Shown: positions 1 to 64,000 of the stretch, piece after piece
How the letters are laid out: each line of letters begins with the position of its first letter
How positions within the stretch are numbered: position 1 is the first letter of the stretch
DNA from: Halostagnicola sp. A-GB9-2
GTDB taxonomy: Archaea > Halobacteriota > Halobacteria > Halobacteriales > Natrialbaceae
Assembly (NCBI RefSeq): GCF_030068615.1
Contig: NZ_JASJOC010000004.1
Coordinates: forward strand, 372,001-436,000
Reading direction: 5' to 3'
Length of the DNA stretch: 64,000 nt
Program-made: the position numbers and the translations under genes
The notes under the pieces: generated by a model
What the model saw: only the letters and a program-made list of their open reading frames with translations
Databases searched by the model: none
What the model was told of the DNA's origin: nothing

Positions 1-1
1 A

Positions 2-1198
2 CGAACAGATACCGTCAACGCGACACAGGACGGTTCTTCGGCCGATTCGGAACTCGAGAGCGACGTAACTACGGCCGAGGTATCGGGTGGGTCGGCGACG
101 ACGTCCACCACTGATACCGCTTCGATCGACGAGGAGCCAAGCGACTCGTCGACGGGAATCAGTAGTTCGTCCCCGTCGGGAACCGCCGGCGTAACGGCGG
201 GAACTGAAACTGACGAACCGGTGACGGCGGATTCGGACGCGACTGGCGACGCGGAAGCCTCGGATACTGCGGAGACGGACGAGGGCAGCGAAAGCGACGA
301 TAACGGTTCGACCGGCTTCGGTCGGAAGGCCAAATCGCTTGTTCGCGGGAAGTTCGTCATCGAGGAAGAAGACCTTGAGGCTCCGCTTCAGGAACTCGAG
401 TTCGCGTTGCTCTCGAGCGATGTCGAGATGGGCGTCGCGGAGGAGATCCTCGACAACATCCGCGACGAACTGATCGGCGAGACGCGGACGTTTACGACGT
501 CGACGGGCGATGTCGTCGAGGAGGCGCTCCGAGATGCGATCTACGACGTCATCAGCGTCGGCCAGTTCGACTTCGACGAGCGCATCGCGACCGAAGACAA
601 GCCGATCGTCATCATCTTCACCGGCGTCAACGGCGTCGGGAAGACGACCTCGATCGCGAAACTCGACCGGTACTTCGAGGAACGCGGCTACTCGAGCGTG
701 ATGGCCAACGGCGACACGTATCGTGCGGGTGCCAACGAGCAGATCCGCGAACACGCCGAGGCGCGGGACAGCAAGCTCATCGCCCACGATCAGGGCGGGG
801 ACCCCGCCGCAGTGTTGTACGACGCCGTCGAGTACGCCGAAGCGAACGATATCGACGTCGTCCTCGGCGATACGGCGGGTCGGCTCCACACTGACGAAGG
901 GTTGATGGATCAACTCGAGAAGATCGGTCGCGTCGTCGGCCCCGATATGACCCTGTTCGTCGACGAGGCCGTCGCCGGACAGGACGCGGTGAACCGCGCT
1001 CGAGAGTTCGACGAAGCCGCCGAGATCGACGGGGCGATTCTGACGAAGGCGGACGCCGACTCGAACGGCGGCGCGGCGATTTCGGTGGCTCACGTTACCG
1101 GGAAACCGATCCTGTTCCTCGGTGTTGGCCAGGAGTACGACGATCTCGAGCGGTTCGATCCCGAGGAGATGGCGGATCGACTGCTCGAGGACGAGTAG
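2..1198 (+). CDS. ftsY: Signal recognition particle receptor FtsY (5' end outside window)
   Basis: SRP receptor GTPase that docks SRP-ribosome complexes at the membrane by forming a GTPase heterodimer with SRP54. The frame is open from base 2, so the true start lies upstream; the visible N-terminal part is a long Asp/Glu/Ser/Thr-rich linker of the kind that precedes the NG domain in haloarchaeal FtsY. After it come the four-helix N domain and a complete G domain: G1 'GVNGVGKTTS' (about 631-660), 'DTAGR' (about 871-885) and 'TKADAD' (about 1047-1064). The C-terminal end (ERFDPEEMADRLLEDE) is typical. The partner srp54 is about 17 kb downstream. Function is secure; only the start is missing. 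Confidence 0.95.
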   Translation, partial: RTDTVNATQDGSSADSELESDVTTAEVSGGSATTSTTDTASIDEEPSDSSTGISSSSPSGTAGVTAGTETDEPVTADSDATGDAEASDTAETDEGSESDDNGSTGFGRKAKSLVRGKFVIEEEDLEAPLQELEFALLSSDVEMGVAEEILDNIRDELIGETRTFTTSTGDVVEEALRDAIYDVISVGQFDFDERIATEDKPIVIIFTGVNGVGKTTSIAKLDRYFEERGYSSVMANGDTYRAGANEQIREHAEARDSKLIAHDQGGDPAAVLYDAVEYAEANDIDVVLGDTAGRLHTDEGLMDQLEKIGRVVGPDMTLFVDEAVAGQDAVNRAREFDEAAEIDGAILTKADADSNGGAAISVAHVTGKPILFLGVGQEYDDLERFDPEEMADRLLEDE

Positions 1199-1318
1199 TC
1201 GTTGTCGAGGGTAGGTTCGGCTCGAGTCCGATGCGACGGTTCTCGTATTTGTGCGATGTTCCGTGGTTGCAAGCGCCCGGATCAATTTCTTAGTCTCCGC
1301 TATTGTAACCGGCTTGCC

Positions 1319-2170
1319 ATGGCTATCGACACAGTTCTCGTGGTCGGTTCGACGGGTACGCAAGGCGGGGCCGTCGCCCGGCATCTCCTCGAGCGGGATT
1401 TCGAGGTGCTTGCGCTGACTCGAGACAAAGACAAACACGAGTCACACCAACTCGCCGAGCGCGGGGCCGAGATCGTCGAGGGGAGTCTCGAAGAGAAAAA
1501 CAGCATCGAACCGCTCGTCGAAGCTGCCGACGGCGTCTTCTTGATGACTAACTACTGGGAACACGGCTACGACGACGAGGTCGAACAGGGACGGAACGTG
1601 ATCGAACTGGTCGATGACGTGGGAGTTGATCACTTCGTTTTCTCCTCGGTCGGCGGAGCCGAACGCGACAGCGGCATTCCCCACTTCGAGTCGAAGTGGG
1701 AGATCGAAACGATGATCGACGACCGCGAACTCCCGGCGACGGTCGTCCGTCCGGTCTTCTTCGCCCAGAATCTCGAGGGCTTTCGCGAATCGATCGAGGA
1801 CGGGACGCTCGCGATGGGACTCGAGCCGTCGAACCCGTTGCAGGTCCTCGACGTCGAGGACCTCGGCGCGTTCGTTGCGGACGTGTTTGCCGATCCCGAG
1901 GCTCACGAGGGCGAATCTTGCGAATTCGCGAGCGACGAACTCTCCCTTCGCGCGATGGCCGTTCGCTTTGCAGACGTGCTCGAGACGCCGGTTCGCGCTC
2001 AGCATCTCTCGATCGAGGACGTAGAAGAGAGTCAGGGAGAGGAGTACGCCGTGATGTTCGAGTGGTTCAACGAATCGGGCTACGAATCACCGATCGACGA
2101 ACTTCGGGCCGAGTACGAGATCCCGTTTAACCGCCTCGAGACGTATCTCGAGCGGGAGTGGCGTGACTGA
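1319..2170 (+). CDS. NmrA-like NAD(P)-binding oxidoreductase
   Basis: 283-residue Rossmann-fold protein of the atypical short-chain dehydrogenase/NmrA group. The dinucleotide-binding loop G10-x2-G13-x2-G16 (VVGSTGTQGG) follows the first beta strand directly. The middle ('FVFSSVGGAERDSG', 'FESKWEIETMI') matches NmrA/HSCARG proteins that sense NADP(H) or act as quinone oxidoreductase-like enzymes. The frame is open further upstream to 1202, but the ATG at 1319 places the Rossmann strand right at the N-terminus as in the family, so it is preferred. Single gene, same strand as ftsY. Substrate cannot be inferred. Confidence 0.85.
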   Translation: MAIDTVLVVGSTGTQGGAVARHLLERDFEVLALTRDKDKHESHQLAERGAEIVEGSLEEKNSIEPLVEAADGVFLMTNYWEHGYDDEVEQGRNVIELVDDVGVDHFVFSSVGGAERDSGIPHFESKWEIETMIDDRELPATVVRPVFFAQNLEGFRESIEDGTLAMGLEPSNPLQVLDVEDLGAFVADVFADPEAHEGESCEFASDELSLRAMAVRFADVLETPVRAQHLSIEDVEESQGEEYAVMFEWFNESGYESPIDELRAEYEIPFNRLETYLEREWRD

Positions 2171-2435
2171 CGGGTGACGTTCCAATCGCTGGCCGTTCGG
2201 TCCGGCGAGCCGTCCGGATTTGAACGCCGATTGGGCCGGCACGAGACTCGCAATTGGCTGAAATATGATTGTAAAGGTATTTCTCTCTCGAATCGATATT
2301 CGGCCCCGTAGCACCTACCGGAAACAATTTCCGCGAATACGCGACGGCCGCTTCGGTGCCAGTGATGACCGAACCCGTTCAGTTCGTTTCGAAGTCTCTT
2401 CTCGCTCGGGCCAGTTCGGGTCGTGGTAATATTGA

Positions 2436-2506
2436 CCGGATTATCCTAGCCCCGTCATGGTTCGCCTGATTACTGAAGGGTATAGTGGTAGGGTGCTAGG
2501 ATCCGG
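2436..2506. repeat. Inverted repeat flanking the reductase promoter
   Basis: CCGGAT-T-ATCCTAGC at 2436-2450 is mirrored by GCTAGGATCCGG at 2495-2506. The inner 8 bp match perfectly and the outer 6 bp match after one extra base. The TATA-like sequence lies in the loop, so this could be an operator or a cruciform/RNA hairpin. Regulatory role is inferred. Confidence 0.5.
2479..2487 (+). promoter_or_regulatory. TATA-like element of the reductase operon
   Basis: GGTATAGTG about 26-33 bp before the ATG at 2513, the spacing expected for a leaderless haloarchaeal transcript starting at or near that ATG. Confidence 0.45.
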
Positions 2507-2512
2507 TAACCG

Positions 2513-2581
2513 ATGAGCGAGACAGCTATCTCGAGTACGCTACCAGCTGGTCGCCTTTTGACACGGCGGTGGTCTGCGTGA
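2513..2581 (+). CDS. Possible 22-residue leader peptide overlapping the reductase start
   Basis: An ATG frame of 22 codons (starts MSETAISSTLPAG, ends LLTRRWSA) whose TGA overlaps the GTG start of the reductase as GTGA. The TATA-like element at 2479-2487 is about 30 bp upstream, so a leaderless mRNA would begin at this ATG rather than at the reductase start. If translated, it would couple ribosomes to the reductase GTG. No family is recognised and no Cys or other amino-acid bias is obvious. It may be a chance frame. Confidence 0.3.
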   Translation: MSETAISSTLPAGRLLTRRWSA

Positions 2582-4278
2582 ACACGACCGAACAGTACAA
2601 ACAGAACAAGCATCCCCTTGACGTCCTTGACGATGTCTACGAGTACGCCGAGGACGGGCTCACCTTCGAGGAGATCGAAGAGCGAGCTGGCGACGGCGAG
2701 TGGGAGCGCCTGAAGTGGGCCGGTATGTACGCCCAGAAACAGGAGGGGTACTTCATGATCCGAACGAAGGTCCCCGGCGGAAAACTCACGCCTGAACAGG
2801 CCGAGGTCATCGGCGAAGTTACCGACGACCTCGCAGTCGCCCCCGAGGAGTACGGCGGCGAAGAGCAAAACGAACTCTGGGGAGACGCCTACCTCGACAT
2901 CACGACCCGACAGGATATCCAGAAACACTGGATCCGCGTCGAGGATGTCCCCGAAATGTGGGACCGCTACGACGAAGTCGGTCTGACGACGGTCCAGGGC
3001 TGTGGTGATTCCGCCCGGAACGTCCTCGGCTGCCCCGCGGCCGGGCTCGATGACCACGAGTGCTTCAACGCACAACCGGTTATTGACGCCGTCTCGGACT
3101 TCTTCACCGGCAACCGCGAGTACGCTAACTTGCCCCGCAAGTTCAAACTCACAATCACCGGTTGCGCTCACGACTGCGGCCAATCCCAGATCAACGATAT
3201 CGGGCTCGTTCCCGCGAAAAAGGAGATCGACGGGGAACATCTCTACGGCTTTCACGCCCGCGTCGGCGGCGGCCTCTCGGACGGGCCGCGGATGGGCTCC
3301 GAACTGGACGCGTTCATCCGACCCGAAGACGCCGTCGAGTTCTGTCGTGCTGTCGCCCAGACGTTCAAGGAGATCGGCGACCGAAACAACCGCGGCGTCT
3401 GCCGCATGCGCTATCTCGTCGAACAGCTCGGTCCCGAGAAGTTCGAGGAAGCCATCCGCGACCGCTGTACCGTCGACCTGCCCGACGGCGGCGAGAACCT
3501 GACCGTCGGCTACAAGGGCGACCACGTCGGCGTTCACGACCAGAAACAGGACGGACTCCAGTACGTCGGCTTCAACGTGATCGCCGGCCGTATGGGCGGC
3601 GACGAGTTCGCCGAGGCCGCTCGAGCGGCCGAAAAGTACGGCACCGAGGACGCCTCCGTGCGCCTCGCGACCGACCAGAACTTCCTCATCACGCACATTC
3701 CCGAAGAGAACGTCGAGGACCTTCTGGCCGAACCGTTCGCCGAGGACTATCAGCCCGATCCGGGGCCGTTCTCCCGCGGTGCGGTCGGCTGTACGGGCAA
3801 CGAGTTCTGTAATTACGCCATCATCGAGACCAAAAAGCGCACCAAGCGCTGGGCTCGAGAGCTTGACGAGCGCATCAACACGCCAGACGACCTCGACGTC
3901 GTTCGGATGCATATGTCCGGCTGCTCGGCCTCCTGTGCACAGCCACAGATCGCGGACATCGGTTTCCGCGGCGAGACGGTGAAGCTGGAAGACGAAGACA
4001 GTCCGAACGAGGAAGGTGACAACCTCGTCGAAGGAATGGACTTCGGCCTCGGCGGCTCGCTCGGCACCGACAACGAGTTCCTCGATTGGATCGAACACGC
4101 CGTTCCGGCCGACTCCGTAATTCCGGCCCTCGAGCGACTGTTCGACGCCTACGCCGAGGAGAAACACGACGACGAGCAGTTCTACGCCTGGTGTCGCCGC
4201 GTCGACAACGAGCGCCTTCGATCGATCATGCAACAGGCCGACGCGCCGGTTGCAGGAGGTGTTGCCCATGGGGATTGA
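2578..4278 (+). CDS. Siroheme/4Fe-4S nitrite or sulfite reductase (ferredoxin type)
   Basis: 566-residue assimilatory reductase that performs a six-electron reduction of sulfite or nitrite at a siroheme coupled to a 4Fe-4S cluster. The duplicated NIR/SIR ferredoxin-like and siroheme-binding halves are both present. The cluster/siroheme ligands are C405-x5-C411 ('CTGNEFC') and C449-x3-C453 ('CSASC'), the spacing seen in CysI/NirA. Start is probably GTG 2578 (MNTTEQYKQNKHP); GTG 2569 is an in-frame alternative. The 3' end overlaps the FrhB-like gene by 11 bp. No nitrate transporter, nitrate reductase or ferredoxin gene is nearby, so nitrite and sulfite cannot be separated from context; the F420-dehydrogenase partner slightly favours sulfite. 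Confidence 0.9.
   Translation: MNTTEQYKQNKHPLDVLDDVYEYAEDGLTFEEIEERAGDGEWERLKWAGMYAQKQEGYFMIRTKVPGGKLTPEQAEVIGEVTDDLAVAPEEYGGEEQNELWGDAYLDITTRQDIQKHWIRVEDVPEMWDRYDEVGLTTVQGCGDSARNVLGCPAAGLDDHECFNAQPVIDAVSDFFTGNREYANLPRKFKLTITGCAHDCGQSQINDIGLVPAKKEIDGEHLYGFHARVGGGLSDGPRMGSELDAFIRPEDAVEFCRAVAQTFKEIGDRNNRGVCRMRYLVEQLGPEKFEEAIRDRCTVDLPDGGENLTVGYKGDHVGVHDQKQDGLQYVGFNVIAGRMGGDEFAEAARAAEKYGTEDASVRLATDQNFLITHIPEENVEDLLAEPFAEDYQPDPGPFSRGAVGCTGNEFCNYAIIETKKRTKRWARELDERINTPDDLDVVRMHMSGCSASCAQPQIADIGFRGETVKLEDEDSPNEEGDNLVEGMDFGLGGSLGTDNEFLDWIEHAVPADSVIPALERLFDAYAEEKHDDEQFYAWCRRVDNERLRSIMQQADAPVAGGVAHGD
4255..4261 (+). promoter_or_regulatory. Shine-Dalgarno sequence for the FrhB-like gene
   Basis: GGAGGTG inside the 3' end of the reductase, 6 nt before ATG 4268. 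It selects that ATG over the in-frame TTG at 4250 and indicates translational coupling of the two genes. Confidence 0.75.
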
Positions 4279-5986
4279 TAGCGAGGACGAGCGAAGCGAG
4301 TCCTCGGAGACGCGAGCGGGAGCGAAGCGACACGCGAGCCGCGAGGACGAACGTAGTGAGGCCTCGGACCGAGCGAGCGGTGAAACCGCGAGCCGCGAAG
4401 ACGAGCAGCCGTTCCCCGGCGTTCCAGAATCCAGCGGCGACAACGCTGAAGACGTTATCGTCCCCGAAACCAGCGGTCGAGCGCCGCGGTCTCGGGCCGA
4501 CACTGACCACGCTCGAGAAGGACCCGTTCAGCCCGCAGGAAGCGGTGCAAGCGGCGACGCCGACGCCGGCGAGAGTTGCTCGCCGAACACCTGCACCTGC
4601 GGCGAGAAGACTCAGGAGAAAGCCGTTGCGACCGACGGTGCAGGGGTTGCAAATGTCGACGAACAGGGCAACCTCGGCGACCTCGAGTTCACAGAGCCTG
4701 CTGAGAACGCGAGCCAGGACGTCTACGACGACGCTCCCGATACGCGCGTTGGCGTTCCAGACGGCGTCGACCTTGAGACGCCGACGTACTCGATTCGCTC
4801 GGAGATGAACGACATCGAGACGCCCGACGAGAAAACCTGGTTCATGGAACTGGACGAGGCCGTCATCGACGACGGCCGCTGTATCCAGTGTGGGACCTGT
4901 GTCGCCGCCTGCCCGTCCGATTCGATCGGAATCGGCGACGATGGCAAGCCGGAACTCGTCAAGATGTGTACCGGCTGTTCGCTCTGTTGGGACTTCTGTC
5001 CCCGCGGCGGCCTGCGCTATGAACGCCAGTGGAAGATCACCGGCGGCGACGACAACGTCAAAGGTGCCGGCGATCCGATTACGGAGTTCTCCGCGCGAGT
5101 CGACGAAGACTGGACGAAAGGCGCACAGGACGGCGGCGTCGTCACGACGGTTCTCTCCCACCTCCTCGAGGCGGGCGAAATCGACGGTGCACTCATCGCG
5201 ACCGAAAGCGAGGACGAAGCCTGGAAGGCCGAAAGCTACCTCGCGACCAGTCACGAGGACCTGATCGAGAACGCCGGGACCATCTACAATCAGACGATGG
5301 CACTTGGCAACCTGAACCTCGATCGATGGGAGCACAAGCTCCCGGACAAGCCGTTCGACGAACTCAGCCTCGCGCTCGTCGGCACGCCGTGTGAGATCGA
5401 AGGGATCCGCGCCCTGCAGGACTTCGAGTGGGACTACCAGGAACAGAACGAGGGCATTCGTGCGGTCGACTACACGATCGCGTTGATGTGTACGAAGAAC
5501 TTCAACTACTACAGCCTCATGGGCGAGCAACTCGAGGATCAGCGCGGCATTTCGCCCGATGAGATCGGCAAGATGGACGTTCTCCACGGCAAGCTGATGG
5601 TCTACGACCACGACGGCGAGATGATTCTCGACGAAGACATCGAGAACTTCCACGACGCCGCGCTCAAAGGCTGCGACGAATGTGCCGACTTCACCGGCTT
5701 CTGTGCCGACCTCACCGTCGGCTCGGTCGGCTCGTCCGACGAGTACTCGAGCGTCATCGTCCGAACCGAACAGGGCATGAAAGCCTGGGAGATCACCGAA
5801 CCCGATCTGGACTACCACGACCTTGAGGACAAGTCCGCGGTCGGCAAGCTCCAGGGTTGGGACAAGAAGAAGGCCTTCGAGAGCCTCGAGCGACCGTTCG
5901 ATCCCGACGCACCCCGGTTCATCGACTACACGGACCACGCCGAGAACTACGGCACTGAGCTGAACCCGCACGACTACGGTCACTAA
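4268..5986 (+). CDS. FrhB/FpoF-like coenzyme F420 dehydrogenase with two 4Fe-4S clusters
   Basis: 572-residue protein. Residues 1 to about 190 are acidic and low-complexity, with a Cys-rich patch ('CSPNTCTCG', encoded near 4576-4602). Then come two ferredoxin-type motifs, C205-x2-C208-x2-C211-x3-C215 and C234-x2-C237-x2-C240-x3-C244, followed by the FrhB N- and C-terminal domains that bind FAD and coenzyme F420 in F420-reducing hydrogenase, FpoF/FqoF and the N-terminal half of methanogen Fsr. It starts inside the reductase gene behind a strong Shine-Dalgarno, so the two are made together. Inference: it feeds electrons, possibly from F420H2, to the siroheme reductase. The low-complexity N-terminus looks like a later insertion. 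Confidence 0.85.
   Translation: MGIDSEDERSESSETRAGAKRHASREDERSEASDRASGETASREDEQPFPGVPESSGDNAEDVIVPETSGRAPRSRADTDHAREGPVQPAGSGASGDADAGESCSPNTCTCGEKTQEKAVATDGAGVANVDEQGNLGDLEFTEPAENASQDVYDDAPDTRVGVPDGVDLETPTYSIRSEMNDIETPDEKTWFMELDEAVIDDGRCIQCGTCVAACPSDSIGIGDDGKPELVKMCTGCSLCWDFCPRGGLRYERQWKITGGDDNVKGAGDPITEFSARVDEDWTKGAQDGGVVTTVLSHLLEAGEIDGALIATESEDEAWKAESYLATSHEDLIENAGTIYNQTMALGNLNLDRWEHKLPDKPFDELSLALVGTPCEIEGIRALQDFEWDYQEQNEGIRAVDYTIALMCTKNFNYYSLMGEQLEDQRGISPDEIGKMDVLHGKLMVYDHDGEMILDEDIENFHDAALKGCDECADFTGFCADLTVGSVGSSDEYSSVIVRTEQGMKAWEITEPDLDYHDLEDKSAVGKLQGWDKKKAFESLERPFDPDAPRFIDYTDHAENYGTELNPHDYGH
4283..4405 (+). repeat. Low-complexity GAGGACGARCG repeats inside the FrhB-like gene
   Basis: Units such as GAGGACGAGCGAAGCGAG (4283) and GAGGACGAACGTAGTGAG (4339) alternate with GCGAGCCGCGA spacers. 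They stay in frame and encode a repeated S/A-R-E-D-E-R-S-E motif. Such GAGCGAAGCGAG-like tracts are common in haloarchaeal intergenic DNA, so this looks like an in-frame insertion. Confidence 0.6.
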
Positions 5987-6119
5987 CGGCCACCGCTGCG
6001 GTTTCGATTGATCTCGTTTTCATTCCGTTTTTTGCGTTTATCGGCTCTCGAGCGTCAGCGTCGGAACTTCTCCCTTCCTCGTTCAGCGGACTTATTGGCG
6101 AACGGCCGGAAGTGCGGCC

Positions 6120-6737
6120 ATGGAATCCGGTATTCGAGTTGCGACGCCAGCGGACGCCGGCGAGGTTCGACGTATCTATGCCCCCTTCTGCGAGGACTCA
6201 GCGGTGACGTTCGAAGAAAGCGTTCCCGACGAATCCGAAATGGTCGACCGAATCGAGGAGACGCTCGAGACCTACCCGTGGCTCGTCTGCGAACGCGACG
6301 GCGACGTCGTCGGCTACGCGTACGCGAGCAAACTTCGGAAACGACGGGCCTACGAATGGGTCGTCGAACTGTCGGTCTACGTTGCCGAGGACGCTCGCCG
6401 ATCGGGCGTCGGTCGAGCACTGTACGAGTCGCTGTTTGCCGTCCTCGAGCGCCAGGGCGTCCGGGACGCCTACGCCGTGACGACGCTCCCGAACCCGGCA
6501 ACGGTTCGATTTCACGAACGACTCGGCTTCGAGCGCTTCGCCGACTTTCCGCGGGTCGGCTACACGCAGGGCGATTGGCACGACGTGCGGTGGTGGCGGC
6601 GCGAAATCGCGACGAAACCAATGGATCCGGAGCGTCCCGATCCGTTTCCCGAGGTTCGAGAGTCAGCTGATTGGGACGAACTGGTAGCCACCGGTGAACC
6701 GCACCTCGAGTTCGGGGATCAGGACGTAGTCGGCTGA
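6120..6737 (+). CDS. GNAT N-acetyltransferase, phosphinothricin acetyltransferase-like
   Basis: 205-residue acetyl-CoA-dependent N-acetyltransferase of the PAT/YncA group. The N-terminal 'IRVATPADAGEVRRIYAPF' with 'AVTFEE' and the acetyl-CoA loop 'RRSGVGRALYESL' (about 93-105) are diagnostic, as is the late 'NPATVRFHERLGFERFADF'. Related enzymes acetylate phosphinothricin, methionine sulfoximine or other amino-acid analogues; the true substrate is unknown. About 35 residues after the GNAT fold (PMDPERPDPFPEVR onward) form a hydrophilic tail. Single gene. Confidence 0.85.
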   Translation: MESGIRVATPADAGEVRRIYAPFCEDSAVTFEESVPDESEMVDRIEETLETYPWLVCERDGDVVGYAYASKLRKRRAYEWVVELSVYVAEDARRSGVGRALYESLFAVLERQGVRDAYAVTTLPNPATVRFHERLGFERFADFPRVGYTQGDWHDVRWWRREIATKPMDPERPDPFPEVRESADWDELVATGEPHLEFGDQDVVG

Positions 6738-6770
6738 TTTCGGTCTTTGCGACCTGACGCAGTCCAAAGC

Positions 6771-6780
6771 GATTTATCGA
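6771..6780 (+). promoter_or_regulatory. TATA box of thiE-thiM
   Basis: GATTTATCGA 21-30 bp before ATG 6801. The spacing supports a leaderless transcript and that start codon. Confidence 0.5.
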
Positions 6781-6800
6781 ACCACCACATGGTATCTCTC

Positions 6801-7520
6801 ATGAATCCATCGACGTGGCAGACCTATCTCGTCACTCAGTCGTCGATTTCAGCCGGTCGATCGACACCGGATATTGTCCGTGCCGCGATCGACGGCGGCA
6901 TCGACGTCGTCCAGTTGCGGGACAAGGGCCTCGAGACGCGCGAGCGATACGAGATCGGCCTCGAGTGCAGGGAACTCACCGAGGCGGCGGATATCGACCT
7001 GATCGTCAACGATCGGGTCGACCTCGCGCAGGCGATCGACGCTGACGGCGTCCACCTCGGGCAGTCGGATCTCCCGGTCGCGATCGCTCGAGACCTGCTC
7101 GGAGCCGACGCGATAATCGGTTGTTCGGCCTCGACGTTCGAGGAGGCTACGAAGGCCGAAGCTGACGGCGCGGATTACCTCGGCGTCGGCGCGGTGTACG
7201 GCACGTCCTCAAAAAACGTTGAGGAATCCAAAGACGGAATCGGCCACGATCAGATCCGCGAAATCGTCGACACCGTCTCGATTCCGGTCGTCGGGATCGG
7301 GGGGATAACTGCCGAAAACGCGGCTCCCGTCGTCGAGGCGGGCGCAATCGGCGTCGCGGTCGTCAGCGAGATTACGGCCGCCGACGACCCGAAAGCGGCG
7401 ACCGAATCGCTCGCTTCCGCGGTCGAGGCGGGACGTGCGGGTGAGACAGCGCCGAACGAAGACACCGATGCGGCCGGGGAAACCGGAAAGACCGTCGACG
7501 ACGGAGGGGTGGTACAATGA
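6801..7520 (+). CDS. thiE: Thiamine-phosphate synthase ThiE
   Basis: 239-residue TIM-barrel enzyme that joins HMP pyrophosphate and thiazole phosphate into thiamine phosphate. Landmarks in order: 'QLRDKG', 'IVNDRVDLA', 'DGVHLGQSDL', 'GCSAST', 'YLGVGAVYGTSSK' and 'GIGGITAENA', the phosphate-binding loops of the family. The frame extends upstream, but ATG 6801 sits at the right distance from a TATA box and begins just before the first strand. A hydrophilic tail of about 35 residues follows the barrel. The stop overlaps thiM by 4 bp, giving a two-gene thiamine salvage operon. Confidence 0.93.
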   Translation: MNPSTWQTYLVTQSSISAGRSTPDIVRAAIDGGIDVVQLRDKGLETRERYEIGLECRELTEAADIDLIVNDRVDLAQAIDADGVHLGQSDLPVAIARDLLGADAIIGCSASTFEEATKAEADGADYLGVGAVYGTSSKNVEESKDGIGHDQIREIVDTVSIPVVGIGGITAENAAPVVEAGAIGVAVVSEITAADDPKAATESLASAVEAGRAGETAPNEDTDAAGETGKTVDDGGVVQ

Positions 7521-8350
7521 CCGACTTCGAAGCGGTAACAGCGCAGGAACTCGAGACGACACTCGACGCACTCGAGGAGTCGAAACCGCTCGTGCAGGCG
7601 CTGACGAATCAGGTGACGATGAATGACGTGGCGAACATCATCCTCCACTGGGGGGCGTTGCCGGTGATGGCGGATTCGTTCGGCGACGCCGGCGAGATGG
7701 CCGAAATCGCGGGCGCGATCCTCATCAACGCCGGCCAGATCGCGGACGACAACGTCGAAGCGATGCACGAGGCCGGCCGGATGGCCAACGATCGCGGAAT
7801 TCCAGTCGTTCTCGACCCCGTCGGCGTCGGTTCGACGCCGTCGCGGGAGGCGGTCGCCGAGAGCCTCCTTTCGGAAGTTGATTTCGCCGTTATCAAGGGC
7901 AACTACGGCGAGATAAGCGCCCTCTCGGGCGTCGAAGCGGACGTCAAGGGCGTCGAATCGATCGGTGACTACGACGAGATCGACGAAACGGCTCGATCGC
8001 TCGCGGATTCGACCGGTGCGACCGTCGTCGCCTCCGGCGTCGAGGATATCGTCGCGGACGCCGAGAACGCGGTCTCCGTTTCGGCTGGCCACGAGATGAT
8101 GGGCGAGGTCGTCGGCACCGGTTGCATGCTCGGAGCCACCGTCGCCGCGTTCTGTGGCGCGCTCGAGGACGACCGAGCCGCGGCGGTTCGGGGAACGCTC
8201 GCGTTCGGGCTCGCCGGCGAGCGGGCGACGCACCTCGAGTACAACGGCCCCGCGAGCTACCGGACGAACTTCCTCGATTCCGTCGCCGAGCTCTCTGCGG
8301 AAGTCGTCGACGAACTGGATCCCGAGGGACGAGTAACTCCGCTCGAGTAA
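7517..8350 (+). CDS. thiM: Hydroxyethylthiazole kinase ThiM
   Basis: 277-residue ribokinase-like kinase that phosphorylates 4-methyl-5-(2-hydroxyethyl)thiazole to supply ThiE. It shows 'LTNQVTMNDVANIIL' with 'GALPVMAD' at the N-terminus, 'VLDPVGVGST', 'IKGNYGEISAL' and the C-terminal anion hole/catalytic loop 'GTGCMLGA'. The ATG overlaps the thiE stop (ATGA), so translation is probably coupled. Together with ThiE this is a salvage branch; no thiazole-synthesis gene is in the window. Confidence 0.94.
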   Translation: MTDFEAVTAQELETTLDALEESKPLVQALTNQVTMNDVANIILHWGALPVMADSFGDAGEMAEIAGAILINAGQIADDNVEAMHEAGRMANDRGIPVVLDPVGVGSTPSREAVAESLLSEVDFAVIKGNYGEISALSGVEADVKGVESIGDYDEIDETARSLADSTGATVVASGVEDIVADAENAVSVSAGHEMMGEVVGTGCMLGATVAAFCGALEDDRAAAVRGTLAFGLAGERATHLEYNGPASYRTNFLDSVAELSAEVVDELDPEGRVTPLE

Positions 8351-8446
8351 CCGATCTGCACTCTCTTGCGATCATCGCTTGCAGTTTCTCGACATCGACG
8401 TCTCCAACAGCTATTGTACTCGAGCCCGAACCTTGAACCGACATCA

Positions 8447-8719
8447 ATGTCACGAACTGAACTCGAGAACGCGGCCGAATCGCTGACAGATGCGGCCGAC
8501 GCGGCCGGCAACGACGAAGCGCGCGAACGACTGGAGAAACAATCGAACCAACTCAACCAGCTCGCGACAGCCGACCGCGGCCCCGATCACGGTCGACTCG
8601 CCCGTCACGAACACATCATCACCGAGATCGCCGACGAGGAGGGCGGTGACGTTGCCGATCACGCCGACGACGCACTTGACTCGATTCACGAGTTCCGCGA
8701 AACGCTCGAGGGCGTCTGA
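8447..8719 (+). CDS. Small acidic helical protein, conserved haloarchaeal type
   Basis: 90 residues, strongly acidic and predicted all-helical, with an N-terminal amphipathic repeat ('ELENAAESLTDAADAAGNDE') and the segment 'DHGRLARHEHIITEIADEEG'. No catalytic motif, signal or membrane segment. Upstream in-frame codons exist, but ATG 8447 starts the acidic composition. Free-standing, 96 bp after thiM. Function unknown. Confidence 0.7.
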   Translation: MSRTELENAAESLTDAADAAGNDEARERLEKQSNQLNQLATADRGPDHGRLARHEHIITEIADEEGGDVADHADDALDSIHEFRETLEGV

Positions 8720-8752
8720 TCTCCCGGAGGCGCTGGCCACTAGGGCGTCGAA

Positions 8753-9382
8753 TCAACAGACTGGTTTCGGATTCGCCCCCATCGCCTCGAGACTCTCGAC
8801 GTACTCGCCGTAGGCGGCTTCGATGGCTCCTGTTGCGGCCTCTTCGGCCCGATCCCAGTCGTCCTCCCCGTTACAGACTGCCTCGAGGAGGTCGGTAACC
8901 CGCTCGAGTTGCTCGTCTAAATCCCCGCCGAACTCGCGGAACAACTGTGCACTCTGGGGATCTGCGTTCCCGACGAAGTAGCCGACGACCTGCTCTTTCG
9001 AGTGCTTGCTCGCGAGGATCCGTCCGGCGAACGCGCCGACTCGAGGAACGGTCGACTCGAGCCCGCGGAGATACTCGTGGAGCGCGGGAACGGTCTCGGG
9101 GTCGTACGCCTCGAGTTGCTCGGAGACGGTTTCGTAGTGCTCCCGTTCTTCTTCGGCGGTCGTCTCGAACGCTTCGCGCGCTCGGTCGTTCGATTCGTCT
9201 TCGGCCCACTCGTCGAACGTATGCCATGCGGCGTACTCGGCGTCGGCGGTCGCCTCGAGGACCGGTTCGGTGTCGATATCGCCGTCCGTGGCGGCGTACA
9301 GCGACTTTGACGACCCGAGTCGGGAGAGCGGTGTCTGGTTCGTCTCACGAACGCGGTCGAGAAACGTCTCGCCATTGGTCAT
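8753..9382 (-). CDS. Ferritin-like (rubrerythrin-type) helical protein
   Basis: 209 residues, mostly helical. Candidate di-iron ligands of a ferritin-like four-helix bundle are visible: E49 in 'DAEYAAWHTF', the E79-x2-H82 motif in 'AEEEREHYE', and later 'LFREFGGDLDEQLE'. Members of this haloarchaeal group have been labelled rubrerythrin or transcription antitermination protein; neither role is shown by the sequence. No C-terminal rubredoxin domain is present. Single gene on the minus strand, convergent with the preceding small gene. Confidence 0.65.
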   Translation of the reverse strand: MTNGETFLDRVRETNQTPLSRLGSSKSLYAATDGDIDTEPVLEATADAEYAAWHTFDEWAEDESNDRAREAFETTAEEEREHYETVSEQLEAYDPETVPALHEYLRGLESTVPRVGAFAGRILASKHSKEQVVGYFVGNADPQSAQLFREFGGDLDEQLERVTDLLEAVCNGEDDWDRAEEAATGAIEAAYGEYVESLEAMGANPKPVC

Positions 9383-9586
9383 GGATCGGCCTACGATCGG
9401 AATCGAGTTAGTTGTGTCGTGATAGCGTCGAAGTGGATCCTATTTCACCCTCAACCGACCTTTTTGTGCCGGGTAAAACGGCGGTTTGGCGGTCGTTACT
9501 CGGCGGTATTCGGTCCCTTCTACCGGTTGAACTGACGGTAATGAAGTCATAACAATCTCCGAACGTGGAACGTCTTCAAGTGAACA

Positions 9587-10804
9587 ATGAAACGACGAAC
9601 GTACCTCGTAACGACAGCAGGCGTCGTAGGACTCGCTGGCTGTGCGGGCTCGGGAGACGATCCCGAAGATGACGAAAACGGTGACGAGGACCCGAACGAA
9701 GGCGGCGATCCGAACGGAGATAACGTCGAAACCGACGACGACGGAACGTTCGACGATTTCGAGGATCTCGACGCGTGGACGGAGGTCGAAGGCTCGCTCA
9801 CAGCCGACGAAGATCGATCGCTCGTCGGCTCTCAATCCGCGCGACTCGAGGCATCGGAATCCGACAGCGGCGTCATGATCCGACGCGAGTTCGATTCGCC
9901 ACAGGATTTCTCCGACGAGGTGCCCGGGCTGGCAGTCGCCTCCGACGACCTGCAGAATCCGATTATCCAGCTCACCGACAAAAACGGCGACCGGGTCGAT
10001 TTTCGCGGCCGGTCTGCCGCGGATATGCCGCTCATGCGGTACAACTTCGGCGTCGGTTCGATCGACGGCGATCCGGACCTCTCTGCGATTTCCTCGATCC
10101 AGATCGCGTCCTGGACCGGCGACGAAAAGGAAAAGGAATTCTGGTGTGACGATCTGTACTTCACGCCGCGTCCAGAGACGGGCACGGTGATGGTCCAGTT
10201 CGATTACGGCTACGAGACGACTTACTCCGAAGGGTTCCCGGTTCTCGAGGAGTACGACATTCCCGCGACGGCGTTCGTCAACACCGATTTCGTCGGTGGC
10301 GACTCTCGAATGAGCCAGAGCGAACTCGAGGAACTGCACGACGCCGGGTGGACGATCGCCAGTCAGTCGGCGAACAACGGCGATCTGACCGACACGGACG
10401 ATCCGTCCGCACAGATCGAATCGGCCGTCGAGTGGCTCGAGGACAACGGCTTCGAGGACGGAGCGGGCTACTTTGCGTACCCGCTCGGAAACTTCGACGA
10501 AGCCGCAGTCGAAGCCGCCGGCGATCACCACGACCTTTGTTTCGCGAGCGGCTACGGTGCGGGCGGCCAGATCACCAACACCACACTCTGCCCGCGCATC
10601 GGTGACCCGGATCCGGAGGATGCACGAGAACTCCTAGAGTGGACCGCGGAGATGAACGGCCTCACGACGCTTTACTACCACGAACTCGAGGACGATCTGC
10701 TCGACTCGTTCGAGGAGACGATGGCCGACCTGAGCGAGATGGAAGCCGACGGGGAGCTCGAGGTCGTTCTCCCCGGTGACGTCGAAGAAGAGTACGTGCT
10801 CTAG
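9587..10804 (+). CDS. Polysaccharide-deacetylase-like lipoprotein, catalytic residues lost
   Basis: 405-residue exported protein. It starts with a Tat-type signal (R3-R4) and lipobox 'LAGC' with C19 as the lipidated residue, then a Glu/Asp/Gly-rich linker, a beta-sandwich-like region (about 55-195) and a NodB-homology domain (about 200-370). The NodB motifs are degenerate: the usual D-D is D206-Y207 ('QFDYGY') and the metal-binding H-x3-H is Q260/N264 ('SQSANNGD'), while 'FAYPLGNFD' is retained. Family knowledge says the Asp-His-His triad binds the metal, so this is probably a non-enzymatic carbohydrate-binding protein. Faces outside the cell. Confidence 0.8.
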   Translation: MKRRTYLVTTAGVVGLAGCAGSGDDPEDDENGDEDPNEGGDPNGDNVETDDDGTFDDFEDLDAWTEVEGSLTADEDRSLVGSQSARLEASESDSGVMIRREFDSPQDFSDEVPGLAVASDDLQNPIIQLTDKNGDRVDFRGRSAADMPLMRYNFGVGSIDGDPDLSAISSIQIASWTGDEKEKEFWCDDLYFTPRPETGTVMVQFDYGYETTYSEGFPVLEEYDIPATAFVNTDFVGGDSRMSQSELEELHDAGWTIASQSANNGDLTDTDDPSAQIESAVEWLEDNGFEDGAGYFAYPLGNFDEAAVEAAGDHHDLCFASGYGAGGQITNTTLCPRIGDPDPEDARELLEWTAEMNGLTTLYYHELEDDLLDSFEETMADLSEMEADGELEVVLPGDVEEEYVL

Positions 10805-11146
10805 AGACCTAAATCAAGTAGCAGATTCGGGAAGCGAGGAAGTCGACGTCTGGCGTGTCTCGAGAGAAAACGGCGATCGAGACCGAACCACAGCGCGGTT
10901 TGCTGTCGACCGAGCGTTCGAGATTCCCTGTTTGTCACGCTCCGCCTCGAGGGCTGGTTCGGCAGTGATGCCCAATTTCTCTCCCTATCGGTCGTTCTCG
11001 CGTCAGTCGTCGGCTTCGTCCGCTCCGCGGTTTCCCACCGGTCACCGCTCCGCCTCGAGGCTTCGTTCCCGTTGGTTACTCAGCCTCGCCCGTCTTACGG
11101 GTCACTTCGTTCCCCGTTCGACTTCTCGAGGCTTCGTTCGCTTCGC
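10805..11146. other. Gene-free stretch with Cys/Ser-codon-like direct repeats
   Basis: No credible gene. The sequence is rich in short direct repeats of CTCGAGGCTTCGTTC and TTACTCAGCCTCGCCCGTCT; the second occurs at 11076-11095 and again at 11148-11165, where it is the 3' end of the sulfurtransferase gene. The intervening unit repeats with a period of about 72 bp, consistent with local duplication or microsatellite-like slippage. Confidence 0.6.
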
Positions 11147-12010
11147 TTACTCAGCCTCGCCCGTCTCTACCGGCGCGTTCACAAGATTGCCCCACTCGGT
11201 CCAGGATCCGTCGTAGTTGACGGTGTCCTCATAGCCGAGCAGTTCGTGCAGTGCGAACCACGCAACCGAGGAGCGCTCGCCGATTCGGCAGTAGGCGACG
11301 GTCGTTTCGTCGCCGTCGATTCCCTTCTCGGCGTAGAGCTCCTCGAGTTCCTCGGGACTCTTGAACAGGCCGTCGTCGTCCGTGACCGCCGCCCAGGAGA
11401 TGTTCTGGGCACCGGGGACGTGGCCGCCGCGCTGGGCCGTCTCCTGGAGCCCTGGGGGTGCGAGAATCTCGCCGCGGAACTCCTCGGGCGAGCGAACGTC
11501 GACGAGCGGAACGCCGCGTTCGATCGCGTTTTCGACGTCTTCGCGGTAGGCGCGGATGCTCTCGCGCGGCCCGGCGGCGTCGTACTCGACTCCGGAGAAG
11601 TCGGGCTCCTCGTCGGTCGTTGGATAGTCGTTCTCGAGCCAGTACTCTCGACCGCCGTCGAGCAGGTAGACCTCGTCGTGGCCGTAGTACTTGAACTGCC
11701 AGTAGGTGTAGGCGGCGAACCAGTTCGAGTTGTCGCCGTAGAGGACGACCGTCGAATCCTCGGTGATGCCGTGGCTGCCGAGGAGGTCCTCGAAGTCCTC
11801 TTTCTCGAGGATATCCCGTCGCGTCTGGTCCTGCAGTTGGGTCTCCCAGTTAAACCCGATCGCGCCGGGTGCGTGTGCGTCGTCGTAAGCTTCCGTATCG
11901 ACGTCGACCTCGACCAGTCGAAGCTCCGGATCGTCGCTCTCGAACTCGTCGAGTCGTTCTTCGACCCAATCAGCCGTTACGAGTACGTCGTTGGCGTAGT
12001 CTGTTGCCAT
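11147..12010 (-). CDS. Thiosulfate/3-mercaptopyruvate sulfurtransferase (tandem rhodanese) A
   Basis: 287-residue protein with two rhodanese domains. The N-terminal domain is inactive-like ('VVLYGDNSNWFAAYTY'); the C-terminal domain carries the catalytic C241 in the six-residue loop 'CRIGER' plus 'LVDVRSPEEFRGE'. It transfers sulfane sulfur to a thiophilic acceptor such as cyanide or thiols. ATG 12010 (MATDYANDVLV) fits the family start better than the frame beginning 27 bp upstream. Divergent from a second tandem rhodanese at 12203, with 192 bp between them. Confidence 0.92.
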   Translation of the reverse strand: MATDYANDVLVTADWVEERLDEFESDDPELRLVEVDVDTEAYDDAHAPGAIGFNWETQLQDQTRRDILEKEDFEDLLGSHGITEDSTVVLYGDNSNWFAAYTYWQFKYYGHDEVYLLDGGREYWLENDYPTTDEEPDFSGVEYDAAGPRESIRAYREDVENAIERGVPLVDVRSPEEFRGEILAPPGLQETAQRGGHVPGAQNISWAAVTDDDGLFKSPEELEELYAEKGIDGDETTVAYCRIGERSSVAWFALHELLGYEDTVNYDGSWTEWGNLVNAPVETGEAE

Positions 12011-12202
12011 ACATTCCACTTGGATCGAGAACCACAAAGAACCCCTTCTAACCGGACAATGCGGTCACAGCTTCATTTTGGCGGATAGCGTTGCCTCTTA
12101 ATCTCAAAAGTGTTGGATCCGTCGGAGCGTAAACCGTGCGTATAGCGTTGCTACCGTCGGTTTGTTTGTTTTTTCCGTGGAATCTCTGATCGTTTGCAAC
12201 GG

Positions 12203-13093
12203 ATGACGGAAACATTTGCCACCACCTCGGCACCCACGAGAGCGGTGCCGGAACCGGTGCCCTCTCGAGGCTCCGACGACATGGTAGCGCCAATGGATGA
12301 TTCGCTCGTCGTTTCGCCGGAGTGGCTCGCGGAACACCTCGAGGATCCGATGGTCCGTCCCGTCGACGTGCGGGACGCTTGGGAGTTCGACGGCATCGGC
12401 CACGTTCCGGGCGCAGTGAACGTTCCCTTCGACACCTATCGCGACGCGTCGAACGACGAACCCGGAACGCTTCCCGGCGCGGACGCCTTCGCCAACCTGC
12501 TCGAGGAGTCCGGAATCGAACCCAGGGATACGCTCGTCGCCTACGACGACATGCACGGCGTGTTCGCCGCCCGTTTCGTCCTGACCGCGTGCGTCTACGG
12601 CCACGACGACGTTCGACTCCTCGACGGCGACTTCAGCGCCTGGAGTCGCGAACACGAGATGACGAGCGACGATCCCGAAATCGAGTCCTCGAGCTACGCG
12701 CCCGATCCGCTGACCGCCGAGGAGAGCCCGTTGATCGACCTTGAGGGGGTCGAAGCCGCGCTCGAGCGCGACGCCGCATTCGTCGATACGCGCGAGCGCG
12801 AGGAGTTTGCGGAGGCCCACCTCCCCGGCGCGGTTCGGTTCGACTGGCGGGAAGTCGTCGACGACGAGACGCGGCGGCTAAAGCCCGAAGACGAACTCGA
12901 GGAGCTACTGATCGACCACGGCATTACGCCCGACCGAGAGATCGTCCTCTACTGCAACACGGCCAGACGGATCAGCCACACCTACGTCGTCCTCCGGGCG
13001 CTGGGCTACGACGACATCGCGTTCTACGAAGGGAGTCTTACGGAGTGGATCGCGGCGGACGGTGCGCTCGAGACCGAGACCGAGTCGCGTTGA
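12203..13093 (+). CDS. Tandem-rhodanese sulfurtransferase B
   Basis: 296 residues from ATG 12203; ATGs at 12281 and 12293 are alternatives and the latter (MDDSLVVSPEWL) matches the conserved start. Two rhodanese domains; the C-terminal one holds C251 in the loop 'CNTARRIS', which differs from the CRIGER loop of its divergent neighbour and suggests another acceptor. 'PVDVRDAWEFDGIGHVPGA' and 'FVDTREREEFAEAHLPGA' are the two CH2A-like motifs. The two genes look like diverged paralogues sharing an intergenic control region. Confidence 0.88.
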   Translation: MTETFATTSAPTRAVPEPVPSRGSDDMVAPMDDSLVVSPEWLAEHLEDPMVRPVDVRDAWEFDGIGHVPGAVNVPFDTYRDASNDEPGTLPGADAFANLLEESGIEPRDTLVAYDDMHGVFAARFVLTACVYGHDDVRLLDGDFSAWSREHEMTSDDPEIESSSYAPDPLTAEESPLIDLEGVEAALERDAAFVDTREREEFAEAHLPGAVRFDWREVVDDETRRLKPEDELEELLIDHGITPDREIVLYCNTARRISHTYVVLRALGYDDIAFYEGSLTEWIAADGALETETESR

Positions 13094-13196
13094 TTTGGGT
13101 TTGGATATCGGGTGTAGATGTCTGCATACGGCACATAGCCTGCATCTGCAGGCCAACTGTGTTTTTCTCGCAAACCCCGTTAGTTTACTCGAACCG

Positions 13197-13397
13197 ATGT
13201 CCACAACTGGTAACCGAGCGGACACGCTCAAGAAAGCGAGTACCGTCACGACCGTGATCGATGCGATAGCCGAATTCGCGAAGGGCCGGCGAGTCGAGGG
13301 TCTCGTATTACTCGGTGCTGCGGCCCTCTCTTCGCGCGTTCCCGGTATCGGAACTGCGGCGTCGATCATGCTCCGCGCGTATCGTCGATTCCGCTAA
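13197..13397 (+). CDS. Small basic protein with one hydrophobic segment
   Basis: 66 residues: a polar N-terminus, an amphipathic helix 'VTTVIDAIAEFAKGRRVEG', a hydrophobic Gly/Ala-rich stretch 'LVLLGAAALSSRVPGIGTA' and a basic tail (RAYRRFR). It could be membrane-associated. The TATA-like TAGTTTACTC about 20 bp upstream supports ATG 13197. Basic charge is unusual in this acidic proteome. Function unknown. Confidence 0.6.
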   Translation: MSTTGNRADTLKKASTVTTVIDAIAEFAKGRRVEGLVLLGAAALSSRVPGIGTAASIMLRAYRRFR

Positions 13398-13661
13398 GCG
13401 CGTTCGGACAGCTTCCCAATTTCTCACGAGGGCGTTGCCCATCGTCGCGCTCGAGCGAAATGACAAGATGGGGCCCCGACACGAAAACCCCCACAACGCT
13501 CGAGATTATCACCACCAGCCGCCACTCGCCGGGATGGAGGATCCGGTCGACGCGTCGTTTCCTACCGATTTCTTCGTTGTGGTGGGGCGAATTTGTAGGG
13601 ATGTCGTCGCTTGTCTCGGTGAACTCTGGGAAACCGAAACGACGTGACCTCTGGGATTGCG

Positions 13662-15122
13662 CTACATCTCGCTCACGTCTCGCCAGTCCGGCGTCGTCGA
13701 GTACGGCTTCGAGGCAACCTCGTCGAACGCCGAAACGACGACCTCGTTCAGCGCCGGGTGGACGTGGACCGTCTCGGCGATTTCCGACACCGTTCCCTCG
13801 CCGCGCTGGACGACGACGGCGACCTCGTGGATCAGCGTGGATGCCTGCGGACCGACGATGTGACAGCCTAAAATTTCTCCGTCGGAACCCGCGAGTACCT
13901 TTACGAGCCCGTCGTCGGCCTTGAGGACCACGCCCATCGGTGCGGTACCGTACGGTGTCGCCGCCGAGTCGTACTCTCGATTCTCGTCCTCGAGTTCCGA
14001 CTCCGTCTTCCCCAGACTCGCGACCTGCGGCGACGTGAAAACGGCGTGGGGAACGCCCGTGTAATCGACCGCACGCGCCTCGTCGCCAAGCACGTTCGCC
14101 GCGACGATTTCGCTCTCGTAGTCCGCGACGTGCTTGAACGGGAACTCGCCGGTCACGTCCCCGAGCGCCCAGATGCCGTCCACGTCGGTCTCGAGCCCCT
14201 TGTTGACCGGAATCGATCCGTCCTCGGCCGTCTCGAGGCCAGTTTCTTCCAAATCGAGCGTATCCGTGTTGGGACGCCGGCCGGCGGCAACGAGGAGTTC
14301 GTCGGCCTCGAGTTCCTTCGTTGGGCCCTCCCCGTCCCCCCCGTCGGTCGACTCGACGGAGACGGAGACGCCACCGTTTCGACTCGAGACGGCCGTCGCC
14401 TCGAACCCGGTGTAGAGTTCGCAGTAGCGCTCGAGCGATTCGGTCACGACCTCGCCGATCGCCTCGTCTTCTCGAGGCACGAGCCGATCGCTTCGCCCGA
14501 CAATCGTGACTTCGGTGCCGAGCGCGGCGAAGAAGTAACCGAGTTCGGCCGCGATGTAGCCGCCGCCGACGATGACGAGGCGCTCGGGTTGGTCGTCGAG
14601 GTAGAGCGCGTTGTCGCTCGTCAGGTACTCGAGGTCCTCGAGGCCGTCTATCGGTGGTTCTGTCGGTCTCGAGCCGACGGCGATGATTACGTTTTCCCCG
14701 CGGATCCGTCGTCCTTCGGCATCAGCGCCGCTTTCCTCGCGTTCGGGATCGACGAGCTCGACCGTTCGATCGTCGACGAACCGCCCCGCCGACTCGTAGA
14801 GGGTAACGTGTTCGTTCGCCTCGAGGCTCTGGCGTTGGCGATCTGCCTTCCCGAAAACGGTCTCGCGGATCGCATCGGTGATCTCCCCGTAGGTGACGTC
14901 GGTGACTTCGGCGTCGATTCCGAACCGATCCGCGCGACGGATCTCCTCGAGGAGCTCCGCTCGGTGGATGAGCGCCTTCGAAGGAATGCAGCCTCTGGTG
15001 ATACAAGCCCCGCCGAGCGGACCGGGCTCGAGGACGGCCGCCTCGAGGCCGTCGTCGGCCGCCGCCGTCGCGACTTGGGAGCCAGAGCCACCGCCGAGGA
15101 CGAGTACATCGTACGTTTCCAT
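13662..15122 (-). CDS. FAD-dependent disulfide reductase (dihydrolipoamide dehydrogenase/mercuric reductase family)
   Basis: 486-residue class I pyridine nucleotide-disulfide oxidoreductase. FAD loop 'LGGGSGSQVA' (9-18), redox pair C40-x4-C45 in 'GGACITRGCIPSK', NAD(P) loop 'IVGGGYIAAELGYFF', second FAD motif 'WALGDVTG', and the C-terminal active-site 'HVHPALNE' (His-Glu). No 2-oxoacid dehydrogenase genes flank it and no N-terminal heavy-metal domain is present. Family knowledge: haloarchaea use gamma-glutamylcysteine, and the haloarchaeal bis-gamma-glutamylcystine reductase was first annotated as a MerA-like protein; this is a possible identity, otherwise a stand-alone lipoamide dehydrogenase. 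Confidence 0.88.
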   Translation of the reverse strand: METYDVLVLGGGSGSQVATAAADDGLEAAVLEPGPLGGACITRGCIPSKALIHRAELLEEIRRADRFGIDAEVTDVTYGEITDAIRETVFGKADRQRQSLEANEHVTLYESAGRFVDDRTVELVDPEREESGADAEGRRIRGENVIIAVGSRPTEPPIDGLEDLEYLTSDNALYLDDQPERLVIVGGGYIAAELGYFFAALGTEVTIVGRSDRLVPREDEAIGEVVTESLERYCELYTGFEATAVSSRNGGVSVSVESTDGGDGEGPTKELEADELLVAAGRRPNTDTLDLEETGLETAEDGSIPVNKGLETDVDGIWALGDVTGEFPFKHVADYESEIVAANVLGDEARAVDYTGVPHAVFTSPQVASLGKTESELEDENREYDSAATPYGTAPMGVVLKADDGLVKVLAGSDGEILGCHIVGPQASTLIHEVAVVVQRGEGTVSEIAETVHVHPALNEVVVSAFDEVASKPYSTTPDWRDVSEM

Positions 15123-15197
15123 GCGTGTCCTCGACTACGAGGACCGCCAAATAACTCGAGGCTCCCCCGCTGTAGCTGCCTCGAGGAGTCGACCCGA

Positions 15198-15404
15198 CTA
15201 CAGCCAGCCGCCATCGTCGTCCGTCTCTCCCTCGCGGTACGTCTCGAGTGACGCGGCGAGGTTCTCGAGGGCCGCCTCCTCGGTCTGCCCCTGGCTCGAG
15301 ATGCCGGTTTCTTCGTCTTCTGCGATGAAGAGGTCGTTCTCGACTGTTACGGTGATCGACTCGTCATCCGCGAGTTCGCTCGCGTCTCGAGGGTCGCCTG
15401 TCAT
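15198..15404 (-). CDS. HicB-like single-domain protein
   Basis: 68 residues with the partial-RNase-H-like HicB fold pattern: 'ITVTVENDLFIAEDEETG' strands followed by 'SSQGQTEEAALENLAASLETY' helix. The N-terminal 11 and C-terminal 8 residues are acidic. ATG 15404 begins the fold. No HicA toxin-like gene (small basic dsRBD with a catalytic His) lies beside it, so it is a solitary HicB, common in haloarchaea. Whether it is a lone antitoxin or a regulator is unknown. Confidence 0.7.
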   Translation of the reverse strand: MTGDPRDASELADDESITVTVENDLFIAEDEETGISSQGQTEEAALENLAASLETYREGETDDDGGWL

Positions 15405-15539
15405 ACCCGAAACTATCGCTGGCGGCATCAAATATCTGCTGACAACGGGTTCCCGACGGAGCTCGGCTCTCCTCGAGTTGTGTAAACCACTTTCGGCTCG
15501 TGCCACAGGTATTTGCCAATTCGTGTCACTGTCTCGAGC

Positions 15540-16097
15540 ATGGAGCGCGTTTCCATCGACGAGGTCGAGCCCACTCCCGACGACGACTGTCACTCGGATC
15601 GGCGCGCGTTAGCCGACCCGTTGGGAACGTCCAACGTTGCGATCACCCGGTACGTCCTCGAGCCCGGTGAACGATTCAGCGGCTCGGTCCACACGCACAT
15701 GGATCAAGAAGAAGTGTTTCTCGTCCTCGAGGGGACCGTGACGTTCGAGCTCCGGCGAGACCGCTCGAGTTCGAACGGAGAGGATGGGGACGACCGCTCG
15801 GGTGACGGGAACGCCCCTTCGAGCAACGGAAACGAAATTAGCGTCGACGCCGGCGAAGCGATTCGGTTCGCTCCCGGCGAGTTTCAGTCCGGGAAAAACG
15901 ACGCTGACGAGACAGTCGTCGCGTTCGCGCTGGGTGCGCCGAAAAACAGCGACGACGTGCGAATTTCCCGAATTCCGACGCTGGACGATAGAACTATTGG
16001 GTGCCCCGAGTGCGGACTCGAGCACATGGGAATCTCGTCGGGAACCGAGTCGGAACTCGTCTGTCCCGATTGTGGCGCGACGATGGATGTCGAATAG
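15540..16097 (+). CDS. Cupin protein with C-terminal zinc ribbon
   Basis: 185 residues. An N-terminal cupin barrel has the metal-binding motif 'GSVHTHMDQEEVFLVLEG' (G-x5-H-x-H-x3-E...), then a Ser/Gly/Asn/Asp insertion (about 75-100) between the two cupin motifs, then motif 2 ('FAPGEFQSGKN'). The last about 35 residues hold two CPxC knuckles (CPEC, CPDC), a rubredoxin-like zinc ribbon. The insertion and zinc ribbon are unusual additions. Likely a metal-dependent enzyme or sensor; substrate unknown. Confidence 0.8.
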   Translation: MERVSIDEVEPTPDDDCHSDRRALADPLGTSNVAITRYVLEPGERFSGSVHTHMDQEEVFLVLEGTVTFELRRDRSSSNGEDGDDRSGDGNAPSSNGNEISVDAGEAIRFAPGEFQSGKNDADETVVAFALGAPKNSDDVRISRIPTLDDRTIGCPECGLEHMGISSGTESELVCPDCGATMDVE

Positions 16098-16173
16098 GTG
16101 GGTTCTCGAGTCGTTTTGTTCTCTGAATACCCAACGCCGGAGAGAATAGGAGTTAGTGAACGGTACGGTGTAG

Positions 16174-17013
16174 CTATTCGTCGTGGAACGTCCCTACGGT
16201 AAATTCAGTTTCCCACCGCGGGCGTTCTGGCCCCGGCATCTCATCGGCAAGATCTCGCAGCTCGGCCAACGTTGTCCAGGGGTGGCACTGGTCCATCGCC
16301 TCAAACCGTTTGAAGAAGCTCAGGTGGACCCAGCTATATTCGGCGGGCGCCTCATCAATGTCGCTTTGACGCTCTTTGATGATGTCGGTAAGTTCTCGCT
16401 CGGTGATGTCGACGCCTCCCTCTCGCGCTGCTGTCAGCAGTGATGCGATTTCCGCTTTCTTTTTTTCGGCGACTCTTTGCTTACTATCGATATGATCGAA
16501 GTCAGCGTAGTAGACCGCCAGAGCAGCTTGGATGACGTTTTCTCGCGTCTCCAGGCTATCGCGGGTGAGACCAGTATAGTCGCGCGGCAACACGAATGTC
16601 TTGTTCACGAAGAGTGCTCTGACAACCCCGAGTTCCGGACTCTCCCCACCGTTTTCCTTCTCATAGACGCCAGCGATGTAATCTGCTGCCTCACCGAGGA
16701 GGTTGATTTTGATGTCGAATTCGGGGACAACCTCGGTATCCAAGTCGATTGTATCCCCGAGAACGATTGATTCAGCGTTCGTTGGCATGTTGAGGCAGTT
16801 AGCGAACTCTCGAAGGCGTCGTCCGTATGCGCTGCGGTAGCTACCAAGAACCAGGTAGCTACTATCGGCTTGCTCGAACCGGGGGAGTTCTTCGTTCATA
16901 TACCGGACGACTTCGTGGTAGTCTCCCTGTGGTGGGGAGCTAATCCCCTCGAAAATTCGGTCGACAGCCCGGTAGATGGCGTACGAATTGCGCGGAACCC
17001 GTGGACCGTTCAT
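16174..17013 (-). CDS. Uncharacterised protein with nucleoside deoxyribosyltransferase/TIR-like signature
   Basis: 279 residues, no recognised full-length family. The first about 150 residues alternate strands and helices: 'SSYLVLGSYRSAYGRRL' then 'DTEVVPEFDIKINLLG' then 'ADYIAGVYEKENGGESPELG'. The last block resembles the A-D-(x)n-G-G-x3-E-L-G strand-turn-helix of nucleoside 2-deoxyribosyltransferase and TIR-like NAD-cleaving folds, where the Glu is catalytic; this is by-eye inference. The rest is helical, with 'EYSWVHLSFFKRFEAMDQCH' near the end. Divergent from a winged-helix gene 114 bp away; both lack the CTCGAG hexamer seen almost everywhere else. A TATA-like TTTAAG lies about 28 bp upstream. 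Confidence 0.7.
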   Translation of the reverse strand: MNGPRVPRNSYAIYRAVDRIFEGISSPPQGDYHEVVRYMNEELPRFEQADSSYLVLGSYRSAYGRRLREFANCLNMPTNAESIVLGDTIDLDTEVVPEFDIKINLLGEAADYIAGVYEKENGGESPELGVVRALFVNKTFVLPRDYTGLTRDSLETRENVIQAALAVYYADFDHIDSKQRVAEKKKAEIASLLTAAREGGVDITERELTDIIKERQSDIDEAPAEYSWVHLSFFKRFEAMDQCHPWTTLAELRDLADEMPGPERPRWETEFTVGTFHDE

Positions 17014-17127
17014 ATTATTGACTACAAATGTGTTCGACTTAAACGTTCATATCCGGGTTGTAAATACTCTATAATCCCAACCTACCTATCCCGAACAGTT
17101 ACAGGAGTGGAGACGAAACAGACACGT

Positions 17128-17766
17128 ATGAGCAACAGTGCGGGGAGTCCACGAAGTTCGGGCGGCGGCGAGGCAGACCCATTTGGCGGTGACGACGTCA
17201 TGCCGATCGAGAAACAGCGACGGGCACACCAATTCCTCACTCAAGAAACCCGCTACCACATCATCCAAGCCGTGCTTGGGCATCCGAAGTACCTGGCGAC
17301 ACTCGACGAACTCGAATACCTCGTGCCCAAGAATCGCTCCACCATCCGGGAGCATCTCGACCGACTTACAGAGAAACGGGTGATGGCGAAGTACAAATAC
17401 CGTGGAGATGAGGCCGAGCATAACGACCCACAGGAGTTTTGGGGGTTCACCAGCTACGGAATATCCCTCTTAGATGAGTACAGCTACCTCCGGTACGTCC
17501 CGGTTCTGCGTGCCCTACAGGAAAATCTCTATCTTACCGAGAAAATCGAGAGACATCAGGATGCGCCGCGACCAGAACTGCCAGAAGCCGTCAGTGACCC
17601 CCTCAAAATCCCAGAAATCGACGACGAAACAGAGGCGATTATCGATAACGCGCTCGCTGCCCGAGAACGTGATGGTGGCCGGCTCTTCGATGCTCCTCCT
17701 ATTGAGCCGGATGAGAACGTCGAGACCAAAGACGGAGCAGACCGGCCTCTCGACGAACTTTTCTAG
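17128..17766 (+). CDS. Winged-helix transcriptional regulator (ArsR/MarR-like, haloarchaeal)
   Basis: 212 residues. The winged-helix domain runs from about 30 to 110: 'FLTQETRYHIIQAVLGHPKY', 'LDELEYLVPKNRSTIREHLDRLTEKRVMAKYKY' is the recognition helix and wing. The C-terminal half is acidic and helical and could dimerise. ATG 17128 begins the Gly/Ser-rich N-terminus; an AGGAG lies about 20 bp upstream and a TATA-like CTATAAT about 55 bp upstream. It faces the 16174-17013 gene across a shared AT-rich promoter region, so it probably regulates that gene and itself. Confidence 0.8.
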   Translation: MSNSAGSPRSSGGGEADPFGGDDVMPIEKQRRAHQFLTQETRYHIIQAVLGHPKYLATLDELEYLVPKNRSTIREHLDRLTEKRVMAKYKYRGDEAEHNDPQEFWGFTSYGISLLDEYSYLRYVPVLRALQENLYLTEKIERHQDAPRPELPEAVSDPLKIPEIDDETEAIIDNALAARERDGGRLFDAPPIEPDENVETKDGADRPLDELF

Positions 17767-17860
17767 TCTTCTGATCGCTATCAAATTTTCACTGGTCAAA
17801 CCTGTACTGACCACACACTGTCGAAATCTTTCAGTAGTCGCGACCGAGTAACTGACCAGC

Positions 17861-18460
17861 ATGGTCATGCGAATTCGGATCGGGTCGGGCGACGATGACG
17901 ACGACGAAAGCGGGTGGTCGGAAACCGACGCCGAAAACGCGAGGTGGGACGAAGCCGGTGAGGACGAAGACGGCGAGGGCGACGACCAGTCGTGGATCCG
18001 TGCGATCGTGATCCCGCCCGATCTGGGCGGGCTGTTCGCTCGGCTCGCGTTCGCGTTCTTTCTGCTGACGATACTCTCCATGCTCGCGCTGGTCGCGGTC
18101 TTGCTCATCGAGTCCGACGAACCGTTCGTCGATCAACCCCATCTCGAGGATCCGATCAGCGGGTGGACGTGGCTCTTGTCGCTCACCGGAACTGCGGTTT
18201 CGATGGTTGGGTACACTGTGTGGTCGTTCTGGAAACAGCGACGACTGCGAAAACGCTACTTGCAGAATCAGTCGCCGAGCTATCGCGAGACGCCGCTTTA
18301 CAAGCGTCCTGTTCGCGCCCTCCAGATTTCGAACGCCGATAATACCGACCTCAACGAGTACGAAAAACGAGTCCAAAAGACTGTTACTGCGCTCGTTCTC
18401 TGTGTCTTCGTCGGCGCCATCCCCGGACAGATGGTACTGGACGCGTTACTGGGGTTGTGA
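17861..18460 (+). CDS. Membrane protein of unknown function
   Basis: 199 residues. An acidic cytosolic N-terminus (about 1-45, Asp/Glu runs) is followed by three hydrophobic segments: about 55-85 ('GGLFARLAFAFFLLTILSM'), 105-127 ('WTWLLSLTGTAVSMVGYTVW') and 177-198. A basic loop 'WKQRRLRKRYLQNQ' follows segment two. No known motif. 83 bp before srp54 on the same strand; it may be a conserved neighbour but the function cannot be read. Confidence 0.7.
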   Translation: MVMRIRIGSGDDDDDESGWSETDAENARWDEAGEDEDGEGDDQSWIRAIVIPPDLGGLFARLAFAFFLLTILSMLALVAVLLIESDEPFVDQPHLEDPISGWTWLLSLTGTAVSMVGYTVWSFWKQRRLRKRYLQNQSPSYRETPLYKRPVRALQISNADNTDLNEYEKRVQKTVTALVLCVFVGAIPGQMVLDALLGL

Positions 18461-18543
18461 TCGTGCTGGCGTCGTGATCGCTCGAGTCGCTGTCGGCCAT
18501 CACAGAAAAAGGCTTTAACGCCGCCGTCTCGTACACCGAGCAA

Positions 18544-19941
18544 ATGGTACTCGACGATCTCGGGAGTTCCCTTCGGGGCACCCTCGATAAACTCCGCGGG
18601 AAGTCACGGATCAGCGAAGAGGACGTCGAGGAGATCGTCAAGGAGATCCAGCGATCGCTGCTCTCCGCCGACGTCGACGTCTCGCTCGTCATGGAGCTGT
18701 CGGACAACATCGAACGGCGGGCGCTCGAGGAAGAGCCCCCCGCCGGGACTCCGGCACGCGATTTCGTCCTCCGTATCGTCTACGAAGAACTGGTCGAACT
18801 CATTGGCGAGTCGACGGACCTGCCCCTCGAGGAGCAGACGATCCTCCTTGCGGGTCTGCAGGGATCCGGTAAAACGACCTCCGCGGCCAAGATGGCGTGG
18901 TGGTTCTCGACGAAGGGACTCCGTCCGGCCGTCATCCAGACGGACACGTTCCGACCCGGCGCGTACGATCAGGCTGAGCAGATGAGCGAACGTGCGGAGG
19001 TCGACTTCTACGGCGACCCCGATGGCGAGGACCCCGTCCAGATCGCCCGCGAGGGCCTCGAGGCGACCAGTGACGCCGACGTTCACATCGTGGACACGGC
19101 GGGTCGCCATGCACTCGAGGACGACCTGATCGCCGAAATCGAACAGATCGAAGGCGTCGTCGAACCGGATCGATCCCTGCTCGTCCTCGACGCGGCGATC
19201 GGTCAGGGCGCAAAGGATCAGGCCCAGCAGTTCGACGAGTCGATCGGCATCGACGGCGTCGTCATCACGAAACTTGACGGGACCGCAAAGGGTGGTGGCG
19301 CGCTGACGGCGGTTGACCAGACGGATTCGTCGATCGCGTTCCTCGGGACCGGCGAGGAGGTCGAGGACGTCGAACGCTTCGAGCCGGACGGCTTCATCTC
19401 GCGACTGCTCGGGATGGGCGACCTCGGCCAGCTCGCAGAGCGAGTCGAGCGAGCGATGCAACAAACCGATGTCGAAGAGGAAGACTGGGATCCCGAAGAC
19501 ATGTTGCAGGGCTCGTTCACCCTGAACGACATGCAAAAGCAGATGGAGGCGATGAACAACATGGGGCCGCTCGATCAGGTTATGGATATGATCCCCGGCT
19601 TCGGCGGCGGGATCAAAGACCAGCTCCCCGACAACGCGATGGACGTCACCCAGGACCGGATGCGCACCTTCAGCGTCATCATGGACTCGATGACCGACGC
19701 CGAAAAGGAGTACCCGAAAGCGATCGGTGCGAGCCAGGTCGAGCGGATCGCTCGCGGCTCCGGCACGGACGAAGATAAGGTCCGAGAACTGCTCGAGCAG
19801 TATAAGATGATGGAACGAACGATCAAGCAGTTCCAGGGTATGGGCTCCGAAAAGGAGATGCAACGGATGATGCAACAGATGCAACAGGGCGGTGGCGGCG
19901 GAGGCGGCGGCGGAATGGGTGGCATGGGTCCGTTCGGATAA
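18544..19941 (+). CDS. srp54: Signal recognition particle subunit SRP54 (Ffh)
   Basis: 465-residue SRP GTPase that binds signal sequences and SRP RNA and pairs with FtsY. N domain (1-95), G domain with G1 '[13 protein letters not shown]', '[10 protein letters not shown]', '[12 protein letters not shown]', '[13 protein letters not shown]', and a methionine-rich M domain ('[21 protein letters not shown]', '[17 protein letters not shown]') ending in a glycine/methionine tail. Length and order are complete. Terminates just before a lipoprotein gene. SRP RNA is not in this window as far as can be seen. Confidence 0.97.
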
Positions 19942-20038
19942 CCCAAACCCTTTCGTCGTTTGTTGATGATGGCCGTCTAACACCTTCTCGAGCCGATTCG
20001 GCCATCAGTTTCTTGCCCTCGTAACTGCGTTCGTCAGT

Positions 20039-20989
20039 ATGAATCGTCGCCAGTATCTCTCGACTGTGGGCAGTTTAGCTGTCGTCTCATCTCTCGCCGG
20101 CTGTCTGGGCGGAATCATGGACTCCGAGGAGGGAGAGCCGCTTCCGGACGACCACCGCGCCGACGAGCGCAGTATCAACCGCGCCGTCGGCAATTTGAAC
20201 AAAGCGGCTGTCTCCATCGACGGGGCCGAAAGCGGCCTCGAGAACCCGGACGACGTCGATTTTTCGCCGTCGGAGCCGCGATCGTTTATCGACACCGCAC
20301 GAACCGAACTCGAGGCTGTCGACAACTCGGATATCGGTGATGAGCTACGGAATTATTCGACCGTTCTTGAAGGAATGGTCGACGTTCTTGAGACGCTCAC
20401 TGACGAGACGCTCGAGGAGGATATCGAGACCGTTTCCGCCGAAATGGACAGCGGTGACACGGCGTCGGCAACCGAAACGCTCGAGATTCGCAGTGAGGAG
20501 ACGGATGACGCTCGAACGAGCCACGACGAGGCGATGGACATTCTCGGGGCGCTCGATCGAGACTCTCTCGAGGACCACTCGATCGTCGAGATCGATCGCG
20601 TCGAGTCGGGAGCCGAAACGCTGGGAGAGGTGCTCGGATCCTTCGAATCGCTGATTTCTGGATACGAGTCGATGCTCTCCGGACACGAAGGGCTCGACGA
20701 AGGCGAGGAACGCTTCGACGCGGGCGAGTACGAACGCGCGGAGTCGGCGTTCGAGAACGCGGCGAGTTCGTTCGCTGACGCGGCGGAGACGTTTTCTGAT
20801 GGCGAATCGGATGCTCCGGACAGTCTCGAGGGGTACTTCGACACCGCCACCTGTCAGAGCGGCCACCTCGAGATGGCCGCGACGGAGTTCGAAGAAGGTG
20901 CGTCCGCCGCTGACGACGGTGACGTCCTCGCTACCCAACGACATCAGAGCAACGGCGAGGATGCGCTCGAAAAGGCCGAAAACTGTTAA
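20039..20989 (+). CDS. Tat-type lipoprotein, helical repeat protein
   Basis: 316 residues. Signal with R3-R4 and lipobox 'LAGC' (C22). The mature part is almost all helix and very acidic, with a TPR-like stretch near 225-260 ('EGEERFDAGEYERAESAFEN'). The C-terminus ends in Cys. Lies between srp54 and the convergent UPF0201 gene, whose end is 1 bp away. Likely an extracellular membrane-anchored scaffold; function unknown. Confidence 0.75.
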   Translation: MNRRQYLSTVGSLAVVSSLAGCLGGIMDSEEGEPLPDDHRADERSINRAVGNLNKAAVSIDGAESGLENPDDVDFSPSEPRSFIDTARTELEAVDNSDIGDELRNYSTVLEGMVDVLETLTDETLEEDIETVSAEMDSGDTASATETLEIRSEETDDARTSHDEAMDILGALDRDSLEDHSIVEIDRVESGAETLGEVLGSFESLISGYESMLSGHEGLDEGEERFDAGEYERAESAFENAASSFADAAETFSDGESDAPDSLEGYFDTATCQSGHLEMAATEFEEGASAADDGDVLATQRHQSNGEDALEKAENC

Positions 20990-20990
20990 C

Positions 20991-21416
20991 TCAGGAATCG
21001 ATCGGTCGACCGTCCTCAGTCGGCGGGGCGACGTGGTCGACGTACTCCTCCAGGCTCGGTTCCTCGACTCGGACCTGGACCGCGATTTCGCCGAGTTCGT
21101 CGGGCTCGCCGACCGAGAAGTTCACCCGGTTTTCGAACGCCGCTTGTTTTTTCAGCGCGAAGCTGAATGTCTGTCCCTCTCGATTCGAGAAGAACTCGCC
21201 GCGGGCGGTGTCGAGGATTTCCTGTCGGTGCAGGAGATCCGAGAATTGCTCGAGTGAGTGTGTCTCTCCTCTGATCTCTCCGAGGCTCTCCTCGAGTTCG
21301 GCGTTCGGAAAGATGTTCGTCGCGGCGTCGGCGACACGGGAGGTTACCTCCGTGTCGTACACCGGTGCCGTAATTTCGACGTCGACGCGGTAGATTTCGG
21401 TTTGACTCTGACTCAT
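20991..21416 (-). CDS. UPF0201 family RNA-binding protein (archaeal exosome-linked)
   Basis: 141 residues matching the archaeal UPF0201/COG1325 family, an alpha/beta RNA-binding-like fold. Landmarks: 'ITAPVYDTEVTSRVADAATN', 'SLEQFSDLLHRQEILDTARG', 'FALKKQAAFENRVNF'. Its ATG overlaps the stop of the UPF0200 kinase-like gene by 4 bp, the usual pairing in archaea, suggesting a linked role in RNA metabolism. Biochemistry is not established. Confidence 0.8.
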   Translation of the reverse strand: MSQSQTEIYRVDVEITAPVYDTEVTSRVADAATNIFPNAELEESLGEIRGETHSLEQFSDLLHRQEILDTARGEFFSNREGQTFSFALKKQAAFENRVNFSVGEPDELGEIAVQVRVEEPSLEEYVDHVAPPTEDGRPIDS

Positions 21417-21979
21417 GAATTTTGCATCTGTTGCTCGCCGTCTCGAATGATGGTTCGGATCCGATCGTGAAACGCCTCGAGTGTCTCGGTATTTTCGACG
21501 ACGACATCCGCTCGCGCCATCGCGTCGTCCATCCCGAAGCCGCGCTCGCGTTCGTCGCGTGACTCGAGGCCTTCGCCCCCGTCGTCCTCGCTCGCGTCTC
21601 GCCCGCGCGCATCGATCCGTTCAGCGCGAAGATCGAACGGCGCTTCGATGCTCACGAGCGTAAAGTCCGCGCCGAAGCGCTCCTCGAAGGCGTCGACCTC
21701 AACCCCAGAGCGAAGGCCGTCGACGAGGACGGAGTCGTGATCCTCGAGGCGATCCTCGATCATCGGCAGCGACCGTTCGGCGATCGCCGCCGGGCCGTTC
21801 TCCTCGCGAAGTGCCTGTGCGACTGTTCCGTGATCTTTCGCGGGATCGAGCCCGCGATCGGCGGTCTCCTGACGGACGACGTCGCCCATCGTTACAACCG
21901 GAATCCCCGCTTCGCGTGCGACGGTGGCGGCCTCGCCCTTGCCGCTGCCGGGCAATCCCACCGTTCCGATGACGTGCAT
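21413..21979 (-). CDS. UPF0200 family nucleotide kinase-like protein
   Basis: 188 residues, P-loop NTPase of the adenylate-kinase/dephospho-CoA-kinase class. Walker A 'GLPGSGKGE' (8-16), then 'VVTMGDVVRQET', 'VLVDGLRSGVEVDAF' (Walker B region) and a lid-like 'RAERIDARGRDASEDDG' insertion. The frame extends 117 bp upstream but ATG 21979 is at the first strand. Co-transcribed with UPF0201 by ATGA overlap. Substrate unknown. Confidence 0.82.
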   Translation of the reverse strand: MHVIGTVGLPGSGKGEAATVAREAGIPVVTMGDVVRQETADRGLDPAKDHGTVAQALREENGPAAIAERSLPMIEDRLEDHDSVLVDGLRSGVEVDAFEERFGADFTLVSIEAPFDLRAERIDARGRDASEDDGGEGLESRDERERGFGMDDAMARADVVVENTETLEAFHDRIRTIIRDGEQQMQNS

Positions 21980-22181
21980 CGGGAAAGAGTACAGGCGAGG
22001 ACTGCATAAGGGCTGTGTCTCGCCCGCGATTCGGGGGCGGCTAGACTCGAGATCTGCATCGAGCGGTCGTCTCTCCTGTCTCGAGTAGTCGCCCATTGTC
22101 CGTTTCGAGTCACTCGAGAGTGCCCCACAGAGAACGGATCGACCAACGAAGTTATTTCGAAGGAAGAGCTTCTGTTATCCC

Positions 22182-22559
22182 ATGTCCCAGCATTCGTTTT
22201 TCGTCCGGGCGCTCTGGTTCGTCTTCATTGGCTGGTGGCTCACGCCGATCGTGGTCAATCTGGCCTGGTTCCTGAACGTTACCGTTGTCCTCGCACCGAT
22301 CGGGATCAAACTCATCAATCTCGTTCCAACCGTGTTGACCCTCCAGGAATCCCGTTCGTTCACCGAACCGGATCTCGCTCGCGGTCAGCACTCCCTGCTC
22401 GTCCGGGCGCTATATTTCGTCTTCGTAGGCTGGTGGTTGAGCTTCCTCTGGGCAAACGTCGCTGTCATCTTCGCGATCACGATCATCGGACTACCGGTTG
22501 CGATTTGGTTGGCTAACCGCCTGCCGTTCGTCACGTCGCTCTATCGGTTCCACGGCTGA
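22182..22559 (+). CDS. YccF-domain membrane protein, internally duplicated
   Basis: 125 residues with two copies of the YccF motif: 'QHSFFVRALWFVFIGWWLT' near 3-21 and 'QHSLLVRALYFVFVGWWLS' near 69-87, each followed by hydrophobic segments. Four membrane segments are predicted. The loop between the copies ('RSFTEPDLARG') is polar. Function of YccF is unknown; it is probably an integral inner-membrane protein. Just upstream of tRNA-Arg. Confidence 0.85.
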   Translation: MSQHSFFVRALWFVFIGWWLTPIVVNLAWFLNVTVVLAPIGIKLINLVPTVLTLQESRSFTEPDLARGQHSLLVRALYFVFVGWWLSFLWANVAVIFAITIIGLPVAIWLANRLPFVTSLYRFHG

Positions 22560-22606
22560 GGGAAATCCCAACTGCTTATGGCCTTTGGGGGGCGAAACGT
22601 ATTCGA

Positions 22607-22681
22607 GGGCACGTAGCTCAGTCTGGATAGAGCGTCGGACTTCTAATCCGACGGTCGTGGGTTCGAATCCCATCGTGCCCG
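22607..22681 (+). tRNA. tRNA-Arg (anticodon TCT)
   Basis: Cloverleaf reads 7-bp acceptor stem GGGCACG/CGTGCCC, D-arm GCTC-AGTCTGGATA-GAGC, anticodon arm TCGGA-CTTCTAA-TCCGA with anticodon TCT, and T-arm GTGGG-TTCGAAT-CCCAT. Discriminator G at 22681. CCA is not encoded. No intron. It reads AGA codons. Confidence 0.95.
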
Positions 22682-22789
22682 TGATTCTGCGACGAACGGA
22701 CGTGAGGAGCGAATCACTCACCGAGATGGGATTCGAATCAGGCTGAGGTTCTGCGCTTCGCGCAGGTTCTCAGCCGTGGTTTGAATCCC
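22682..22789 (+). repeat. tRNA-Arg trailer element: anti-T-arm, nested hairpin, T-arm copy
   Basis: Immediately 3' of the tRNA a TGATTC...GAATCA hairpin (22682-22716) is followed by GATGGGATTCGAA (22725-22737), the exact reverse complement of 13 nt of this tRNA's T-arm (22662-22674). Next is a symmetrical hairpin, GGCTGAG-GTT-CTGCGC-TTC-GCGCAG-GTT-CTCAGCC (22741-22775), and then GTGGTTTGAATCCC (22776-22789), a near-copy of the T-arm in direct orientation. The same layout follows tRNA-Ile at 55.7 kb. Confidence 0.65.
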
Positions 22790-22940
22790 TTGTCTCTCCC
22801 TCCTATAACCCCCTCGAGCGCTCTCTATTCACGTTCCGCTTTGGTTCACCCCGAGACACAGTTTGCTCGAGCACTACGCCTCGAGAACCGTGTCTCTCCC
22901 ACGAACCTTTTCCCTTCCTCTCGTGGTCGTAGAACCCATC

Positions 22941-23615
22941 ATGTCCGGGGAAACCGCCGCGTCCGCCGACTCGAGAGCGAGCAACCATCCACGCGAACTT
23001 ACTCGAGCGAGCATTGCTTTGATGGTCGCCGGAATCCCGTTTTATATCGGCGGACTGCTGGTCATCCAGACCGATACGCCGCCGTCGTTGTCGCCGACGC
23101 TGGGAATACTCAGTCACGCGCTGTGGGCGCTCGCAGTCGCGATTCTGGCGCTGGGTGTCGCTATCCTGTTACGGTGGATCGAGCCACTCAGATGAGGTCT
23201 CACGGGCTTTCTCTCCGTCGGAATCCTCGGTCTGGGTGTGCTTCACGGCCTGCAGTGGGTCACCTGGGCCTACGTAGACGTTCGGGCCGCTCGAGAGGGC
23301 GAACACGAGCTGGTGGTCGATGCGATTATCGTTCCGTTCGGTGCCGGTCACCTCCTCATGTACTGCGTCCTCTTGGGGAGCGCGATGGCGTTGCTGGGGT
23401 GGGCGCTCCGTCGGACCCGGATCACGCACCGATACGTCGGAGCGGCCGGCGTCGTTCTCGGCGTGCTTACCGTGGCGTTGGCAACGTACTCGCTCGTCGC
23501 CGCTTACGGCGGTGGGTCGGAGGGACATTTCCTCTTCGACGCGGCGACGCTCATGCTGCCGGTGTTGTACCTGTGGGCGATGGTGCTCGGCGTCGATATC
23601 TATCGCCGACAGTAG
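22941..23615 (+). pseudogene. Multi-pass membrane protein interrupted by one in-frame TGA
   Basis: Frame from ATG 22941 encodes two membrane segments and stops at TGA 23193-23195 after 'RWIEPLR'. The same frame, without any shift, continues as 'GLTGFLSVGILGLGVLHGLQ' and further membrane segments up to the TAG at 23613-23615. Codon use stays haloarchaeal across the stop. Reverting TGA to CGA (Arg) would give a continuous protein of about 225 residues with five to six membrane segments. Best read as a recent nonsense mutation or a sequencing error. Function unknown. Confidence 0.75.
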
Positions 23616-23811
23616 TCCGAGGGTACCTCGTCCGCGAATCGTCGCATGCGCCCCGACCGGACGAGCGTTTTTAGTGGATGACGAGGGAGGCTTGCCCAGC
23701 ACTGCGGGTCGGACGGACCACGTGACAGCTTCCCCGACACGACTCTCGAGACCGCACGCGTCTCGGCGATCGTTCCGTGTCCAATTCCACCCGTCCGCAG
23801 GTGTTTCACCA

Positions 23812-24288
23812 ATGGATATGAACGCCCCTTCACTCGAGCGAGCGGCACCGTCGGACGAACACGCAGTGAGTCCCGTCATCGGAATCGTTCTGATGGTCGG
23901 AATTACGGTGATAATGGCCGCCATTATCGCGGGGTTCGTGATGGGAATGATTCCCGACGAACCGTCACAGCCGACCGTCAATCTCGAGTTTCACCAGCAG
24001 GACGAGACCGTGACGATCGCCCACGCTGGCGGCGACGACTTCGACGCGGCGGGCGTGCGGATAACCGGAGACGGGATGACTGGTGAACTGCGTGCGACGG
24101 CGAATAGTTCCAGCGGGGGCGTCGATGCGACGACCTGGGGCAATTCGACGTCGACCGGCGATTCGTTCACGCTCGCCGAGGATTCAGATGCCGGTCTCGA
24201 CGACGGCGGCGGAACGGTTCAGGTCGTCTGGGACGCTGGCGACGGAAGCACACCTATGGATCGGTTCGAGTACGACGGTGGCGCCTAG
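23812..24288 (+). CDS. Archaeal type IV pilin-like protein (PilA, DUF1628 type)
   Basis: 158 residues with a class III signal: 'EHAVSPVIGIVLMVGITVIM' begins the hydrophobic helix and a prepilin-peptidase cleavage would occur just before it. The rest is an acidic, Ser/Thr/Gly-rich beta-type extracellular domain ('VNLEFHQQDETVTIAHAGG'). It would be a surface pilin subunit. ATG 23818 is an alternative start. Solitary, with no pil biogenesis genes adjacent. Confidence 0.88.
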   Translation: MDMNAPSLERAAPSDEHAVSPVIGIVLMVGITVIMAAIIAGFVMGMIPDEPSQPTVNLEFHQQDETVTIAHAGGDDFDAAGVRITGDGMTGELRATANSSSGGVDATTWGNSTSTGDSFTLAEDSDAGLDDGGGTVQVVWDAGDGSTPMDRFEYDGGA

Positions 24289-24363
24289 TTCGAGTGTTGA
24301 TACGATCAGCTACTGAATACCCCTCTCGAGTTTATTAGCTCGCTCGTGATTCGTCCCATTGCA

Positions 24364-25137
24364 ATGTCACCAATGCTCTCAGATCGCGTTGCAGTGATCA
24401 CCGGTGCATCGAGCGGGAACGGCCGAGCGATCGCTCGGCGATTCGCCAAGGAAGGTGCCGACATCGTGATCGCGGATATCCAGGAGGAACCTCGAGAGGG
24501 CGGCGAACCGACCCACGAACTGATCGACTCGGAGACGGACGCCAACGCGACGTACGTCGACTGTGACGTCTCGAGTCAGTCGGATCTCGAGGAGGCCGTC
24601 GACGCGGCCGAGGAGTTCGGCGGCGTGGACGTGATGGTCAACAACGCGGGGATCTTCCACGGGGACGAGTTTCTCGAGGTTGACAAGGAGACGTACGATC
24701 GGATGATGGACATTAACGTCAAGGGGACCTACTTTGGCGCGCAAGCCGCGGCCAAACGGATGGTCGAATCGGACGGCGGCTCGATCATCAACCTCTCGTC
24801 GGTGGCGGGACTCGAGGGATCGGCCGACTTCGTCACCTACTGCGGCACGAAGGGGGCGGTTCGGCTCTTGACCTACGCGATGGCCGCGAACCTCGGTCCG
24901 GAGGGGATCCGCGTGAACGTCATCCACCCCGGATTAATCGAGACGATGATGACGACCGAGGACGTCGAGATCATGGGAACCGAAGCCGAAGAGGGGTTCG
25001 TTCAGGGGATCCCCTCGCGCCGCGCCGGCCAACCCGAGGATGTCGCCGACGCCGCGTTGTACCTCGCGAGCGACCTCTCGGGGTACGTCAACGGCGAGTC
25101 GCTCGTGGTAGACGGCGGGATGACGAACACGCAGTAG
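24364..25137 (+). CDS. Short-chain dehydrogenase/reductase (FabG-like)
   Basis: 257-residue classical SDR. Cofactor loop T13-G-A-S-S-G-N-G20 (Asn in place of the usual Ile), 'NNAG' motif and catalytic S146-Y159-K163 (Tyr-x3-Lys in 'YCGTKGA'). Likely oxidises or reduces a hydroxyl/carbonyl group; 3-oxoacyl, glucose or other polyol substrates cannot be told apart. ATG 24364 has a TATA-like TTTATTAG about 30 bp upstream; ATG 24373 is possible. Single gene. Confidence 0.88.
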   Translation: MSPMLSDRVAVITGASSGNGRAIARRFAKEGADIVIADIQEEPREGGEPTHELIDSETDANATYVDCDVSSQSDLEEAVDAAEEFGGVDVMVNNAGIFHGDEFLEVDKETYDRMMDINVKGTYFGAQAAAKRMVESDGGSIINLSSVAGLEGSADFVTYCGTKGAVRLLTYAMAANLGPEGIRVNVIHPGLIETMMTTEDVEIMGTEAEEGFVQGIPSRRAGQPEDVADAALYLASDLSGYVNGESLVVDGGMTNTQ

Positions 25138-25254
25138 TCGGGCGAAAAAGCGCGACTCACTGTCGTTCGTCGCGGTACTCCTCCTCCTCGAGCACGTTAG
25201 AACCTGTCTCCACGGCTCGCGTGCTCGCCGTTCCGATTCGAGGTCTTCGTAGAC

Positions 25255-26361
25255 TCAGACCTCGCTTTCCTCAAACTGGAAGGTACCGTTCCGCTGTACC
25301 ACTTCCCCGTCGACCTCGATGAACGAATTTTCGCTCATATCCACGATCATATCGACGTGGACGGCCGACTCGTTGGCTTCGTTTTCCTCGGCGACTGTGT
25401 CGTCGTAGGCTCGCCCGACGGCCATGTGGACGGTGTCGCCCATCTTCTCGTCGAATAGCATGTTGTAGGTAAACTGGTCGATATCCCGGTTCATTCCGAT
25501 ACCCAGTTCGCCGAGGCGCCGGGCCCCGTCGTCGGTCTCGAGCACCTCGGTGAGCGTCTCCTCGTTTTTCTCCGCGGAGTGGGAGACGACTTCGCCGCCC
25601 TCGAACTCGAGATACGCGTCCGTGATTTCCCGACCCTGGTGGTACAGCGGCATGTCGAAGAGTACCTCGCCTTCGACGCTGTCGGGGACGGGGGCAGTAA
25701 ATACTTCGCCGCCGGGAAGGTTGTTCTCGCCGTAGTCGTTGATCGTCGGGTTGCCCGCAACCGACAGTGTCACGTCGGTCGTCTCGCCGCTGACGATCCG
25801 AACCTCGTCGGCGGGGTCGAGAATCTCGACCATCTGTTGTTGGTGTTCCCGGACCTCCTCCCAGTCCTTGTTGACGGCGTCCCAGACGTAGTTCTCGTAG
25901 GCATCGGTGCTCATTTCGGCGAGTTGTGCGTTCGCCGGAGCTGGATACTGCGTGAGACACCACCGCTTCGAGAGTCGCTCCTCGAGGATCGGGCGTTGGG
26001 CCTGTCGGTACGCGGCGCTGACCTCAGGATCGACGTCGCTCGTCTGGGTAACGTTGTCGCTCGCACGGATCGCGATGTAGACGTCCGTGTTCTCGATTAA
26101 CGCCTGCTCGTGTTCGGGGGTTTCGAACTCGTCGTCCTCGAGGTCGGCTCCCGCGGCTTTCAGGTAGGCGCGTCGGTTTCGGGTTCCGGTTCGCTGGCTC
26201 GTCGTGAGGGGGTTGGCTCCCTTGTCGCCGATCACTTCGTGGAGGGCAACGACGAGGTCTTCGGCGACGGGGTGAGCGTCGATAACGACGTTGTCGCCTT
26301 CCGCCATGTCGACAGAGTGGTTCGCGATGATTTCGGCGTGTTCGCGGATGCGTGGGTCCAT
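25255..26361 (-). CDS. Aminopeptidase of family M29
   Basis: 368-residue thermophilic-type metallo-aminopeptidase (AmpS/AmpT family M29) that removes N-terminal residues using a two-metal centre. Recognisable blocks: 'DNVVIDAHPVAEDLVVALHE' near the N-terminus, 'GEVFTAPVPDSVEGEVLFD', 'EFEGGEVVSHSAEKNEETL', 'GELGIGMN' and 'NSAVHVDMIVDM'-like metal-site segment. Length is normal for the family. Single gene on the minus strand, head-to-head with nothing nearby. Confidence 0.9.
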   Translation of the reverse strand: MDPRIREHAEIIANHSVDMAEGDNVVIDAHPVAEDLVVALHEVIGDKGANPLTTSQRTGTRNRRAYLKAAGADLEDDEFETPEHEQALIENTDVYIAIRASDNVTQTSDVDPEVSAAYRQAQRPILEERLSKRWCLTQYPAPANAQLAEMSTDAYENYVWDAVNKDWEEVREHQQQMVEILDPADEVRIVSGETTDVTLSVAGNPTINDYGENNLPGGEVFTAPVPDSVEGEVLFDMPLYHQGREITDAYLEFEGGEVVSHSAEKNEETLTEVLETDDGARRLGELGIGMNRDIDQFTYNMLFDEKMGDTVHMAVGRAYDDTVAEENEANESAVHVDMIVDMSENSFIEVDGEVVQRNGTFQFEESEV

Positions 26362-26455
26362 ACCCGGATATCGGACCCGGCCGTGAAAAACGGTTTGTGA
26401 TCCGGGTATCGATTCCTTCTGGAAGTATCGACCTGTCTCAGTGTCCCGGAAACCG

Positions 26456-27616
26456 TTATGAGACCCCCCAGTCTGTCGTATCCCGATCTGCGAGTTCGAC
26501 CAGCTCTCGGAGGAACGACGTCGTCGCCGCGGTCAGGACGAGCGCGAGCGGGATTGTGAGCGCGACCGCGAGCACGAACCCGATCGGACCACCGACGCTC
26601 ACCAGTATCGAGAGTACGACCGACGCTCCGACCGTAATCACGACGTGTTTGACAGCAAACCAGAAGTATACCCCGCCCTCGAGGGCGAACTCGAGGGATC
26701 GTTCGAACGCCTCGAAGAATGCGGCGTCGTCGACGACGAACAGGAACGGGACGGCGTAGAAAAGATAGCCGAGCACGAGCGTGGCCGGAAGCGCAAGGAG
26801 GAACAGGAGGGGCGCGACGAGCAGAACGGGGATCAACAGCAGGGTCGATCCGAGTACGAGCAGGGTGTACGCGAAGTATTTTGGGGTATAGCGTCGGATA
26901 CACTCGATCGGCTCGCTCCGTCGATTTTCCAGCCGCCGATCGATTCCGCCGACGTAGACTGCCTCGAGCACGGCGAACACAGCGGCGGACGCGAGCACGC
27001 TGAGAACGAGAATCGGAACGAGCGTGAGCCCCAGCACCTCGAACGGAGCCGTCATGATATCGAGGTGGCTCTCGACCGTCAGATCGGTGCCGCTCGAGGT
27101 GGTCCGACCGGTGGACCCCACGCCTGAGTCTCCGCCTGCCGTCCCGCCCGACGGTTCGATCGCCGACCCTCCGTGGCCACCGTCCGGAAACTGGGGGTCA
27201 GCCGGCTCCGGTGGGTCGGCGAACGCCCAGAGATCGAGAAGCGGCGACGGCAGCACGAACTCGAACGTGATCGAGAAGTCGCCGCGATTCTGGCGGAGGG
27301 CCTGACGGACGCTCTGTGTGTCGAGAAGCGTCGTCAGGAGCGGTATAAGCGCGAATACCAGAAGCTCACCGAACCGATTGGTAATCCGACTGACGTGCCA
27401 TTCGAACGAATTCGGCTCGTCACCGCTGCCAGTGTCGCGGTCGTCGTGGTTCGTGTCGTCCCTGTCACGGTTCGTATCGCTGTCGTCGGGATCGCTACTG
27501 CGTTCGTCGCCACCGTCTTCGCCGCTGCCCGTTCCGTCATTGTGCGTATCCCATTTGTCAGTATCGCCGTTCCAACCGTCGCCATCACCACTGTCGTCGT
27601 CTGGACCGGGAACCAT
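26456..27616 (-). CDS. Multi-pass membrane protein with long acidic N-terminus
   Basis: 386 residues. The first about 70 are almost entirely Asp, Gly, Asn, Arg and Ser, presumably disordered and cytosolic. Six or seven hydrophobic segments follow, with a Gly/Ser/Pro-rich loop near 140-180. Similar to haloarchaeal proteins with tandem 'stretch' transmembrane pairs, but no family is named with confidence. ATG 27616 opens the acidic tract; the real start could be further in. Function unknown. Confidence 0.65.
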   Translation of the reverse strand: MVPGPDDDSGDGDGWNGDTDKWDTHNDGTGSGEDGGDERSSDPDDSDTNRDRDDTNHDDRDTGSGDEPNSFEWHVSRITNRFGELLVFALIPLLTTLLDTQSVRQALRQNRGDFSITFEFVLPSPLLDLWAFADPPEPADPQFPDGGHGGSAIEPSGGTAGGDSGVGSTGRTTSSGTDLTVESHLDIMTAPFEVLGLTLVPILVLSVLASAAVFAVLEAVYVGGIDRRLENRRSEPIECIRRYTPKYFAYTLLVLGSTLLLIPVLLVAPLLFLLALPATLVLGYLFYAVPFLFVVDDAAFFEAFERSLEFALEGGVYFWFAVKHVVITVGASVVLSILVSVGGPIGFVLAVALTIPLALVLTAATTSFLRELVELADRDTTDWGVS

Positions 27617-27758
27617 TCGTCTCGAGTCCAGACGTGATACCGAATTGAAACCATCGGTGTCTCCTCCCCAAATCGGAGCATTCTCGGCTCACTTTTCTCG
27701 TCCCGGCTCGTCGTCTGGTCTCCGATACGGTTAGGGAGGAGCCGATACAGTATCCGGT

Positions 27759-28778
27759 ATGATCGACCTCCGCTCGGATACCGTAACGACCCCCGACGAG
27801 GAGATGCGCGAAGCCGCCCGGAACGCCGATATCGGCGACGACGTGTACGGCGAGGATCCGACGGTCAACGAACTCGAGGACCGCGCTGCGGAGTTGGTGA
27901 ACAAGGAGGCCGCCCTGTACGTTCCATCAGGGACGATGGGGAACCAGATCGCCGCTCGCGTCCACACGGATCGCGGTCAGGAGGTGCTGGCTGATCGTAA
28001 GAGCCACGTCGTCAAGTACGAACTCGGCGGATTCGCCCAGCACGCGGATCTGCAGGTTCGAATGCTCGACGCGGGGCCGCGTGGCGTCCCGACCGCAGAG
28101 CGGGTCGCGTCGGCATGCGTCGAGGAGGATCTCCACCGGCCGGGAACCGGCCTGCTCTGTCTCGAAAACACCCACAACGCCCGGGGCGGCCTTGCAATTT
28201 CGCCCGAACGCATTGAACGGGCCGCGGAAGCCGCTCGCGAACGCGACGTAGCCGTCCATCTCGACGGGGCGCGAGTGTTCAACGCGGTGACGGCGCTCGA
28301 GGTTCCCACAACAGCGATCACCGATCACGCCGACTCCGTCATGTTCTGTCTCTCGAAGGGCCTCGGTGCGCCGGTCGGATCGATGCTGGCCGGCAGTGCG
28401 GAGTTCGTTGAGCGGGCGAGGCGGGTTCGCAAGCTCTTCGGCGGCGGTATGCGCCAGGCCGGGATCATCGCGAACCCCGGACTCTGTGCCCTCGAGAACG
28501 TGTCCGATCTCGAGGCGGATCACGAGAACGCACGCGTGCTGGCCGACGGACTCGACGGTATTGGGGGTCTCGAGGTCGCCGAACCCGAGACGAACATCGT
28601 TATCGCCGATGTCTCGGAGTTGGCTAGCGATGTCGAGTCGGTTATCGACCGATTACGCGAAAACGAGGTCGGTGCGACGCCCTTCGGTCCGACGACGATC
28701 CGGTTTTGTACGCATCGGTCCGTCACCCGCGATGATATCGAGCGTGCGGTCGGACGTGTAACGCAAGCGCTCGCCTGA
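27759..28778 (+). CDS. ltaE: Low-specificity L-threonine aldolase
   Basis: 339-residue PLP enzyme of fold type I that splits threonine or allo-threonine to glycine and acetaldehyde. 'IDLRSDTVTTP' opens the protein, 'ENTHNARGG' and 'VHLDGARVFNA' bind PLP, and K200 in 'CLSKGLGAPVGS' is the Schiff-base lysine. Length and order are typical. It gives glycine/threonine interconversion; threonine synthase is at 44.9 kb but not linked. Confidence 0.93.
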   Translation: MIDLRSDTVTTPDEEMREAARNADIGDDVYGEDPTVNELEDRAAELVNKEAALYVPSGTMGNQIAARVHTDRGQEVLADRKSHVVKYELGGFAQHADLQVRMLDAGPRGVPTAERVASACVEEDLHRPGTGLLCLENTHNARGGLAISPERIERAAEAARERDVAVHLDGARVFNAVTALEVPTTAITDHADSVMFCLSKGLGAPVGSMLAGSAEFVERARRVRKLFGGGMRQAGIIANPGLCALENVSDLEADHENARVLADGLDGIGGLEVAEPETNIVIADVSELASDVESVIDRLRENEVGATPFGPTTIRFCTHRSVTRDDIERAVGRVTQALA

Positions 28779-28859
28779 GAGACGACCGATCATCGAGAGA
28801 CGAGCGGTCGTCTACGGCCACACGGACCCGCATGTGGTGTATCGTCCGAGAGATTCCTC

Positions 28860-28994
28860 TCAACGGCCGCCGTCCATTCCGTCTCGAAACTCGAGGATGG
28901 TTCGACGGACCAGCAGATACGAAAAGAAGATCAGCGACAGCAGTATCAGGACCACCACGATGATGACCGGGTCGTCGGGGAGGAATCCCAGCAT
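28860..28994 (-). CDS. Small single-pass membrane protein
   Basis: 44 residues: 'MLGFLPDDP', a hydrophobic run of about 24 residues (IIVVVLILLSLIFFSYLLV) and a basic/acidic cytoplasmic tail 'RRTILEFRDGMDGGR'. Positive-inside charge places the tail in the cytosol. Composition and the codon bias are coding-like. Sits between ltaE and the structured region. Function unknown. Confidence 0.6.
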   Translation of the reverse strand: MLGFLPDDPVIIVVVLILLSLIFFSYLLVRRTILEFRDGMDGGR

Positions 28995-29164
28995 AGCCGG
29001 GTCTACAGCGCGGCGGCGCAAAATCGTTTCGACCTCGTTCGAAGGTCAGTCGTGTGACGTATTTCGTGCTCCCGATCAGAAAATCTGGTGTTCTCGACGA
29101 CGATTCCGCTAGCTAAAACTGGGATTTCAGCTTACCGCGGGTATTTTTCAGTCGAGAACGTAGT

Positions 29165-29440
29165 CGTATCTGTCCCGGTCGAACCCCTCTACAGCCTTTG
29201 GCTGTTCCCCCATGACCGGGGCTCCTGTCCGCGGTCCCTGCCTCCGTCGGACCGACCACAGCCGGTCCGACCCATTCGACCACCCCCTACTCGGAGTCCA
29301 CCTGGACTCTCTTTGCCTCGGACAACCGAGCTGAGTTCCCCCGTTCTGCTGGTCCCCGCTGACGCTTCCGAATTGCTGTCCTGCTGTCTCACTTTGTCCA
29401 AACCGGACAGAGGATCCGGTCGATCAGTCAGTCGTTTTTT
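29165..29440. ncRNA. Candidate structured non-coding RNA, family not recognised
   Basis: A dense array of perfect hairpins: CCCGGTC 29174-29180/GACCGGG 29214-29220 enclosing ACAGCC-TTT-GGCTGT (29191-29205); GTCGGACCG 29246-29254/CGGTCCGAC 29263-29271; GAGTCC-ACCT-GGACTC (29294-29309); CTCGG-ACAA-CCGAG (29317-29330); CCGGA 29403-29407/TCCGG 29415-29419. No haloarchaeal codon bias. A T6 run at 29435-29440 could terminate a plus-strand transcript; minus-strand transcription from the 29942 gene would also cover it, so strand is left open. The canonical RNase P GAGGAAAGTCC and SRP RNA motifs are absent. Confidence 0.45.
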
Positions 29441-29942
29441 CGCCGCCGAAGGTCTCGAGCACCCTTCCGTCGGTCTCGAGCAAGCGCCCTTCGAACCCGT
29501 CCGGTCCGGATTCGATCGTGGCGAATCCGGCTCTGTTCCCGCGGGGATCGGCGTGACTACCCGGATTCAGAAGGATACTGTCCGCCGTTTCGACGACGAC
29601 GGGGCGATGGGTGTGTCCGGAGATGACGATGTCGGCGTCCCGCGACCGGCCGAACATCGCGAGACCCGTTTCGCCGCCGTCTCGGCGATGCGTCATGGCG
29701 ATTCGGAGTCCATCGTATTCGACGGTTCGTGCGGTCGGCAGTCGATCCCGGACCGCGACCGAGTCGGCGTTTCCGTGAACCGCGTACAACAGGTCGCATT
29801 CGGACTGGAACGCCTCGAGAGCCGTTGCGCTCGTGAAATCGCCCGCGTGGAGGACGAGGTCGGCATCGCGAGTCGCCTCGAGGGGTGCTCCCTCGAGTTG
29901 GTGGCCACCGGTGCTGTGCGTGTCGGAGAAAATCGCGATCAT
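29424..29942 (-). CDS. YfcE/MJ0936-like metallophosphoesterase
   Basis: 172-residue calcineurin-like phosphodiesterase. Metal ligands: D7-x-H9 in 'FSDTHS', the 'AGDFTS' Asp, 'HGNAD' Asn and 'GHTHRP' His pair, all in order. Family members hydrolyse phosphodiesters such as bis-pNPP or 2',3'-cAMP in vitro; the physiological substrate is unknown. Divergently placed to nothing close; its 3' end overlaps the T6 run of the structured region. Confidence 0.92.
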   Translation of the reverse strand: MIAIFSDTHSTGGHQLEGAPLEATRDADLVLHAGDFTSATALEAFQSECDLLYAVHGNADSVAVRDRLPTARTVEYDGLRIAMTHRRDGGETGLAMFGRSRDADIVISGHTHRPVVVETADSILLNPGSHADPRGNRAGFATIESGPDGFEGRLLETDGRVLETFGGEKTTD

Positions 29943-30011
29943 AGGGGTGCTACTGTGTCAGGGACGACGAATGTTTCGTTCGCTCGGGAGGCCGTTCGCT
30001 TTCGAACCCAA

Positions 30012-30524
30012 TTACTCGACCCGGCTTACCAGCTTCTCGTCGTTCTTCTCGTACATTGCGACGACCGTTTCACCCGACGGTGGTTCCGGAAGAATAGCGG
30101 TGACGGTCGTCTTCTCGAGGTCCACCTCGGAGGGAAGTTGGTCGTACCCTGTCGGCGTCTCGAGGCCGACTGCGACGTCCGTCGGACTCGCTCCGGGAGG
30201 GAGCCCCGCTGGATCGTACTCGAGCGTCAGTTGAATCGCCTCGAGTCCGTCGACTCCCCCGAGGCCGACGATCTCGACCGGTTCAGTAAGCGCACCGTCG
30301 GGTGCTTCGCGATCGCTCTCGCGAATACGAATCGAATCGGGAACCGCGTCGGCGACGATTGCGGCGCGTGCACGTTCGCGAACGGCGGCGTCCTCCCCCT
30401 TGCCGGCTCCCCTTTCAGCAGTGTTATCCTCGCGCTCTATCGAATCGAGAGCCGTCGGGCCGTCAGCCTGATACTCGAGGGCGATCTCGTGCACGTCGGT
30501 CGAATCGTATCCGGGAATTGCCAT
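30012..30524 (-). CDS. Conserved haloarchaeal protein of unknown function
   Basis: 170 residues, acidic. An opening 'YDSTDVHEIALEYQADGPTA' leads into an Arg/Glu linker and then a beta-rich half ('DGLEAIQLTLEYDPAGLPPG', 'LEKTTVTAILPEPPSGETVV', 'YEKNDEKLVSRVE'). The strand pattern suggests a small beta-sandwich. No signal peptide or membrane segment. Divergent from the XPD-like helicase at 30718. Confidence 0.6.
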   Translation of the reverse strand: MAIPGYDSTDVHEIALEYQADGPTALDSIEREDNTAERGAGKGEDAAVRERARAAIVADAVPDSIRIRESDREAPDGALTEPVEIVGLGGVDGLEAIQLTLEYDPAGLPPGASPTDVAVGLETPTGYDQLPSEVDLEKTTVTAILPEPPSGETVVAMYEKNDEKLVSRVE

Positions 30525-30717
30525 GGTTTGCCGTCAGCGTGGCGGGGTAGTATGATTGATGCGTGCGTACGCCGGGTTTCGATGTCCTCCCAGCGAGACG
30601 TTTCGTTCTGAATCACCCGGAAGAAGTCATTTCTCCGTCACACAGCGGCCTTCGTTGGCCGAACGGGTATCGAACCGAGACGAATCCTTTTATCGGAGTA
30701 GGGACGTATCACTCATC

Positions 30718-32892
30718 GTGGCCGAGACTGACGGGTACATGCGCTTTTTCCCCTACGAAGAGCCGTACGAAAACCAGCGGGAGGCGATGGAGCGGATGTA
30801 CAACTCGCTCGTGCGCGGGCAAAACGTCCTCTTCGAGGGTGCCTGCGGAACGGGCAAGACGCTGTCTTCGCTCGCGCCGGCGCTCGAGGTCGCCCGCGAG
30901 CAGGACAAGACGGTCGTCATCACGACGAACGTTCACCAGCAGATGCGCCAGTTCGTCGCCGAGGCTCGAGCGATTTCCGACGAAGAGTCGATCCGGACAA
31001 TCGTATTTAAAGGAAAATCCTCGATGTGTCACATCGACGTCGAGTACGAGGAGTGTCAGGCGCTCCGTGACAACACCCGATCGCTCGTCGAGACCGAACG
31101 GGATCGCGAACAGCTCGAGCAACGCCAGCAAGAACTCCTGTCTGAGAGCCGGGAGGGCGATTCGAGCGCGGCTGAAGCCCGAAGCGCGGTGATGGACGAA
31201 CTCGAGGAACTCGAGGACGATATCGACGACATCGACGACCAGAACGTTTGCGAGTACTACCACAACAACCTCACCGAGAACACTGAGGACTTTTTCGGCT
31301 GGCTCTTCGAGGACGTCCGAACGCCCGACCAGATCTACGAGTACGCCGACGAGCGCAAACTCTGTGGCTACGAACTCCTCAAGGAGGGGATCGAGGGCGT
31401 CGATCTCGTCGTCTGTAACTATCATCACCTCCTCGATTCGGGCATTCGCGAGCAGTTCTTCCGGTGGCTCGGGCGGGATCCTTCGGACGTGATCGCCGTC
31501 TTCGACGAGGCCCACAACGTCGAGGACGCCGCCCGCGAACACGCGACCCGAACCTGTACGGAACGAACCTTCGAGTCCGCGCTGGACGAACTCGCGGATA
31601 CCGACGACCCGCTCGCCGAAGACGCGGCCAACGTTATCAGCGCGTTTGGAACCGCTCTCGTCGACACCTACGAGGAGTCGTTCGGCTTTGGAAAGCGAGA
31701 ACAGATCGACGAGAACTGGGAGGACGTCCCTATCAGCAACGAGGACGGTCGAGACGACCTGACGATCGCCTTCCTGCAGCGATACTCCGGGCAGGGCATC
31801 GGTTCGGACCTCGAGGCGGCGCTGAAACTCGGAAAACGACTCGATGAGAAGTACGAGGAGCAGTACCGCGAGGGAGAGACCGCGACGCGAACGGAGTGTC
31901 AGACGTTACTGGCCGCGGCGTTCGTCAGCGCGTGGATGGACGAGGGGACGGACCAGGGTCTGTATCCGGTCGTTTCGGTTCGCCGAGACGCGGGAACCGG
32001 CGAGGTCTACGGCCGCGCCGAACTGTACAGCTGTCTCCCGCGACAGGTGACGGGCGAACTGTTCGAGGAAGTGCACTCGACGGTGTTGATGAGCGCGACG
32101 CTCCAGCCCTTCGATGTGACCAAGGACGTGCTTGGGCTCTCCGAACCGGTGACGATGGCCTACGGTCTGCAGTTCCCCGAGGAGAACCGACGAACGTACG
32201 CCGTCGAGACGCCGCCGCTCTTCTCTTCGGATCGGGACGATCCCGGGGTTCAGGAAACCGTTACGGAGACGATCCACAACGCGGTTCGACTCACTCCCGG
32301 CAACACGCTCGTCTTTTTCCCGAACTACAACGAGGCGACGCGGTACGCGGACCGACTCGAGCAGCGGGCCCCCGCCGCATCCATCTACAAGGACGAACCG
32401 GGCGTGTCTGTCGAAGAACTGCGCCAGAAATTCATCGCGGACGACGACGCCGTCCTGTGCACGTCGCTGTGGGGGACCCTCGCGGAGGGAGTGAGTTTCG
32501 ACGGCGACGACGCCACGACGGTGCTCGTCGTCGGCGTCCCCTACCCGCACCTCGATGACCGAGCCGAAGCGGTTCAAGATGCCTACGACGCGGCGTTCGA
32601 TGGCACGAACACTGGCTGGCGATACGCCGTCGAGATTCCGACCGTACGAAAGACCAGACAGGCGCTCGGCCGGGTAATTCGTTCGCCCGAAGACGTCGGC
32701 GTGCGAGCCCTCCTCGATCGGCGCTACTCCTCTCGATCGAAGTCGGATCTCGGCAAGTACAGTGTCAACAGCACGTTCCCGCTCGAGGAGCGCGACGAGC
32801 TGATCGATATCGATCCGGAGAAACTCAAGTTCGCGATGTTGAACTTCTACGCGGACCACGATCGGTACGACGACGAGGCGCCTGCACCGTGA
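30718..32892 (+). CDS. XPD/Rad3-like iron-sulfur DNA helicase
   Basis: 724-residue superfamily 2 helicase. Walker A 'GACGTGKT', DEAH box in 'VIAVFDEAHN', and the four Fe-S cysteines C104, C113, C178 and C216 placed between helicase motifs Ia and II as in XPD. Later motifs 'VLMSATLQPFD' (III), 'NTLVFFPNYNE' (IV), 'SLWGTLAEGVSFDG' (V) and 'QALGRVIRS' (VI) are intact. It unwinds DNA 5'-3' in repair. GTG 30718 is 25-30 bp after a TTTTAT element at 30688; ATG 30739 is an alternative. Confidence 0.9.
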   Translation: MAETDGYMRFFPYEEPYENQREAMERMYNSLVRGQNVLFEGACGTGKTLSSLAPALEVAREQDKTVVITTNVHQQMRQFVAEARAISDEESIRTIVFKGKSSMCHIDVEYEECQALRDNTRSLVETERDREQLEQRQQELLSESREGDSSAAEARSAVMDELEELEDDIDDIDDQNVCEYYHNNLTENTEDFFGWLFEDVRTPDQIYEYADERKLCGYELLKEGIEGVDLVVCNYHHLLDSGIREQFFRWLGRDPSDVIAVFDEAHNVEDAAREHATRTCTERTFESALDELADTDDPLAEDAANVISAFGTALVDTYEESFGFGKREQIDENWEDVPISNEDGRDDLTIAFLQRYSGQGIGSDLEAALKLGKRLDEKYEEQYREGETATRTECQTLLAAAFVSAWMDEGTDQGLYPVVSVRRDAGTGEVYGRAELYSCLPRQVTGELFEEVHSTVLMSATLQPFDVTKDVLGLSEPVTMAYGLQFPEENRRTYAVETPPLFSSDRDDPGVQETVTETIHNAVRLTPGNTLVFFPNYNEATRYADRLEQRAPAASIYKDEPGVSVEELRQKFIADDDAVLCTSLWGTLAEGVSFDGDDATTVLVVGVPYPHLDDRAEAVQDAYDAAFDGTNTGWRYAVEIPTVRKTRQALGRVIRSPEDVGVRALLDRRYSSRSKSDLGKYSVNSTFPLEERDELIDIDPEKLKFAMLNFYADHDRYDDEAPAP

Positions 32893-32922
32893 GAAACGCG
32901 GTTTGCGCCGTTTGTCGTCTCC

Positions 32923-33282
32923 TTATTCGATAGTGACGTCTGCAGTTCCGCTGGTGACGACCGCATAATGCGTGCCGCCGTTCTCGATGGTCACCTCGAA
33001 CGTCTCCTCGTCTTCGATACTCCACGTGTCGATGGGGCCGTTGTCCTCGTGTTGGATCTGGAATCCAAGTGAGTCCCGTTCTGCCTCGATGTTCCCGTCC
33101 TCTCCTGGTTCTTCGATCTCTTCGACCTCGACGGTGACGGTTAGTTCGGCTCCTTCGTCCGCTTCGAACTCCGCTCGTTCTTCGTCATCCAGAGTGGTAT
33201 CGACGCCACCGCCGCCTAACACGCCGCCACAGCCGGCTAATGGAGTGACCGCTGCGATCGCCAGAAACGCTCGTCTGTTCAT
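32923..33282 (-). CDS. Small lipoprotein with beta-sandwich-like domain
   Basis: 119 residues. Signal with R3-R4 and lipobox 'LAGC' (C18), then a Gly/Asp/Glu linker, then a beta-rich region ('LTVTVEVEEIEEPGEDGNIE', 'LGFQIQHEDN', 'ETFEVTIENGGTHYAVV') reminiscent of small BslA/FixG-like sandwiches. ATG 33282. Cell-surface protein of unknown function, convergent with the XPD gene end (30 bp apart). Confidence 0.7.
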   Translation of the reverse strand: MNRRAFLAIAAVTPLAGCGGVLGGGGVDTTLDDEERAEFEADEGAELTVTVEVEEIEEPGEDGNIEAERDSLGFQIQHEDNGPIDTWSIEDEETFEVTIENGGTHYAVVTSGTADVTIE

Positions 33283-33357
33283 GTGATGTGATTTTAACAC
33301 CGGCGTGTAATACTTTCTGGCTGTTTTCTGACTCGACCAGACCAATCAGGAATCCGT

Positions 33358-33858
33358 TCAGGCCGGTAACGAGACGCGACTCACCGGTAACTTGTACGTC
33401 CCGTCCCAGAATTCGAGGCCGTCGACCGTCCACGTGATCGGCTCGAGTTCTCGCGAGGCGAGGCGCTTTGCGTCCTCGAGGTCGCCGCCGCGGGCGAGCG
33501 TGATATGGGGGACATAGTCCGCTCCCTCGAGGTCGTCGACGGGTTCGAAAGCGCTGGTCAACTCGTGGTGTATCGACTCGAGACCGGAACTCTCGACGGC
33601 CAGGTAGACGACCGGGGCGGTTCCCAGCGGCGGGTCTGCGAAGTAGTTGATCCCGGTAATCCGGGCCTCGACGGCTGGTGTGCCCTCGAGTGCGCGGTTG
33701 AAGCGGTGTTGCAACTGCGAGATGTGGTCGGCGTCGCCGAGTCGCTTGAGTACCATCGAGTGGTCCTCGCGAGTCGTCTCGAAGGCCTGCAACGAAGGAT
33801 AGAGATCGGATGCGAGCTTTCGAACCTGACCGGGAACCGGGACGTTGACGCTGTACAC
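33358..33858 (-). CDS. 2H phosphoesterase (2'-5' RNA ligase family)
   Basis: 166 residues. The two HxT-like motifs of the 2H fold are H33-S-M ('EDHSMVLKRL', third residue Met instead of Thr) and H118-I-T120 ('PHITLARG'). The first motif is atypical, so activity may be altered. Family members ligate or hydrolyse 2'-5' RNA phosphodiesters or 2',3'-cyclic phosphates. Length matches the family. Confidence 0.75.
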   Translation of the reverse strand: MYSVNVPVPGQVRKLASDLYPSLQAFETTREDHSMVLKRLGDADHISQLQHRFNRALEGTPAVEARITGINYFADPPLGTAPVVYLAVESSGLESIHHELTSAFEPVDDLEGADYVPHITLARGGDLEDAKRLASRELEPITWTVDGLEFWDGTYKLPVSRVSLPA

Positions 33859-33924
33859 TTGCCTGCGGTTCGATTTGGTGCCGTATTAGTGTTCGGTTCG
33901 AGTTTGTTTTGGTGGGGCGGTGTA

Positions 33925-34107
33925 TCAGATGAGGTCAAGTAGCCAGAGAACGATTAGTACGATTGCAGCTATTATCAGAAGCCGCAGGAACGGTATCAAG
34001 CCGCTGATAATGGTGCCAACGATAGAGAGAGCGAGCCAGATGGCGAGCAATCCGAGGACGATCTTCAGCAAGGTTTCGACTTCGATGTTCCCTCTGGTAT
34101 CGATCAT
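33925..34107 (-). CDS. Small two-helix membrane protein
   Basis: 60 residues: 'MIDTRGNIEVETLLKIVLGLL' then two hydrophobic helices (about 14-36 and 38-58) ending 'VLWLLDLI'. ATG 34107 sits about 27 bp after a CTTATGAG TATA-like element on this strand; ATG 34134 is an alternative. Composition is conserved-looking in haloarchaea. Function unknown. Confidence 0.65.
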   Translation of the reverse strand: MIDTRGNIEVETLLKIVLGLLAIWLALSIVGTIISGLIPFLRLLIIAAIVLIVLWLLDLI

Positions 34108-34193
34108 ACGTTCACTTTGGGATGACTGTCTCATAAGCACTGTGTCGTCTGAGTCGGAAAGACCTATTTAGGCGGCCATACCATCACCGTACA

Positions 34194-35330
34194 ATGGTCG
34201 GGAAGGGGCTTCGAGCCCTGGCTTGTGTGCTCGTGGTAACAGGTTTGTTGCTCGTGGTGGGCCCGTCAGCAGTTGCGACGCCGGATGCGGGAACGGCCCC
34301 GTCACCGACGATACAGGAAGAGGGCAACGAAGAACTGACACTTGATGATGCTGATACGATCAATATCGAAATGCAACTTCAGCCGAACGGTAACGCCACC
34401 GTGTTCGTCGATTACCGGTATCTGATCGGGAACAATACCGAGACCGAACAGCAGTGGGACACGTTGTCAGCTGATGTCGACGAGAACGCTGAGACGTACA
34501 TCGGGGAGGAATCCGACCGCTGGCAGGACACGCTCGAGGAGGGGGAGAACGAAACGAATCGAGAGATGAATCTCTCGTCGTTCGCCGTCGAAACGGATGA
34601 AAGTACGACTCCGCGGGAGTACGGGCACGTTGAGTTCACCTTCGAGTGGGAATCGTTCGCCTACGTCGAGCTAAACCGCATCGAGGCGGGTGACGCCCTG
34701 GCTGGGTTCATGTTCGACGACGATACCGAACTGCAGATGTCCTGGCCCGAGACGCACAACGCAACTGCAGTTGACCCGGAACCGGATACACTCAACGATA
34801 ACTGGGTGCTGTGGGACGGCGACAGTGCGGGATCGGACAGCCATCCGCCACAGGTCGAATTGATCGAAGAGGGGGCCGCGACGAACGAGCCCACACCGGA
34901 CGACGGCACGACGGGTGTCCTTCCGGTCGATGGTCTCGTCGCCGCACTCGTCCTTGTTACCGTCGCAGCGGTCGCCGCCGTTGCAGGGTGGCTGTTCAGA
35001 CGCGACGATGATGCTCCGGCAGTGGATCCGGACGAGTCGCCGGAGCCGACGGATTCGGCCGCTGCGGGCTCCGGACAGGTGACGATGCCGCCACCGGAGC
35101 TGTTGAGCAACGAAGAGCGCGTTCTGCGCTTGCTTGAGGAACGCGGCGGCCGACTCAAACAGCAACAGGTGGTTTCGGAACTCGAGTGGACGGAGGCCAA
35201 GACCAGCCAGGTCGTCAGCGGACTCCGAGAAGACGGCGAAGTCGACGTCTTCAGAATCGGCCGCGAGAACGTGCTAACGTTGCCCGAAGCGGGAGAAGAC
35301 AACGACTCCGCAACCGAAGCAACTGAATAG
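34194..35330 (+). CDS. Membrane-anchored winged-helix protein with extracellular sensor domain
   Basis: 378 residues. Signal-anchor (1-29), an extracellular beta-type domain (about 50-200, 'NIEMQLQPNGNATVFVDYRY'), an acidic stalk, a transmembrane helix 248-268, a Pro/Asp/Ser-rich cytosolic linker and a winged helix 303-363 ('LSNEERVLRLLEERGG', 'KTSQVVSGLREDGEVDVFR'). The architecture suggests direct transduction of an outside signal to DNA, as in ToxR-like regulators. Same strand upstream of the arg cluster, but with 355 bp between. Confidence 0.8.
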   Translation: MVGKGLRALACVLVVTGLLLVVGPSAVATPDAGTAPSPTIQEEGNEELTLDDADTINIEMQLQPNGNATVFVDYRYLIGNNTETEQQWDTLSADVDENAETYIGEESDRWQDTLEEGENETNREMNLSSFAVETDESTTPREYGHVEFTFEWESFAYVELNRIEAGDALAGFMFDDDTELQMSWPETHNATAVDPEPDTLNDNWVLWDGDSAGSDSHPPQVELIEEGAATNEPTPDDGTTGVLPVDGLVAALVLVTVAAVAAVAGWLFRRDDDAPAVDPDESPEPTDSAAAGSGQVTMPPPELLSNEERVLRLLEERGGRLKQQQVVSELEWTEAKTSQVVSGLREDGEVDVFRIGRENVLTLPEAGEDNDSATEATE

Positions 35331-35457
35331 TCCACACGTGCGTTCGGTCACAAGAGTGACCTCGTTTTTTCGTTGCCGCTGTCGCGTCTGTGACTCGGAT
35401 GTGTAACATTTGCCCGGCCAGGAGGATTTAAGGGACTCGAGTGTGTTAGCTCGAACA

Positions 35458-35541
35458 ATGAGAAACCTCGTCGGTATTCAGGGCATCGTTTCTGAGACCG
35501 ACAGGTTCGTCCCTCGGCGGCGGCCGCGGCGGGCCCTTTGA
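35458..35541 (+). CDS. Possible 27-residue Arg-rich leader peptide
   Basis: ATG frame ending at TGA 35539-35541; 7 of 27 residues are Arg, six of them in the last third (...RFVPRRRPRRAL). A TATA-like GATTTAAG lies about 30 bp upstream, so a leaderless transcript could start at this ATG. Placed just before an arginine biosynthesis operon, it resembles an amino-acid leader peptide, but such attenuation is not established in archaea and the run also comes from a GC-rich CGGCGGCGGCCGCGG tract. Speculative. Confidence 0.3.
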   Translation: MRNLVGIQGIVSETDRFVPRRRPRRAL

Positions 35542-35621
35542 GCCCGTACTATTTCCTTCCCCAAGTCCCGATGCTTTCCACACCTTCGAACTCTCGATTT
35601 CATAGTTAGCAGACGCTCTAA

Positions 35622-35661
35622 CGTAATTTTACGGAGACTAAACCAACGAACTTAAGTCTCC
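35622..35661 (+). promoter_or_regulatory. argG promoter with two inverted repeats
   Basis: CGTAA-TT-TTACG (35622-35633) abuts GGAGACT (35633-35639), which is mirrored by AGTCTCC (35655-35661). The TATA-like CTTAAGT (35651-35657) sits in the right arm, 29-35 bp before the argG ATG. A repressor bound to the repeat would block TBP/TFB. Confidence 0.5.
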
Positions 35662-35685
35662 CCTTCCGTTTCACTCGAGTACGAT

Positions 35686-36927
35686 ATGACACGTGTGGCA
35701 CTTGCGTTTTCGGGCGGACTGGACACGACTGTCTGTGTCCCGCTGCTCGAGGAAGAGTACGGATACGATGATGTTATCGGCGTCACCGTCGACGTCGGTC
35801 AGCCGGCCTCCGAGTTCGACGAGGCCGAAGAGACGGCCGAAGCGCTCGGCCTCGAGCACTACGTTGTCGACGCGAAGGAAGAATTCGCCGACCTCTGTCT
35901 CGATAGCGTTCGCGCGAACGCGACCTATCAGGGATACCCGCTCGGAACCGCTCTCGCGCGCCCGGTGATCGCCGAGGCGATTCTCGAGGTCGCAGAGGAA
36001 AACGACTGTACCGGCATCGCCCACGGCTGTACGGGCAAAGGAAACGATCAGCTCCGCTTCGAAGCGATCTGGCGCGACTCGGATCTCGAAGTCATCGCGC
36101 CCGTGCGTGAACTCGGCCTCACCCGCGAGTGGGAACAGGAGTACGCCGACGAGAAGGACCTGCCCGTCGAGGGCGGTAGCGGCGGCGACTGGTCGATCGA
36201 TACCAACCTCTGGAGTCGCTCGGTCGAAGGCGACGAACTCGAGGACCCGAGCTACGTTCCGCCGACGGAAATCTACGAGTGGACCGAGAATCCGACCGGG
36301 GAGACCGAGGAGATCGAAATCTCCTTCGAACAGGGGTACCCCGTCGGGATCGATGGCGAGGAGTACGACGCCATCGACCTGATCGAGACGCTCAACGAAC
36401 TCGCCGGCTCCTACGGCGTCGGTCGCACGGATTCGATGGAAGACCGCATGCTCGGACTCAAGGTTCGCGAGAACTACGAGCACCCCGCCGCGACGACGCT
36501 TCTCAACGCTCACGAGGCGCTCGAGGGGCTCGTTCTCACCCAGGAAGAGCGTCAGTTCAAACAGCAGATCGACCAGCAGTGGTCCCAGAAGGGCTACGAG
36601 GGGCTGATCGACGCGCCCCTCGTCGACGCGCTCGAGGCGTTCATCGCCGAAACCCAAAAACGCGTTACCGGAACGGTAACTATCAGATTCGAAGGTGGGA
36701 AGGCTCGCCCGGTCGCCCGTGACAGCGAGTACGCCGCGTACTCGGCGGCCCACGCCTCTTTCGACACCGAAACGGTCGGCAAGATCAAGCAGGAAGACGC
36801 GACGGGCGTCGCCAAGTACCACGGCTTCCAGCGCCGTCTCGCCAACGCTGCAATTGAAGACATCGGCGGCGACGCCGTCTCCCTCACGACCGACGGCGGC
36901 GAAGACGACGATTCGACCGAGGAGTAA
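35686..36927 (+). CDS. argG: Argininosuccinate synthase
   Basis: 413 residues. Ligates citrulline and aspartate with ATP to argininosuccinate. PP-loop 'AFSGGLDTTV' (8-17), 'HGCTGKGNDQLRFE', 'YADEKDLPVEG' and 'GRTDSMEDRMLGLK' are intact. First gene of the arginine cluster; two bases separate it from argH, so the two are co-transcribed. TATA and operator-like sequences lie just upstream. Confidence 0.97.
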   Translation: MTRVALAFSGGLDTTVCVPLLEEEYGYDDVIGVTVDVGQPASEFDEAEETAEALGLEHYVVDAKEEFADLCLDSVRANATYQGYPLGTALARPVIAEAILEVAEENDCTGIAHGCTGKGNDQLRFEAIWRDSDLEVIAPVRELGLTREWEQEYADEKDLPVEGGSGGDWSIDTNLWSRSVEGDELEDPSYVPPTEIYEWTENPTGETEEIEISFEQGYPVGIDGEEYDAIDLIETLNELAGSYGVGRTDSMEDRMLGLKVRENYEHPAATTLLNAHEALEGLVLTQEERQFKQQIDQQWSQKGYEGLIDAPLVDALEAFIAETQKRVTGTVTIRFEGGKARPVARDSEYAAYSAAHASFDTETVGKIKQEDATGVAKYHGFQRRLANAAIEDIGGDAVSLTTDGGEDDDSTEE

Positions 36928-36929
36928 CT

Positions 36930-38489
36930 ATGACAGGAGAGAACGCTGACGACGGGGCACCCAATGGCGGTAACGGGAGTGCTACGGACGAGATAGCCGA
37001 CACGGTCGAGGCGACCGAGACGGCCACCGCAGACGAATCAGCCGGGGACGACAGCGTCGTCCGCCGGGACCGATTCAGCGGCGGCCCCGCACGGAGCTTT
37101 CTCTCCTCGCTCGAGGCGGACGAACGCATCTTCGAAGCTGACCTCGAGGTCGATCGCGCACACGTCGTGATGCTCGCCGAGTGCGGCGTCATCGAGACGG
37201 ATATTGCGGGCGAAATCCTCACCGCACTCGACGCGATCGAAGTCGAAGGCCACGAGAGCCTTCCCGACGGCGAGGACGTCCACGAGGCGATCGAAACCGC
37301 CGTCATCGAACAGATTGGCTCCGATGGCGGCAAGATGCACACCGCCCGCTCGCGCAACGACGAAGTGGCGACCTGCATCAGATACCGCCTCCGCGAGGAT
37401 GTACTTTCGGCGCTCGAGACGACGCTCGGACTCCGTGAGGCGCTCCTCGAGGTGGCCGACGAGCACGCGGAGACCACGATGCCGGGCTATACGCACCTTC
37501 AGCCGGCCCAGCCGATCACGGTGGGCCACTGGGCGCTCTCTTATGAGAACGCGATCCGCCGCGATACTGCTCGGCTGGTGGATGCGTACGGTCGAATCAA
37601 CCAGTCTCCCCTCGGCGGCGCGGCCTTTGCAGGAACCACGTTCGACATCGACCGCGAACGGACGGCCGACCTGCTCGGGTTCGAGGCCGTCCTCGAGAAC
37701 TCGATGGACGCCTCCTCGAGCCGGGATTTCCTGCTCGAGACCACCCAGGCGCTGTCGACGCTCGCGACGACGCTGTCGGGACTCGCCGAAGACGTGATCA
37801 TCTTCGCGAACCGCGGCTTCGTTTCCCTTTCCGACGACTACTCCTCGACGTCGTCGATCATGCCCCAGAAAAAAAACCCGGACACGCTCGAGTTGGTTCG
37901 CGCGGTCGCGGGAGACGCCGCCGGCGAAGTACAGGGGTTAACGACGACGCTGAAAGGACTGCCGCGTGCGTACAACCGCGACTTACAACGCGCCACGCCC
38001 CACGCCTGGGAGACGGTCGACGCCGTCACCGAGGCAGCGGAAGTTGCGGCTGGCGCGGTTGCAACGGCCGACTGGAACGACGACGCACTCGCCGAGGAGG
38101 CGGGTGCCGGCTTTTCGACGGCGACCGGCGTCGCGGATCTGTTGGCGGCGAACGGGCTGCCGTTCAGAACCGCCCACGAAGTCGTCGCACACGCGGCCGA
38201 ATCGGATGCGTCGGACGAACTCGAGGCGGTCGAAACCGCCGCGGCGGACGTCTTGGGCGAACCGCTCGAGAGCTACGTCGCTCTCGAGGCCGTCGAAGCG
38301 GCGCTCGATCCGACCGAGAGCGTGGCCAGCCGAGATTCCCAGGGCGGCCCCGCACCGACGGCGGTCCGAGCCCAGCTCGAGTCCGGTCGGGGCACGCTTG
38401 AGGCGGACCGGGAGGAGTTAGACGGGCTCGAAGACCACCTCGCGAGCGCACATGCATCGCTCCGCGAAGAGGTGAGTGGGTATGTGTGA
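36930..38489 (+). CDS. argH: Argininosuccinate lyase
   Basis: 519 residues, of the fumarase/aspartase superfamily, splitting argininosuccinate into arginine and fumarate. Signature 'STSSIMPQKKNPD' near the middle, plus 'MHTARSRNDEVAT' and 'MPGYTHLQPAQP'. Compared with most ArgH (about 460-480) there is an N-terminal acidic extension of about 35 residues and extra C-terminal length. ATG 36930 follows argG by 2 bp. Confidence 0.96.
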   Translation: MTGENADDGAPNGGNGSATDEIADTVEATETATADESAGDDSVVRRDRFSGGPARSFLSSLEADERIFEADLEVDRAHVVMLAECGVIETDIAGEILTALDAIEVEGHESLPDGEDVHEAIETAVIEQIGSDGGKMHTARSRNDEVATCIRYRLREDVLSALETTLGLREALLEVADEHAETTMPGYTHLQPAQPITVGHWALSYENAIRRDTARLVDAYGRINQSPLGGAAFAGTTFDIDRERTADLLGFEAVLENSMDASSSRDFLLETTQALSTLATTLSGLAEDVIIFANRGFVSLSDDYSSTSSIMPQKKNPDTLELVRAVAGDAAGEVQGLTTTLKGLPRAYNRDLQRATPHAWETVDAVTEAAEVAAGAVATADWNDDALAEEAGAGFSTATGVADLLAANGLPFRTAHEVVAHAAESDASDELEAVETAAADVLGEPLESYVALEAVEAALDPTESVASRDSQGGPAPTAVRAQLESGRGTLEADREELDGLEDHLASAHASLREEVSGYV

Positions 38490-38554
38490 CGCGATTTCGA
38501 CACGCCGTCCGGATCATTCCTCCGCAACCGGCTTTATGGCCCCCTCACTCCGGC

Positions 38555-38570
38555 CGCCCCCGCGGGGGCG
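38555..38570. terminator. GC-rich 16-bp palindrome after argH
   Basis: CGCCCCCGCGGGGGCG is a perfect palindrome 66 bp beyond argH. It is followed by AT-rich DNA, not a clean T-run, so it may terminate argGH transcription or act as a regulatory hairpin ahead of argW. Confidence 0.35.
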
Positions 38571-38624
38571 AACTATATCTAAATAGTGATATATCGGTCT
38601 GGATATTCCTGAAAAAGACACGTA

Positions 38625-38684
38625 CACACCGTTAGTGTGGTGTGCAGTATTGTAATTGTGCTGTTAGGTTCGACAGGTTTAAGG
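38625..38684 (+). promoter_or_regulatory. argW promoter region with inverted repeat
   Basis: Inverted repeat CACAC-CGTTA-GTGTG at 38625-38639 precedes a TATA-like GTTTAAGG at 38677-38684, 27-34 bp before the argW ATG. It shows that argW to argF can be transcribed separately from argGH. Confidence 0.5.
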
Positions 38685-38710
38685 GTAATCACCTCCCAGT
38701 TGGGAATACA

Positions 38711-38875
38711 ATGACCGAATGCGTCGAGTGCGGGGCGGACGTCGCCCTTCACGACGATCTGGAAGTTGGAGAGATCGTTGACTGTACAACCTGTGGAGCA
38801 GAGCTGGAAGTCGTCGACACCGCGCCGCCAGTCCTCGAACGGGCCCCGGAGCTCGAAGAGGACTGGGGTGAGTAA
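38711..38875 (+). CDS. argW: Amino-group carrier protein LysW/ArgW
   Basis: 54-residue acidic carrier. Its C-terminal Glu gamma-carboxyl is linked to the alpha-amino group of glutamate so that later enzymes work on a protein-bound substrate. Zinc-ribbon Cys pairs 'CVEC' and 'CTTC', and the conserved C-terminal EDWGE motif. Two bases after it begins argX, in the standard order. Confidence 0.95.
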   Translation: MTECVECGADVALHDDLEVGEIVDCTTCGAELEVVDTAPPVLERAPELEEDWGE

Positions 38876-38877
38876 CC

Positions 38878-39753
38878 TTGCAAATAGGATTACTCTACTC
38901 ACGAATCCGCAAGGACGAGAAGCTGCTCCTCTCGGAGCTTCGCGACCGCGACCACGAGGTCGAAAAGATCGACGTGCGCAAGCAGACGTTCGATATCTCG
39001 GGCGCGCCGGATTCGTTCGCCGATCTCGACATCGTGATCGATCGCTGTCTCGCGACGAGTCGCAGCCTGTACGCGACGAAGTTCTTCGAGGCGTACGATA
39101 TCCCGATCATCAACTCGAACACGACCGCGGATATCTGCGCTGACAAGGTCAAAAACAGCCTCGCGCTCGAGGCTGCGGGCGTACCGACGCCCGAGACGAC
39201 CGTCGCATTTACGAAAGACAGCGCGCTCGAGGCAATCGAGAACTTTGGCTACCCCTGCGTCCTCAAGCCGGTCGTCGGTTCGTGGGGTCGCCTGATGGCC
39301 AAAATTGACACTCGAGACGCCGCGGAGGCGATTCTCGAGCACAAGGCCACGCTCGGCCACTACGAGCACAAGGTGTTCTACGTTCAGGAGTTCGTCGAGA
39401 AACCGGGACGCGACATCCGCGTGCTGGCCATCGACGGCGAACCCGTCGCGGCGATGGCTCGCTCCTCGGACCACTGGCTCACGAACGCCGCCAAAGGTGC
39501 CGAGACCGATGTCTTCGAACTCGATGACGAGGCGAAAGCCCTCGTCCAGGACGCGAGCGACGCCGTCGGCGGCGGACTGCTCGGCGTCGATCTCATGGAA
39601 ACTGGCGACAGCTATACGGTCCACGAGGTCAACCACACCGTCGAGTTCAAGGCGCTCGATTCGGCCGTCGAGACCGACATCGCTGGCACCGTCGTCGACT
39701 GGATCGAACGGAAAGCCGAGGAAGCCGATTCCTCGCTCGAGGTGACCGCCTGA
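38878..39753 (+). CDS. argX: LysW-glutamate ligase (ArgX/LysX)
   Basis: 291-residue ATP-grasp ligase that attaches glutamate to LysW. 'VLKPVVGSWGRLMAKI' is the ATP-binding loop; 'GGGLLGVDLMETGD' and 'HEVNHTVEFKALDS' form the metal/substrate sites. The start is TTG 38878 (MQIGLLYSRIRKDEK), with a GGTGA-type Shine-Dalgarno in argW. The stop overlaps argC by 1 bp. A single ArgX/LysX here may serve arginine only, since no lysine genes are nearby. Confidence 0.93.
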   Translation: MQIGLLYSRIRKDEKLLLSELRDRDHEVEKIDVRKQTFDISGAPDSFADLDIVIDRCLATSRSLYATKFFEAYDIPIINSNTTADICADKVKNSLALEAAGVPTPETTVAFTKDSALEAIENFGYPCVLKPVVGSWGRLMAKIDTRDAAEAILEHKATLGHYEHKVFYVQEFVEKPGRDIRVLAIDGEPVAAMARSSDHWLTNAAKGAETDVFELDDEAKALVQDASDAVGGGLLGVDLMETGDSYTVHEVNHTVEFKALDSAVETDIAGTVVDWIERKAEEADSSLEVTA

Positions 39754-40817
39754 TGTCTGCGGGCAATAGTTCGGACGCCGCGTCCGTCACGGCCAGCATC
39801 ATCGGCGGCAGCGGCTTTACGGGCGGGGAACTCCTGCGTCTGCTCGCGGGCCACCCCTCCATCGAACTCGCCGAAGTTACCAGTCGCTCGAAAGCGGGCA
39901 AGAGTGTCGGCTCGGTCCATCCGCCGCTTCGCGGAACTGATCTGCGCTTTACCGAACCCGAGGACCTCGAGTCGGTCGACGTCCTCTTTACCGCAACGCC
40001 TCACGGCGTCTCGATGGGCCAGATTGACGACTTTTTCGACGTTGCGGACACTGTCGTCGACCTCTCGGCGGACTTCCGTCTCGAGAGCGAGTCCCAGTAC
40101 GACGAGTGGTACGACGGCCACGACGCGCCGGAGTACCTCGAGAAATCGGAGTACGCGCTCCCCGAAATCAACCGCGAGAACCTCGAGGGTGCGGAGCTCA
40201 TCGCCGGCGGCGGCTGTAACGCCACGGCGACGATCCTCGGCCTGTATCCGCTGTTCGAACACGATATCCTCGAGGGAGGAGAACAGATCGTCGTCGACGT
40301 CAAGGTCGGCTCCTCCGAAGGCGGAGCCGGCGGCGGCGAGGCCTCGAGCCACCCCGAACGCTCGGGCGTCGTGCGCCCGTACGCGCCGACTGGCCACCGA
40401 CACGAGGCCGAGATCGAGCAGTTCCTCGGCACGTCGGTCTCGTTTACCTGCCACGCCGTGGACATGATTCGCGGCGCGAGCGCGACGAGTCACGTTTTCC
40501 CGTCGGGTCCCGTCTCGAAGGGAGACCTCTGGCAGGCCTACCGCGGCGAGTACGAAGATGAACCGTTCGTTCGCATGGCCGCCGGCGGCTCGGGCGTCTA
40601 TCGTTACCCCGAACCGAAGGCAATCGCCGGGACGAACCTCGCGGAGGTCGGCTTCGAACTCGACCCATCGAACAAACGCATCGTGGTCTTTTCGGCCATC
40701 GACAACATGATGAAGGGGTCGGCCGGCCAGGCCGTCCACGCGGCGAACATCGCGCTCGGCTTAGAGGAGACAGCCGGCCTCGAGTTCGCGGGACTCCACC
40801 CCGTGGGGGCACCCTAG
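39753..40817 (+). CDS. argC: LysW-gamma-glutamyl-phosphate reductase (ArgC/LysY)
   Basis: 354 residues, ArgC-like semialdehyde dehydrogenase that reduces the LysW-bound phosphate to the aldehyde. Rossmann loop 'GGSGFTGGELLRLL' near the N-terminus and catalytic Cys in 'AGGGCNATAT'. Next to 'SHVFPSG...' substrate loop. One-base overlap with argX, one-base gap to argB, typical tight operon. Confidence 0.94.
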   Translation: MSAGNSSDAASVTASIIGGSGFTGGELLRLLAGHPSIELAEVTSRSKAGKSVGSVHPPLRGTDLRFTEPEDLESVDVLFTATPHGVSMGQIDDFFDVADTVVDLSADFRLESESQYDEWYDGHDAPEYLEKSEYALPEINRENLEGAELIAGGGCNATATILGLYPLFEHDILEGGEQIVVDVKVGSSEGGAGGGEASSHPERSGVVRPYAPTGHRHEAEIEQFLGTSVSFTCHAVDMIRGASATSHVFPSGPVSKGDLWQAYRGEYEDEPFVRMAAGGSGVYRYPEPKAIAGTNLAEVGFELDPSNKRIVVFSAIDNMMKGSAGQAVHAANIALGLEETAGLEFAGLHPVGAP

Positions 40818-40818
40818 A

Positions 40819-41685
40819 ATGACTACCGTCGTCAAAATCGGCGGCGCACGCGCCGTCGACCCCGAAGGGGCACTCGGCGACGTTGCACAGCTCGCCGAAG
40901 CCGGCGAAGACGTGGTCGTCGTCCACGGTGGCTCGACAGCCGTCGACGAGACGCTCGAGGAGCTCGGCGAGGAGCCGACCTACGTCGAGACGCCCGGTGG
41001 CGTCGTCGGCCGATTCACCGACGAACGCACGATGGACGTCTTCAAGATGGTGATGCCCGGCAAGCTCAACACGGACCTCGTTGAGGCCCTGCAAAACGAA
41101 GGCGTCGACGCGGTCGGGCTCACCGGCACCGACGGAAAGTTGCTCGAAGGGAAACGCAAGTCCGCGGTCCGGGTCAAAGAAGACGGCAAGAAGAAAATCA
41201 AGCGTGGCGACCACTCGGGCACGATCGAGTCGGTCAACGCGGAGTTGCTCGAGACGTTGCTCTCAAGTTCGTACACGCCCGTCGTCTCCGTCCCGGTACT
41301 CGGGAGGGAGAAAGACGGTGGTTACACCGCTGTTAACGCCGACGCGGATCGTGCGGCCGCCGCAGTTGCGGGCGCGCTCGATGCCGACCTCGTGCTCCTA
41401 ACCGATGTCTCGGGGATCTACGAGGACCCCGACGACGAGTCGTCGAAGATCGACGAGGCGGCGACGCCCGAAGCATTCGAGTCGGTCAAATCTGCCGCGG
41501 AAGGATTCATGACGAAGAAGGTGATGGCGGCCGAGGAGGCTCTCGACGGCGGTGCGGCCTCGGTCGTCGTCGCGGACGCGAACGCGAACGAGCCGATCAC
41601 GAACGCACTCGAGGGTGAGGGAACGACCCTGACGCCCGGCGCGCTCGCAGACGATGAGAAAGCACGAACGGAGGCCACAGAATGA
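40819..41685 (+). CDS. argB: LysW-glutamate kinase (ArgB/LysZ)
   Basis: 288-residue amino-acid kinase phosphorylating the LysW-bound glutamate. N-terminal 'VVKIGGARAVDPEG' and 'VVVHGG' bind phosphate; 'NADADRAAAAVAGALDADLVLL' and 'GFMTKKVMAAEEAL' are the nucleotide-binding parts. The Gly-rich substrate loop differs from bacterial ArgB, as expected for the protein-bound route. Overlaps argD by 4 bp. Confidence 0.93.
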   Translation: MTTVVKIGGARAVDPEGALGDVAQLAEAGEDVVVVHGGSTAVDETLEELGEEPTYVETPGGVVGRFTDERTMDVFKMVMPGKLNTDLVEALQNEGVDAVGLTGTDGKLLEGKRKSAVRVKEDGKKKIKRGDHSGTIESVNAELLETLLSSSYTPVVSVPVLGREKDGGYTAVNADADRAAAAVAGALDADLVLLTDVSGIYEDPDDESSKIDEAATPEAFESVKSAAEGFMTKKVMAAEEALDGGAASVVVADANANEPITNALEGEGTTLTPGALADDEKARTEATE

Positions 41686-42824
41686 GCGACCACGATTTCG
41701 TCTCCGGTGGCAAACCCATCGGGATCGACAGCGGCGAGGGACCGTTTCTCTACAGCACGGACGGCACGGAGTATATCGACGCGGGTGCGAGTTTCGCCTG
41801 CACGCCGCTCGGACACAGTCACCCGGCGGTCGTCGACGCGGTACAAGAACAGGTCGGCGAACTGACGTTCGTCGACTCCTCTTACCCCGTTCAGTCGCGC
41901 GAGGACGCCTACGCCGCATTCGTCGCGTCGACTCCCGACGGACTTGAGCAGGCCTGGTTTTGTAACTCCGGGACCGAGGCCAACGAGGCCGCGCTGAAAT
42001 TCGCCCGTTCGGCGACCGGCGACTCGAAAATCGTCGCCGCGACCCGTTCGTTCCACGGCCGGACAATGGGAGCGCTCGCGGCCACCTGGAAGGACAAGTA
42101 CAAGGAGCCCTACGAGCCCCTGGCCGGCGACGTAGAGTTCGTCCCCTACGGCGATAGCGAGGAACTCGCAGCCGCCGTCGACGACGAGACCGCGGCGGTC
42201 ATCCTCGAGCCGATCCAGGGTGAGGGCGGAATTAACGTCCCGCCCGCGGGTTACCTCGAGACAGCCCGAGAACTCACCGACTCGGCCGGCGCGGCGCTCG
42301 TCTTCGACGAGGTCCAGACCGGCATGGGTCGGACGGGATCGATGTGGGCCTGCCAGAACGCGGGCGTCACGCCCGACGTACTGACGACGGCCAAGGGGCT
42401 CGGCAACGGCCTGCCCGTCGGCGCGATTGCGGTTCGGGACTGGATCGCCGACGGCGCGGCCTCGCACAACGCCACCTTCAGCGGCGGACCCGTCGTCTCT
42501 GCGGCGGTCCACGCGACGATCTCGACGTTGGTCGAAAAAGAGTGGCCTGCCCACGCCGCCAAGATGGGCGACTATCTCGTCTCCGAACTTGATACAGCCC
42601 TTGACGACGACGTACGCGAAATTCGCGGCGAGGGGCTACTCATCGGAATCGAGTTGAAACGCGGCGCGAACCGCGTCGCTCGCGATCTGGCGATGAACCA
42701 GCAGGTGTTGGCACTGCCGGCGGGACGAACCGTCCTGCGCCTGCTGCCGCCGCTCGTCATCGACGAGGAGGAAGCGGACCAACTCGTCGACGCGCTGACC
42801 GAAGTCGTCGCCTCCGAGTCCTAA
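41682..42824 (+). CDS. argD: LysW-ornithine aminotransferase (ArgD/LysJ)
   Basis: 380-residue PLP fold-type I class III aminotransferase turning the LysW-bound semialdehyde into the ornithine derivative. 'NSGTEANEAALKFAR', 'VAATRSFHGRTMGAL', 'VFDEVQTGMGRTG' and the PLP lysine in 'TTAKGLGNGLPVGA' are all present. Starts inside argB by ATGA-type overlap; 2 bp before argE. Confidence 0.94.
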   Translation: MSDHDFVSGGKPIGIDSGEGPFLYSTDGTEYIDAGASFACTPLGHSHPAVVDAVQEQVGELTFVDSSYPVQSREDAYAAFVASTPDGLEQAWFCNSGTEANEAALKFARSATGDSKIVAATRSFHGRTMGALAATWKDKYKEPYEPLAGDVEFVPYGDSEELAAAVDDETAAVILEPIQGEGGINVPPAGYLETARELTDSAGAALVFDEVQTGMGRTGSMWACQNAGVTPDVLTTAKGLGNGLPVGAIAVRDWIADGAASHNATFSGGPVVSAAVHATISTLVEKEWPAHAAKMGDYLVSELDTALDDDVREIRGEGLLIGIELKRGANRVARDLAMNQQVLALPAGRTVLRLLPPLVIDEEEADQLVDALTEVVASES

Positions 42825-42826
42825 CT

Positions 42827-43936
42827 ATGAACGCGAGCAAACCCGAACCGACCGACGTCTCGCCCGAGAACGCGCGGAACCTGCTGGTCGATCTCGTTTC
42901 GATACCCTCTCCCAGTGGCGAGGAACGTCAGGCAGCCGAACGCCTCGTTGAGTTCTTCACGGCCAACGGCCGCGAGGCCTGGATCGACGAGGTCGGCAAC
43001 GTCCGTGCGCCGGCCGACGACGCGGTCTTGCTGACTTCTCACGTCGATACAGTCCCCGGTGAGATTCCCGTCGAAGTTCGGGCGGCCGACGCGGACGACC
43101 TCGAGGCCGAAGTCGCTCGCGAGGAGGGTGAGGATGTCCTCTGGGGTCGGGGCAGCGTCGACGCCACCGGCCCGCTCGCCGCGATGGCCGTCGCCGCCGT
43201 TCGTACCGGTGTGTCTTTCGTCGGCGTCGTCGGCGAGGAGACCAACTCCCGCGGCGCGCGCCACCTGGCCGTCGACCGCGAGGAACCCGACGCCGTCGTC
43301 AACGGCGAACCGAGCGGCGCGACGGGCATTACGCTCGGGTATCGAGGGTTTCTCGCGGGTACCTACGTCGCGACGAGCGAGTCCGGTCACACCTCCCGAC
43401 CCGAACCGAACGCGATCCAGCACGCGGTCGACTGGTGGACGGCCGTCGAAGACGCGTTCGCGGACGACGAGTACCATCCGGTCTTCGAACGCGTGACGGC
43501 CAAACCCGTCGACGTCGACGGCGGCTCGAGCGAGGACGGGCTCTCCGTCGAGACGACCCTCGACGTGCAACTTCGCGTTCCGCCCTCGTTGACCGCCGAG
43601 GCAGTTCGTGAGACAGCAGAAGCCGAACTCGAGATCGGCACCGTCTCCTGGGCGGAGCCGATCCCGCCGGTTATGGAAAGTCCGAGAACCGAGGTCGCGC
43701 GGGCGTTCCGCGCGGCGATCCGCCAGCAGGATGCAGATCCCCGATTGCTTCGCAAGACCGGGACCAGCGACATGAACATCTACGCCGGCAGCTGGGACTG
43801 TCCGATGGTGACCTACGGTCCCGGGAACTCGGATCTCGATCACGCGCCGAACGAACGGCTCTCGCTGGCCGAGTTCGATTGTGCCGTTTCCGTCCTCGAG
43901 ACCGTCGCAGCCGATCTCAGCGGTGATACGCAATGA
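42827..43936 (+). CDS. argE: LysW-ornithine hydrolase (ArgE/LysK)
   Basis: 369-residue M20-family zinc hydrolase releasing ornithine from LysW. 'SIPSPSGEERQAAERL' opens it, 'LTSHVDTVPG' is the metal-site strand, 'GRGSVDATGPLAAM' carries the bridging Asp, and 'GVVGEETNSRGARHL' the catalytic Glu pair. Ends with argF overlap of 4 bp. Confidence 0.93.
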   Translation: MNASKPEPTDVSPENARNLLVDLVSIPSPSGEERQAAERLVEFFTANGREAWIDEVGNVRAPADDAVLLTSHVDTVPGEIPVEVRAADADDLEAEVAREEGEDVLWGRGSVDATGPLAAMAVAAVRTGVSFVGVVGEETNSRGARHLAVDREEPDAVVNGEPSGATGITLGYRGFLAGTYVATSESGHTSRPEPNAIQHAVDWWTAVEDAFADDEYHPVFERVTAKPVDVDGGSSEDGLSVETTLDVQLRVPPSLTAEAVRETAEAELEIGTVSWAEPIPPVMESPRTEVARAFRAAIRQQDADPRLLRKTGTSDMNIYAGSWDCPMVTYGPGNSDLDHAPNERLSLAEFDCAVSVLETVAADLSGDTQ

Positions 43937-44841
43937 CGACACGACACTTACTCGACATCGACGATCTCGCTCCGTCGGAACTCGAGACGATCCTCGAGCG
44001 CGCGGAGCGATACAAGCGGGCACAGCAACAGGGCGAGGATCACGAAGACCTCTCTGGCCAAACGCTGGGAATGATCTTCCAGAAGCCGAGCACGCGAACG
44101 CGGGTTTCCTTCGAGACGGGGATGACCCAACTCGGCGGCCACGCGGTCTTCCTCGGCGCAGACGACATTCAACTCGGCCGCGGCGAACCGCTCAAGGATA
44201 CTGCCAGAACGCTCTCGCGGTACGTCGATGCGGTGATGGCTCGGGTCTTCAAACACGAGAACATCGAGGTGCTCGCCGAGTACTCCTCGGTTCCGATCGT
44301 CAACGGGCTCACCGACGACGCTCATCCGTGCCAGACGCTCGCCGATCTGTTGACGATTCGTGAACAACAGGGCGGATTCGAGGGGGTATCAGCGGCCTGG
44401 GTCGGCGACGGCAACAACGTCGCCCAATCGTTCGCGATCGGTGCCGCACTGGCGGGAATCGACCTGACCGTCTCGACGCCGGAAGGGTACGAGATCGACG
44501 AGGAGGTCATAAACCGCGTCGACGACCTCGGTGGCAACCTCACCACCACGACGGATCCCGTCGAGGCCGTTGCTGACACGGACGTCGTCTACACCGACGT
44601 TTGGACGAGCATGGGACAAGAAGACGAGCGCGACGTCCGGATGGACAATTTCGAGGGCTTTCAGGTCAACAACGACCTGATCGAGCACGCCCCCGGCGCT
44701 TCGGTGATGCACTGTTTGCCGGCCCACCGCGGCGAGGAGATAAGCGACGACATTATCGAAAGCGATCGGTCGATCGTGTTCGATCAGGCGGAGAACCGAT
44801 TACACGCACAGAAGGCGTTGTTGAGTTGGCTCCTCGAGTAG
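43933..44841 (+). CDS. argF: Ornithine carbamoyltransferase
   Basis: 302 residues. Forms citrulline from ornithine and carbamoyl phosphate. Carbamoyl-phosphate loop 'FQKPSTRTRVSFE', ornithine-site 'HPCQTLADLLTI' and C-terminal 'MHCLPAHRGEE' are intact. Last gene of the W-X-C-B-D-E-F run and functionally linked to argG/argH upstream. Carbamoyl-phosphate synthase is not in the window. Confidence 0.97.
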   Translation: MTTRHLLDIDDLAPSELETILERAERYKRAQQQGEDHEDLSGQTLGMIFQKPSTRTRVSFETGMTQLGGHAVFLGADDIQLGRGEPLKDTARTLSRYVDAVMARVFKHENIEVLAEYSSVPIVNGLTDDAHPCQTLADLLTIREQQGGFEGVSAAWVGDGNNVAQSFAIGAALAGIDLTVSTPEGYEIDEEVINRVDDLGGNLTTTTDPVEAVADTDVVYTDVWTSMGQEDERDVRMDNFEGFQVNNDLIEHAPGASVMHCLPAHRGEEISDDIIESDRSIVFDQAENRLHAQKALLSWLLE

Positions 44842-44919
44842 CCCTCTAGCAGGCAACGGAGGCCACAACCGACAGCCGAATCCACTCACTTTTTGCCCGT
44901 CCCGCTCTTCTCGCCGATA

Positions 44920-46179
44920 ATGAGTCTGAGTCTTTCAGCGGATCAGCCAGAACACCCGCCCGAAGCCGACGACGGTGCCTGGCTCGAGTGTATCGAGTGT
45001 GGCGAAACGTTCGCGCCGCTCGAGGATATCCGCTACACCTGCGACGAGTGCGATGGATTGCTCGAAGTCCGCTACACTGACCTTCCGAGCCTCGACGAGT
45101 TCGAAGGACGAGGCGTTTGGCGCTACGCCGACGCGCTCCCGCTCGATTCGGGCGTCACGACTCAGGAGGGTGCGACGCCGCTGTACGAGGTGCCACGGCT
45201 CGAAGACGACATCGGCGTCGAGGCGCTGCGAATCAAACACGAGGGGATGAACCCGACGGGTTCGTTCAAGGATCGCGGGATGACGGTCGGCGTCGCCGTC
45301 GCCAAAGAACTCGGCGTCGATCGGCTCGCCTGCGCGTCGACCGGAAACACGAGTGCGGCACTCGCAGCCTACGGCTCCCGTGGCGGGATGGAGACGCTCG
45401 TGCTCCTCCCGGCCGGAAAGGTCGCCGCCGGAAAGATCGCGCAGGCGAGCCTCCACGGCGCGAGAATTCTCGAGGTCGACGGCAACTTCGATTCCTGTCT
45501 CGACATCGTTCAAGAGCTAGCCGCCCGCGGCGAGGCCTATCTCCTGAACTCGCTGAACCCGTTCCGCCTCGAGGGCCAGAAGACGATCGGCCTCGAAATC
45601 CTCGAGGCGTTCCGCGACGACTACGGTGCGTTCCCCGATCGTATCGTCCTCCCGGTCGGAAACGCCGGCAACACCTCGGCGCTGTACAAGGCATTCAGAG
45701 AACTGGTTCAGGTTGGGGACCTACCACTCGAGGAGGTGCCAAAACTCACCGGCGTCCAGGCGGAGGGTGCCGCGCCGATGGTCGAAGCGATCGAGAACGA
45801 TGCCGACGAAGTCCGGCGTTGGGACGACGTCGAGACGCGCGCGACGGCGATCCGTATCGGGAACCCTGTCAACGCCCCGAAAGCGCTCCCGGGAATCCGC
45901 GAGACTGACGGCACCGCCGTTGCCGTCTCCGACGAAGAAATTACGGACGCACAGCGCGACCTCGCGGAGGAAGGGATCGGCGTCGAACCCGCCTCCGCCG
46001 CCTCGATCGCGGGGCTTCGAAAACTTCGCGCCGACGGCACCGTTTCCGACGACGAACGCGTCGCCTGCCTCACGACGGGCCATTTGCTCAAGGACCCCGA
46101 CGCGGCGGCCGCCGCCGGAAGCGATCCACAACCGGTACCGAACGATACTGAAGGCGTGCTCGAGCGACTTCACGAGTAA
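44920..46179 (+). CDS. thrC: Threonine synthase
   Basis: 419-residue PLP enzyme converting O-phosphohomoserine to threonine. An N-terminal Cys-rich knuckle ('CIECGETFAP...CDECDG') precedes the fold-type II core; PLP Lys lies in 'NPTGSFKDRG', and 'CASTGNTSAALAAY' and 'VPVGNAGNTSAL'-type loops follow. The frame continues 27 bp upstream, but ATG 44920 (MSLSLSAD) is preferred. Unlinked to ltaE. Confidence 0.95.
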   Translation: MSLSLSADQPEHPPEADDGAWLECIECGETFAPLEDIRYTCDECDGLLEVRYTDLPSLDEFEGRGVWRYADALPLDSGVTTQEGATPLYEVPRLEDDIGVEALRIKHEGMNPTGSFKDRGMTVGVAVAKELGVDRLACASTGNTSAALAAYGSRGGMETLVLLPAGKVAAGKIAQASLHGARILEVDGNFDSCLDIVQELAARGEAYLLNSLNPFRLEGQKTIGLEILEAFRDDYGAFPDRIVLPVGNAGNTSALYKAFRELVQVGDLPLEEVPKLTGVQAEGAAPMVEAIENDADEVRRWDDVETRATAIRIGNPVNAPKALPGIRETDGTAVAVSDEEITDAQRDLAEEGIGVEPASAASIAGLRKLRADGTVSDDERVACLTTGHLLKDPDAAAAAGSDPQPVPNDTEGVLERLHE

Positions 46180-46204
46180 CGCTCTAAAGGGTACAGTGCG
46201 AGTT

Positions 46205-46226
46205 CCACGGGTCACCTGACCCGTGG
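46205..46226. terminator. Perfect 9-bp hairpin downstream of thrC
   Basis: CCACGGGTC-ACCT-GACCCGTGG, 25 bp after the thrC stop. A short T-run does not follow, so termination is uncertain; it may instead be an operator for the downstream gene. Confidence 0.4.
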
Positions 46227-46298
46227 TCGTTTACAGGTTACGTGACCGGATTCGGTCGATCGAGATACTTCCTCCCGTCTTTCATCCGCATGCGCTCT

Positions 46299-46314
46299 GT
46301 CTGACGCGTCAGAC
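46299..46314. promoter_or_regulatory. 16-bp perfect palindrome upstream of the 46363 gene
   Basis: GTCTGACGCGTCAGAC reads the same on both strands. It lies about 35 bp before a CTATATG element and 49 bp before ATG 46363, an operator-like position. Confidence 0.45.
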
Positions 46315-46362
46315 GGTCGACTGACTGAAGCTTTTGCGGCCAGAAAAGCTATATGCTATTCC

Positions 46363-46692
46363 ATGTCCGTCGAGCACCGACACACCGACACCCCCACCCG
46401 AGTGTGCGTGCAGCAAACGAACGCAGATGGAACCACTCGGGACGAGCCGAGATCGCCCGAACGTTCCAACCGCACCACTCGAGTTCGTGACCCCCTCCCG
46501 GCGAGAATCGAACGAACCCAACTACGGCTTCGAGTCACCGCACTCGAGCGCGAACTCGAGGCGAGCGAAACCGAACGACAGGAGATCATTGACCGGTACG
46601 AGTTCGTGCTTCAGAACCGCGAATCCGATTCTGTCGAATCGACGACGGATGACGACGGACTCGTCCGTCGTATTCGGCGTCTTTTCGAGTGA
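46363..46692 (+). CDS. Coiled-coil hypothetical protein
   Basis: 109 residues. Polar N-terminus rich in Thr, Pro and Arg, then a heptad-like helix ('RTQLRLRVTALERELEASET' and on) predicted to form a coiled coil, then an acidic tail ending 'RRIRRLFE'. The CTATATG motif ends only about 8 bp before the ATG, too close for a classical leaderless start, so start or promoter is uncertain. Function unknown. Confidence 0.55.
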   Translation: MSVEHRHTDTPTRVCVQQTNADGTTRDEPRSPERSNRTTRVRDPLPARIERTQLRLRVTALERELEASETERQEIIDRYEFVLQNRESDSVESTTDDDGLVRRIRRLFE

Positions 46693-46780
46693 CCCGGGCG
46701 ATACGTGTCGTTTTTTGATCTCCCTGTTTGAACTAAGATGTCTCTCTCTACAATGTTGGAACTCTAACTAATTAGCATAT

Positions 46781-46799
46781 TTTAAATACCATTGGTATT
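46781..46799 (+). promoter_or_regulatory. TFB promoter with overlapping palindrome
   Basis: TATA-like TTTAAATA (46781-46788) overlaps a 15-bp inverted repeat AATACCA-T-TGGTATT (46785-46799). ATG of the TFB gene is at 46828, about 40 bp downstream. A repressor bound to the repeat would occlude the TATA. The surrounding 80 bp is the most AT-rich stretch nearby. Confidence 0.5.
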
Positions 46800-46827
46800 A
46801 GTATATTATCACTAGAGGACATTGCGA

Positions 46828-47709
46828 ATGGATGACGGCAATACGAACTCGACTTGTACAGAATGCGATGGACAACTTCGAAGTAACGGCACCGAGACGG
46901 TCTGTGAGGAGTGTGGCCTCGTTTCAGACGAGAACGCGATCGATCACGGACCGGAGTGGCGGTCGTTCGAGGACGACGAGACCGACCGACGGCGAACGGG
47001 TGCGCCGCTGACCCGCTCTCGTCACGACAGGGGTCTCTCGACGGAAATCGGATACGGTTCCGGCTCCCGGCTGACGGGTCGAAAGCGTCGACAGCTCGCC
47101 AGAATGCGTCGGGAACACAATCGAGCGCGTATCTCGTCGAAAGTCGAGCGAAATCAAGTGTACGGATTCACGGAGATCAAACGACTGATAACCGAGCTCT
47201 CCCTTCCCGACTCTGCTCGCGACCAGGCGTGTACGCTCTTTAAATCCGCACAATCCGAGGATCTCCTTCGCGGCCGATCGCTCGAGGGCTTTGCGGCCGC
47301 GACGGTGTATGCGATCTGTCGAACCCTGTCGATGGCTCGAACGCTCTCGGAAATCGTCGCCGTCTCTCGAGCCGACGAATCCGAACTCAAAGCGGCATAC
47401 GATGCGCTGAATCGAGAGCTCGGTCTTCCAACGGGTCCGATCGATCCGACGCAGTATCTCCCCCGATACGCATCGAAACTGGATCTCGACACCGACATCG
47501 AACAGTGCGCTCGAGAGCACGTCGAAACGCTTCTCGATAACTGTGCAATCGGGGGCAGAAACCCTAGCGGGGTCGCGGCGGCGTGTTTGTACGTCGCAGC
47601 GAACGATTGTCCCGATTGCGATAGTATTACGCAAGCATCCGCGGGCGACGTCGCCGACGTCAATCCCGTAACGATCCGTTCGACGGTTCACCAACTCGAA
47701 GAGTGTTGA
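46828..47709 (+). CDS. tfb: Transcription initiation factor TFB paralogue
   Basis: 293 residues. Zinc ribbon C10-x2-C13...C26-x2-C29, then the B-finger/linker and two cyclin-fold repeats ('SLEGFAAATVYAICRTL', 'PSGVAAACLYVAAND'). It recruits RNA polymerase to TBP-bound promoters. Haloarchaea carry several TFBs; the deviating linker and own AT-rich promoter suggest a conditional paralogue. Its 3' end overlaps the convergent MinD-like gene by 22 bp. Confidence 0.92.
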   Translation: MDDGNTNSTCTECDGQLRSNGTETVCEECGLVSDENAIDHGPEWRSFEDDETDRRRTGAPLTRSRHDRGLSTEIGYGSGSRLTGRKRRQLARMRREHNRARISSKVERNQVYGFTEIKRLITELSLPDSARDQACTLFKSAQSEDLLRGRSLEGFAAATVYAICRTLSMARTLSEIVAVSRADESELKAAYDALNRELGLPTGPIDPTQYLPRYASKLDLDTDIEQCAREHVETLLDNCAIGGRNPSGVAAACLYVAANDCPDCDSITQASAGDVADVNPVTIRSTVHQLEEC

Positions 47710-48374
47710 TCCTCTTTACAGCGTGAGACCGTTTTTGCAACCCTCTCAATACGCGTCGCTGGAAGACAATCGGGTTCAGCTTCTCGAACCGGTACTCCTT
47801 GTGCCCGTGTTTCGTGGACGACTTCCGAGCTGGGAACGGCCGTTACGGTTGCGCCGAGCGCGCGTTCGATCGCGGTCTTTCGCTCGGTTCTGGCGTCCGA
47901 ACGATTGAGGATGATCGCACCGACCGGCGTACCCACCTCGAGCGCGAGCTGTTTCGTCCGAAGTGCATCGGCTATCGCTTCGTCCGTATCGGCCGTCACG
48001 AGAACGACCAGATCCGAGGCGTGTAACTGTACGCCGACATCACTTGCGAGCCCTGCCGGACAATCGATAACGACACGACCGAACTCTCGTTCGACGGCGT
48101 CGAGTACGTCTTCGAACCTGGTCAGATCGGCTGCTCGAGCGCCGGCTAACGACCTGCCACAGGGAAGCACCTGAACCGTTCCCACGGCCGTCACTGCTTC
48201 GATCGGGTCCGCCCGTTCTGCGAGGACATCGTGAAGATCCGGTCCCCGTCCGCGAGGGAGGTCCGCCATCGCGAGATCCCCGTCAACGACGACCGCATCG
48301 AGTTCGGCCCCGAGATTCAACGCCATCGTCGACTTTCCGACACCCCCTTTTCCCCCGCTGACGGCGACGATCAT
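47688..48374 (-). CDS. MinD/ParA-like deviant Walker ATPase
   Basis: 228 residues. The deviant Walker A 'GGKGGVGKST' (7-16) with the signature lysine, switch I 'VVDGDLAMADL', and 'VIDCPAGLASDVGVQL' are those of MinD/SIMIBI ATPases. It lacks the C-terminal amphipathic helix of bacterial MinD. Shares a 4-bp ATGA overlap with the gene upstream at 48371-48730; the two form an operon. Role (positioning, regulation) unknown. Its stop region overlaps the tfb stop on the opposite strand. Confidence 0.88.
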   Translation of the reverse strand: MIVAVSGGKGGVGKSTMALNLGAELDAVVVDGDLAMADLPRGRGPDLHDVLAERADPIEAVTAVGTVQVLPCGRSLAGARAADLTRFEDVLDAVEREFGRVVIDCPAGLASDVGVQLHASDLVVLVTADTDEAIADALRTKQLALEVGTPVGAIILNRSDARTERKTAIERALGATVTAVPSSEVVHETRAQGVPVREAEPDCLPATRIERVAKTVSRCKEDQHSSSW

Positions 48375-48730
48375 CGTCGGCTGAGGACCCCTTTCGGTGG
48401 CTTCGATCGACTGAGACTCGAGAGAACTTCTCGTGTCTTCAGTTCCGTCCGACCGTCAGCACGCCTCGATTCGACGGATTCGAGCGGCTCGTCGATCACT
48501 GTCTCCGGACTCGCAAAGCCCACACCCCGTTTGCTTTCCGGCTCGAGTCGCCCCTCCCAGCGCGGCCCGTCCCACTCCGGAGCGACGACGCCGTTTCGTC
48601 GCGGCGGCCAGACTGGCTCGATTGTGCTCTGGAACCGGACCAACTGCGGTGTCGTTCGATCGTTCGTTACCGTGGCGCTGACGAACGTCACGCCGTCGCG
48701 GCGATCGATACGCGTCGAGATGTCGACCAT
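48371..48730 (-). CDS. Uncharacterised partner of the MinD-like ATPase
   Basis: 119 residues. Opens with 'MVDISTRIDRRDGVTFVSA' (beta strands, sandwich-like) and ends in a basic, Arg/Lys/Ser-rich tail. 'NDRTTPQLVRFQSTIEPVW' is the best-defined strand pair. ATG 48730; the frame continues 105 bp upstream without support. Co-transcribed with the ATPase. Function unknown. Confidence 0.6.
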   Translation of the reverse strand: MVDISTRIDRRDGVTFVSATVTNDRTTPQLVRFQSTIEPVWPPRRNGVVAPEWDGPRWEGRLEPESKRGVGFASPETVIDEPLESVESRRADGRTELKTREVLSSLSRSKPPKGVLSRR

Positions 48731-48866
48731 GCCGCTATTGGTCTCGTTTCTACATATAAACTCGAGTACCCGGTCGGCGGTCGTGACCGTGTCCCGCCGA
48801 TACGATGATTTCTGTCCGGAAAACACGCCGTTCACTGTCTCTCGTGCGACGGTTGCCGTTTTCGGA

Positions 48867-50969
48867 TTACGTCGTTCGGAGGTTATCCGTACTCGGCTCG
48901 TAGACCTCGCCTTTCTGTTTGAGTTTGTCGATCTCGTGTTCGGCTTTCGACTGATCCATTCCGATCTCGTCGGCTCGCTCGAGGACGATATCCATCGGTG
49001 CGCCGTCGTCGTACTCCGCTTCGATATCGCTGATCAACTGTTTGATGTTCTTGATCCGGTCGCGCTGAGACTTCGTGGTTCCGGCCTCGACGATATCCGC
49101 GTCGAATTCGCCCGTCTCGGGGTCGACGCCGATGTCTTGGAGCGTCGAACGGACGATCTCGACGACCCGTTCTGCGTCGCCGACTTCGACCGTATCGGAG
49201 AGGCGAATCCGCGCACTCGCTTCGGCGAGTCGCACCAGTGCCTCGAGTTTTCGTGCGGTGACGGGGATCGGTGCGTCGTCGTCGGTCCCCTTCAATCGGA
49301 GATCGACGTAGAAATCTCGAATCGTGTTCCTCGCCTCTTCTGTCATCCGCGGATGACAGTTCTGTTTTGCGTAGGCAACGTACTTGCGAAGGAGCTCCGC
49401 GTCGATCTCGGGATCGACCTGCTCGGTCATCTCCTCAATTTCGTCGGTGCTCACCTCGAGGGAGGTCATCTCCTCTTGCTGGGTCGTCAGCTCCCCTGCG
49501 TAGTTCGTCGTTAGGATGTGCTCGGCGAGATTTCGGTCTTTCTCCTCGTTGGGGTTGTCGGTGACCGTGAAAATTAGATCGAACCGCGAGATGAGCGCCG
49601 GCTCGAGGTCGATCTGTTCGGCGATCGGTTCGTATTGGTCGAAGCGTCCGTACTTCGGGTTAGCCGCGCCGAGTAAGGAACACCGTGACTTGAGCGTTGC
49701 GTTGATCCCCGCCTTGGAAACCGAAATTTGCTGCTGCTCGAGGGCCTCGTGCATGGCACTGCGATCTTCCGATCGCATCTTGTCGAGTTCGTCCACTGCC
49801 GCGATTCCCTGATCCGCGAGCACTAACGCGCCGGCCTCGAGTGTCCACTGCTGTCCATCTCCGAAGTCGTCGCGTACAGCCGCGGCCGTGAGACCCGCTG
49901 AAGACGAACCTTTGCCGGAGGTGTAGACGGACCTGGGTGCAATATTTCTTATATATCCTAGCATTTGAGATTTACCTGTACCAGGATCTCCGATCAGCAG
50001 CATGTGCAGGTCTCCGCGAATCCTCGAGCCGTCGGGTAATTGCTTGGTAACGCCCGAGAACAGTTGGAGCATCATCGCGAGTTTCTCCTGGTCGTAGCCG
50101 TAGATCGACGGCGCGATGGAGGCGACCATCTTCTCGTAGATGTCGTCTTCCGTCGAGAGGCGGACGATTTCCTTTTTGTCCTCCTCGGTGATGTCCATGT
50201 CCTCGAACTGCTCTTCGTCGATATCGACTGATATCCCCTCCATGTAGAAATCGAAGATGGGGGATTTCTCCTGCTGGTTGCCCTGTTGCTCGAGCCGGAG
50301 GACGCCGACGGCCGAAACGTGGTCGCCGGGCGTCACCTGTCCCGTGATATCGTCTTCGACGTGAACGTCGAGCGCCTGCGGCGTTTCGCCGCCACGTAGT
50401 CCCTCCGGGCTTTCCTGAATCCGGAGTTTCTGGGCGTCGATGAACTCCGACTGGTCGAAATTAACCTGGAACGGCCCCTGTCGTTCACAGCCCTGGCACT
50501 CGTGGGGTTCCTGAAAGTCGCCGGTGGACTGTGGAATTCGATTGAGCGTGCCACAGAGTTGGCACTCGAAGGCGGCTTCTTCGATCTTCGGGCGGACGTC
50601 CGTCGCCTTGCGGACGATTCCCCGAACTTGCACGAGCTTGTTCATGTTCTGGGCACGGATGTCCCGAATTTCGGGGGACTCGGTGTCGGGAAGGTTCCGG
50701 ATTCGGACGTGTGCCTGCCCGAGACTGACGTCGATCGGGAGGTCGTACAGTCGAAGCGCCTCCTCCGCGTAGCGTTGGAGTTGTTCGGGCTGGTTCAGAT
50801 AGTCGTCCGCGAGGTCGGGATCGTACCGGTAGAGGTCTTGCCAGTCGATAAACAGCGAGCGCTGTTCGTTCGGATACTGCTGGGCAAGCTGTTTCACCTC
50901 GTTGTCGTAGTAGTTCCGGAAGAACTGCTCGAATGCGTCGACGAGTTCGGAGTTTCCCGCTTGCGCCAT
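48867..50969 (-). CDS. mcm: Replicative DNA helicase MCM
   Basis: 700-residue hexameric replicative helicase. N-terminal A and C domains with a zinc knuckle (CQLC...CQGC), OB-fold, then AAA+ core: Walker A 'GDPGTGKS', Walker B 'AAVDELDKM', sensor 1 'LLGAANP', arginine finger 'SRFDLIF' and the C-terminal winged helix. No intein interrupts the Walker A region, as is found in some haloarchaeal MCMs. A TATAAA at 50996-51001 on this strand lies 27 bp upstream, so transcription is probably leaderless. Confidence 0.97.
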   Translation of the reverse strand: MAQAGNSELVDAFEQFFRNYYDNEVKQLAQQYPNEQRSLFIDWQDLYRYDPDLADDYLNQPEQLQRYAEEALRLYDLPIDVSLGQAHVRIRNLPDTESPEIRDIRAQNMNKLVQVRGIVRKATDVRPKIEEAAFECQLCGTLNRIPQSTGDFQEPHECQGCERQGPFQVNFDQSEFIDAQKLRIQESPEGLRGGETPQALDVHVEDDITGQVTPGDHVSAVGVLRLEQQGNQQEKSPIFDFYMEGISVDIDEEQFEDMDITEEDKKEIVRLSTEDDIYEKMVASIAPSIYGYDQEKLAMMLQLFSGVTKQLPDGSRIRGDLHMLLIGDPGTGKSQMLGYIRNIAPRSVYTSGKGSSSAGLTAAAVRDDFGDGQQWTLEAGALVLADQGIAAVDELDKMRSEDRSAMHEALEQQQISVSKAGINATLKSRCSLLGAANPKYGRFDQYEPIAEQIDLEPALISRFDLIFTVTDNPNEEKDRNLAEHILTTNYAGELTTQQEEMTSLEVSTDEIEEMTEQVDPEIDAELLRKYVAYAKQNCHPRMTEEARNTIRDFYVDLRLKGTDDDAPIPVTARKLEALVRLAEASARIRLSDTVEVGDAERVVEIVRSTLQDIGVDPETGEFDADIVEAGTTKSQRDRIKNIKQLISDIEAEYDDGAPMDIVLERADEIGMDQSKAEHEIDKLKQKGEVYEPSTDNLRTT

Positions 50970-51516
50970 TGACCTGTTGTTGGGTCGCCATTGCGTATAA
51001 ATGGTCGCAAACTCGAGTGAAACTAGTCCTCGTGAATATTCGGATGGGTGATCCGTACCGTCGCTCGCCGACTCCCTCGTATTTGGGTTATCACTTACAA
51101 GAACGGATTTGGGTTCCGGGTGATCCTCGAGCGGTCGATAGAATATTTGACACGCCGACTCCCTGTCTTCCCGTGGCCACTCGTCGGTAGCCGTTTTCTG
51201 GTACTACGTCGTCCGTTATGTATCTCGGGCCAATTTCTTTTGGTCGATGGGGTGGTCGTCTTGTCGAGTTCGCACTATTTTGCGTTCTCTGGGATCTTCG
51301 GTCGGCAATCCAGCGAGTTCACAGCTAGCGGTAGCGTGGATACTCTCTGGTGGGTGTTTCCGATACTCGTTTAACAACCTGTTAGAAGCGTAATCGCGTC
51401 CGGTAGCCGCTATCGCACCGTTTTGGGAAATCATTTAGTGACCTGTTAGATAGATATCCATTGGTAATGAACGCAATGAACGTACGGAACTACTATAGTG
51501 ACATTTCGGATTGGAT
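50970..51516. other. Gene-free 547-bp region between mcm and a membrane protein
   Basis: Holds the mcm TATA (50996-51001, minus strand) and a CTATAGTG promoter element for the plus-strand gene (51491-51499). CGCCGACTCCCT occurs at 51066-51077 and 51153-51164, and ACCTGTTAGA at 51377-51386 and 51441-51450. No haloarchaeal codon bias is seen; a 108-codon plus-strand frame here is hydrophobic but not convincing. Confidence 0.55.
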
Positions 51517-52185
51517 ATGGATGGAGATGATAGAATGCTAGAGCTTCTTTCCGAATTTCGGGGGATAATCTTCCCCGTATTTTACGTCGGGTTTTTCCTC
51601 GGAACGCTCGTCCTGCTTGCGCTTTCGGACCGCGAGGTCGCGAGATCGGTCTGGGTCGGCGGATTTATACTCGTCCTCCTCGCTGTCACCGTCGTCGGGA
51701 CGCCGCTTATGCCCGTCGTCGAGATGCACAAGTTTTCACAGCCGAACGACGAACAGAACACGGCTCACGAGTTCGTGGTCGTCGATGCTGACGGAAACGA
51801 ACTGTACTACGATTACCGTGCGGCACCCCCAACGACCGGCAGTCGGTCGTCGACGATCGCTGGGCACATGGTCGAGGAGTATCCGGATGAAGACCGGATA
51901 GAGATCGCTGAGTTCTATCTCTCTAACGCTCAAGAGTACCGTTCGGACGTCGAATCGGGTGACTATCCGCCTCCCACGGAGCCACTAGCGCCACCGCGCT
52001 ACACCGATGATAAGCAGTGGTCCGCCGAGGAACTCGAGGAGTTCGAAACGTTCGAAGCCATCCGGATCTACGAACGGACGCTTACGGTTACCGACGATAA
52101 CACCGAAATCGAATCCCACGAGCGCGACCGTCGTCTCACGGTCAACGTGGGCAACCAAACAATCACCGAACACGAACACACATGA
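51517..52185 (+). CDS. Membrane protein with extracellular acidic domain
   Basis: 222 residues. Two hydrophobic segments (about 12-35 and 45-65) precede a long polar, acidic domain ('AHEFVVVDADGNELYYDYRA'; 'IRIYERTLTVTDDNTEIESH'). Start ATG 51517 is 18-26 bp after CTATAGTG. It overlaps the HTTM gene by 4 bp and is its operon partner. Function unknown. Confidence 0.7.
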   Translation: MDGDDRMLELLSEFRGIIFPVFYVGFFLGTLVLLALSDREVARSVWVGGFILVLLAVTVVGTPLMPVVEMHKFSQPNDEQNTAHEFVVVDADGNELYYDYRAAPPTTGSRSSTIAGHMVEEYPDEDRIEIAEFYLSNAQEYRSDVESGDYPPPTEPLAPPRYTDDKQWSAEELEEFETFEAIRIYERTLTVTDDNTEIESHERDRRLTVNVGNQTITEHEHT

Positions 52186-53441
52186 GTGCGTTTATCAACT
52201 ACTTTGCCGACGACTCCCGTTCGTCACCGATCAACCTCGCGGCCGCTCGAGTCGTGCTCGGCGCGTACGTTCTCTGGCGCGTTGTCTTCCTCGATTGGGG
52301 GTTCTACCAGGAGTGGCCTCGGGATTTCAATCCCGGAATCAACTTCCTGTACAACGACCTGTTGTTCTCGCTATTGCCCTATCAGCAGTGGCTCGTCGCC
52401 GGACTGCTCGCGTTGTTCATCGTCGGGTACAAAATAAAGTGGACCGGCGGACTCGCGAGTCTGCTGTTAATGCAGATGCTGTCGGTCAAGTCGACGATCT
52501 ACATGTCGGGGACCGTCGAGTCGATGTTCGTGTGCGCGTATTTCATCCTCCTGTTCGCGTTTTTCCACGACGACGACGCGCTGTCGGCGGACGCGGTGAT
52601 TCGAACAAAAGAGAAATCCATCGATCAGCTGAATTGGTTCCTGAAGGAGGGATCGAATCAGACCTATCGGATGCGGCCGTTCAAGTGGGGACTCGTTATT
52701 CTCGGACTGATGTATCTCGGTGCCGCGTGGGGCAAGTTGCTCAACGGCGGGTTCGAAATCTACCTCTCCGGTGCCGATCTTCAGCGCGACATCGTCTACA
52801 ACCAGGTCGCGACGGGAATGTACCGTCCGATCGGTGACTTCGTCGTCCAACACGAGATACTGGCCTGGCTCGGCTTCGTCGGAACTGCCCTCGTTCAGTC
52901 GCTGTTCATCGTTGCAATCGTTCTCGGCGTGACGGTTACGCCGTTTATTCTCGGTCTGATCGGCTTCCACGTCGGCGTGATCCTGACGCTCGGGATCTAC
53001 TTCGTCGATATGATCGTCGTTCTCTCACTGTACGCCGCCTGGGATGTCGGCTACCGAAAAATCGCTGCGGATCAGATGAACGCTGTTCAGTTGGTGTACG
53101 ACGAACGCTGTTATTTCTGCGCGAGAGCCCTCTATCTCTTCAAACACCTCGACATCAACGATTCGGTCCAGTTCTACACGCAGTCGGACGCTCCGTCCGA
53201 ATTGGTCGACCGCGACGGTGTAGACCTCGAGAAGGAAATGTACCTCTTTCGTGACGGCGAAGCCTACGGGGGCTACGACGCCTTTCGTCACCTGTTCAAG
53301 CAGTTCCGGATCTTCTTCCCGATTACCCTGTTGATGGTCCTCCCGCCGGTCAGAATGGTCGGCGAACGCATCTACGAATACATTGCGGATAACCGAGACC
53401 GCCACTTCGTCTGTAGCTATAACCCTGACGACACGTCATAA
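52182..53441 (+). CDS. HTTM-domain membrane protein fused to a DCC/DUF393 thioredoxin-like domain
   Basis: 419 residues. Six or more hydrophobic segments up to about 290 form an HTTM-like (vitamin-K-dependent carboxylase relative) membrane domain. The C-terminal domain 'QLVYDERCYFCARALYLFK' carries C310-x2-C313, the DCC1-type thiol-disulfide motif, followed by 'GGYDAFRHLFKQF'. A CxxC domain at the membrane face suggests thiol redox linked to a membrane transfer reaction. Overlaps the preceding gene by 4 bp (ATGA). Biochemical role is inferred. Confidence 0.82.
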   Translation: MSAFINYFADDSRSSPINLAAARVVLGAYVLWRVVFLDWGFYQEWPRDFNPGINFLYNDLLFSLLPYQQWLVAGLLALFIVGYKIKWTGGLASLLLMQMLSVKSTIYMSGTVESMFVCAYFILLFAFFHDDDALSADAVIRTKEKSIDQLNWFLKEGSNQTYRMRPFKWGLVILGLMYLGAAWGKLLNGGFEIYLSGADLQRDIVYNQVATGMYRPIGDFVVQHEILAWLGFVGTALVQSLFIVAIVLGVTVTPFILGLIGFHVGVILTLGIYFVDMIVVLSLYAAWDVGYRKIAADQMNAVQLVYDERCYFCARALYLFKHLDINDSVQFYTQSDAPSELVDRDGVDLEKEMYLFRDGEAYGGYDAFRHLFKQFRIFFPITLLMVLPPVRMVGERIYEYIADNRDRHFVCSYNPDDTS

Positions 53442-53509
53442 GTGCTGTTCTTGTCACCGGACCAAGGGGTGTTCTCTTGGCTTGCAATCGCAGTGCCAGT
53501 CGTCAAACC

Positions 53510-53532
53510 CATTCGGGTAGGAAAACCGAATG
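53510..53532 (+). promoter_or_regulatory. Inverted repeat just before gvpA
   Basis: CATTCGG-(9 nt)-CCGAATG ends 2 bp before the gvpA ATG (53535). In a read-through transcript from the HTTM gene it would fold and could mask the start; on DNA it could be an operator. Confidence 0.4.
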
Positions 53533-53534
53533 TA

Positions 53535-53822
53535 ATGGCATCACCACAACGAAGACCAGATTCCTCGAGTCTCGCAGAGGTACTCGACCGCGTCCTCGAT
53601 AAGGGCATCGTCATCGACATCTGGGCACGAATTTCGGTTGTCGGCATCGAACTGCTCACCATCGAAGCGCGAGTCGTCGTCGCGTCGGTGGACACCTTCC
53701 TGCACTACGCGGAGGAGATCGCAAAACTTGAGAAAGCGACGGCCGACGGCGATCTGGAAGACCTCGAGGAACTCGAGGTCGAACAACGCCCCGAGTCGTC
53801 ACCACAGTCGGCCTCACAATAA
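53535..53822 (+). CDS. gvpA: Gas vesicle structural protein GvpA
   Basis: 95 residues. The GvpA core runs from about 10 to 67 ('[20 protein letters not shown]', '[19 protein letters not shown]', '[12 protein letters not shown]'); these amphipathic strands build the vesicle wall. The acidic tail after residue 68 is longer than in common GvpA (about 76-80 total). ATG 53535 is the family start. Followed by gvpN and gvpO; no gvpC or F-M genes are in reach. Confidence 0.93.
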
Positions 53823-53827
53823 CCTCG

Positions 53828-54850
53828 ATGGCGGACGATTCGTCCTCGCGAAAGCGGAAGGTCCGCGGGAAGAAAATTCGGACCGATCGCGAACAGAAGA
53901 AAGGCCGGAGAGCGAAAAAAGAGCTCCGCCGAAAGGCGGCGGCCGCCGACGAACAAAACGGTGATACACCGCTTTCATCCCCCGAAGACGTTGCTCCAGA
54001 GCCGTTCGTCGAAACCGACGAAATCGATTCGATTCGCGGGCGGATTCAGGGCTGGCTCGAGGCCGAACAGCCGGTCCACCTGATCGGTCCGACCGGTTGC
54101 GGAAAAACGTCGCTGGCGCTTTCGGCCGCCGCGGAACGCGGACGGCCAGTCGTCTGGCTCAACGGAGACGAGGCGGTCGATACGGCAGCCCTCGTCGGCG
54201 ACCACGCGGGCGGCGAACGCTACGAGGAACGTGATCAGTTTGTCAGCGGCGTCGACAAACGGACCCAGATCGTCCGCGAGCGATGGGTCGACAACCCTCT
54301 CTCGGTCGCCGTTCAGGAGGGAGCGACGCTGGTGTACAACGAGTTCTCCAGGAGCGATCCGGTCGCGCACAACGTCCTGTTGTCGGTGTTCGAGGAGGGC
54401 GTCTTGGAGCGCCCGGGCAAGCGCGGCGAGGATCGAACGATCGATGTTCACCCTGAATTTCGTGCGGTGCTCACCTCGAACGACGTCGAGTACGCGGGCG
54501 TCCACCAGCAACAGGATGCCCTTCTCGATCGCGTCGTCGGCGTCCACATCGACTACTACGACGCCGAAACCGAGTGCGAGATCGTCGCCGCCCACGTCGA
54601 GTTGCCGTCCGATCAGATCGAACTGGTCGTCGAGACGACCCAGCAACTCCGTGACGAACTCGATATCGTCGTCGGCACTCGAGCCGCGATCACGACGGCC
54701 AAAGGACTGTCGGTGTTCAACGGTAACGAAACCATCGACGACGACCTGCTCGCCGACGTTTTCACCGACGTGCTCGCGCCGAAAGTCGCCGGCGGACGCG
54801 ACGAAAGCAACGTAGCCGAACTCAGCGACCGAATCGCAGACACAGTGTAG
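53828..54850 (+). CDS. gvpN: Gas vesicle AAA ATPase GvpN
   Basis: 340 residues. MoxR-type AAA+ ATPase that assists vesicle growth. Walker A 'GPTGCGKT' (87-94), Walker B 'LVYNEFSRSDP' and 'LTSNDVEYAG' sensor. An N-terminal basic, disordered tail (residues 8-40, mostly Lys/Arg/Glu) is longer than usual. Five bp after gvpA, so co-transcribed with it. Confidence 0.9.
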   Translation: MADDSSSRKRKVRGKKIRTDREQKKGRRAKKELRRKAAAADEQNGDTPLSSPEDVAPEPFVETDEIDSIRGRIQGWLEAEQPVHLIGPTGCGKTSLALSAAAERGRPVVWLNGDEAVDTAALVGDHAGGERYEERDQFVSGVDKRTQIVRERWVDNPLSVAVQEGATLVYNEFSRSDPVAHNVLLSVFEEGVLERPGKRGEDRTIDVHPEFRAVLTSNDVEYAGVHQQQDALLDRVVGVHIDYYDAETECEIVAAHVELPSDQIELVVETTQQLRDELDIVVGTRAAITTAKGLSVFNGNETIDDDLLADVFTDVLAPKVAGGRDESNVAELSDRIADTV

Positions 54851-54893
54851 AGCCCACCCGAAACCAACACTTCCGAGACGAACGTAATCCCCT

Positions 54894-55466
54894 ATGGCCG
54901 AAGCCGGCACGGACACGACCGAACGATGTCAGGCAGTCACCGACGACGGTGAGCGGTGTTCACGGCCGGCCCAGGACGACGGGTTTTGCTACCAACACGA
55001 TGAGAGTGATTCAACCGTGAGCGACAGTCAAACAACAGAACAGCAAGAACAGGCCCAAGAACAAGACCAAGAATCGGCGGACTCTGACAGTTCGCAAACG
55101 GCCTCGATGGCCGGAGAGGAAACGACCGACCCGGAAGACGTTGATACGAGTTCGCTCGAGGATTCGGACCTCGAGATGGATGACGTCGATGAGAGCAAGA
55201 TCGAAGGCGTGCTCGCGGTCCGTCGGACCGTTCAGTCGACGGCGGGTGAACTGATCGGCTACCGGTTCGACGGCGTGAGCGAGATCACGCCGACCGACGA
55301 GGGCTGGCGTGCGGTCGCCGAAGTCGTCGAACGGGCGTCGGTTCCCGATACGCAGGACGTCCTCGGTCGATACGAGATCGAACTCGACGAGGACGCCGTC
55401 GTGCTGGGATACCAACGGATCGATCGATATCGCCGCGGCGATACGGGTTCGTTCGAATCCAAGTAG
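54894..55466 (+). CDS. gvpO: GvpO with an N-terminal zinc-knuckle extension
   Basis: 190 residues. The C-terminal about 85 match GvpO ('VLAVRRTVQSTAGELIGYRF', 'GRYEIELDEDAVVLGYQRI'). The N-terminus adds C12-x9-C22-x9-C32-x2-H35, a knuckle also used by other haloarchaeal proteins, then a Gln/Glu/Ser/Asp linker. In gas-vesicle clusters GvpO is an essential accessory/regulatory protein; its zinc knuckle is not in the Halobacterium version as I know it. Last gene of the gvp set. Confidence 0.8.
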   Translation: MAEAGTDTTERCQAVTDDGERCSRPAQDDGFCYQHDESDSTVSDSQTTEQQEQAQEQDQESADSDSSQTASMAGEETTDPEDVDTSSLEDSDLEMDDVDESKIEGVLAVRRTVQSTAGELIGYRFDGVSEITPTDEGWRAVAEVVERASVPDTQDVLGRYEIELDEDAVVLGYQRIDRYRRGDTGSFESK

Positions 55467-55649
55467 CGCGGTGCTCGAGTGATCCACTCTGGACAGCGTT
55501 CGTCTCGGCCAGCCGCGCCAGTATCCTCCGTCCCCAATTACGTTGGTCTCGATTTTTGTAAAACGACCATCTCTTGGACAGACACCCGACCTCCCCACAT
55601 TCGAGTTAGATACTATGATCGGAGCTCGAGGAATTGCTCATCGCAAGAA

Positions 55650-55770
55650 GTGAGCCAGCTCGAATTTTAACCACGCCCGAGAACCTGCGCGTTGTGCAGA
55701 ACCTCGGTCTAATTCAAATCCGAGTTGGATTTCATACTCACGGCTCGCGGGTTTGCTCGCCGCAAAAGTA
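55650..55770 (-). repeat. tRNA-Ile trailer element: anti-T-arm, nested hairpin, degenerate T-arm copy
   Basis: Read in tRNA orientation: a TACT...AGTA hairpin directly after the tRNA (55735-55770), then CCAACTCGGATTTGAA (plus-strand 55713-55728), the exact reverse complement of 16 nt of the tRNA T-arm/acceptor; then the nested hairpin CCGAG-GTT-CTGCAC-AAC-GCGCAG-GTT-CTCGG (55677-55707); then a degraded direct T-arm copy (55650-55676). It matches the element behind tRNA-Arg (24 of 27 hairpin bases). It fills most of the 304-bp gap after gvpO. Confidence 0.65.
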
Positions 55771-55844
55771 TGGGCCAACTCGGATTTGAACCGAGAACCT
55801 CCACCTTATCAGAGTGGCGCTCGACCTAATTGAGCTATTGGCCC
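55771..55844 (-). tRNA. tRNA-Ile (anticodon GAT)
   Basis: Minus-strand cloverleaf: acceptor GGGCCAA/TTGGCCC, D-arm AGCTC...GAGC, anticodon arm CCACT-CTGATAA-GGTGG with anticodon GAT, T-arm CTCGG-TTCAAAT-CCGAG, discriminator A at 55771. No intron and no encoded CCA. Confidence 0.95.
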
Positions 55845-55911
55845 GCTTCGCATCAATGAGTTGCGGACTGGTACGTTTAAGCGTTTCTTTCTTCAGTACC
55901 CGTGCGAACCG

Positions 55912-56538
55912 CTACCGAGCGAAAGGATCGCTGTCTGTTTCGTCGTCTCGAGACTCCTCGTCACCAAACTCGATGGTGTACTCCTCGTCCCCGACATCCG
56001 ATTCGACAGTGTAGGCGTCTTCGTCGAGGTCGTAGGTGCCGCCCGTCGCGTCGGTCGCACCCGCCGTACCGTTCGTGTTCGCTGTTTTTGCCTGCTGGCC
56101 TCCTGCGTTTTCGCCGTTGGGGAATCCGAACGTGTAGACGCCACCGCTGGCGAAGCCGCCCGTCTTTTTGTCCGCGTAGGGGACGATCACGAACCGTTTG
56201 AGTCCCGCTCGAATCGGAATTCGCGTGATCGGAACGACGAGGAGAAAGCCGATCAGGTCCGTAACCAGTCCCGGCGTGAGCAGGAAGGCACCGGCGGCAA
56301 TTAACAGGCCGCCGTCGAGTAACTGATTCGTCGGTGGCTTCCCTTCAGCCAGCGATTGTTGCATCTTCCCGAGTGTGCGCCGCCCTTCTGCTCGGACGAG
56401 TAACATCCCGATCAGTCCGGTCAGAACGACCAGCAACACCATCGCGGCCCAACCGAAGTCGGTTCGACTGAAGACGAACGCGAGGAGGACCGCGTCCAGA
56501 AACGGGATGAGCAACAGCGCAGAGAGCCACCGGAGCAT
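55912..56538 (-). CDS. fxsA: FxsA family membrane protein
   Basis: 208 residues. Four hydrophobic segments in the first about 110 residues with the family motif 'LTPGLVTDLIGFLLVVP', then a cytosolic acidic, Gly/Ala/Thr-rich tail ('TANTNGTAGATDATGG...'). FxsA relieves phage-exclusion by the F plasmid in E. coli, but the archaeal role is unknown. ATG 56538 opens the first helix. Divergent from the 56661 gene. Confidence 0.85.
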   Translation of the reverse strand: MLRWLSALLLIPFLDAVLLAFVFSRTDFGWAAMVLLVVLTGLIGMLLVRAEGRRTLGKMQQSLAEGKPPTNQLLDGGLLIAAGAFLLTPGLVTDLIGFLLVVPITRIPIRAGLKRFVIVPYADKKTGGFASGGVYTFGFPNGENAGGQQAKTANTNGTAGATDATGGTYDLDEDAYTVESDVGDEEYTIEFGDEESRDDETDSDPFAR

Positions 56539-56660
56539 GCCTCGTTCTAGGGTGTGGAGGGTCAAAACCCTTTACTCTCAGCGTTGGAGATACGCTCGCA
56601 TCGAATTCGGGACCGGGTTCGAACGAAGGCCTTACGCACGGGACTCACGTCCAAGCGGGT

Positions 56661-58313
56661 ATGGACGACGTTACGCGAGTCGAGTGGCGCGAATGGGGAC
56701 AAGCGGCCTTCGACGAGGCGGCGGAGTCAGATATCCCCGTACTGCTTTCGCTCACCGCGACGTGGTGCGATCACTGCCACGAGATGGACGAGCAAACGTA
56801 CGCGGAGCCGCGGATCGCCGCGAACATCAACGATCGATTCGTACCGATTCGGGTCGACGCGGACCGGCGACCTCGAGTACGCGACCGATACAATATGGGC
56901 GGCTTTCCCTCGACGGTCTTTCTCGCCCCCGACGGCGCGCTGTTGACGGGAGCGGGCTATCTCGGACCCGACGGCATGCGCCAGGTTCTCGATAGCGTCG
57001 GGACGATGTGGGAGGCCAAAGGCGAGGGAGCGAGCCGAATCCCCCGACCGCTTCGGGAGGACGAGCCGCCAGCCGGAACGCTCTCGAGTGGTATCGAAGA
57101 GTCGATGCTCGGACAGCTTACGGAGAACTACGACGAGGTCGCCGGCGGCTGGGGAACCGAGCCGAAGTTCCCGCTCCCGGACGCTCTCGAGTTCGCGCTC
57201 AAACGCGACCGCGAGATGGCGCTTCGCTCGTTCGACGCGGTCAGCGCGAACTTGCTCGACGAGTACGAGGGCGGATTCTACCGATTCGGGGCCGAAGCAG
57301 ACTGGGGCGGGATTCAACACGAGAAGCTACTCGACTCGAACGCCGCGCTCGTTCGCGCGTTTTCGAACGCCTACCTCTCGACGGGTCGCGAGGAGTATCA
57401 GAAACCGGCATCCCGAACGATCGAGTACCTCACGACGACGCTCTGGAACGCCGACGCCGACGCCTTCGCGAATAGTCAGGCCCCCGGCGAGGGCGGCTCC
57501 TACACGCTCGAGGCGAGCGACCGGGAGGGAGCCGACGCTCCGCCGGTCGATCCAGGCGTCTTCGCCGGTCCGAACGGGTTGGCGGTCGAGGCCCTGCTCA
57601 CCTACTATTCGTATACGGACGACGAGCGCGCCCGTCGATACGCCGAACGCGCACTCGAGACGCTCCGGACCGACCTCCTCGAGGACGGCGTCGCGACGCA
57701 CAGACTCCCCGAAGCCGACGAAAGCGCGGAATCACTCGAGCGGACACCGCTGTTGTTGACGCAGGCTCGAACGCTCCGGGCCGCGCTCGCGGGTGCGAGC
57801 GTTCTCGGCGCGGAAACGCTCGATGATGCGCGCGCCGTCGCCGACGTCACGATCGATCGGCTTCGGGACGGCGACTCGTTCATCGATGCGCCAGCCCGAG
57901 GAACGGGTCTGCTCGACCGGTCACTTCGGCCGCTCGACGCGAACGTCGCGTTCGCGGACGCGCTCGTCGATCTCGCAGTACTGACCGGCGAGGAGCGGTA
58001 TCGAACCGTCGCACGAGAGACCCTCGAGGACTTTGCCGGCGCGAGCGATCGGTTCGGCGTCCAGATCGCGAAGTACGGCTCCGCCGCCGCACGAATGCTC
58101 GACGATCCGCTCGTCGTTCGCGTCGGAACGCAAGCGGGCTCCGATCTCCACCGAGCCGCGTTCCGCGTTGCGGATCACGAAAAAGTCGTTGTTCCGAACG
58201 CCGCGGACGGGGTCGATCGGGGAACGGCTCGAGTCGAACGGGGCGAACGGGTCTCGGAACCCGCTGAAACTCCAGAGAAGTTGAGCGAGCAGGTTCGAAG
58301 CCTACTCGAGTGA
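56661..58313 (+). CDS. YyaL/DUF255-like thioredoxin-domain protein
   Basis: 550 residues. N-terminal thioredoxin-like domain with C36-x2-C39 in 'TATWCDHCHEM' and the cis-Pro loop 'MGGFPSTVFL', joined to an (alpha/alpha)6-barrel like N-acylglucosamine epimerases ('EYEGGFYRFGAEADWGGIQH', 'KLLDSNAALVRAFSNAY'). Family usual length about 600-700. The role is not established; a thiol-sensing or oxidative-protein-folding function is proposed for relatives. Divergent from fxsA with a shared 120-bp region. Confidence 0.85.
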   Translation: MDDVTRVEWREWGQAAFDEAAESDIPVLLSLTATWCDHCHEMDEQTYAEPRIAANINDRFVPIRVDADRRPRVRDRYNMGGFPSTVFLAPDGALLTGAGYLGPDGMRQVLDSVGTMWEAKGEGASRIPRPLREDEPPAGTLSSGIEESMLGQLTENYDEVAGGWGTEPKFPLPDALEFALKRDREMALRSFDAVSANLLDEYEGGFYRFGAEADWGGIQHEKLLDSNAALVRAFSNAYLSTGREEYQKPASRTIEYLTTTLWNADADAFANSQAPGEGGSYTLEASDREGADAPPVDPGVFAGPNGLAVEALLTYYSYTDDERARRYAERALETLRTDLLEDGVATHRLPEADESAESLERTPLLLTQARTLRAALAGASVLGAETLDDARAVADVTIDRLRDGDSFIDAPARGTGLLDRSLRPLDANVAFADALVDLAVLTGEERYRTVARETLEDFAGASDRFGVQIAKYGSAAARMLDDPLVVRVGTQAGSDLHRAAFRVADHEKVVVPNAADGVDRGTARVERGERVSEPAETPEKLSEQVRSLLE

Positions 58314-58394
58314 TACAGCGAACGAACGCCGCTGAATCGATATCTGATCAAACTATCGTAGCGTTTATGACCTTCGAGTTGGTTGCGTATCCAT

Positions 58395-59198
58395 ATGGCC
58401 AGTCTCAGGGATCTCGGGCTTTCGGAGTACGAGGCTCGAGCGTACCGATCGCTGTTGAGCACCGGTCCGACGACGGCCAAAGAACTCTCCCGGGCCAGTG
58501 ACGTGCCGATGGGCCGGATTTACGATGTTCTCAACAGTATCGAACAGTACAATCTCGTTCGTAGTCAGACCGCGAGTCGTCCCAAGAAGTACGTCGCCGT
58601 CGAACCTGCAACCGCGCTCGATCGACTGCTGGACGATAAAAAACGCGAACTCGACGAGAAAGCCGAACAGTACGAGTCGATCGTCGACGACCTTTCCGAC
58701 GAGCTCGATGCGGCCGAACCCGTCGAAGAGCAGTTCTGGACGGCTTCCGTCGGCCCCGAGGAGACCATCGATCTCCTCTTAGAACGACTCACCGCGGCTG
58801 ACGACGATATCGTGATGGTTTCTGCGGATCCCGCACCACAGATGGATATCCGGACCGTTGGCGATGAGGTTCTCGCACATCTCGAGGACGCACTGGATCG
58901 AGGCGTCTCCGTCGACGTCCTCATGACTCGGGATCTCGTCGCGTCGCTTTCCGAAAACGTCGGGAGACGATATCAGGCGACGCTTCAGGAGCGCGATGAT
59001 TTCTCGGTGCGGATCAACGACGACGTTACGGGCTCGTTCAACCTCATCGACGATGTCGAAGTCTGTATTCAGGTGCCGAACCCGCTCAACTCCAAGGAGG
59101 TCTTCGGCATGATCGACCTGAAAGACCCCGAGTTCGCCGCCGAGGTACACGAGGAGTTCTACCCGAGCTGGGAACAGGCAGAGCCCCTCGAGTTCTGA
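58395..59198 (+). CDS. TrmB-like transcriptional regulator
   Basis: 267 residues. Winged helix 1-70 ('LSEYEARAYRSLLSTGPTTA', 'KELSRASDVPMGRIYDVLN'), a coiled-coil linker (about 80-112) and a C-terminal phospholipase-D-like TrmB domain ('DDDIVMVSADPAP' onward) that binds sugars in relatives such as TrmB. ATG 58395 is about 30 bp past a GTTTATG element. It may regulate sugar genes elsewhere; nothing metabolic is adjacent. Confidence 0.87.
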   Translation: MASLRDLGLSEYEARAYRSLLSTGPTTAKELSRASDVPMGRIYDVLNSIEQYNLVRSQTASRPKKYVAVEPATALDRLLDDKKRELDEKAEQYESIVDDLSDELDAAEPVEEQFWTASVGPEETIDLLLERLTAADDDIVMVSADPAPQMDIRTVGDEVLAHLEDALDRGVSVDVLMTRDLVASLSENVGRRYQATLQERDDFSVRINDDVTGSFNLIDDVEVCIQVPNPLNSKEVFGMIDLKDPEFAAEVHEEFYPSWEQAEPLEF

Positions 59199-59326
59199 CG
59201 GTCTGATTTCTCAAGGACGACCCGTAAAGGGTCTCTCACACTAAGCGTCTCACACCGCAAGCTCCGTGGCGACCGATCCGAAAAGAAAACCGATCGAGAC
59301 GAGAGGGTTCGTTTTCGGGTGGCGGG

Positions 59327-60265
59327 CTATCGCTCGAGATCGCCGTTGACTTCTTCGCGAAGGGTTTCCATCTCGACGACGCGTTCGGCGTGGGCGTTGT
59401 GCTGATGGATCGATTCGTCGTTCGATTGGGACATCGTGATCACCGCGTCGTCCTCGAGATGGTCGAACTCGGCGACGACGCCTTCTGCCATCGCCCGAAC
59501 GCAGTCCTCGACGAATTTGGCGTCGGAGTGGGCCTCGAACGTCATGTGATCCTCGTCGGGTCGTTTCGCGAGGTTGTAGATCTTGGCGCTCATGGACTCT
59601 CGAGCGATGTCGATGATCTCGTTTAAGTCGACCTCCGGATCGCCGTCGGCTTCGACCGTGACCGTCGCGTGACCCCGCTGGGAGTGGCCCGGCTGTGGAA
59701 CGTCGTCGAGGAATTCGGTGATCTTCTCCTCGGGAATCTCGAGGTCCTCGAGTTTCTGTTTCGCACGCGCCACTGACATTCCTTGCGAGCACGGGCAGAC
59801 GGTCATCCCGACGACGTGTGCGCCGATTTCCTCGCGGGTGCCGTCCTCGGTGGCGGTCGCGGAGGCGATGATGTCGACGGTGTGTTGGGTTTCCCGATCC
59901 GAGGCGGGCGTCTGCTCGCGGCGCATGAACTCCGCTTCCATCGAAACCTCGGCTTTGGACGTGTAGTCGTGTCGCTCGAGGAGCCGTTCGGCGGCGTCGC
60001 CACAGACGTCCTCGACGCGGTAGGCCTCTTCGCGGGTTGCCTCCTCGAGAATTTCGTCGATGACCTCCATGTTGCGGCTCATGTCCGCTCCTTTGCGCCA
60101 GGAGGGGAGGTCGACGAAGACCTCGAACTCGGCGGTGAGGACGAGCGGTCGTTTGCCGTTGCGGGCGATCTTGACGAGTTTCTCGACGCCGGTGACGCCG
60201 ACCTGGTTCAGGCCGACGGTGACGTCGGGGGCCGTCGCCTGCACGTCGGGAAGCTGTTGACTCAT
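59327..60265 (-). CDS. mptA: GTP cyclohydrolase MptA
   Basis: 312-residue archaeal FolE2-type enzyme opening GTP to dihydroneopterin 2',3'-cyclic phosphate for tetrahydrofolate/methanopterin-type pterin synthesis. Active-site Cys region '[14 protein letters not shown]' and the '[15 protein letters not shown]' metal segment are intact. Length matches the family. The tandem repeats 5' of it are listed separately. Confidence 0.94.
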
Positions 60266-60741
60266 TGCCTGTATTCAGGACAGCGTGCGATTCAACCTTT
60301 CGGAAGGGACATCGTTGGCCGGACGTGACGGTTCGGCTTGAGGGAGTATCGCCACTCGAAGTGGGTCGCTCCGCGCGTTCCTTTAAGTGCTTCTCGTCAC
60401 AAGGTGAAGATACGAACGGCGACCCGGAACTTCTCGAAGTGTCTCTTGTGCGCACGAACGACAGTGTTGCCGCTACGAGACGGTCTTTTGCCGCTACGAG
60501 ACGGTCTTTTGCCGCTACAAGACGGTCCGCCGCCACAACGCCAGTTCGGGCGCGGATGTCGTCCGGAACTCACGCGTAACCTGTTGGTTTCTCGAGCGCC
60601 GCAGTTCGAGTTGACCTCACCGAGCGCCTGTCCCGGGCTCTTGGGACTCCTGCTCGAGGGAGCGGAGCCGCCTGCGACGGAACTCGTTCGAAGCCTTCCG
60701 CTTTCGTCCAACCTATATGGCGTACGACACAATCCTTGAAC
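60266..60741. other. 476-bp gap between mptA and the cupin gene
   Basis: Contains the mptA 5' region, the 21-bp tandem repeat at 60469-60527 and, at 60712-60718, CCTATATGG, a TATA box about 24-30 bp before ATG 60742. No coding frame with haloarchaeal bias is seen. Confidence 0.6.
60469..60527 (+). repeat. 21-bp tandem repeat, 2.8 copies
   Basis: GCCGCTACGAGACGGTCTTTT repeats at 60469-60489 and 60490-60510, then a partial copy (GCCGCTACAAGACGGTC) at 60511-60527. Period 21 keeps a reading frame (seven codons) but no gene crosses it. Position is between mptA and a cupin gene. Confidence 0.7.
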
Positions 60742-61080
60742 ATGTCCTACGAGAAGGCTCACAAGACTGATCCTGAATCGATCATTCCCGAAGAAAGCGG
60801 CGGTCTGTGGTTTCTTAAGGAGGAACTCGAGACCGACGAGATCGGACTTTCAGTGCTCGAGCTCGAGCCCGGCGTTAGCGGGAAGGCCCACGACGAAACC
60901 CACACCGGTCAGGAGGAGGTGTACTACGTCGTCGAGGGGACGGTAACGGTCGATCTCGACGACGAGTCGGTGACGCTCGAGGCCGACGAGGCGCTCCGGA
61001 TCGAGACCGAAGTGGAGCGACAGATCCACAACGAGAGTGACGAAGCCACGAAGCTCGTTCTTGTCGGCGCGCCGCTGTAG
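60742..61080 (+). CDS. Single-domain cupin protein
   Basis: 112 residues. Cupin motif 1 'GVSGKAHDETHTGQEEVYYV' (His-rich; G-x5-H-x3-H-x4-E type) and motif 2 'ADEALRIETEVERQIHNES' are present, so a metal-binding barrel is expected. ATG 60742 after a CCTATATGG TATA. Small stand-alone cupins are often isomerases, dioxygenases or binding proteins; here not specified. Confidence 0.85.
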   Translation: MSYEKAHKTDPESIIPEESGGLWFLKEELETDEIGLSVLELEPGVSGKAHDETHTGQEEVYYVVEGTVTVDLDDESVTLEADEALRIETEVERQIHNESDEATKLVLVGAPL

Positions 61081-61213
61081 CGAAGCAACGGCGAGGCGTA
61101 ATTCGACGGATTCGACCGACGGCCCTGCCTATTCGACGAGCCGCACAACCTACTCGACGGCCCTACCCACTCGACGGCCAAACTTACCCGACCCCTTCGA
61201 CCGACCGCGGAAC

Positions 61214-62143
61214 TCAGTCGTCACCCTCGAGTTGTACGAGTTCGTCGACGTCGGGGATGTCCGCGGCGGCGTTGGTAATCTGTTGCATGCGGTCGGTGTG
61301 TTTTTCGACCGCGTAGCTCGCGAGCACCCCTTCCTCGAGACCTGCGGGTTCGCCGTCCTCGGGCTGGAACCGGTCGTCTTCGGTGATCCCCTGGACGAGC
61401 GGGAGGAGTTCGTTCACGGTGTCTTCGATCAGTGCGGGTTCGACACCCTCGGCGATGAGTTTCTTGAGCTGATTCATCCCGAACCCGACGTGGCGGCCTT
61501 CGTCGCTGCGGATGCTCGTAAATCCCTCGACGAGGCCGGGAAGATGCGGGAGGGTCTCGAACTCGCCGCCGAAGGAGCGTTGCATCCCGTAGTAGCCCGT
61601 CTGTGCCAGAATTCCTTCGACTACGAGGTGATAGTGACAGTACGCGCCGGCGCGGTTCTCGAGGGTGTCCTCCTCGAGGAGGCGGTACTGCGCCTGCCTG
61701 TTTCGGTCGAACAGTTCGATATAGGGGTCGTTGAACCACTTTTCGTCGCGGGGGTTCGACCGGTCCCAGCCGAGTTCGTCCTCGACGGCCCAGACCACCT
61801 CGCGCCAGTACCGATCGAAGAAATCGGCGTGTTTGGCTTCCTCGTAGAGCTGTGTCGTCAGAAACAGCTGGTCGTCGATATCCTCGAGGACCGTCGCCAG
61901 CGGTGCGAGGTCTTCGGTGACGGCGTCCTCACCTGCGCCGAACTTTGCGATCCCGTTTACCATTCCGTCGAGGGCCAGCCGATCGAATCCGTCGGTCGTC
62001 TCGGCGACCTCGAGGAGGTTTTTTCGATCCCTCGAGAGGTCGATCTCGCTGGGGTCCCAGTGTCGTTCAACCGCGTTTCTGTAGTACCGGTTCGACCGCG
62101 AATCGCGATCCATCATCGCCGTGGGGGTGTACTCCGAGGCCAT
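61214..62143 (-). CDS. R2-like ligand-binding oxidase (R2lox) candidate
   Basis: 309 residues, all helical. Di-metal ligands E72, E102-x2-H105, E176 and E215-x2-H218 are in the ferritin-like arrangement of class I RNR R2. V75 (three after E72) and Y171 (five before E176) match the Val-Tyr pair that forms the ether crosslink in characterised R2lox (Mycobacterium, Geobacillus). No R1 (nrdA-like) gene is near. A heterodinuclear Mn/Fe oxidase that oxidises a bound fatty-acid-like ligand is therefore more likely than an RNR subunit. A TATAATA-like element lies upstream on this strand (about 62163-62174). Confidence 0.85.
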   Translation of the reverse strand: MASEYTPTAMMDRDSRSNRYYRNAVERHWDPSEIDLSRDRKNLLEVAETTDGFDRLALDGMVNGIAKFGAGEDAVTEDLAPLATVLEDIDDQLFLTTQLYEEAKHADFFDRYWREVVWAVEDELGWDRSNPRDEKWFNDPYIELFDRNRQAQYRLLEEDTLENRAGAYCHYHLVVEGILAQTGYYGMQRSFGGEFETLPHLPGLVEGFTSIRSDEGRHVGFGMNQLKKLIAEGVEPALIEDTVNELLPLVQGITEDDRFQPEDGEPAGLEEGVLASYAVEKHTDRMQQITNAAADIPDVDELVQLEGDD

Positions 62144-62184
62144 AGTCGGAGTAACGACACGCCCATAATAATAGATGATGGTGT

Positions 62185-62247
62185 TTGTGAGTGAACAGGA
62201 TCGGTTGGTTGTGAATGACAGAAACGAATGATTGTGAGTGACAGGAA
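62185..62247. repeat. Three direct repeats TTGTGARTGA(A)CAGRAA
   Basis: Copies at 62185-62200, 62209-62224 and 62232-62247, spaced 24 and 23 bp apart, i.e. close to two helical turns. They lie between the divergent R2lox and ABC-exporter genes and resemble an array of operator sites. Confidence 0.6.
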
Positions 62248-62311
62248 TGGATGGCCCCCTGGGATGCCGGGGACAACACCCTTAACCGCCGTCGTGGCCA
62301 CCGCTCGAGTG

Positions 62312-63379
62312 ATGCCACCGGCGATTGAGACGCAGGACCTTATCAAAGAGTACGGCGAGCTACGGGCGTTACAGGGCCTGTCGCTGACCGTCGAGGAGGG
62401 TGAGTTCTTCGGACTGCTCGGCCCGAACGGCGCGGGGAAGACGACGTTCATCAACACGCTCGTCGGCCTCGTTCGTAAGAGCGGCGGGGACGTGCGCGTC
62501 TTCGGCCACGACGTCGAAGCGGAGTACCAGCAGGCTCGAGACGCGATCGGGCTCGCTCCCCAGGAGTTCAACGTAGATCGGTTCTTCCCCATTCGAGAGG
62601 TGTTGATGCACAAGGCCGGCTACCACGGAATTTCGGAGGACGAAGCCGGGAAGCGAGCCGACGAGGTGCTCAAACGCGTCGGAATCTACGACAAGCGCGA
62701 CGAGCGTTTCGACTGGCTCTCCGGCGGGATGAAACGCAGACTGTTGCTCGCTCGAGCGCTCGTTACTGATCCCGATCTGTTAATCCTCGACGAGCCGACC
62801 GCGGGGGTCGACGTCCAACTGCGCCACGATCTCTGGGACCTCGTCACCGAACTCAACGAGGAGGGGACGACGGTGCTCTTGACGACCCACTACATCGAGG
62901 AGGCCGAACGCCTCTGCGATCGCGTCGCAATCTTGAACGAGGGACGGAAGGTAACCGTCGCGACGCCGGACGACCTCAAAAAGGAGGGGTCCGACACGAT
63001 TTCGGTCACGCTCGAATCGCCGCCGGCTACCCCACCGTCGCTCGGCGACTACGCACAGGACGCGTGGCTCACCGGCGACGCGCTCGAGGTCCGCGTCGAC
63101 GACGGCGGCTCGACCGCGCCGCAGTTGCTTCACGACCTCGAAGCCGAGGGGTACGACATCGTCGACCTCGAGATCACCCGCACGTCGCTCGAGGAGGTGT
63201 TCGTCGACCTCACCGAGCGTGAGGACAAATCCGTGACGCGCTCCGGAGAAGGTGACGCGGGAGGAGACGGATCGGATGGCGAGGGCGACTCACCGCACGG
63301 CGAAGGCGGTGACGACGAAGAGCCGGGCCCCGAACGGGAGAAGGACTTCCTCGAGCAGGATCAAGGAGGTGTCGTCTGA
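62312..63379 (+). CDS. ABC transporter ATP-binding protein (drug/Na+ exporter type)
   Basis: 355 residues. Walker A 'GPNGAGKTT' (37-45), signature 'LSGGM', Walker B 'LLILDEPTAGVD', 'THYIEEAERLCDRV' H-loop. The C-terminal about 55 residues are a Gly/Asp/Glu-rich acidic tail. The NatA/CcmA-like type fits an export ATPase partnered by the ABC-2 permease that follows with ATGA overlap. ATG 62312 is about 30 bp past CCCTTAACC. Cargo unknown. Confidence 0.92.
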   Translation: MPPAIETQDLIKEYGELRALQGLSLTVEEGEFFGLLGPNGAGKTTFINTLVGLVRKSGGDVRVFGHDVEAEYQQARDAIGLAPQEFNVDRFFPIREVLMHKAGYHGISEDEAGKRADEVLKRVGIYDKRDERFDWLSGGMKRRLLLARALVTDPDLLILDEPTAGVDVQLRHDLWDLVTELNEEGTTVLLTTHYIEEAERLCDRVAILNEGRKVTVATPDDLKKEGSDTISVTLESPPATPPSLGDYAQDAWLTGDALEVRVDDGGSTAPQLLHDLEAEGYDIVDLEITRTSLEEVFVDLTEREDKSVTRSGEGDAGGDGSDGEGDSPHGEGGDDEEPGPEREKDFLEQDQGGVV

Positions 63380-64000
63380 TGTGGTCGGTTGGCTCTCGAG
63401 CGCTCTTTCAGCGCGAGATCCTGCGATTTGTTCGGCGGCCGAAGAACACGTTTATGCCGCCGGCGATCACGAACGTGCTCTACTTCGCCGTCTTCGGCGT
63501 TATTCTGGGCGGTCGGATCGACCAGATCGCCGGCTTCGATTACATCCTCTTTATCCTCCCGGGACTGGTCGTTCTCGGAACCATCTCGAACGCCTTCGAG
63601 AACGCCTCGTTCTCGATCTTCCACGGCCGCTGGAACGAATATATCCACGAGACGCTGACGTCGCCGCTTTCCTACGCGGAGATGGTCGTCGCCTACGTCG
63701 CGGCCAGCGCGGTTCGCGGGATCATCGTCGGCGTCATCATCGCCATCGTCGGACGACTGTTCGTTCCGATCAGCCTCGAGAACGGGCTCTACCTCGTCAC
63801 GATCATGGCGACGATCTCCGTGTTGTTCGCCGGATTCGGAATCATCGGCGGCCTCGTCGCTCGAGACTTCGACGACCTCACCGTCATGAACCAGTTCATC
63901 CTGCGCCCGCTGGTCTTTTTCGGGGCGGTGTTTTACTCCCTCGAGATGCTCGACCCGATCTGGCAGCAGGTCTCCCTGCTGAACCCGATGGTGTTGATGG
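63379..64000 (+). CDS. ABC-2 type permease (runs off the window)
   Basis: At least 207 residues visible: short cytosolic start 'MWSVGSRALFQREILRFVRR', then membrane segments ('AITNVLYFAVFGVILGG', 'FDYILFILPGLVVLG', 'VVAYVAASAVRGIIVGVII' and more), matching ABC-2 permeases. The ATG overlaps the ATPase stop (ATGA) behind a GGAGGTG Shine-Dalgarno. Truncated at the right edge. Confidence 0.88.
   Translation, partial: MWSVGSRALFQREILRFVRRPKNTFMPPAITNVLYFAVFGVILGGRIDQIAGFDYILFILPGLVVLGTISNAFENASFSIFHGRWNEYIHETLTSPLSYAEMVVAYVAASAVRGIIVGVIIAIVGRLFVPISLENGLYLVTIMATISVLFAGFGIIGGLVARDFDDLTVMNQFILRPLVFFGAVFYSLEMLDPIWQQVSLLNPMVLM

Follow-up and report, generated by a model that had tools for sequence, protein, structure and literature searches.

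The window, a stretch of 64,000 nucleotides from Halostagnicola sp. A-GB9-2, carries a pair of overlapping genes, here called alpha and beta. The main features of the pair and two nearby genes are as follows.

221–1198, forward strand: upstream neighbour, an FtsY-type SRP receptor (Pfam SRP54)
2578–4278, forward strand: alpha, putative siroheme-[4Fe-4S] assimilatory sulfite reductase subunit of the two-repeat NirA type (alternative start GTG at 2569)
4255–4259, forward strand: Shine-Dalgarno-like GGAGG within alpha, 8 nt before the beta ATG
4268–4278, forward strand: gene overlap of 11 nt, from the beta ATG to the alpha TGA
4268–5986, forward strand: beta, FrhB/Fsr-N-type flavin/iron-sulfur subunit, predicted F420H2 dehydrogenase (start ATG at 4268)
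12194–13093, forward strand: stand-alone tandem rhodanese with a CNTARR active site (Pfam Rhodanese)

For alpha the GTG at 2578 was preferred over that at 2569 because many orthologues align from residue 4. The original prediction had described a complete siroheme reductase ORF, an 11-bp overlap and a Shine-Dalgarno sequence inside the first gene, and all three were found. The geometry is also conserved: in all of the named loci that were parsed (63/63) beta start and alpha stop overlap by precisely 11 or 8 nt, with 59 ATG and 4 GTG start codons in the beta frame. A purine-rich stretch, scored with a permissive pattern, occupies the GGAGG site in 62 of these 63 loci. A 15-mer in the 5' end of beta occurs in 2 copies in the whole genome and represents no repeat family.

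A survey of 242 haloarchaeal genomes revealed beta adjoining alpha on the same strand for 64 of 64 alpha orthologues, and among the named genomes with beta, 79 of 80 have alpha upstream. Adjacency on this scale is far beyond chance, and the search for conserved gene neighbours suggested with the original prediction came out positive, the pair being widespread in haloarchaea. Two lone betas were encountered, one (L045) beside a FAD_binding_2 protein and an SDR, the other (L188) without alpha, and these lend something to the view that the two genes are merely neighbours and that beta is a general adaptor for other F420 enzymes. Such exceptions are, however, rare in both surveys in which they were counted (89 beta hits; 80 loci), the overlap geometry is kept throughout, and the paralogous type-2 pairs described below retain the two partners, so that this view can be given almost no weight. 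The idea of a dedicated and translationally coupled module, put forward in the original prediction, is supported.

In several other genomes alpha and beta lie downstream of an eIF6-prefoldin-ftsY cluster, L054 having the same neighbours. No sulfur- or nitrogen-metabolism genes were seen among the recurring neighbours scanned at type-1 pairs, the class to which the present pair belongs. The use of neighbouring genes as a pathway clue was dropped, since type-1 pairs adjoin housekeeping genes (ftsY, prefoldin, eIF6).

The siroheme reductase subunit

Alpha contains NIR_SIR (E-value=2.4e-53) and NIR_SIR_ferr (E-value=1e-30) domains, each of which occurs twice. Its nearest PDB sequences by phmmer are plant nitrite reductases (E-value=2.5e-85), and the best fold match of its model is Mycobacterium tuberculosis NirA (1zj8; Z=46.2, rmsd=2.3, 510 residues, 33% identity). 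It falls below every NCBIfam cut-off, the top score being that of ferredoxin-nitrite reductase (386.9 vs 594 bits). Alignment to tobacco NiR located the following motifs, with numbering from GTG 2569.

3139–3147, forward strand: Lys191-Phe-Lys193, sulfite-type active-site pair
3790–3936, forward strand: ligands of the siroheme-coupled [4Fe-4S] cluster, Cys408-x5-Cys414 ... Cys452-x3-Cys456

All four cluster cysteines are invariant in alignment A2. The N-terminal half of alpha has conserved cysteines as well. Residues R65, R150, K191 and K193 correspond to the four anion-binding residues, Lys193 taking the position of nitrite-reductase Asn226. The K-x-K motif is kept in all members of the classes alpha1 (31/31), alpha2 (23/23) and alpha3 (17/17). 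Tyr54 and Cys145, conserved in alpha1 (31/31), lie roughly at the site expected for the covalent Tyr-Cys pair of NirA-type sulfite reductases (Tyr69-Cys161 in NirA), as placed by index arithmetic rather than by residue alignment with 1zj8. Alphas with a beta partner form one group, separate from those without (SH-aLRT 87).

Both the closest PDB sequences and the highest, sub-threshold NCBIfam score point to a pair that is mainly an ammonium-forming nitrite reductase for nitrate assimilation. Siroheme enzymes with K-x-K reduce nitrite too, among them Fsr with the same lysine pair, and the motif is therefore compatible with nitrite as substrate (PMC13381448). Against this, the sulfite-type Lys193 is present in every alpha1, whereas the other siroheme reductase that this genome encodes (G000:C33:89567-91210) carries K-F-N with the nitrite-type Asn; the ORFs scanned beside the pair showed no nitrate reductase or transporter, and in a sister class alpha is joined to a rhodanese, a domain that handles sulfur. 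Nitrate-reductase genes were also looked for beside the K-F-N paralogue, and none were found. A chiefly nitrite-reducing role is accordingly considered quite improbable, and we infer that sulfite is the main substrate.

The FrhB-type subunit and its electron donor

Beta matches FrhB_FdhB_C (E-value=1.9e-33) and FrhB_FdhB_N (E-value=7.1e-20) together with 4Fe-4S dicluster models. Among solved relatives phmmer placed the N-terminal half of MjFsr first (E-value=3.6e-39), followed by the zeta subunit of F420-reducing CO dehydrogenase (CODH; E-value=8e-38), and then FwdI and FrhB, all four of which react with F420 (PMC10229431, PMC11493965). Structure comparison, in which residues 262–541 were the range matched, recovered FrhB, FwdI and Fsr-N (Z=16.6–20) and also HCAR (Z=16.5). 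The AlphaFold model of the FrhB core is good in parts (pLDDT about 70–93); the N-terminal arm and ferredoxin domain lie mostly below 50, and nothing was therefore read from them. Four regions of the protein can be recognized.

4577–4600, forward strand: Cys-rich motif CSPNTCTC in the variable N-terminal arm (residues 104–111)
4628–4852, forward strand: conserved N-terminal segment (residues 121–195), absent in Fsr; may be where alpha docks
4880–4999, forward strand: two [4Fe-4S] motifs, CIQCGTCVAAC and CTGCSLCWDFC (residues 205–244)
5078–5902, forward strand: FrhB-type FAD domain (residues 271–545) with QDGG loop and proximal cluster ligands Cys375, 408, 469 and 472

The pattern C-x4-C-x-C occurs in 46 of 58 type-1 beta rows, the rest having other CGCG-like forms or none, and this type of Cys motif is absent from type-2 beta and from Fsr. 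The mean best-residue frequency per 10 residues is 0.73–0.98 at residues 121–195 vs 0.24–0.66 at residues 1–120. All eight ferredoxin-type cysteines are present in 57/57 type-1 rows, about ten of which are truncated repeat reads from genomes already counted, and in 23/23 type-2 rows; these invariant residues, with the Pfam matches, bear out the earlier description of an FrhB-like protein with two 4Fe-4S motifs. The QDGG loop and the four proximal-cluster cysteines, which align to FrhB, Fsr, CODH zeta and FwdI, are likewise found in 57/57 rows, and GSVGS is kept in the alignment.

In FrhB the loop IGKGK bears conserved lysines at the F420 channel (PMC3591093) that are thought to hold the F420 phosphate. 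In beta the first of these is replaced by His, Asp, Asn or Glu, and the second survives in 44/57 rows; type-2 beta has mostly lost it. The proposal of an F420-linked enzyme had named loss of the F420- and FAD-binding residues as evidence against itself; the FAD loop and iron-sulfur ligands proved invariant, and one lysine of the F420 channel is kept in part of the rows.

HCAR, a plant enzyme of the FrhB fold, uses ferredoxin. Its place in the fold list, and the incomplete retention of the phosphate-binding lysines, suggest that beta might instead be a dedicated electron-transfer flavoprotein for alpha, accepting electrons from reduced ferredoxin or NAD(P)H through a pocket that has decayed as in HCAR. 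The beta sequence is, however, much nearer to the F420-using Fsr, CODH zeta, FwdI and FrhB, HCAR being absent among the phmmer matches listed to an E-value of 0.1. Moreover, the F420-reducing FwdI likewise aligns without the glycine-lysine of the IGKGK loop, and an ANME FsrII whose pocket deviates and bears negative charge nonetheless uses F420H2 (PMC9295563). A donor other than F420H2 thus appears unlikely, and on sequence grounds F420H2 is the likely donor to the predicted reductase.

The source genome possesses cofD (F420 biosynthesis) and npdG (NADPH:F420 oxidoreductase), both above curated cut-offs. Every beta-positive genome among the 242 has cofD, but since 239 of the 242 carry this gene its presence discriminates nothing and at most fails to refute the use of F420.

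Relation to aFsr and other systems

The best explanation, to which we assign a probability of roughly 60%, is that the pair is aFsr, an assimilatory sulfite reductase of two subunits that depends on F420H2. An npdG-type oxidoreductase would regenerate F420H2 from NADPH, and beta, with FAD bound, would accept hydride from F420H2 and pass on single electrons, which would travel through the proximal [4Fe-4S] cluster and the two ferredoxin-type clusters until they reach the alpha siroheme-[4Fe-4S] centre. There sulfite would be reduced to sulfide with six electrons, or three F420H2 per sulfite. The subunits would form a physical complex working in this direction and supplying sulfide for cysteine, and translational coupling by the 11-nt overlap would keep them in register.

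Susanti & Mukhopadhyay had predicted such an enzyme for haloarchaea in 2012, giving it the name aFsr (PMC3448663), and the original prediction was wrong in considering it new. The present locus is an instance of aFsr and nothing different in kind. It shares with the published description the haloarchaeal host, the assimilatory-type two-repeat siroheme subunit, the genome-context link, and an Fsr-N homologue with an FrhB domain and two N-terminal [4Fe-4S] motifs. To that description are added the overlap geometry, the sulfite- and nitrite-type residues of the paralogues, the N-terminal arm of beta and the rhodanese-fused sister class. No bench test of a haloarchaeal aFsr pair was found in the literature.

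Nor is the pair a split-gene counterpart of Fsr, as had been supposed, because alpha is of the two-repeat NirA/assimilatory type, unlike the single-repeat C-terminal half of Fsr. Group I Fsr of the Methanococcales resembles the pair in its ferredoxin-FrhB N-terminal half, which beta matches, and in the overall logic, F420H2 feeding FAD and a [4Fe-4S] chain then leading to siroheme. It is, however, one polypeptide, whereas here two genes have separate starts and stops, and its Dsr-like C-terminal half with an inserted ferredoxin matches only one half of alpha in the structure comparison, alpha aligning lengthwise with NirA. M. tuberculosis NirA, the closest fold, takes electrons from ferredoxin and has no FrhB partner. 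Ferredoxin-nitrite reductases (NirA/NasD) differ from alpha in having Asn226 for Lys193 and in the NCBIfam score. The CODH zeta subunit and FwdI of Ca. Ethanoperedens (8riu, 8rja), for which F420 activity was measured (PMC11493965), carry the same ferredoxin-FrhB module on another redox enzyme, CO dehydrogenase or formylmethanofuran dehydrogenase, but reduce F420.

Type-2 pairs, the source of sulfite and significance

In 23 genomes a paralogous (type-2) pair was observed in which alpha is fused to a rhodanese and a beta of the F420 type adjoins. Halobacterial NirA-rhodanese fusions have been published (PMC11237513) with no mention there of an FrhB-type partner, nor was an F420-type partner of the fusion found in the literature searched. 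They are of the same siroheme family as the alpha of the window, but belong to the type-2 pairs. The rhodanese at 12194–13093 is of the same subfamily as the fused domains (39–54% identity; motif in 23/23), and its position 6 kb downstream of the pair is weak evidence, since only inside the family is it a neighbour and since relatives occur in 219/242 genomes.

Haloarchaea are reported to be without the classical APS/PAPS route to sulfite, and a route from thiosulfate through sulfite to sulfide has been described in Natrinema (PMC3402447). Two matches to the PAPS reductase family in the source genome are not interpretable because the family is broad, with matches in all 14 controls. The union of a rhodanese-fused alpha with an F420-type beta supports thiosulfate as one source of sulfite, and we infer that sulfite arises at least partly in this way, via rhodanese. 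A more tentative proposal, rather improbable as a whole, is a route from thiosulfate to sulfite to sulfide by rhodanese and F420H2-driven sulfite reductase in two forms, alpha-beta with a separate rhodanese and the fused sister pair as a compact F420H2-dependent thiosulfate/sulfite reductase. In such a route the flexible Cys-rich arm of type-1 beta could handle sulfur as the type-2 rhodanese does.

Judging by cofD, almost every haloarchaeon probably makes F420, yet a single F420-dependent reaction was all that had been reported from the group up to 2021 (PMC8305020). Sulfide formation in these organisms is likewise poorly understood (PMC3402447). The conserved two-gene unit ties the one to the other and offers a direct target for the bench. 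If the reading as aFsr is true, siroheme reductases of a second kind would independently have acquired the F420-oxidising module.

Organisation and conservation of the gene pair

The source of the window is a haloarchaeal genome of 4.68 Mb in 38 contigs, and its nearest named relative is Halostagnicola sp. A56 (91% in beta). The overlapping ORFs of the original prediction, Shine-Dalgarno included, were correctly placed and described:

2578-4278, + strand: alpha, siroheme reductase; 11-nt overlap with the beta ORF
4268-5986, + strand: beta, FrhB/Fsr-N-type subunit; GGAGG 8 nt upstream of its ATG

Of 242 genomes searched within the class, 71 encode beta and 212 encode a protein like alpha. When positions were compared, every one of the 64 alpha orthologues at or above 72% identity was adjoined by a same-strand beta (type 1 pairs), and a second, paralogous kind of pair (type 2) was found 22 times, with one more (G002, L044) from reading the region. 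In an independent collection of named organisms, from which the best 80 of 238 beta relatives were kept, alpha lies upstream of beta in 79 of 80. The junction is conserved too: at all 63 parsable loci, the overlap between the alpha stop and a start codon in the beta frame is either 11 or 8 nt. This strongly supports translational coupling and a beta start at 4268. The eIF6-prefoldin-ftsY cluster adjoins the pair in several genomes, suggesting that the pair is old and has been inherited vertically, with losses. The pair is real and conserved, and its co-translated genes are predicted to encode a sulfite reductase of two subunits, one of them a dedicated dehydrogenase of the F420 type.

Two lone betas without alpha occur, at L045:7801-9084 and L188:3953-5368. 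The former neighbours an FAD_binding_2 protein, an SDR and a phage-type integrase; this looks like recruitment of the F420 module to a different reaction.

Alpha and other siroheme reductases

Alpha is a complete two-repeat siroheme reductase; among solved structures, plant nitrite reductases come closest to it by sequence (E 2.5e-85). The best structural match of its AlphaFold model (pLDDT 84) is NirA of M. tuberculosis (Z 46.2 over 510 residues), which has been reported to be a sulfite reductase (Schnell et al. 2005, as cited in PMC11237513). Residues R65, R150, K191 and K193 (numbered from the alternative start GTG 2569) align with R109, R179, K224 and N226 of tobacco nitrite reductase. The last position, described for Fsr in PMC13381448, distinguishes enzymes of sulfite type, with Lys, from those of nitrite type, with Asn; all 31 type-1 alphas have Lys. 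Another siroheme reductase encoded in the window's genome (G000:C33:89567-91210; L072, L075), 39% identical to alpha, reads K-F-N and thus has Asn here, so this genome has one enzyme of each type by sequence. The beta-coupled enzyme is the predicted sulfite-type one, with which a side activity on nitrite would be compatible. No nitrate reductase genes were found adjoining the nitrite-type paralogue, which has housekeeping genes nearby.

A third class (type 3; L076-L092), very common among haloarchaea, is about 42-46% identical to alpha, reads K-W-K and is without beta. All type-1 alphas retain Cys155, Cys199 and Cys203 (window 3031-3177, N-terminal repeat), as do nearly all of types 2 and 3, where the exceptions seem to lack all three at once; the nitrite-type paralogue has none of them. 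These cysteines may form a second metal site.

Beta and the likely link to F420

Residues 198-545 of beta have the Fsr-N arrangement of two [4Fe-4S] motifs followed by an FrhB domain, and its solved relatives are, best first, the Fsr N half, CODH zeta, FwdI and FrhB, all connected with F420 (PMC10229431, PMC11493965). FrhB landmarks (PMC3591093, PMC3930138) were compared in 57 type-1 beta rows, about ten of them truncated repeat reads of genomes already in the set. QDGG, the proximal-cluster Cys and the eight ferredoxin Cys are present in 57/57 and GSVGS is retained. The weak point is the IGKGK loop of the F420 channel, in which the first Lys is substituted and the second kept in 44/57. The second Lys is mostly gone from type-2 beta. 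FwdI also lacks it, yet is an F420 reducer, and an ANME FsrII with a deviating pocket runs on F420H2 (PMC9295563), so the weakened loop neither proves nor refutes F420 use by beta.

Both cofD and npdG score above curated cut-offs in the window's genome, and the organism can therefore probably make F420 and reduce it with NADPH. Every beta-positive genome carries cofD, but the gene occurs in 239/242 overall, and its presence is a necessary condition only. Beta shares its fold (Z 16.5, structure comparison) with HCAR, which uses ferredoxin. An F420 link of the pair is predicted and likely.

This link is not new: a haloarchaeal F420H2-dependent assimilatory sulfite reductase (aFsr) was predicted in 2012 (Susanti & Mukhopadhyay, PMC3448663) and the term reused in PMC9295563, so the novelty originally claimed falls. 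The original "split Fsr" wording was inaccurate, since the siroheme half, alpha, is of another kind than that of Fsr, a distinction the 2012 authors drew (PMC3448663). No biochemical test of an aFsr-type pair was found in the literature searched.

A C-x4-C-x-CG motif (window 4577-4600) stands out in the N-terminal arm of beta, which is variable apart from it: 46/58 rows have the motif, and the rest show CGCG-like variants or none.

Rhodanese-fused pairs and thiosulfate

The type-2 pairs, in 23 genomes (L036-L044, L095-L108), have an alpha of ~800 residues whose N-terminal 250 are a tandem rhodanese. The rhodanese active-site motif CNTARR is present in 23/23 and an FrhB-type partner lies directly 3' in 23/23, as at L036, where the rhodanese-siroheme reductase (5989-8391) is followed directly by the FrhB/Fsr-N-type gene (8392-9654). 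Rhodanese-NirA fusions of Halobacteria have been published (19/529 proteins; PMC11237513) with the FrhB-type partner not mentioned, and no F420-type partner of the fused alpha was found in the literature searched. In a quick tree with long-branch warnings, type-1 and type-2 alphas cluster together and beta-less alphas apart (SH-aLRT 87), consistent with a single origin of the alpha-beta partnership.

The window itself carries two divergent tandem-rhodanese genes:

11147-12037, - strand: tandem rhodanese, less similar to the fused domains than the next
12194-13093, + strand: stand-alone tandem rhodanese, 39-54% identical to the fused domains

Relatives of the latter occur in 219/242 haloarchaeal genomes. 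For Natrinema sp. J7-2 a thiosulfate-sulfite-sulfide route has been proposed with rhodanese NJ7G_0294 and sulfite reductase NJ7G_0304 (PMC3402447); the spacing, ten locus numbers there, resembles that of the window, a likeness drawn from locus numbers. Rhodanese plus sulfite reductase is also a described route in Halanaerobium (PMC5497025). Though short of proof for the window's pair, the fusion of rhodanese to siroheme reductase supports a thiosulfate route.

What the first reader, a model, noticed from the sequence alone, without database searches (positions are those of the whole stretch)
55650..55844. tRNA-Ile trailer has the same design, with its own 16-nt T-arm complement
The complement (16 nt, exact) is specific to this tRNA, while the nested hairpin is shared with tRNA-Arg at 24 of 27 positions and in the same orientation relative to the tRNA. 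Two independent tRNAs with matching layout and tRNA-specific antisense argue for function or for a mobile mechanism that copies the tRNA 3' end.
Basis: partly seen in the sequence, partly recalled or inferred. Interest (0 to 1): 0.7.

Follow-up and report, generated by a model that had tools for sequence, protein, structure and literature searches.

The report
Palindrome cassettes copying tRNA gene ends
Salt-loving archaea carry, behind about half of their tRNA genes, small non-coding cassettes that copy that very gene's end once forwards and once backwards around a shared hairpin; they come and go between related species like mobile elements, and I found no earlier description of them.

Summary
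The tRNA-Ile trailer (minus strand) reads T-H1-T'-H2-T-H1-T'. T is the tRNA 3' end (positions 54-73), T' its antisense (16 nt exact here), and H1 and H2 are hairpins. Complete T'-H2-T units stand behind 21 of 41 tRNAs of this genome. A stringent motif occurs in about half of the haloarchaeal genomes sampled and in none of about 310 other Halobacteriota genomes. Arrays reach five units.

T and T' are specific to their own tRNA (0 of 10,000 permutations reach the observed score), only downstream, and not in a Methanosarcina-like control. T' tracks tRNA positions 54-65; T is copied over 54-73. H2 is shared between different tRNAs, has compensatory changes, and folds better on the sense strand.

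Congeners show empty sites (Tyr, Thr, His): a unit was inserted exactly at the tRNA 3' end with T (in His also H1) repeated directly. H2 is replaced between congeners. The phage and plasmid collections hold no copy; integrase elements only displace units.

Best reading: a small non-autonomous palindromic cassette, BIME-like in layout, whose arms are copied from its target. The enzyme and copying step are unknown. A functional pre-tRNA trailer RNA is the main rival.

The parts
55771..55844 (-). tRNA-Ile(GAT) gene
   Evidence: ARAGORN and Rfam RF00005 68.6 bits
55771..55790 (-). T: tRNA 3' end TTCAAATCCGAGTTGGCCCA (positions 54-73), the segment that is copied
   Evidence: sequence; T copies in 267 units start at TTC and run to the discriminator base
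55729..55770 (-). H1: trailer hairpin directly after the tRNA (TACTTTTGCGGCGAGCAAACCCGCGAGCCGTGAGTATGAAAT)
   Evidence: sequence; H1 partly conserved at orthologous tRNAs of congeners (0.55 vs 0.41; Ile orthologs)
55713..55728 (-). T': exact 16-nt antisense of the tRNA T-arm/acceptor 3' strand (CCAACTCGGATTTGAA)
55671..55712 (-). H2: hairpin core (stem-loop about 55677-55707, GAGGTTCTGC...GCAGGTTCTC type), shared with tRNA-Arg 24/27
   Evidence: fold
55651..55670 (-). second, decayed T copy (TTAAAATTCGAGCTGGCTCA, 16/20 identical to the tRNA end)
55610..55650 (-). second, decayed H1
   Evidence: sequence
55598..55611 (-). second, decayed T' (TCTAACTCGAATGT)
   Evidence: sequence
22607..22681 (+). 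tRNA-Arg(TCT) gene with the companion array
22682..22724 (+). H1 of the tRNA-Arg trailer
22725..22737 (+). T' of the tRNA-Arg trailer (GATGGGATTCGAA, 13 nt exact antisense)
22738..22779 (+). H2 of the tRNA-Arg trailer (hairpin 22741-22775)
22780..22789 (+). short decayed T copy (TTTGAATCCC) of tRNA-Arg

Best explanation
A haloarchaeal family of small (about 75-140 nt) non-coding palindromic cassettes that insert at, or are generated at, the 3' ends of tRNA genes. Each event leaves tRNA-T-H1-[T'-H2]-T-H1. H2 is the shared hairpin core. T is a direct copy of tRNA positions 54-73. T' is an inverted copy of at least positions 54-65. SHOWN: the anatomy, tRNA specificity of both arms, precise empty sites, turnover of H2 between congeners, tandem growth to five units, restriction of the stringent motif to haloarchaea, absence of that core from the phage and plasmid collections, and displacement by integrase elements. 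INFERRED: the cassette spreads as a folded single strand (sense-strand hairpin), like REP/BIME-type repeats; its arms are copied from the target at insertion by fold-back synthesis (T-H1-T'-H2 is formally a dumbbell: the T/T' duplex capped by hairpins H1 and H2); later recombination between the 20-nt T repeats amplifies, swaps and deletes units. The responsible enzyme is unknown.
For: Permutation tests in G000, G001, G003 and G086; no signal upstream of tRNAs or in a Methanosarcina-like genome. Empty/filled sites: Tyr (G003 vs G000, z 6.5) and His (G000 vs G001 z 10.2, vs G003 z 7.0); Thr(TGT); in His the locus-specific H1 is duplicated with T on both sides of T'-H2. H2 of orthologous first units is 0.48 alike against 0.42 for unrelated tRNAs, while leaders are 0.79 alike. 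Where T copy and tRNA differ at positions 54-64, T' pairs with the tRNA in 52 cases and with the T copy in 3, as expected if both arms were copied from the tRNA. Arrays of up to 5 units with exact T copies but different H1/H2. 83 class I matches in named genomes, all haloarchaea: 75 within 1 kb downstream of a tRNA in the same orientation; the others lie at locus edges or, in L087, behind an insertion in tRNA-Val. No core in phages or plasmids.
Against: No transposase or recombinase was identified, and no longer relative with cargo was found (H2 halves are always close together). Outside tRNAs only one candidate locus was found (aspS 3' end, L379, with imperfect arms), so free mobility is not demonstrated. 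H1 is partly inherited with the locus, and class IV-like H2 recurs at tRNA-Ile in distant families, which suits long-standing function as well. T' is usually limited to positions 54-65 while T covers 54-73, which simple full-length fold-back copying does not explain unless the rest decays. Detection thresholds favour well-kept T-loop positions.
Confidence: 0.5

Rival explanations
1. Functional trailer RNA: T'-H2-T and T-H1-T' are alternative hairpins in read-through pre-tRNA that control 3' processing, termination or T-arm folding; T' is a deliberate antisense of the tRNA.
For: Sense strand folds better in 223 of 248 units with RNA parameters and 217 of 248 with DNA parameters. Class I has an invariant U-G pair, an almost invariant bulged G and conserved A20/G34/A35 (tandem G-A) across 39 sequences, and 58 double-changed cells against 19 in shuffles. 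G-U is kept about twice as often as A-C between T' and T. T' persists at some tRNAs where H2 or T is lost.
Against: Congeners lack the units at the same tRNA (Tyr, Thr TGT, His, Ala, Phe) or carry a different H2 class; half of the tRNAs have none; T' does not co-vary with its hairpin partner T (3 vs 52); no reason for exact T copies or for arrays of up to five.
Confidence: 0.2
2. Attachment-site remnants: tyrosine integrases that use the tRNA 3' end as attB left T copies behind, and the hairpins are leftovers of attP arms.
For: T has the size and place of an att core; integrase elements sit exactly between tRNA and H1 at Pro, Lys, Ala and Val loci (L049, L381, L383, L384; an insertion also at L087), and the L049 integrase matches PF00589. 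Reviews report att cores at archaeal tRNA 3' ends (PMC8371274).
Against: The L049 element examined lacks H1/H2 at its ends; the units carry no gene; H2 is shared between different tRNAs whereas att cores must match one tRNA; integrase sites do not predict an inverted T' inside; no core in phage or plasmid records.
Confidence: 0.12
3. No mobility: palindrome-driven replication template switching at tRNA genes (inverted triplication with hairpin junctions) plus quasi-palindrome correction and gene conversion.
For: T-H1-T'-H2-T is formally an inverted triplication with palindromic junctions; the His locus duplicates its own H1; two-unit blocks are tandemly duplicated in G086 Ser.
Against: H2 sequences such as GAATCAGGGAG...CGACCGTGGTTC are shared by many different tRNAs and many haloarchaeal genera, which independent template switching would not give; restriction to haloarchaea.
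Confidence: 0.15

Closest known systems
REP/BIME elements (bacterial interspersed mosaic elements, RAYT-associated)
   Same: Short palindromes in alternating orientation, tandem arrays, intergenic, at 3' ends of genes, strand-specific imperfect hairpins
   Different: Arms here are copied from the neighbouring tRNA; tied to tRNA genes; no RAYT identified; the papers read name no haloarchaeal case (PMC12306157, PMC3733652)
MITE, PATE and SMR small mobile elements of Haloquadratum (PMC3119063)
   Same: Small non-autonomous haloarchaeal elements with palindromes
   Different: By that paper's table those have element-specific ends; here the ends are target-derived, with a 20-nt direct repeat of the tRNA end plus an inverted copy inside
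Integrase att-site duplications in tRNA genes (SNJ2-like integrases, PMC8371274)
   Same: Direct repeat of the tRNA 3' end downstream of the intact gene
   Different: No integrase, no cargo, inverted copy, shared hairpin, many tRNAs in one genome
Inverted triplication by template switching (ODIRA-like; from memory)
   Same: Direct-inverted-direct order with palindromic junctions
   Different: A conserved junction sequence (H2) shared between loci

Membership tests
REP/BIME | Alternating palindromic units in tandem array | tested here: met
   T-H1-T'-H2 repeated up to 5 times
REP/BIME | GTAG/CGTC tag and RAYT (Y1) transposase partner | not tested
   GTGG or GTAG precedes T in several classes, but no transposase was searched for
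REP/BIME | Dispersed among intergenic regions regardless of gene type | tested here: not met
   Strong model matches in four genomes are tRNA-linked or displaced from a tRNA, except L379
MITE | Element-specific terminal inverted repeats flanked by a target duplication | tested here: not met
   Direct T repeats flank the insert, but T' follows the tRNA, not the element
Integrase attachment-site duplication | Element encodes, or derives from one encoding, a tyrosine integrase and lies between the repeats | tested here: not met
   Units are about 75-140 nt and non-coding; real integrase elements displace them
Integrase attachment-site duplication | Direct repeat of the tRNA 3' end downstream of an intact tRNA | tested here: met
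   T copy identity 0.79-1.00 over positions 54-73 in 267 units
Known Rfam RNA family | Match above gathering score in the trailer | tested here: not met
   Only the two tRNAs are reported in the window

The most novel reading that the evidence does not exclude
A new kind of mobile or self-propagating nucleic acid in archaea: a hairpin core without genes that, on arrival at a tRNA gene, copies the gene's own 3' end in both orientations, so that every new unit carries target-specific homology arms (a dumbbell-like, rolling-hairpin-like intermediate).
Probability: 0.35. Interest if true: 0.9.

Novelty: new variant of a known kind. Interest (0 to 1): 0.72.

Why it matters
If true, many haloarchaeal genomes carry an undescribed element class that writes target-specific arms at the most conserved genes they have. 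That would point to an unknown copying or recombination activity in archaea, explain clutter behind haloarchaeal tRNA genes, and offer a natural system to study how palindromes amplify and how tRNA loci become integration hot spots. Even if the function is RNA processing, it would be a clade-wide, tRNA-specific antisense trailer system that can be tested directly in laboratory strains.

Tried and rejected
Chance: rejected by shuffles, permutations and the upstream control. General archaeal feature: rejected by the phylum scan and the Methanosarcina-like control. Cargo-bearing version split inside H2: halves are always close together in 1.38 Mb of held loci. Carriage by viruses or plasmids: one viral-contig match, which is host DNA beside tRNA-Glu; no core in phage or plasmid records (one chance Streptomyces phage hit). 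Splicing-endonuclease (BHB) substrate: H. volcanii endonuclease strictly needs hBHBh' (PMC7714728) and the H2 folds show no such motif (by eye). Full-length antisense as a rule: only positions 54-65 pair above background; Thr(CGT) of G003 is a 20/20 exception (by eye). In situ duplication of H1 as a rule: average H1-before/H1-after similarity does not exceed permutation (9.32 vs maximum 9.64); it holds clearly in His, Leu(TAG) and Gly(GCC) of G003. Literature searches found no description, but subscription journals are not held.

Full report
WHAT IS THERE. On the minus strand the tRNA-Ile(GAT) gene (55771-55844) is followed by H1 (55729-55770), T' (55713-55728; CCAACTCGGATTTGAA, the exact complement of TTCAAATCCGAGTTGG in the tRNA), H2 (55671-55712), a decayed sense copy of the tRNA 3' end (T, 55651-55670), a decayed second H1 and a decayed second T'. 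The longest antisense match seen by chance in such a trailer is 11 nt; 16 is observed.

GENOME-WIDE. With all tRNAs of this genome oriented, complete T'-H2-T units are found behind 21 of 41 tRNAs here, 13 of 42 in G001 and 17 of 42 in G003, which are of the same genus. Scores of the 300 nt downstream against the own tRNA end exceed every one of 10,000 permutations, both sense and antisense, in all three genomes and in a compact genome of another family, G086. The 300 nt upstream show nothing, nor does a Methanosarcina-like genome. In G086 arrays reach five units with T copies 19-20 of 20 identical to the tRNA.

DISTRIBUTION. A stringent core pattern (GAATCAGR..GACCGTGGTTYRAATC) hits only haloarchaea among the named genomes returned (capped list). 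In a phylum draw it hits 46 of 393 genomes, all among the roughly 80 of the same order, while about 310 others and the reversed control give none. Of 83 matches in named genomes, 75 lie within 1 kb downstream of a tRNA in the same orientation with T equal or nearly equal to that tRNA's end. The rest lie at locus edges or behind an insertion; L087, for example, is displaced 3.1 kb from tRNA-Val. A covariance model of the core searched in four genomes gives hits that are almost all tRNA-linked. The apparent orphans inspected are displaced units at the far end of elements inserted in tRNA-Lys, -Ala and -Val (integrase C-termini read by eye in the first two), or lie by tRNAs outside my list, with one exception at the 3' end of aspS.

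THE ARMS. Over 267 units from 308 tRNAs, T is identical to the tRNA from position 54 to 73 (0.79-1.00 per position). T' pairs with positions 54-65 and falls to background beyond. Pairing is tRNA-specific where tRNAs differ (positions 57, 62-65). Where T and tRNA differ at positions 54-64, T' agrees with the tRNA in 52 cases and with T in 3. So T' does not co-evolve with its hairpin partner; both look like copies of the tRNA, or T' is kept as antisense to the tRNA.

THE CORE. H2 falls into several classes that share a helix continuing from T'/T. In the class I set of 39 equal-length units, 95% of cells pair, 58 cells have both sides changed against 19 in shuffles, and sliding the partner destroys pairing. 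The U-G pair 14-41 and residues A20, G34 and A35 do not vary. The sense strand folds better than the antisense in 223 of 248 units with RNA parameters and 217 of 248 with DNA parameters (similarly). This strand asymmetry says that a folded sense strand matters, but cannot separate RNA from single-stranded DNA.

DYNAMICS. In tRNA-Tyr, G000 has the unit and then CCTTTCCCGTCGAACTGTGGCA, while G003 has CCTTTCTCCCCGTCGAATCGTGGCA directly after the tRNA. tRNA-Thr(TGT) and tRNA-His give the same picture. In tRNA-His of G003 the locus's own H1 stands on both sides, so the event duplicated T-H1 and put T'-H2 between. At tRNA-Ile, G001 has two full units, G003 a contracted array and G004 an exchanged first H1. 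First-unit H2 at orthologous tRNAs is barely more alike than at unrelated tRNAs (0.48 vs 0.42), while 36-nt leaders are 0.79 alike. Turnover is therefore fast, yet each new unit again carries the arms of its host tRNA.

MECHANISM. I take the units to be small non-autonomous cassettes with target-copied arms (confidence 0.5). The anatomy T-H1-T'-H2 equals a dumbbell (T/T' duplex closed by two hairpins). Fold-back synthesis primed at H1 and running out at a nick before position 54 would give T' ending exactly at the complement of T54, as seen; this step is inference. Recombination between the 20-nt T repeats would give amplification, swaps and loss. Rivals are a functional trailer RNA (0.2), template switching without mobility (0.15) and attachment-site remnants (0.12); evidence for each is given in its field.

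KNOWN OR NEW. The unit resembles BIMEs in layout, MITEs in size and att-site duplications in its T repeat, and fails a defining feature of each that I could test. I found no description in the papers held; subscription literature could not be searched. I call it a new variant of the small palindromic mobile repeats, with a 0.35 chance that it is a new kind.

Noticed in passing
L379 (G000:C12:597955-598264), outside the window: Exact 155-bp tandem duplication just past the stop codon of an aspS gene (Pfam tRNA-synt_2), containing a class I-like hairpin core flanked by a copy and an imperfect inverted copy of the gene's own 3' end: the only non-tRNA candidate for the same cassette.
   Followed up: partly
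L049 (G000:C33:445351-457230), outside the window: About 12 kb element with a tyrosine integrase (PF00589), an Orc1/Cdc6-like gene by eye and ABC transporter genes in the 3' end of tRNA-Pro(TGG); it displaced a cassette to its right end (L004).
   Followed up: partly
window 58239-58332 minus: ARAGORN calls a tRNA-Arg(TCG) that Rfam does not support; probably a false call.
   Followed up: no
G000:C33:348604-350282, outside the window: Three tRNA-Asp(GTC) genes in tandem at about 800-bp spacing, with cassettes in their trailers.
   Followed up: no
L319-L348 (G086), e.g. trailers of tRNA-Gly, -Leu: A second palindrome family (CCCACTTTTTCCGAGGGGCTGC..GCAGCCCCTCGCAAAAACTTGGGG) recurs in tRNA trailers of this genome.
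   Followed up: no
H1 and H2 in many trailers: H1 cores often read GCGAAC..GTGAGC and many H2 apices GCGAACGAAGTGAGC, a YGAR/YGAR tandem G-A motif with small loops; known stability of such motifs in DNA and RNA is from memory and was not tested.
   Followed up: no
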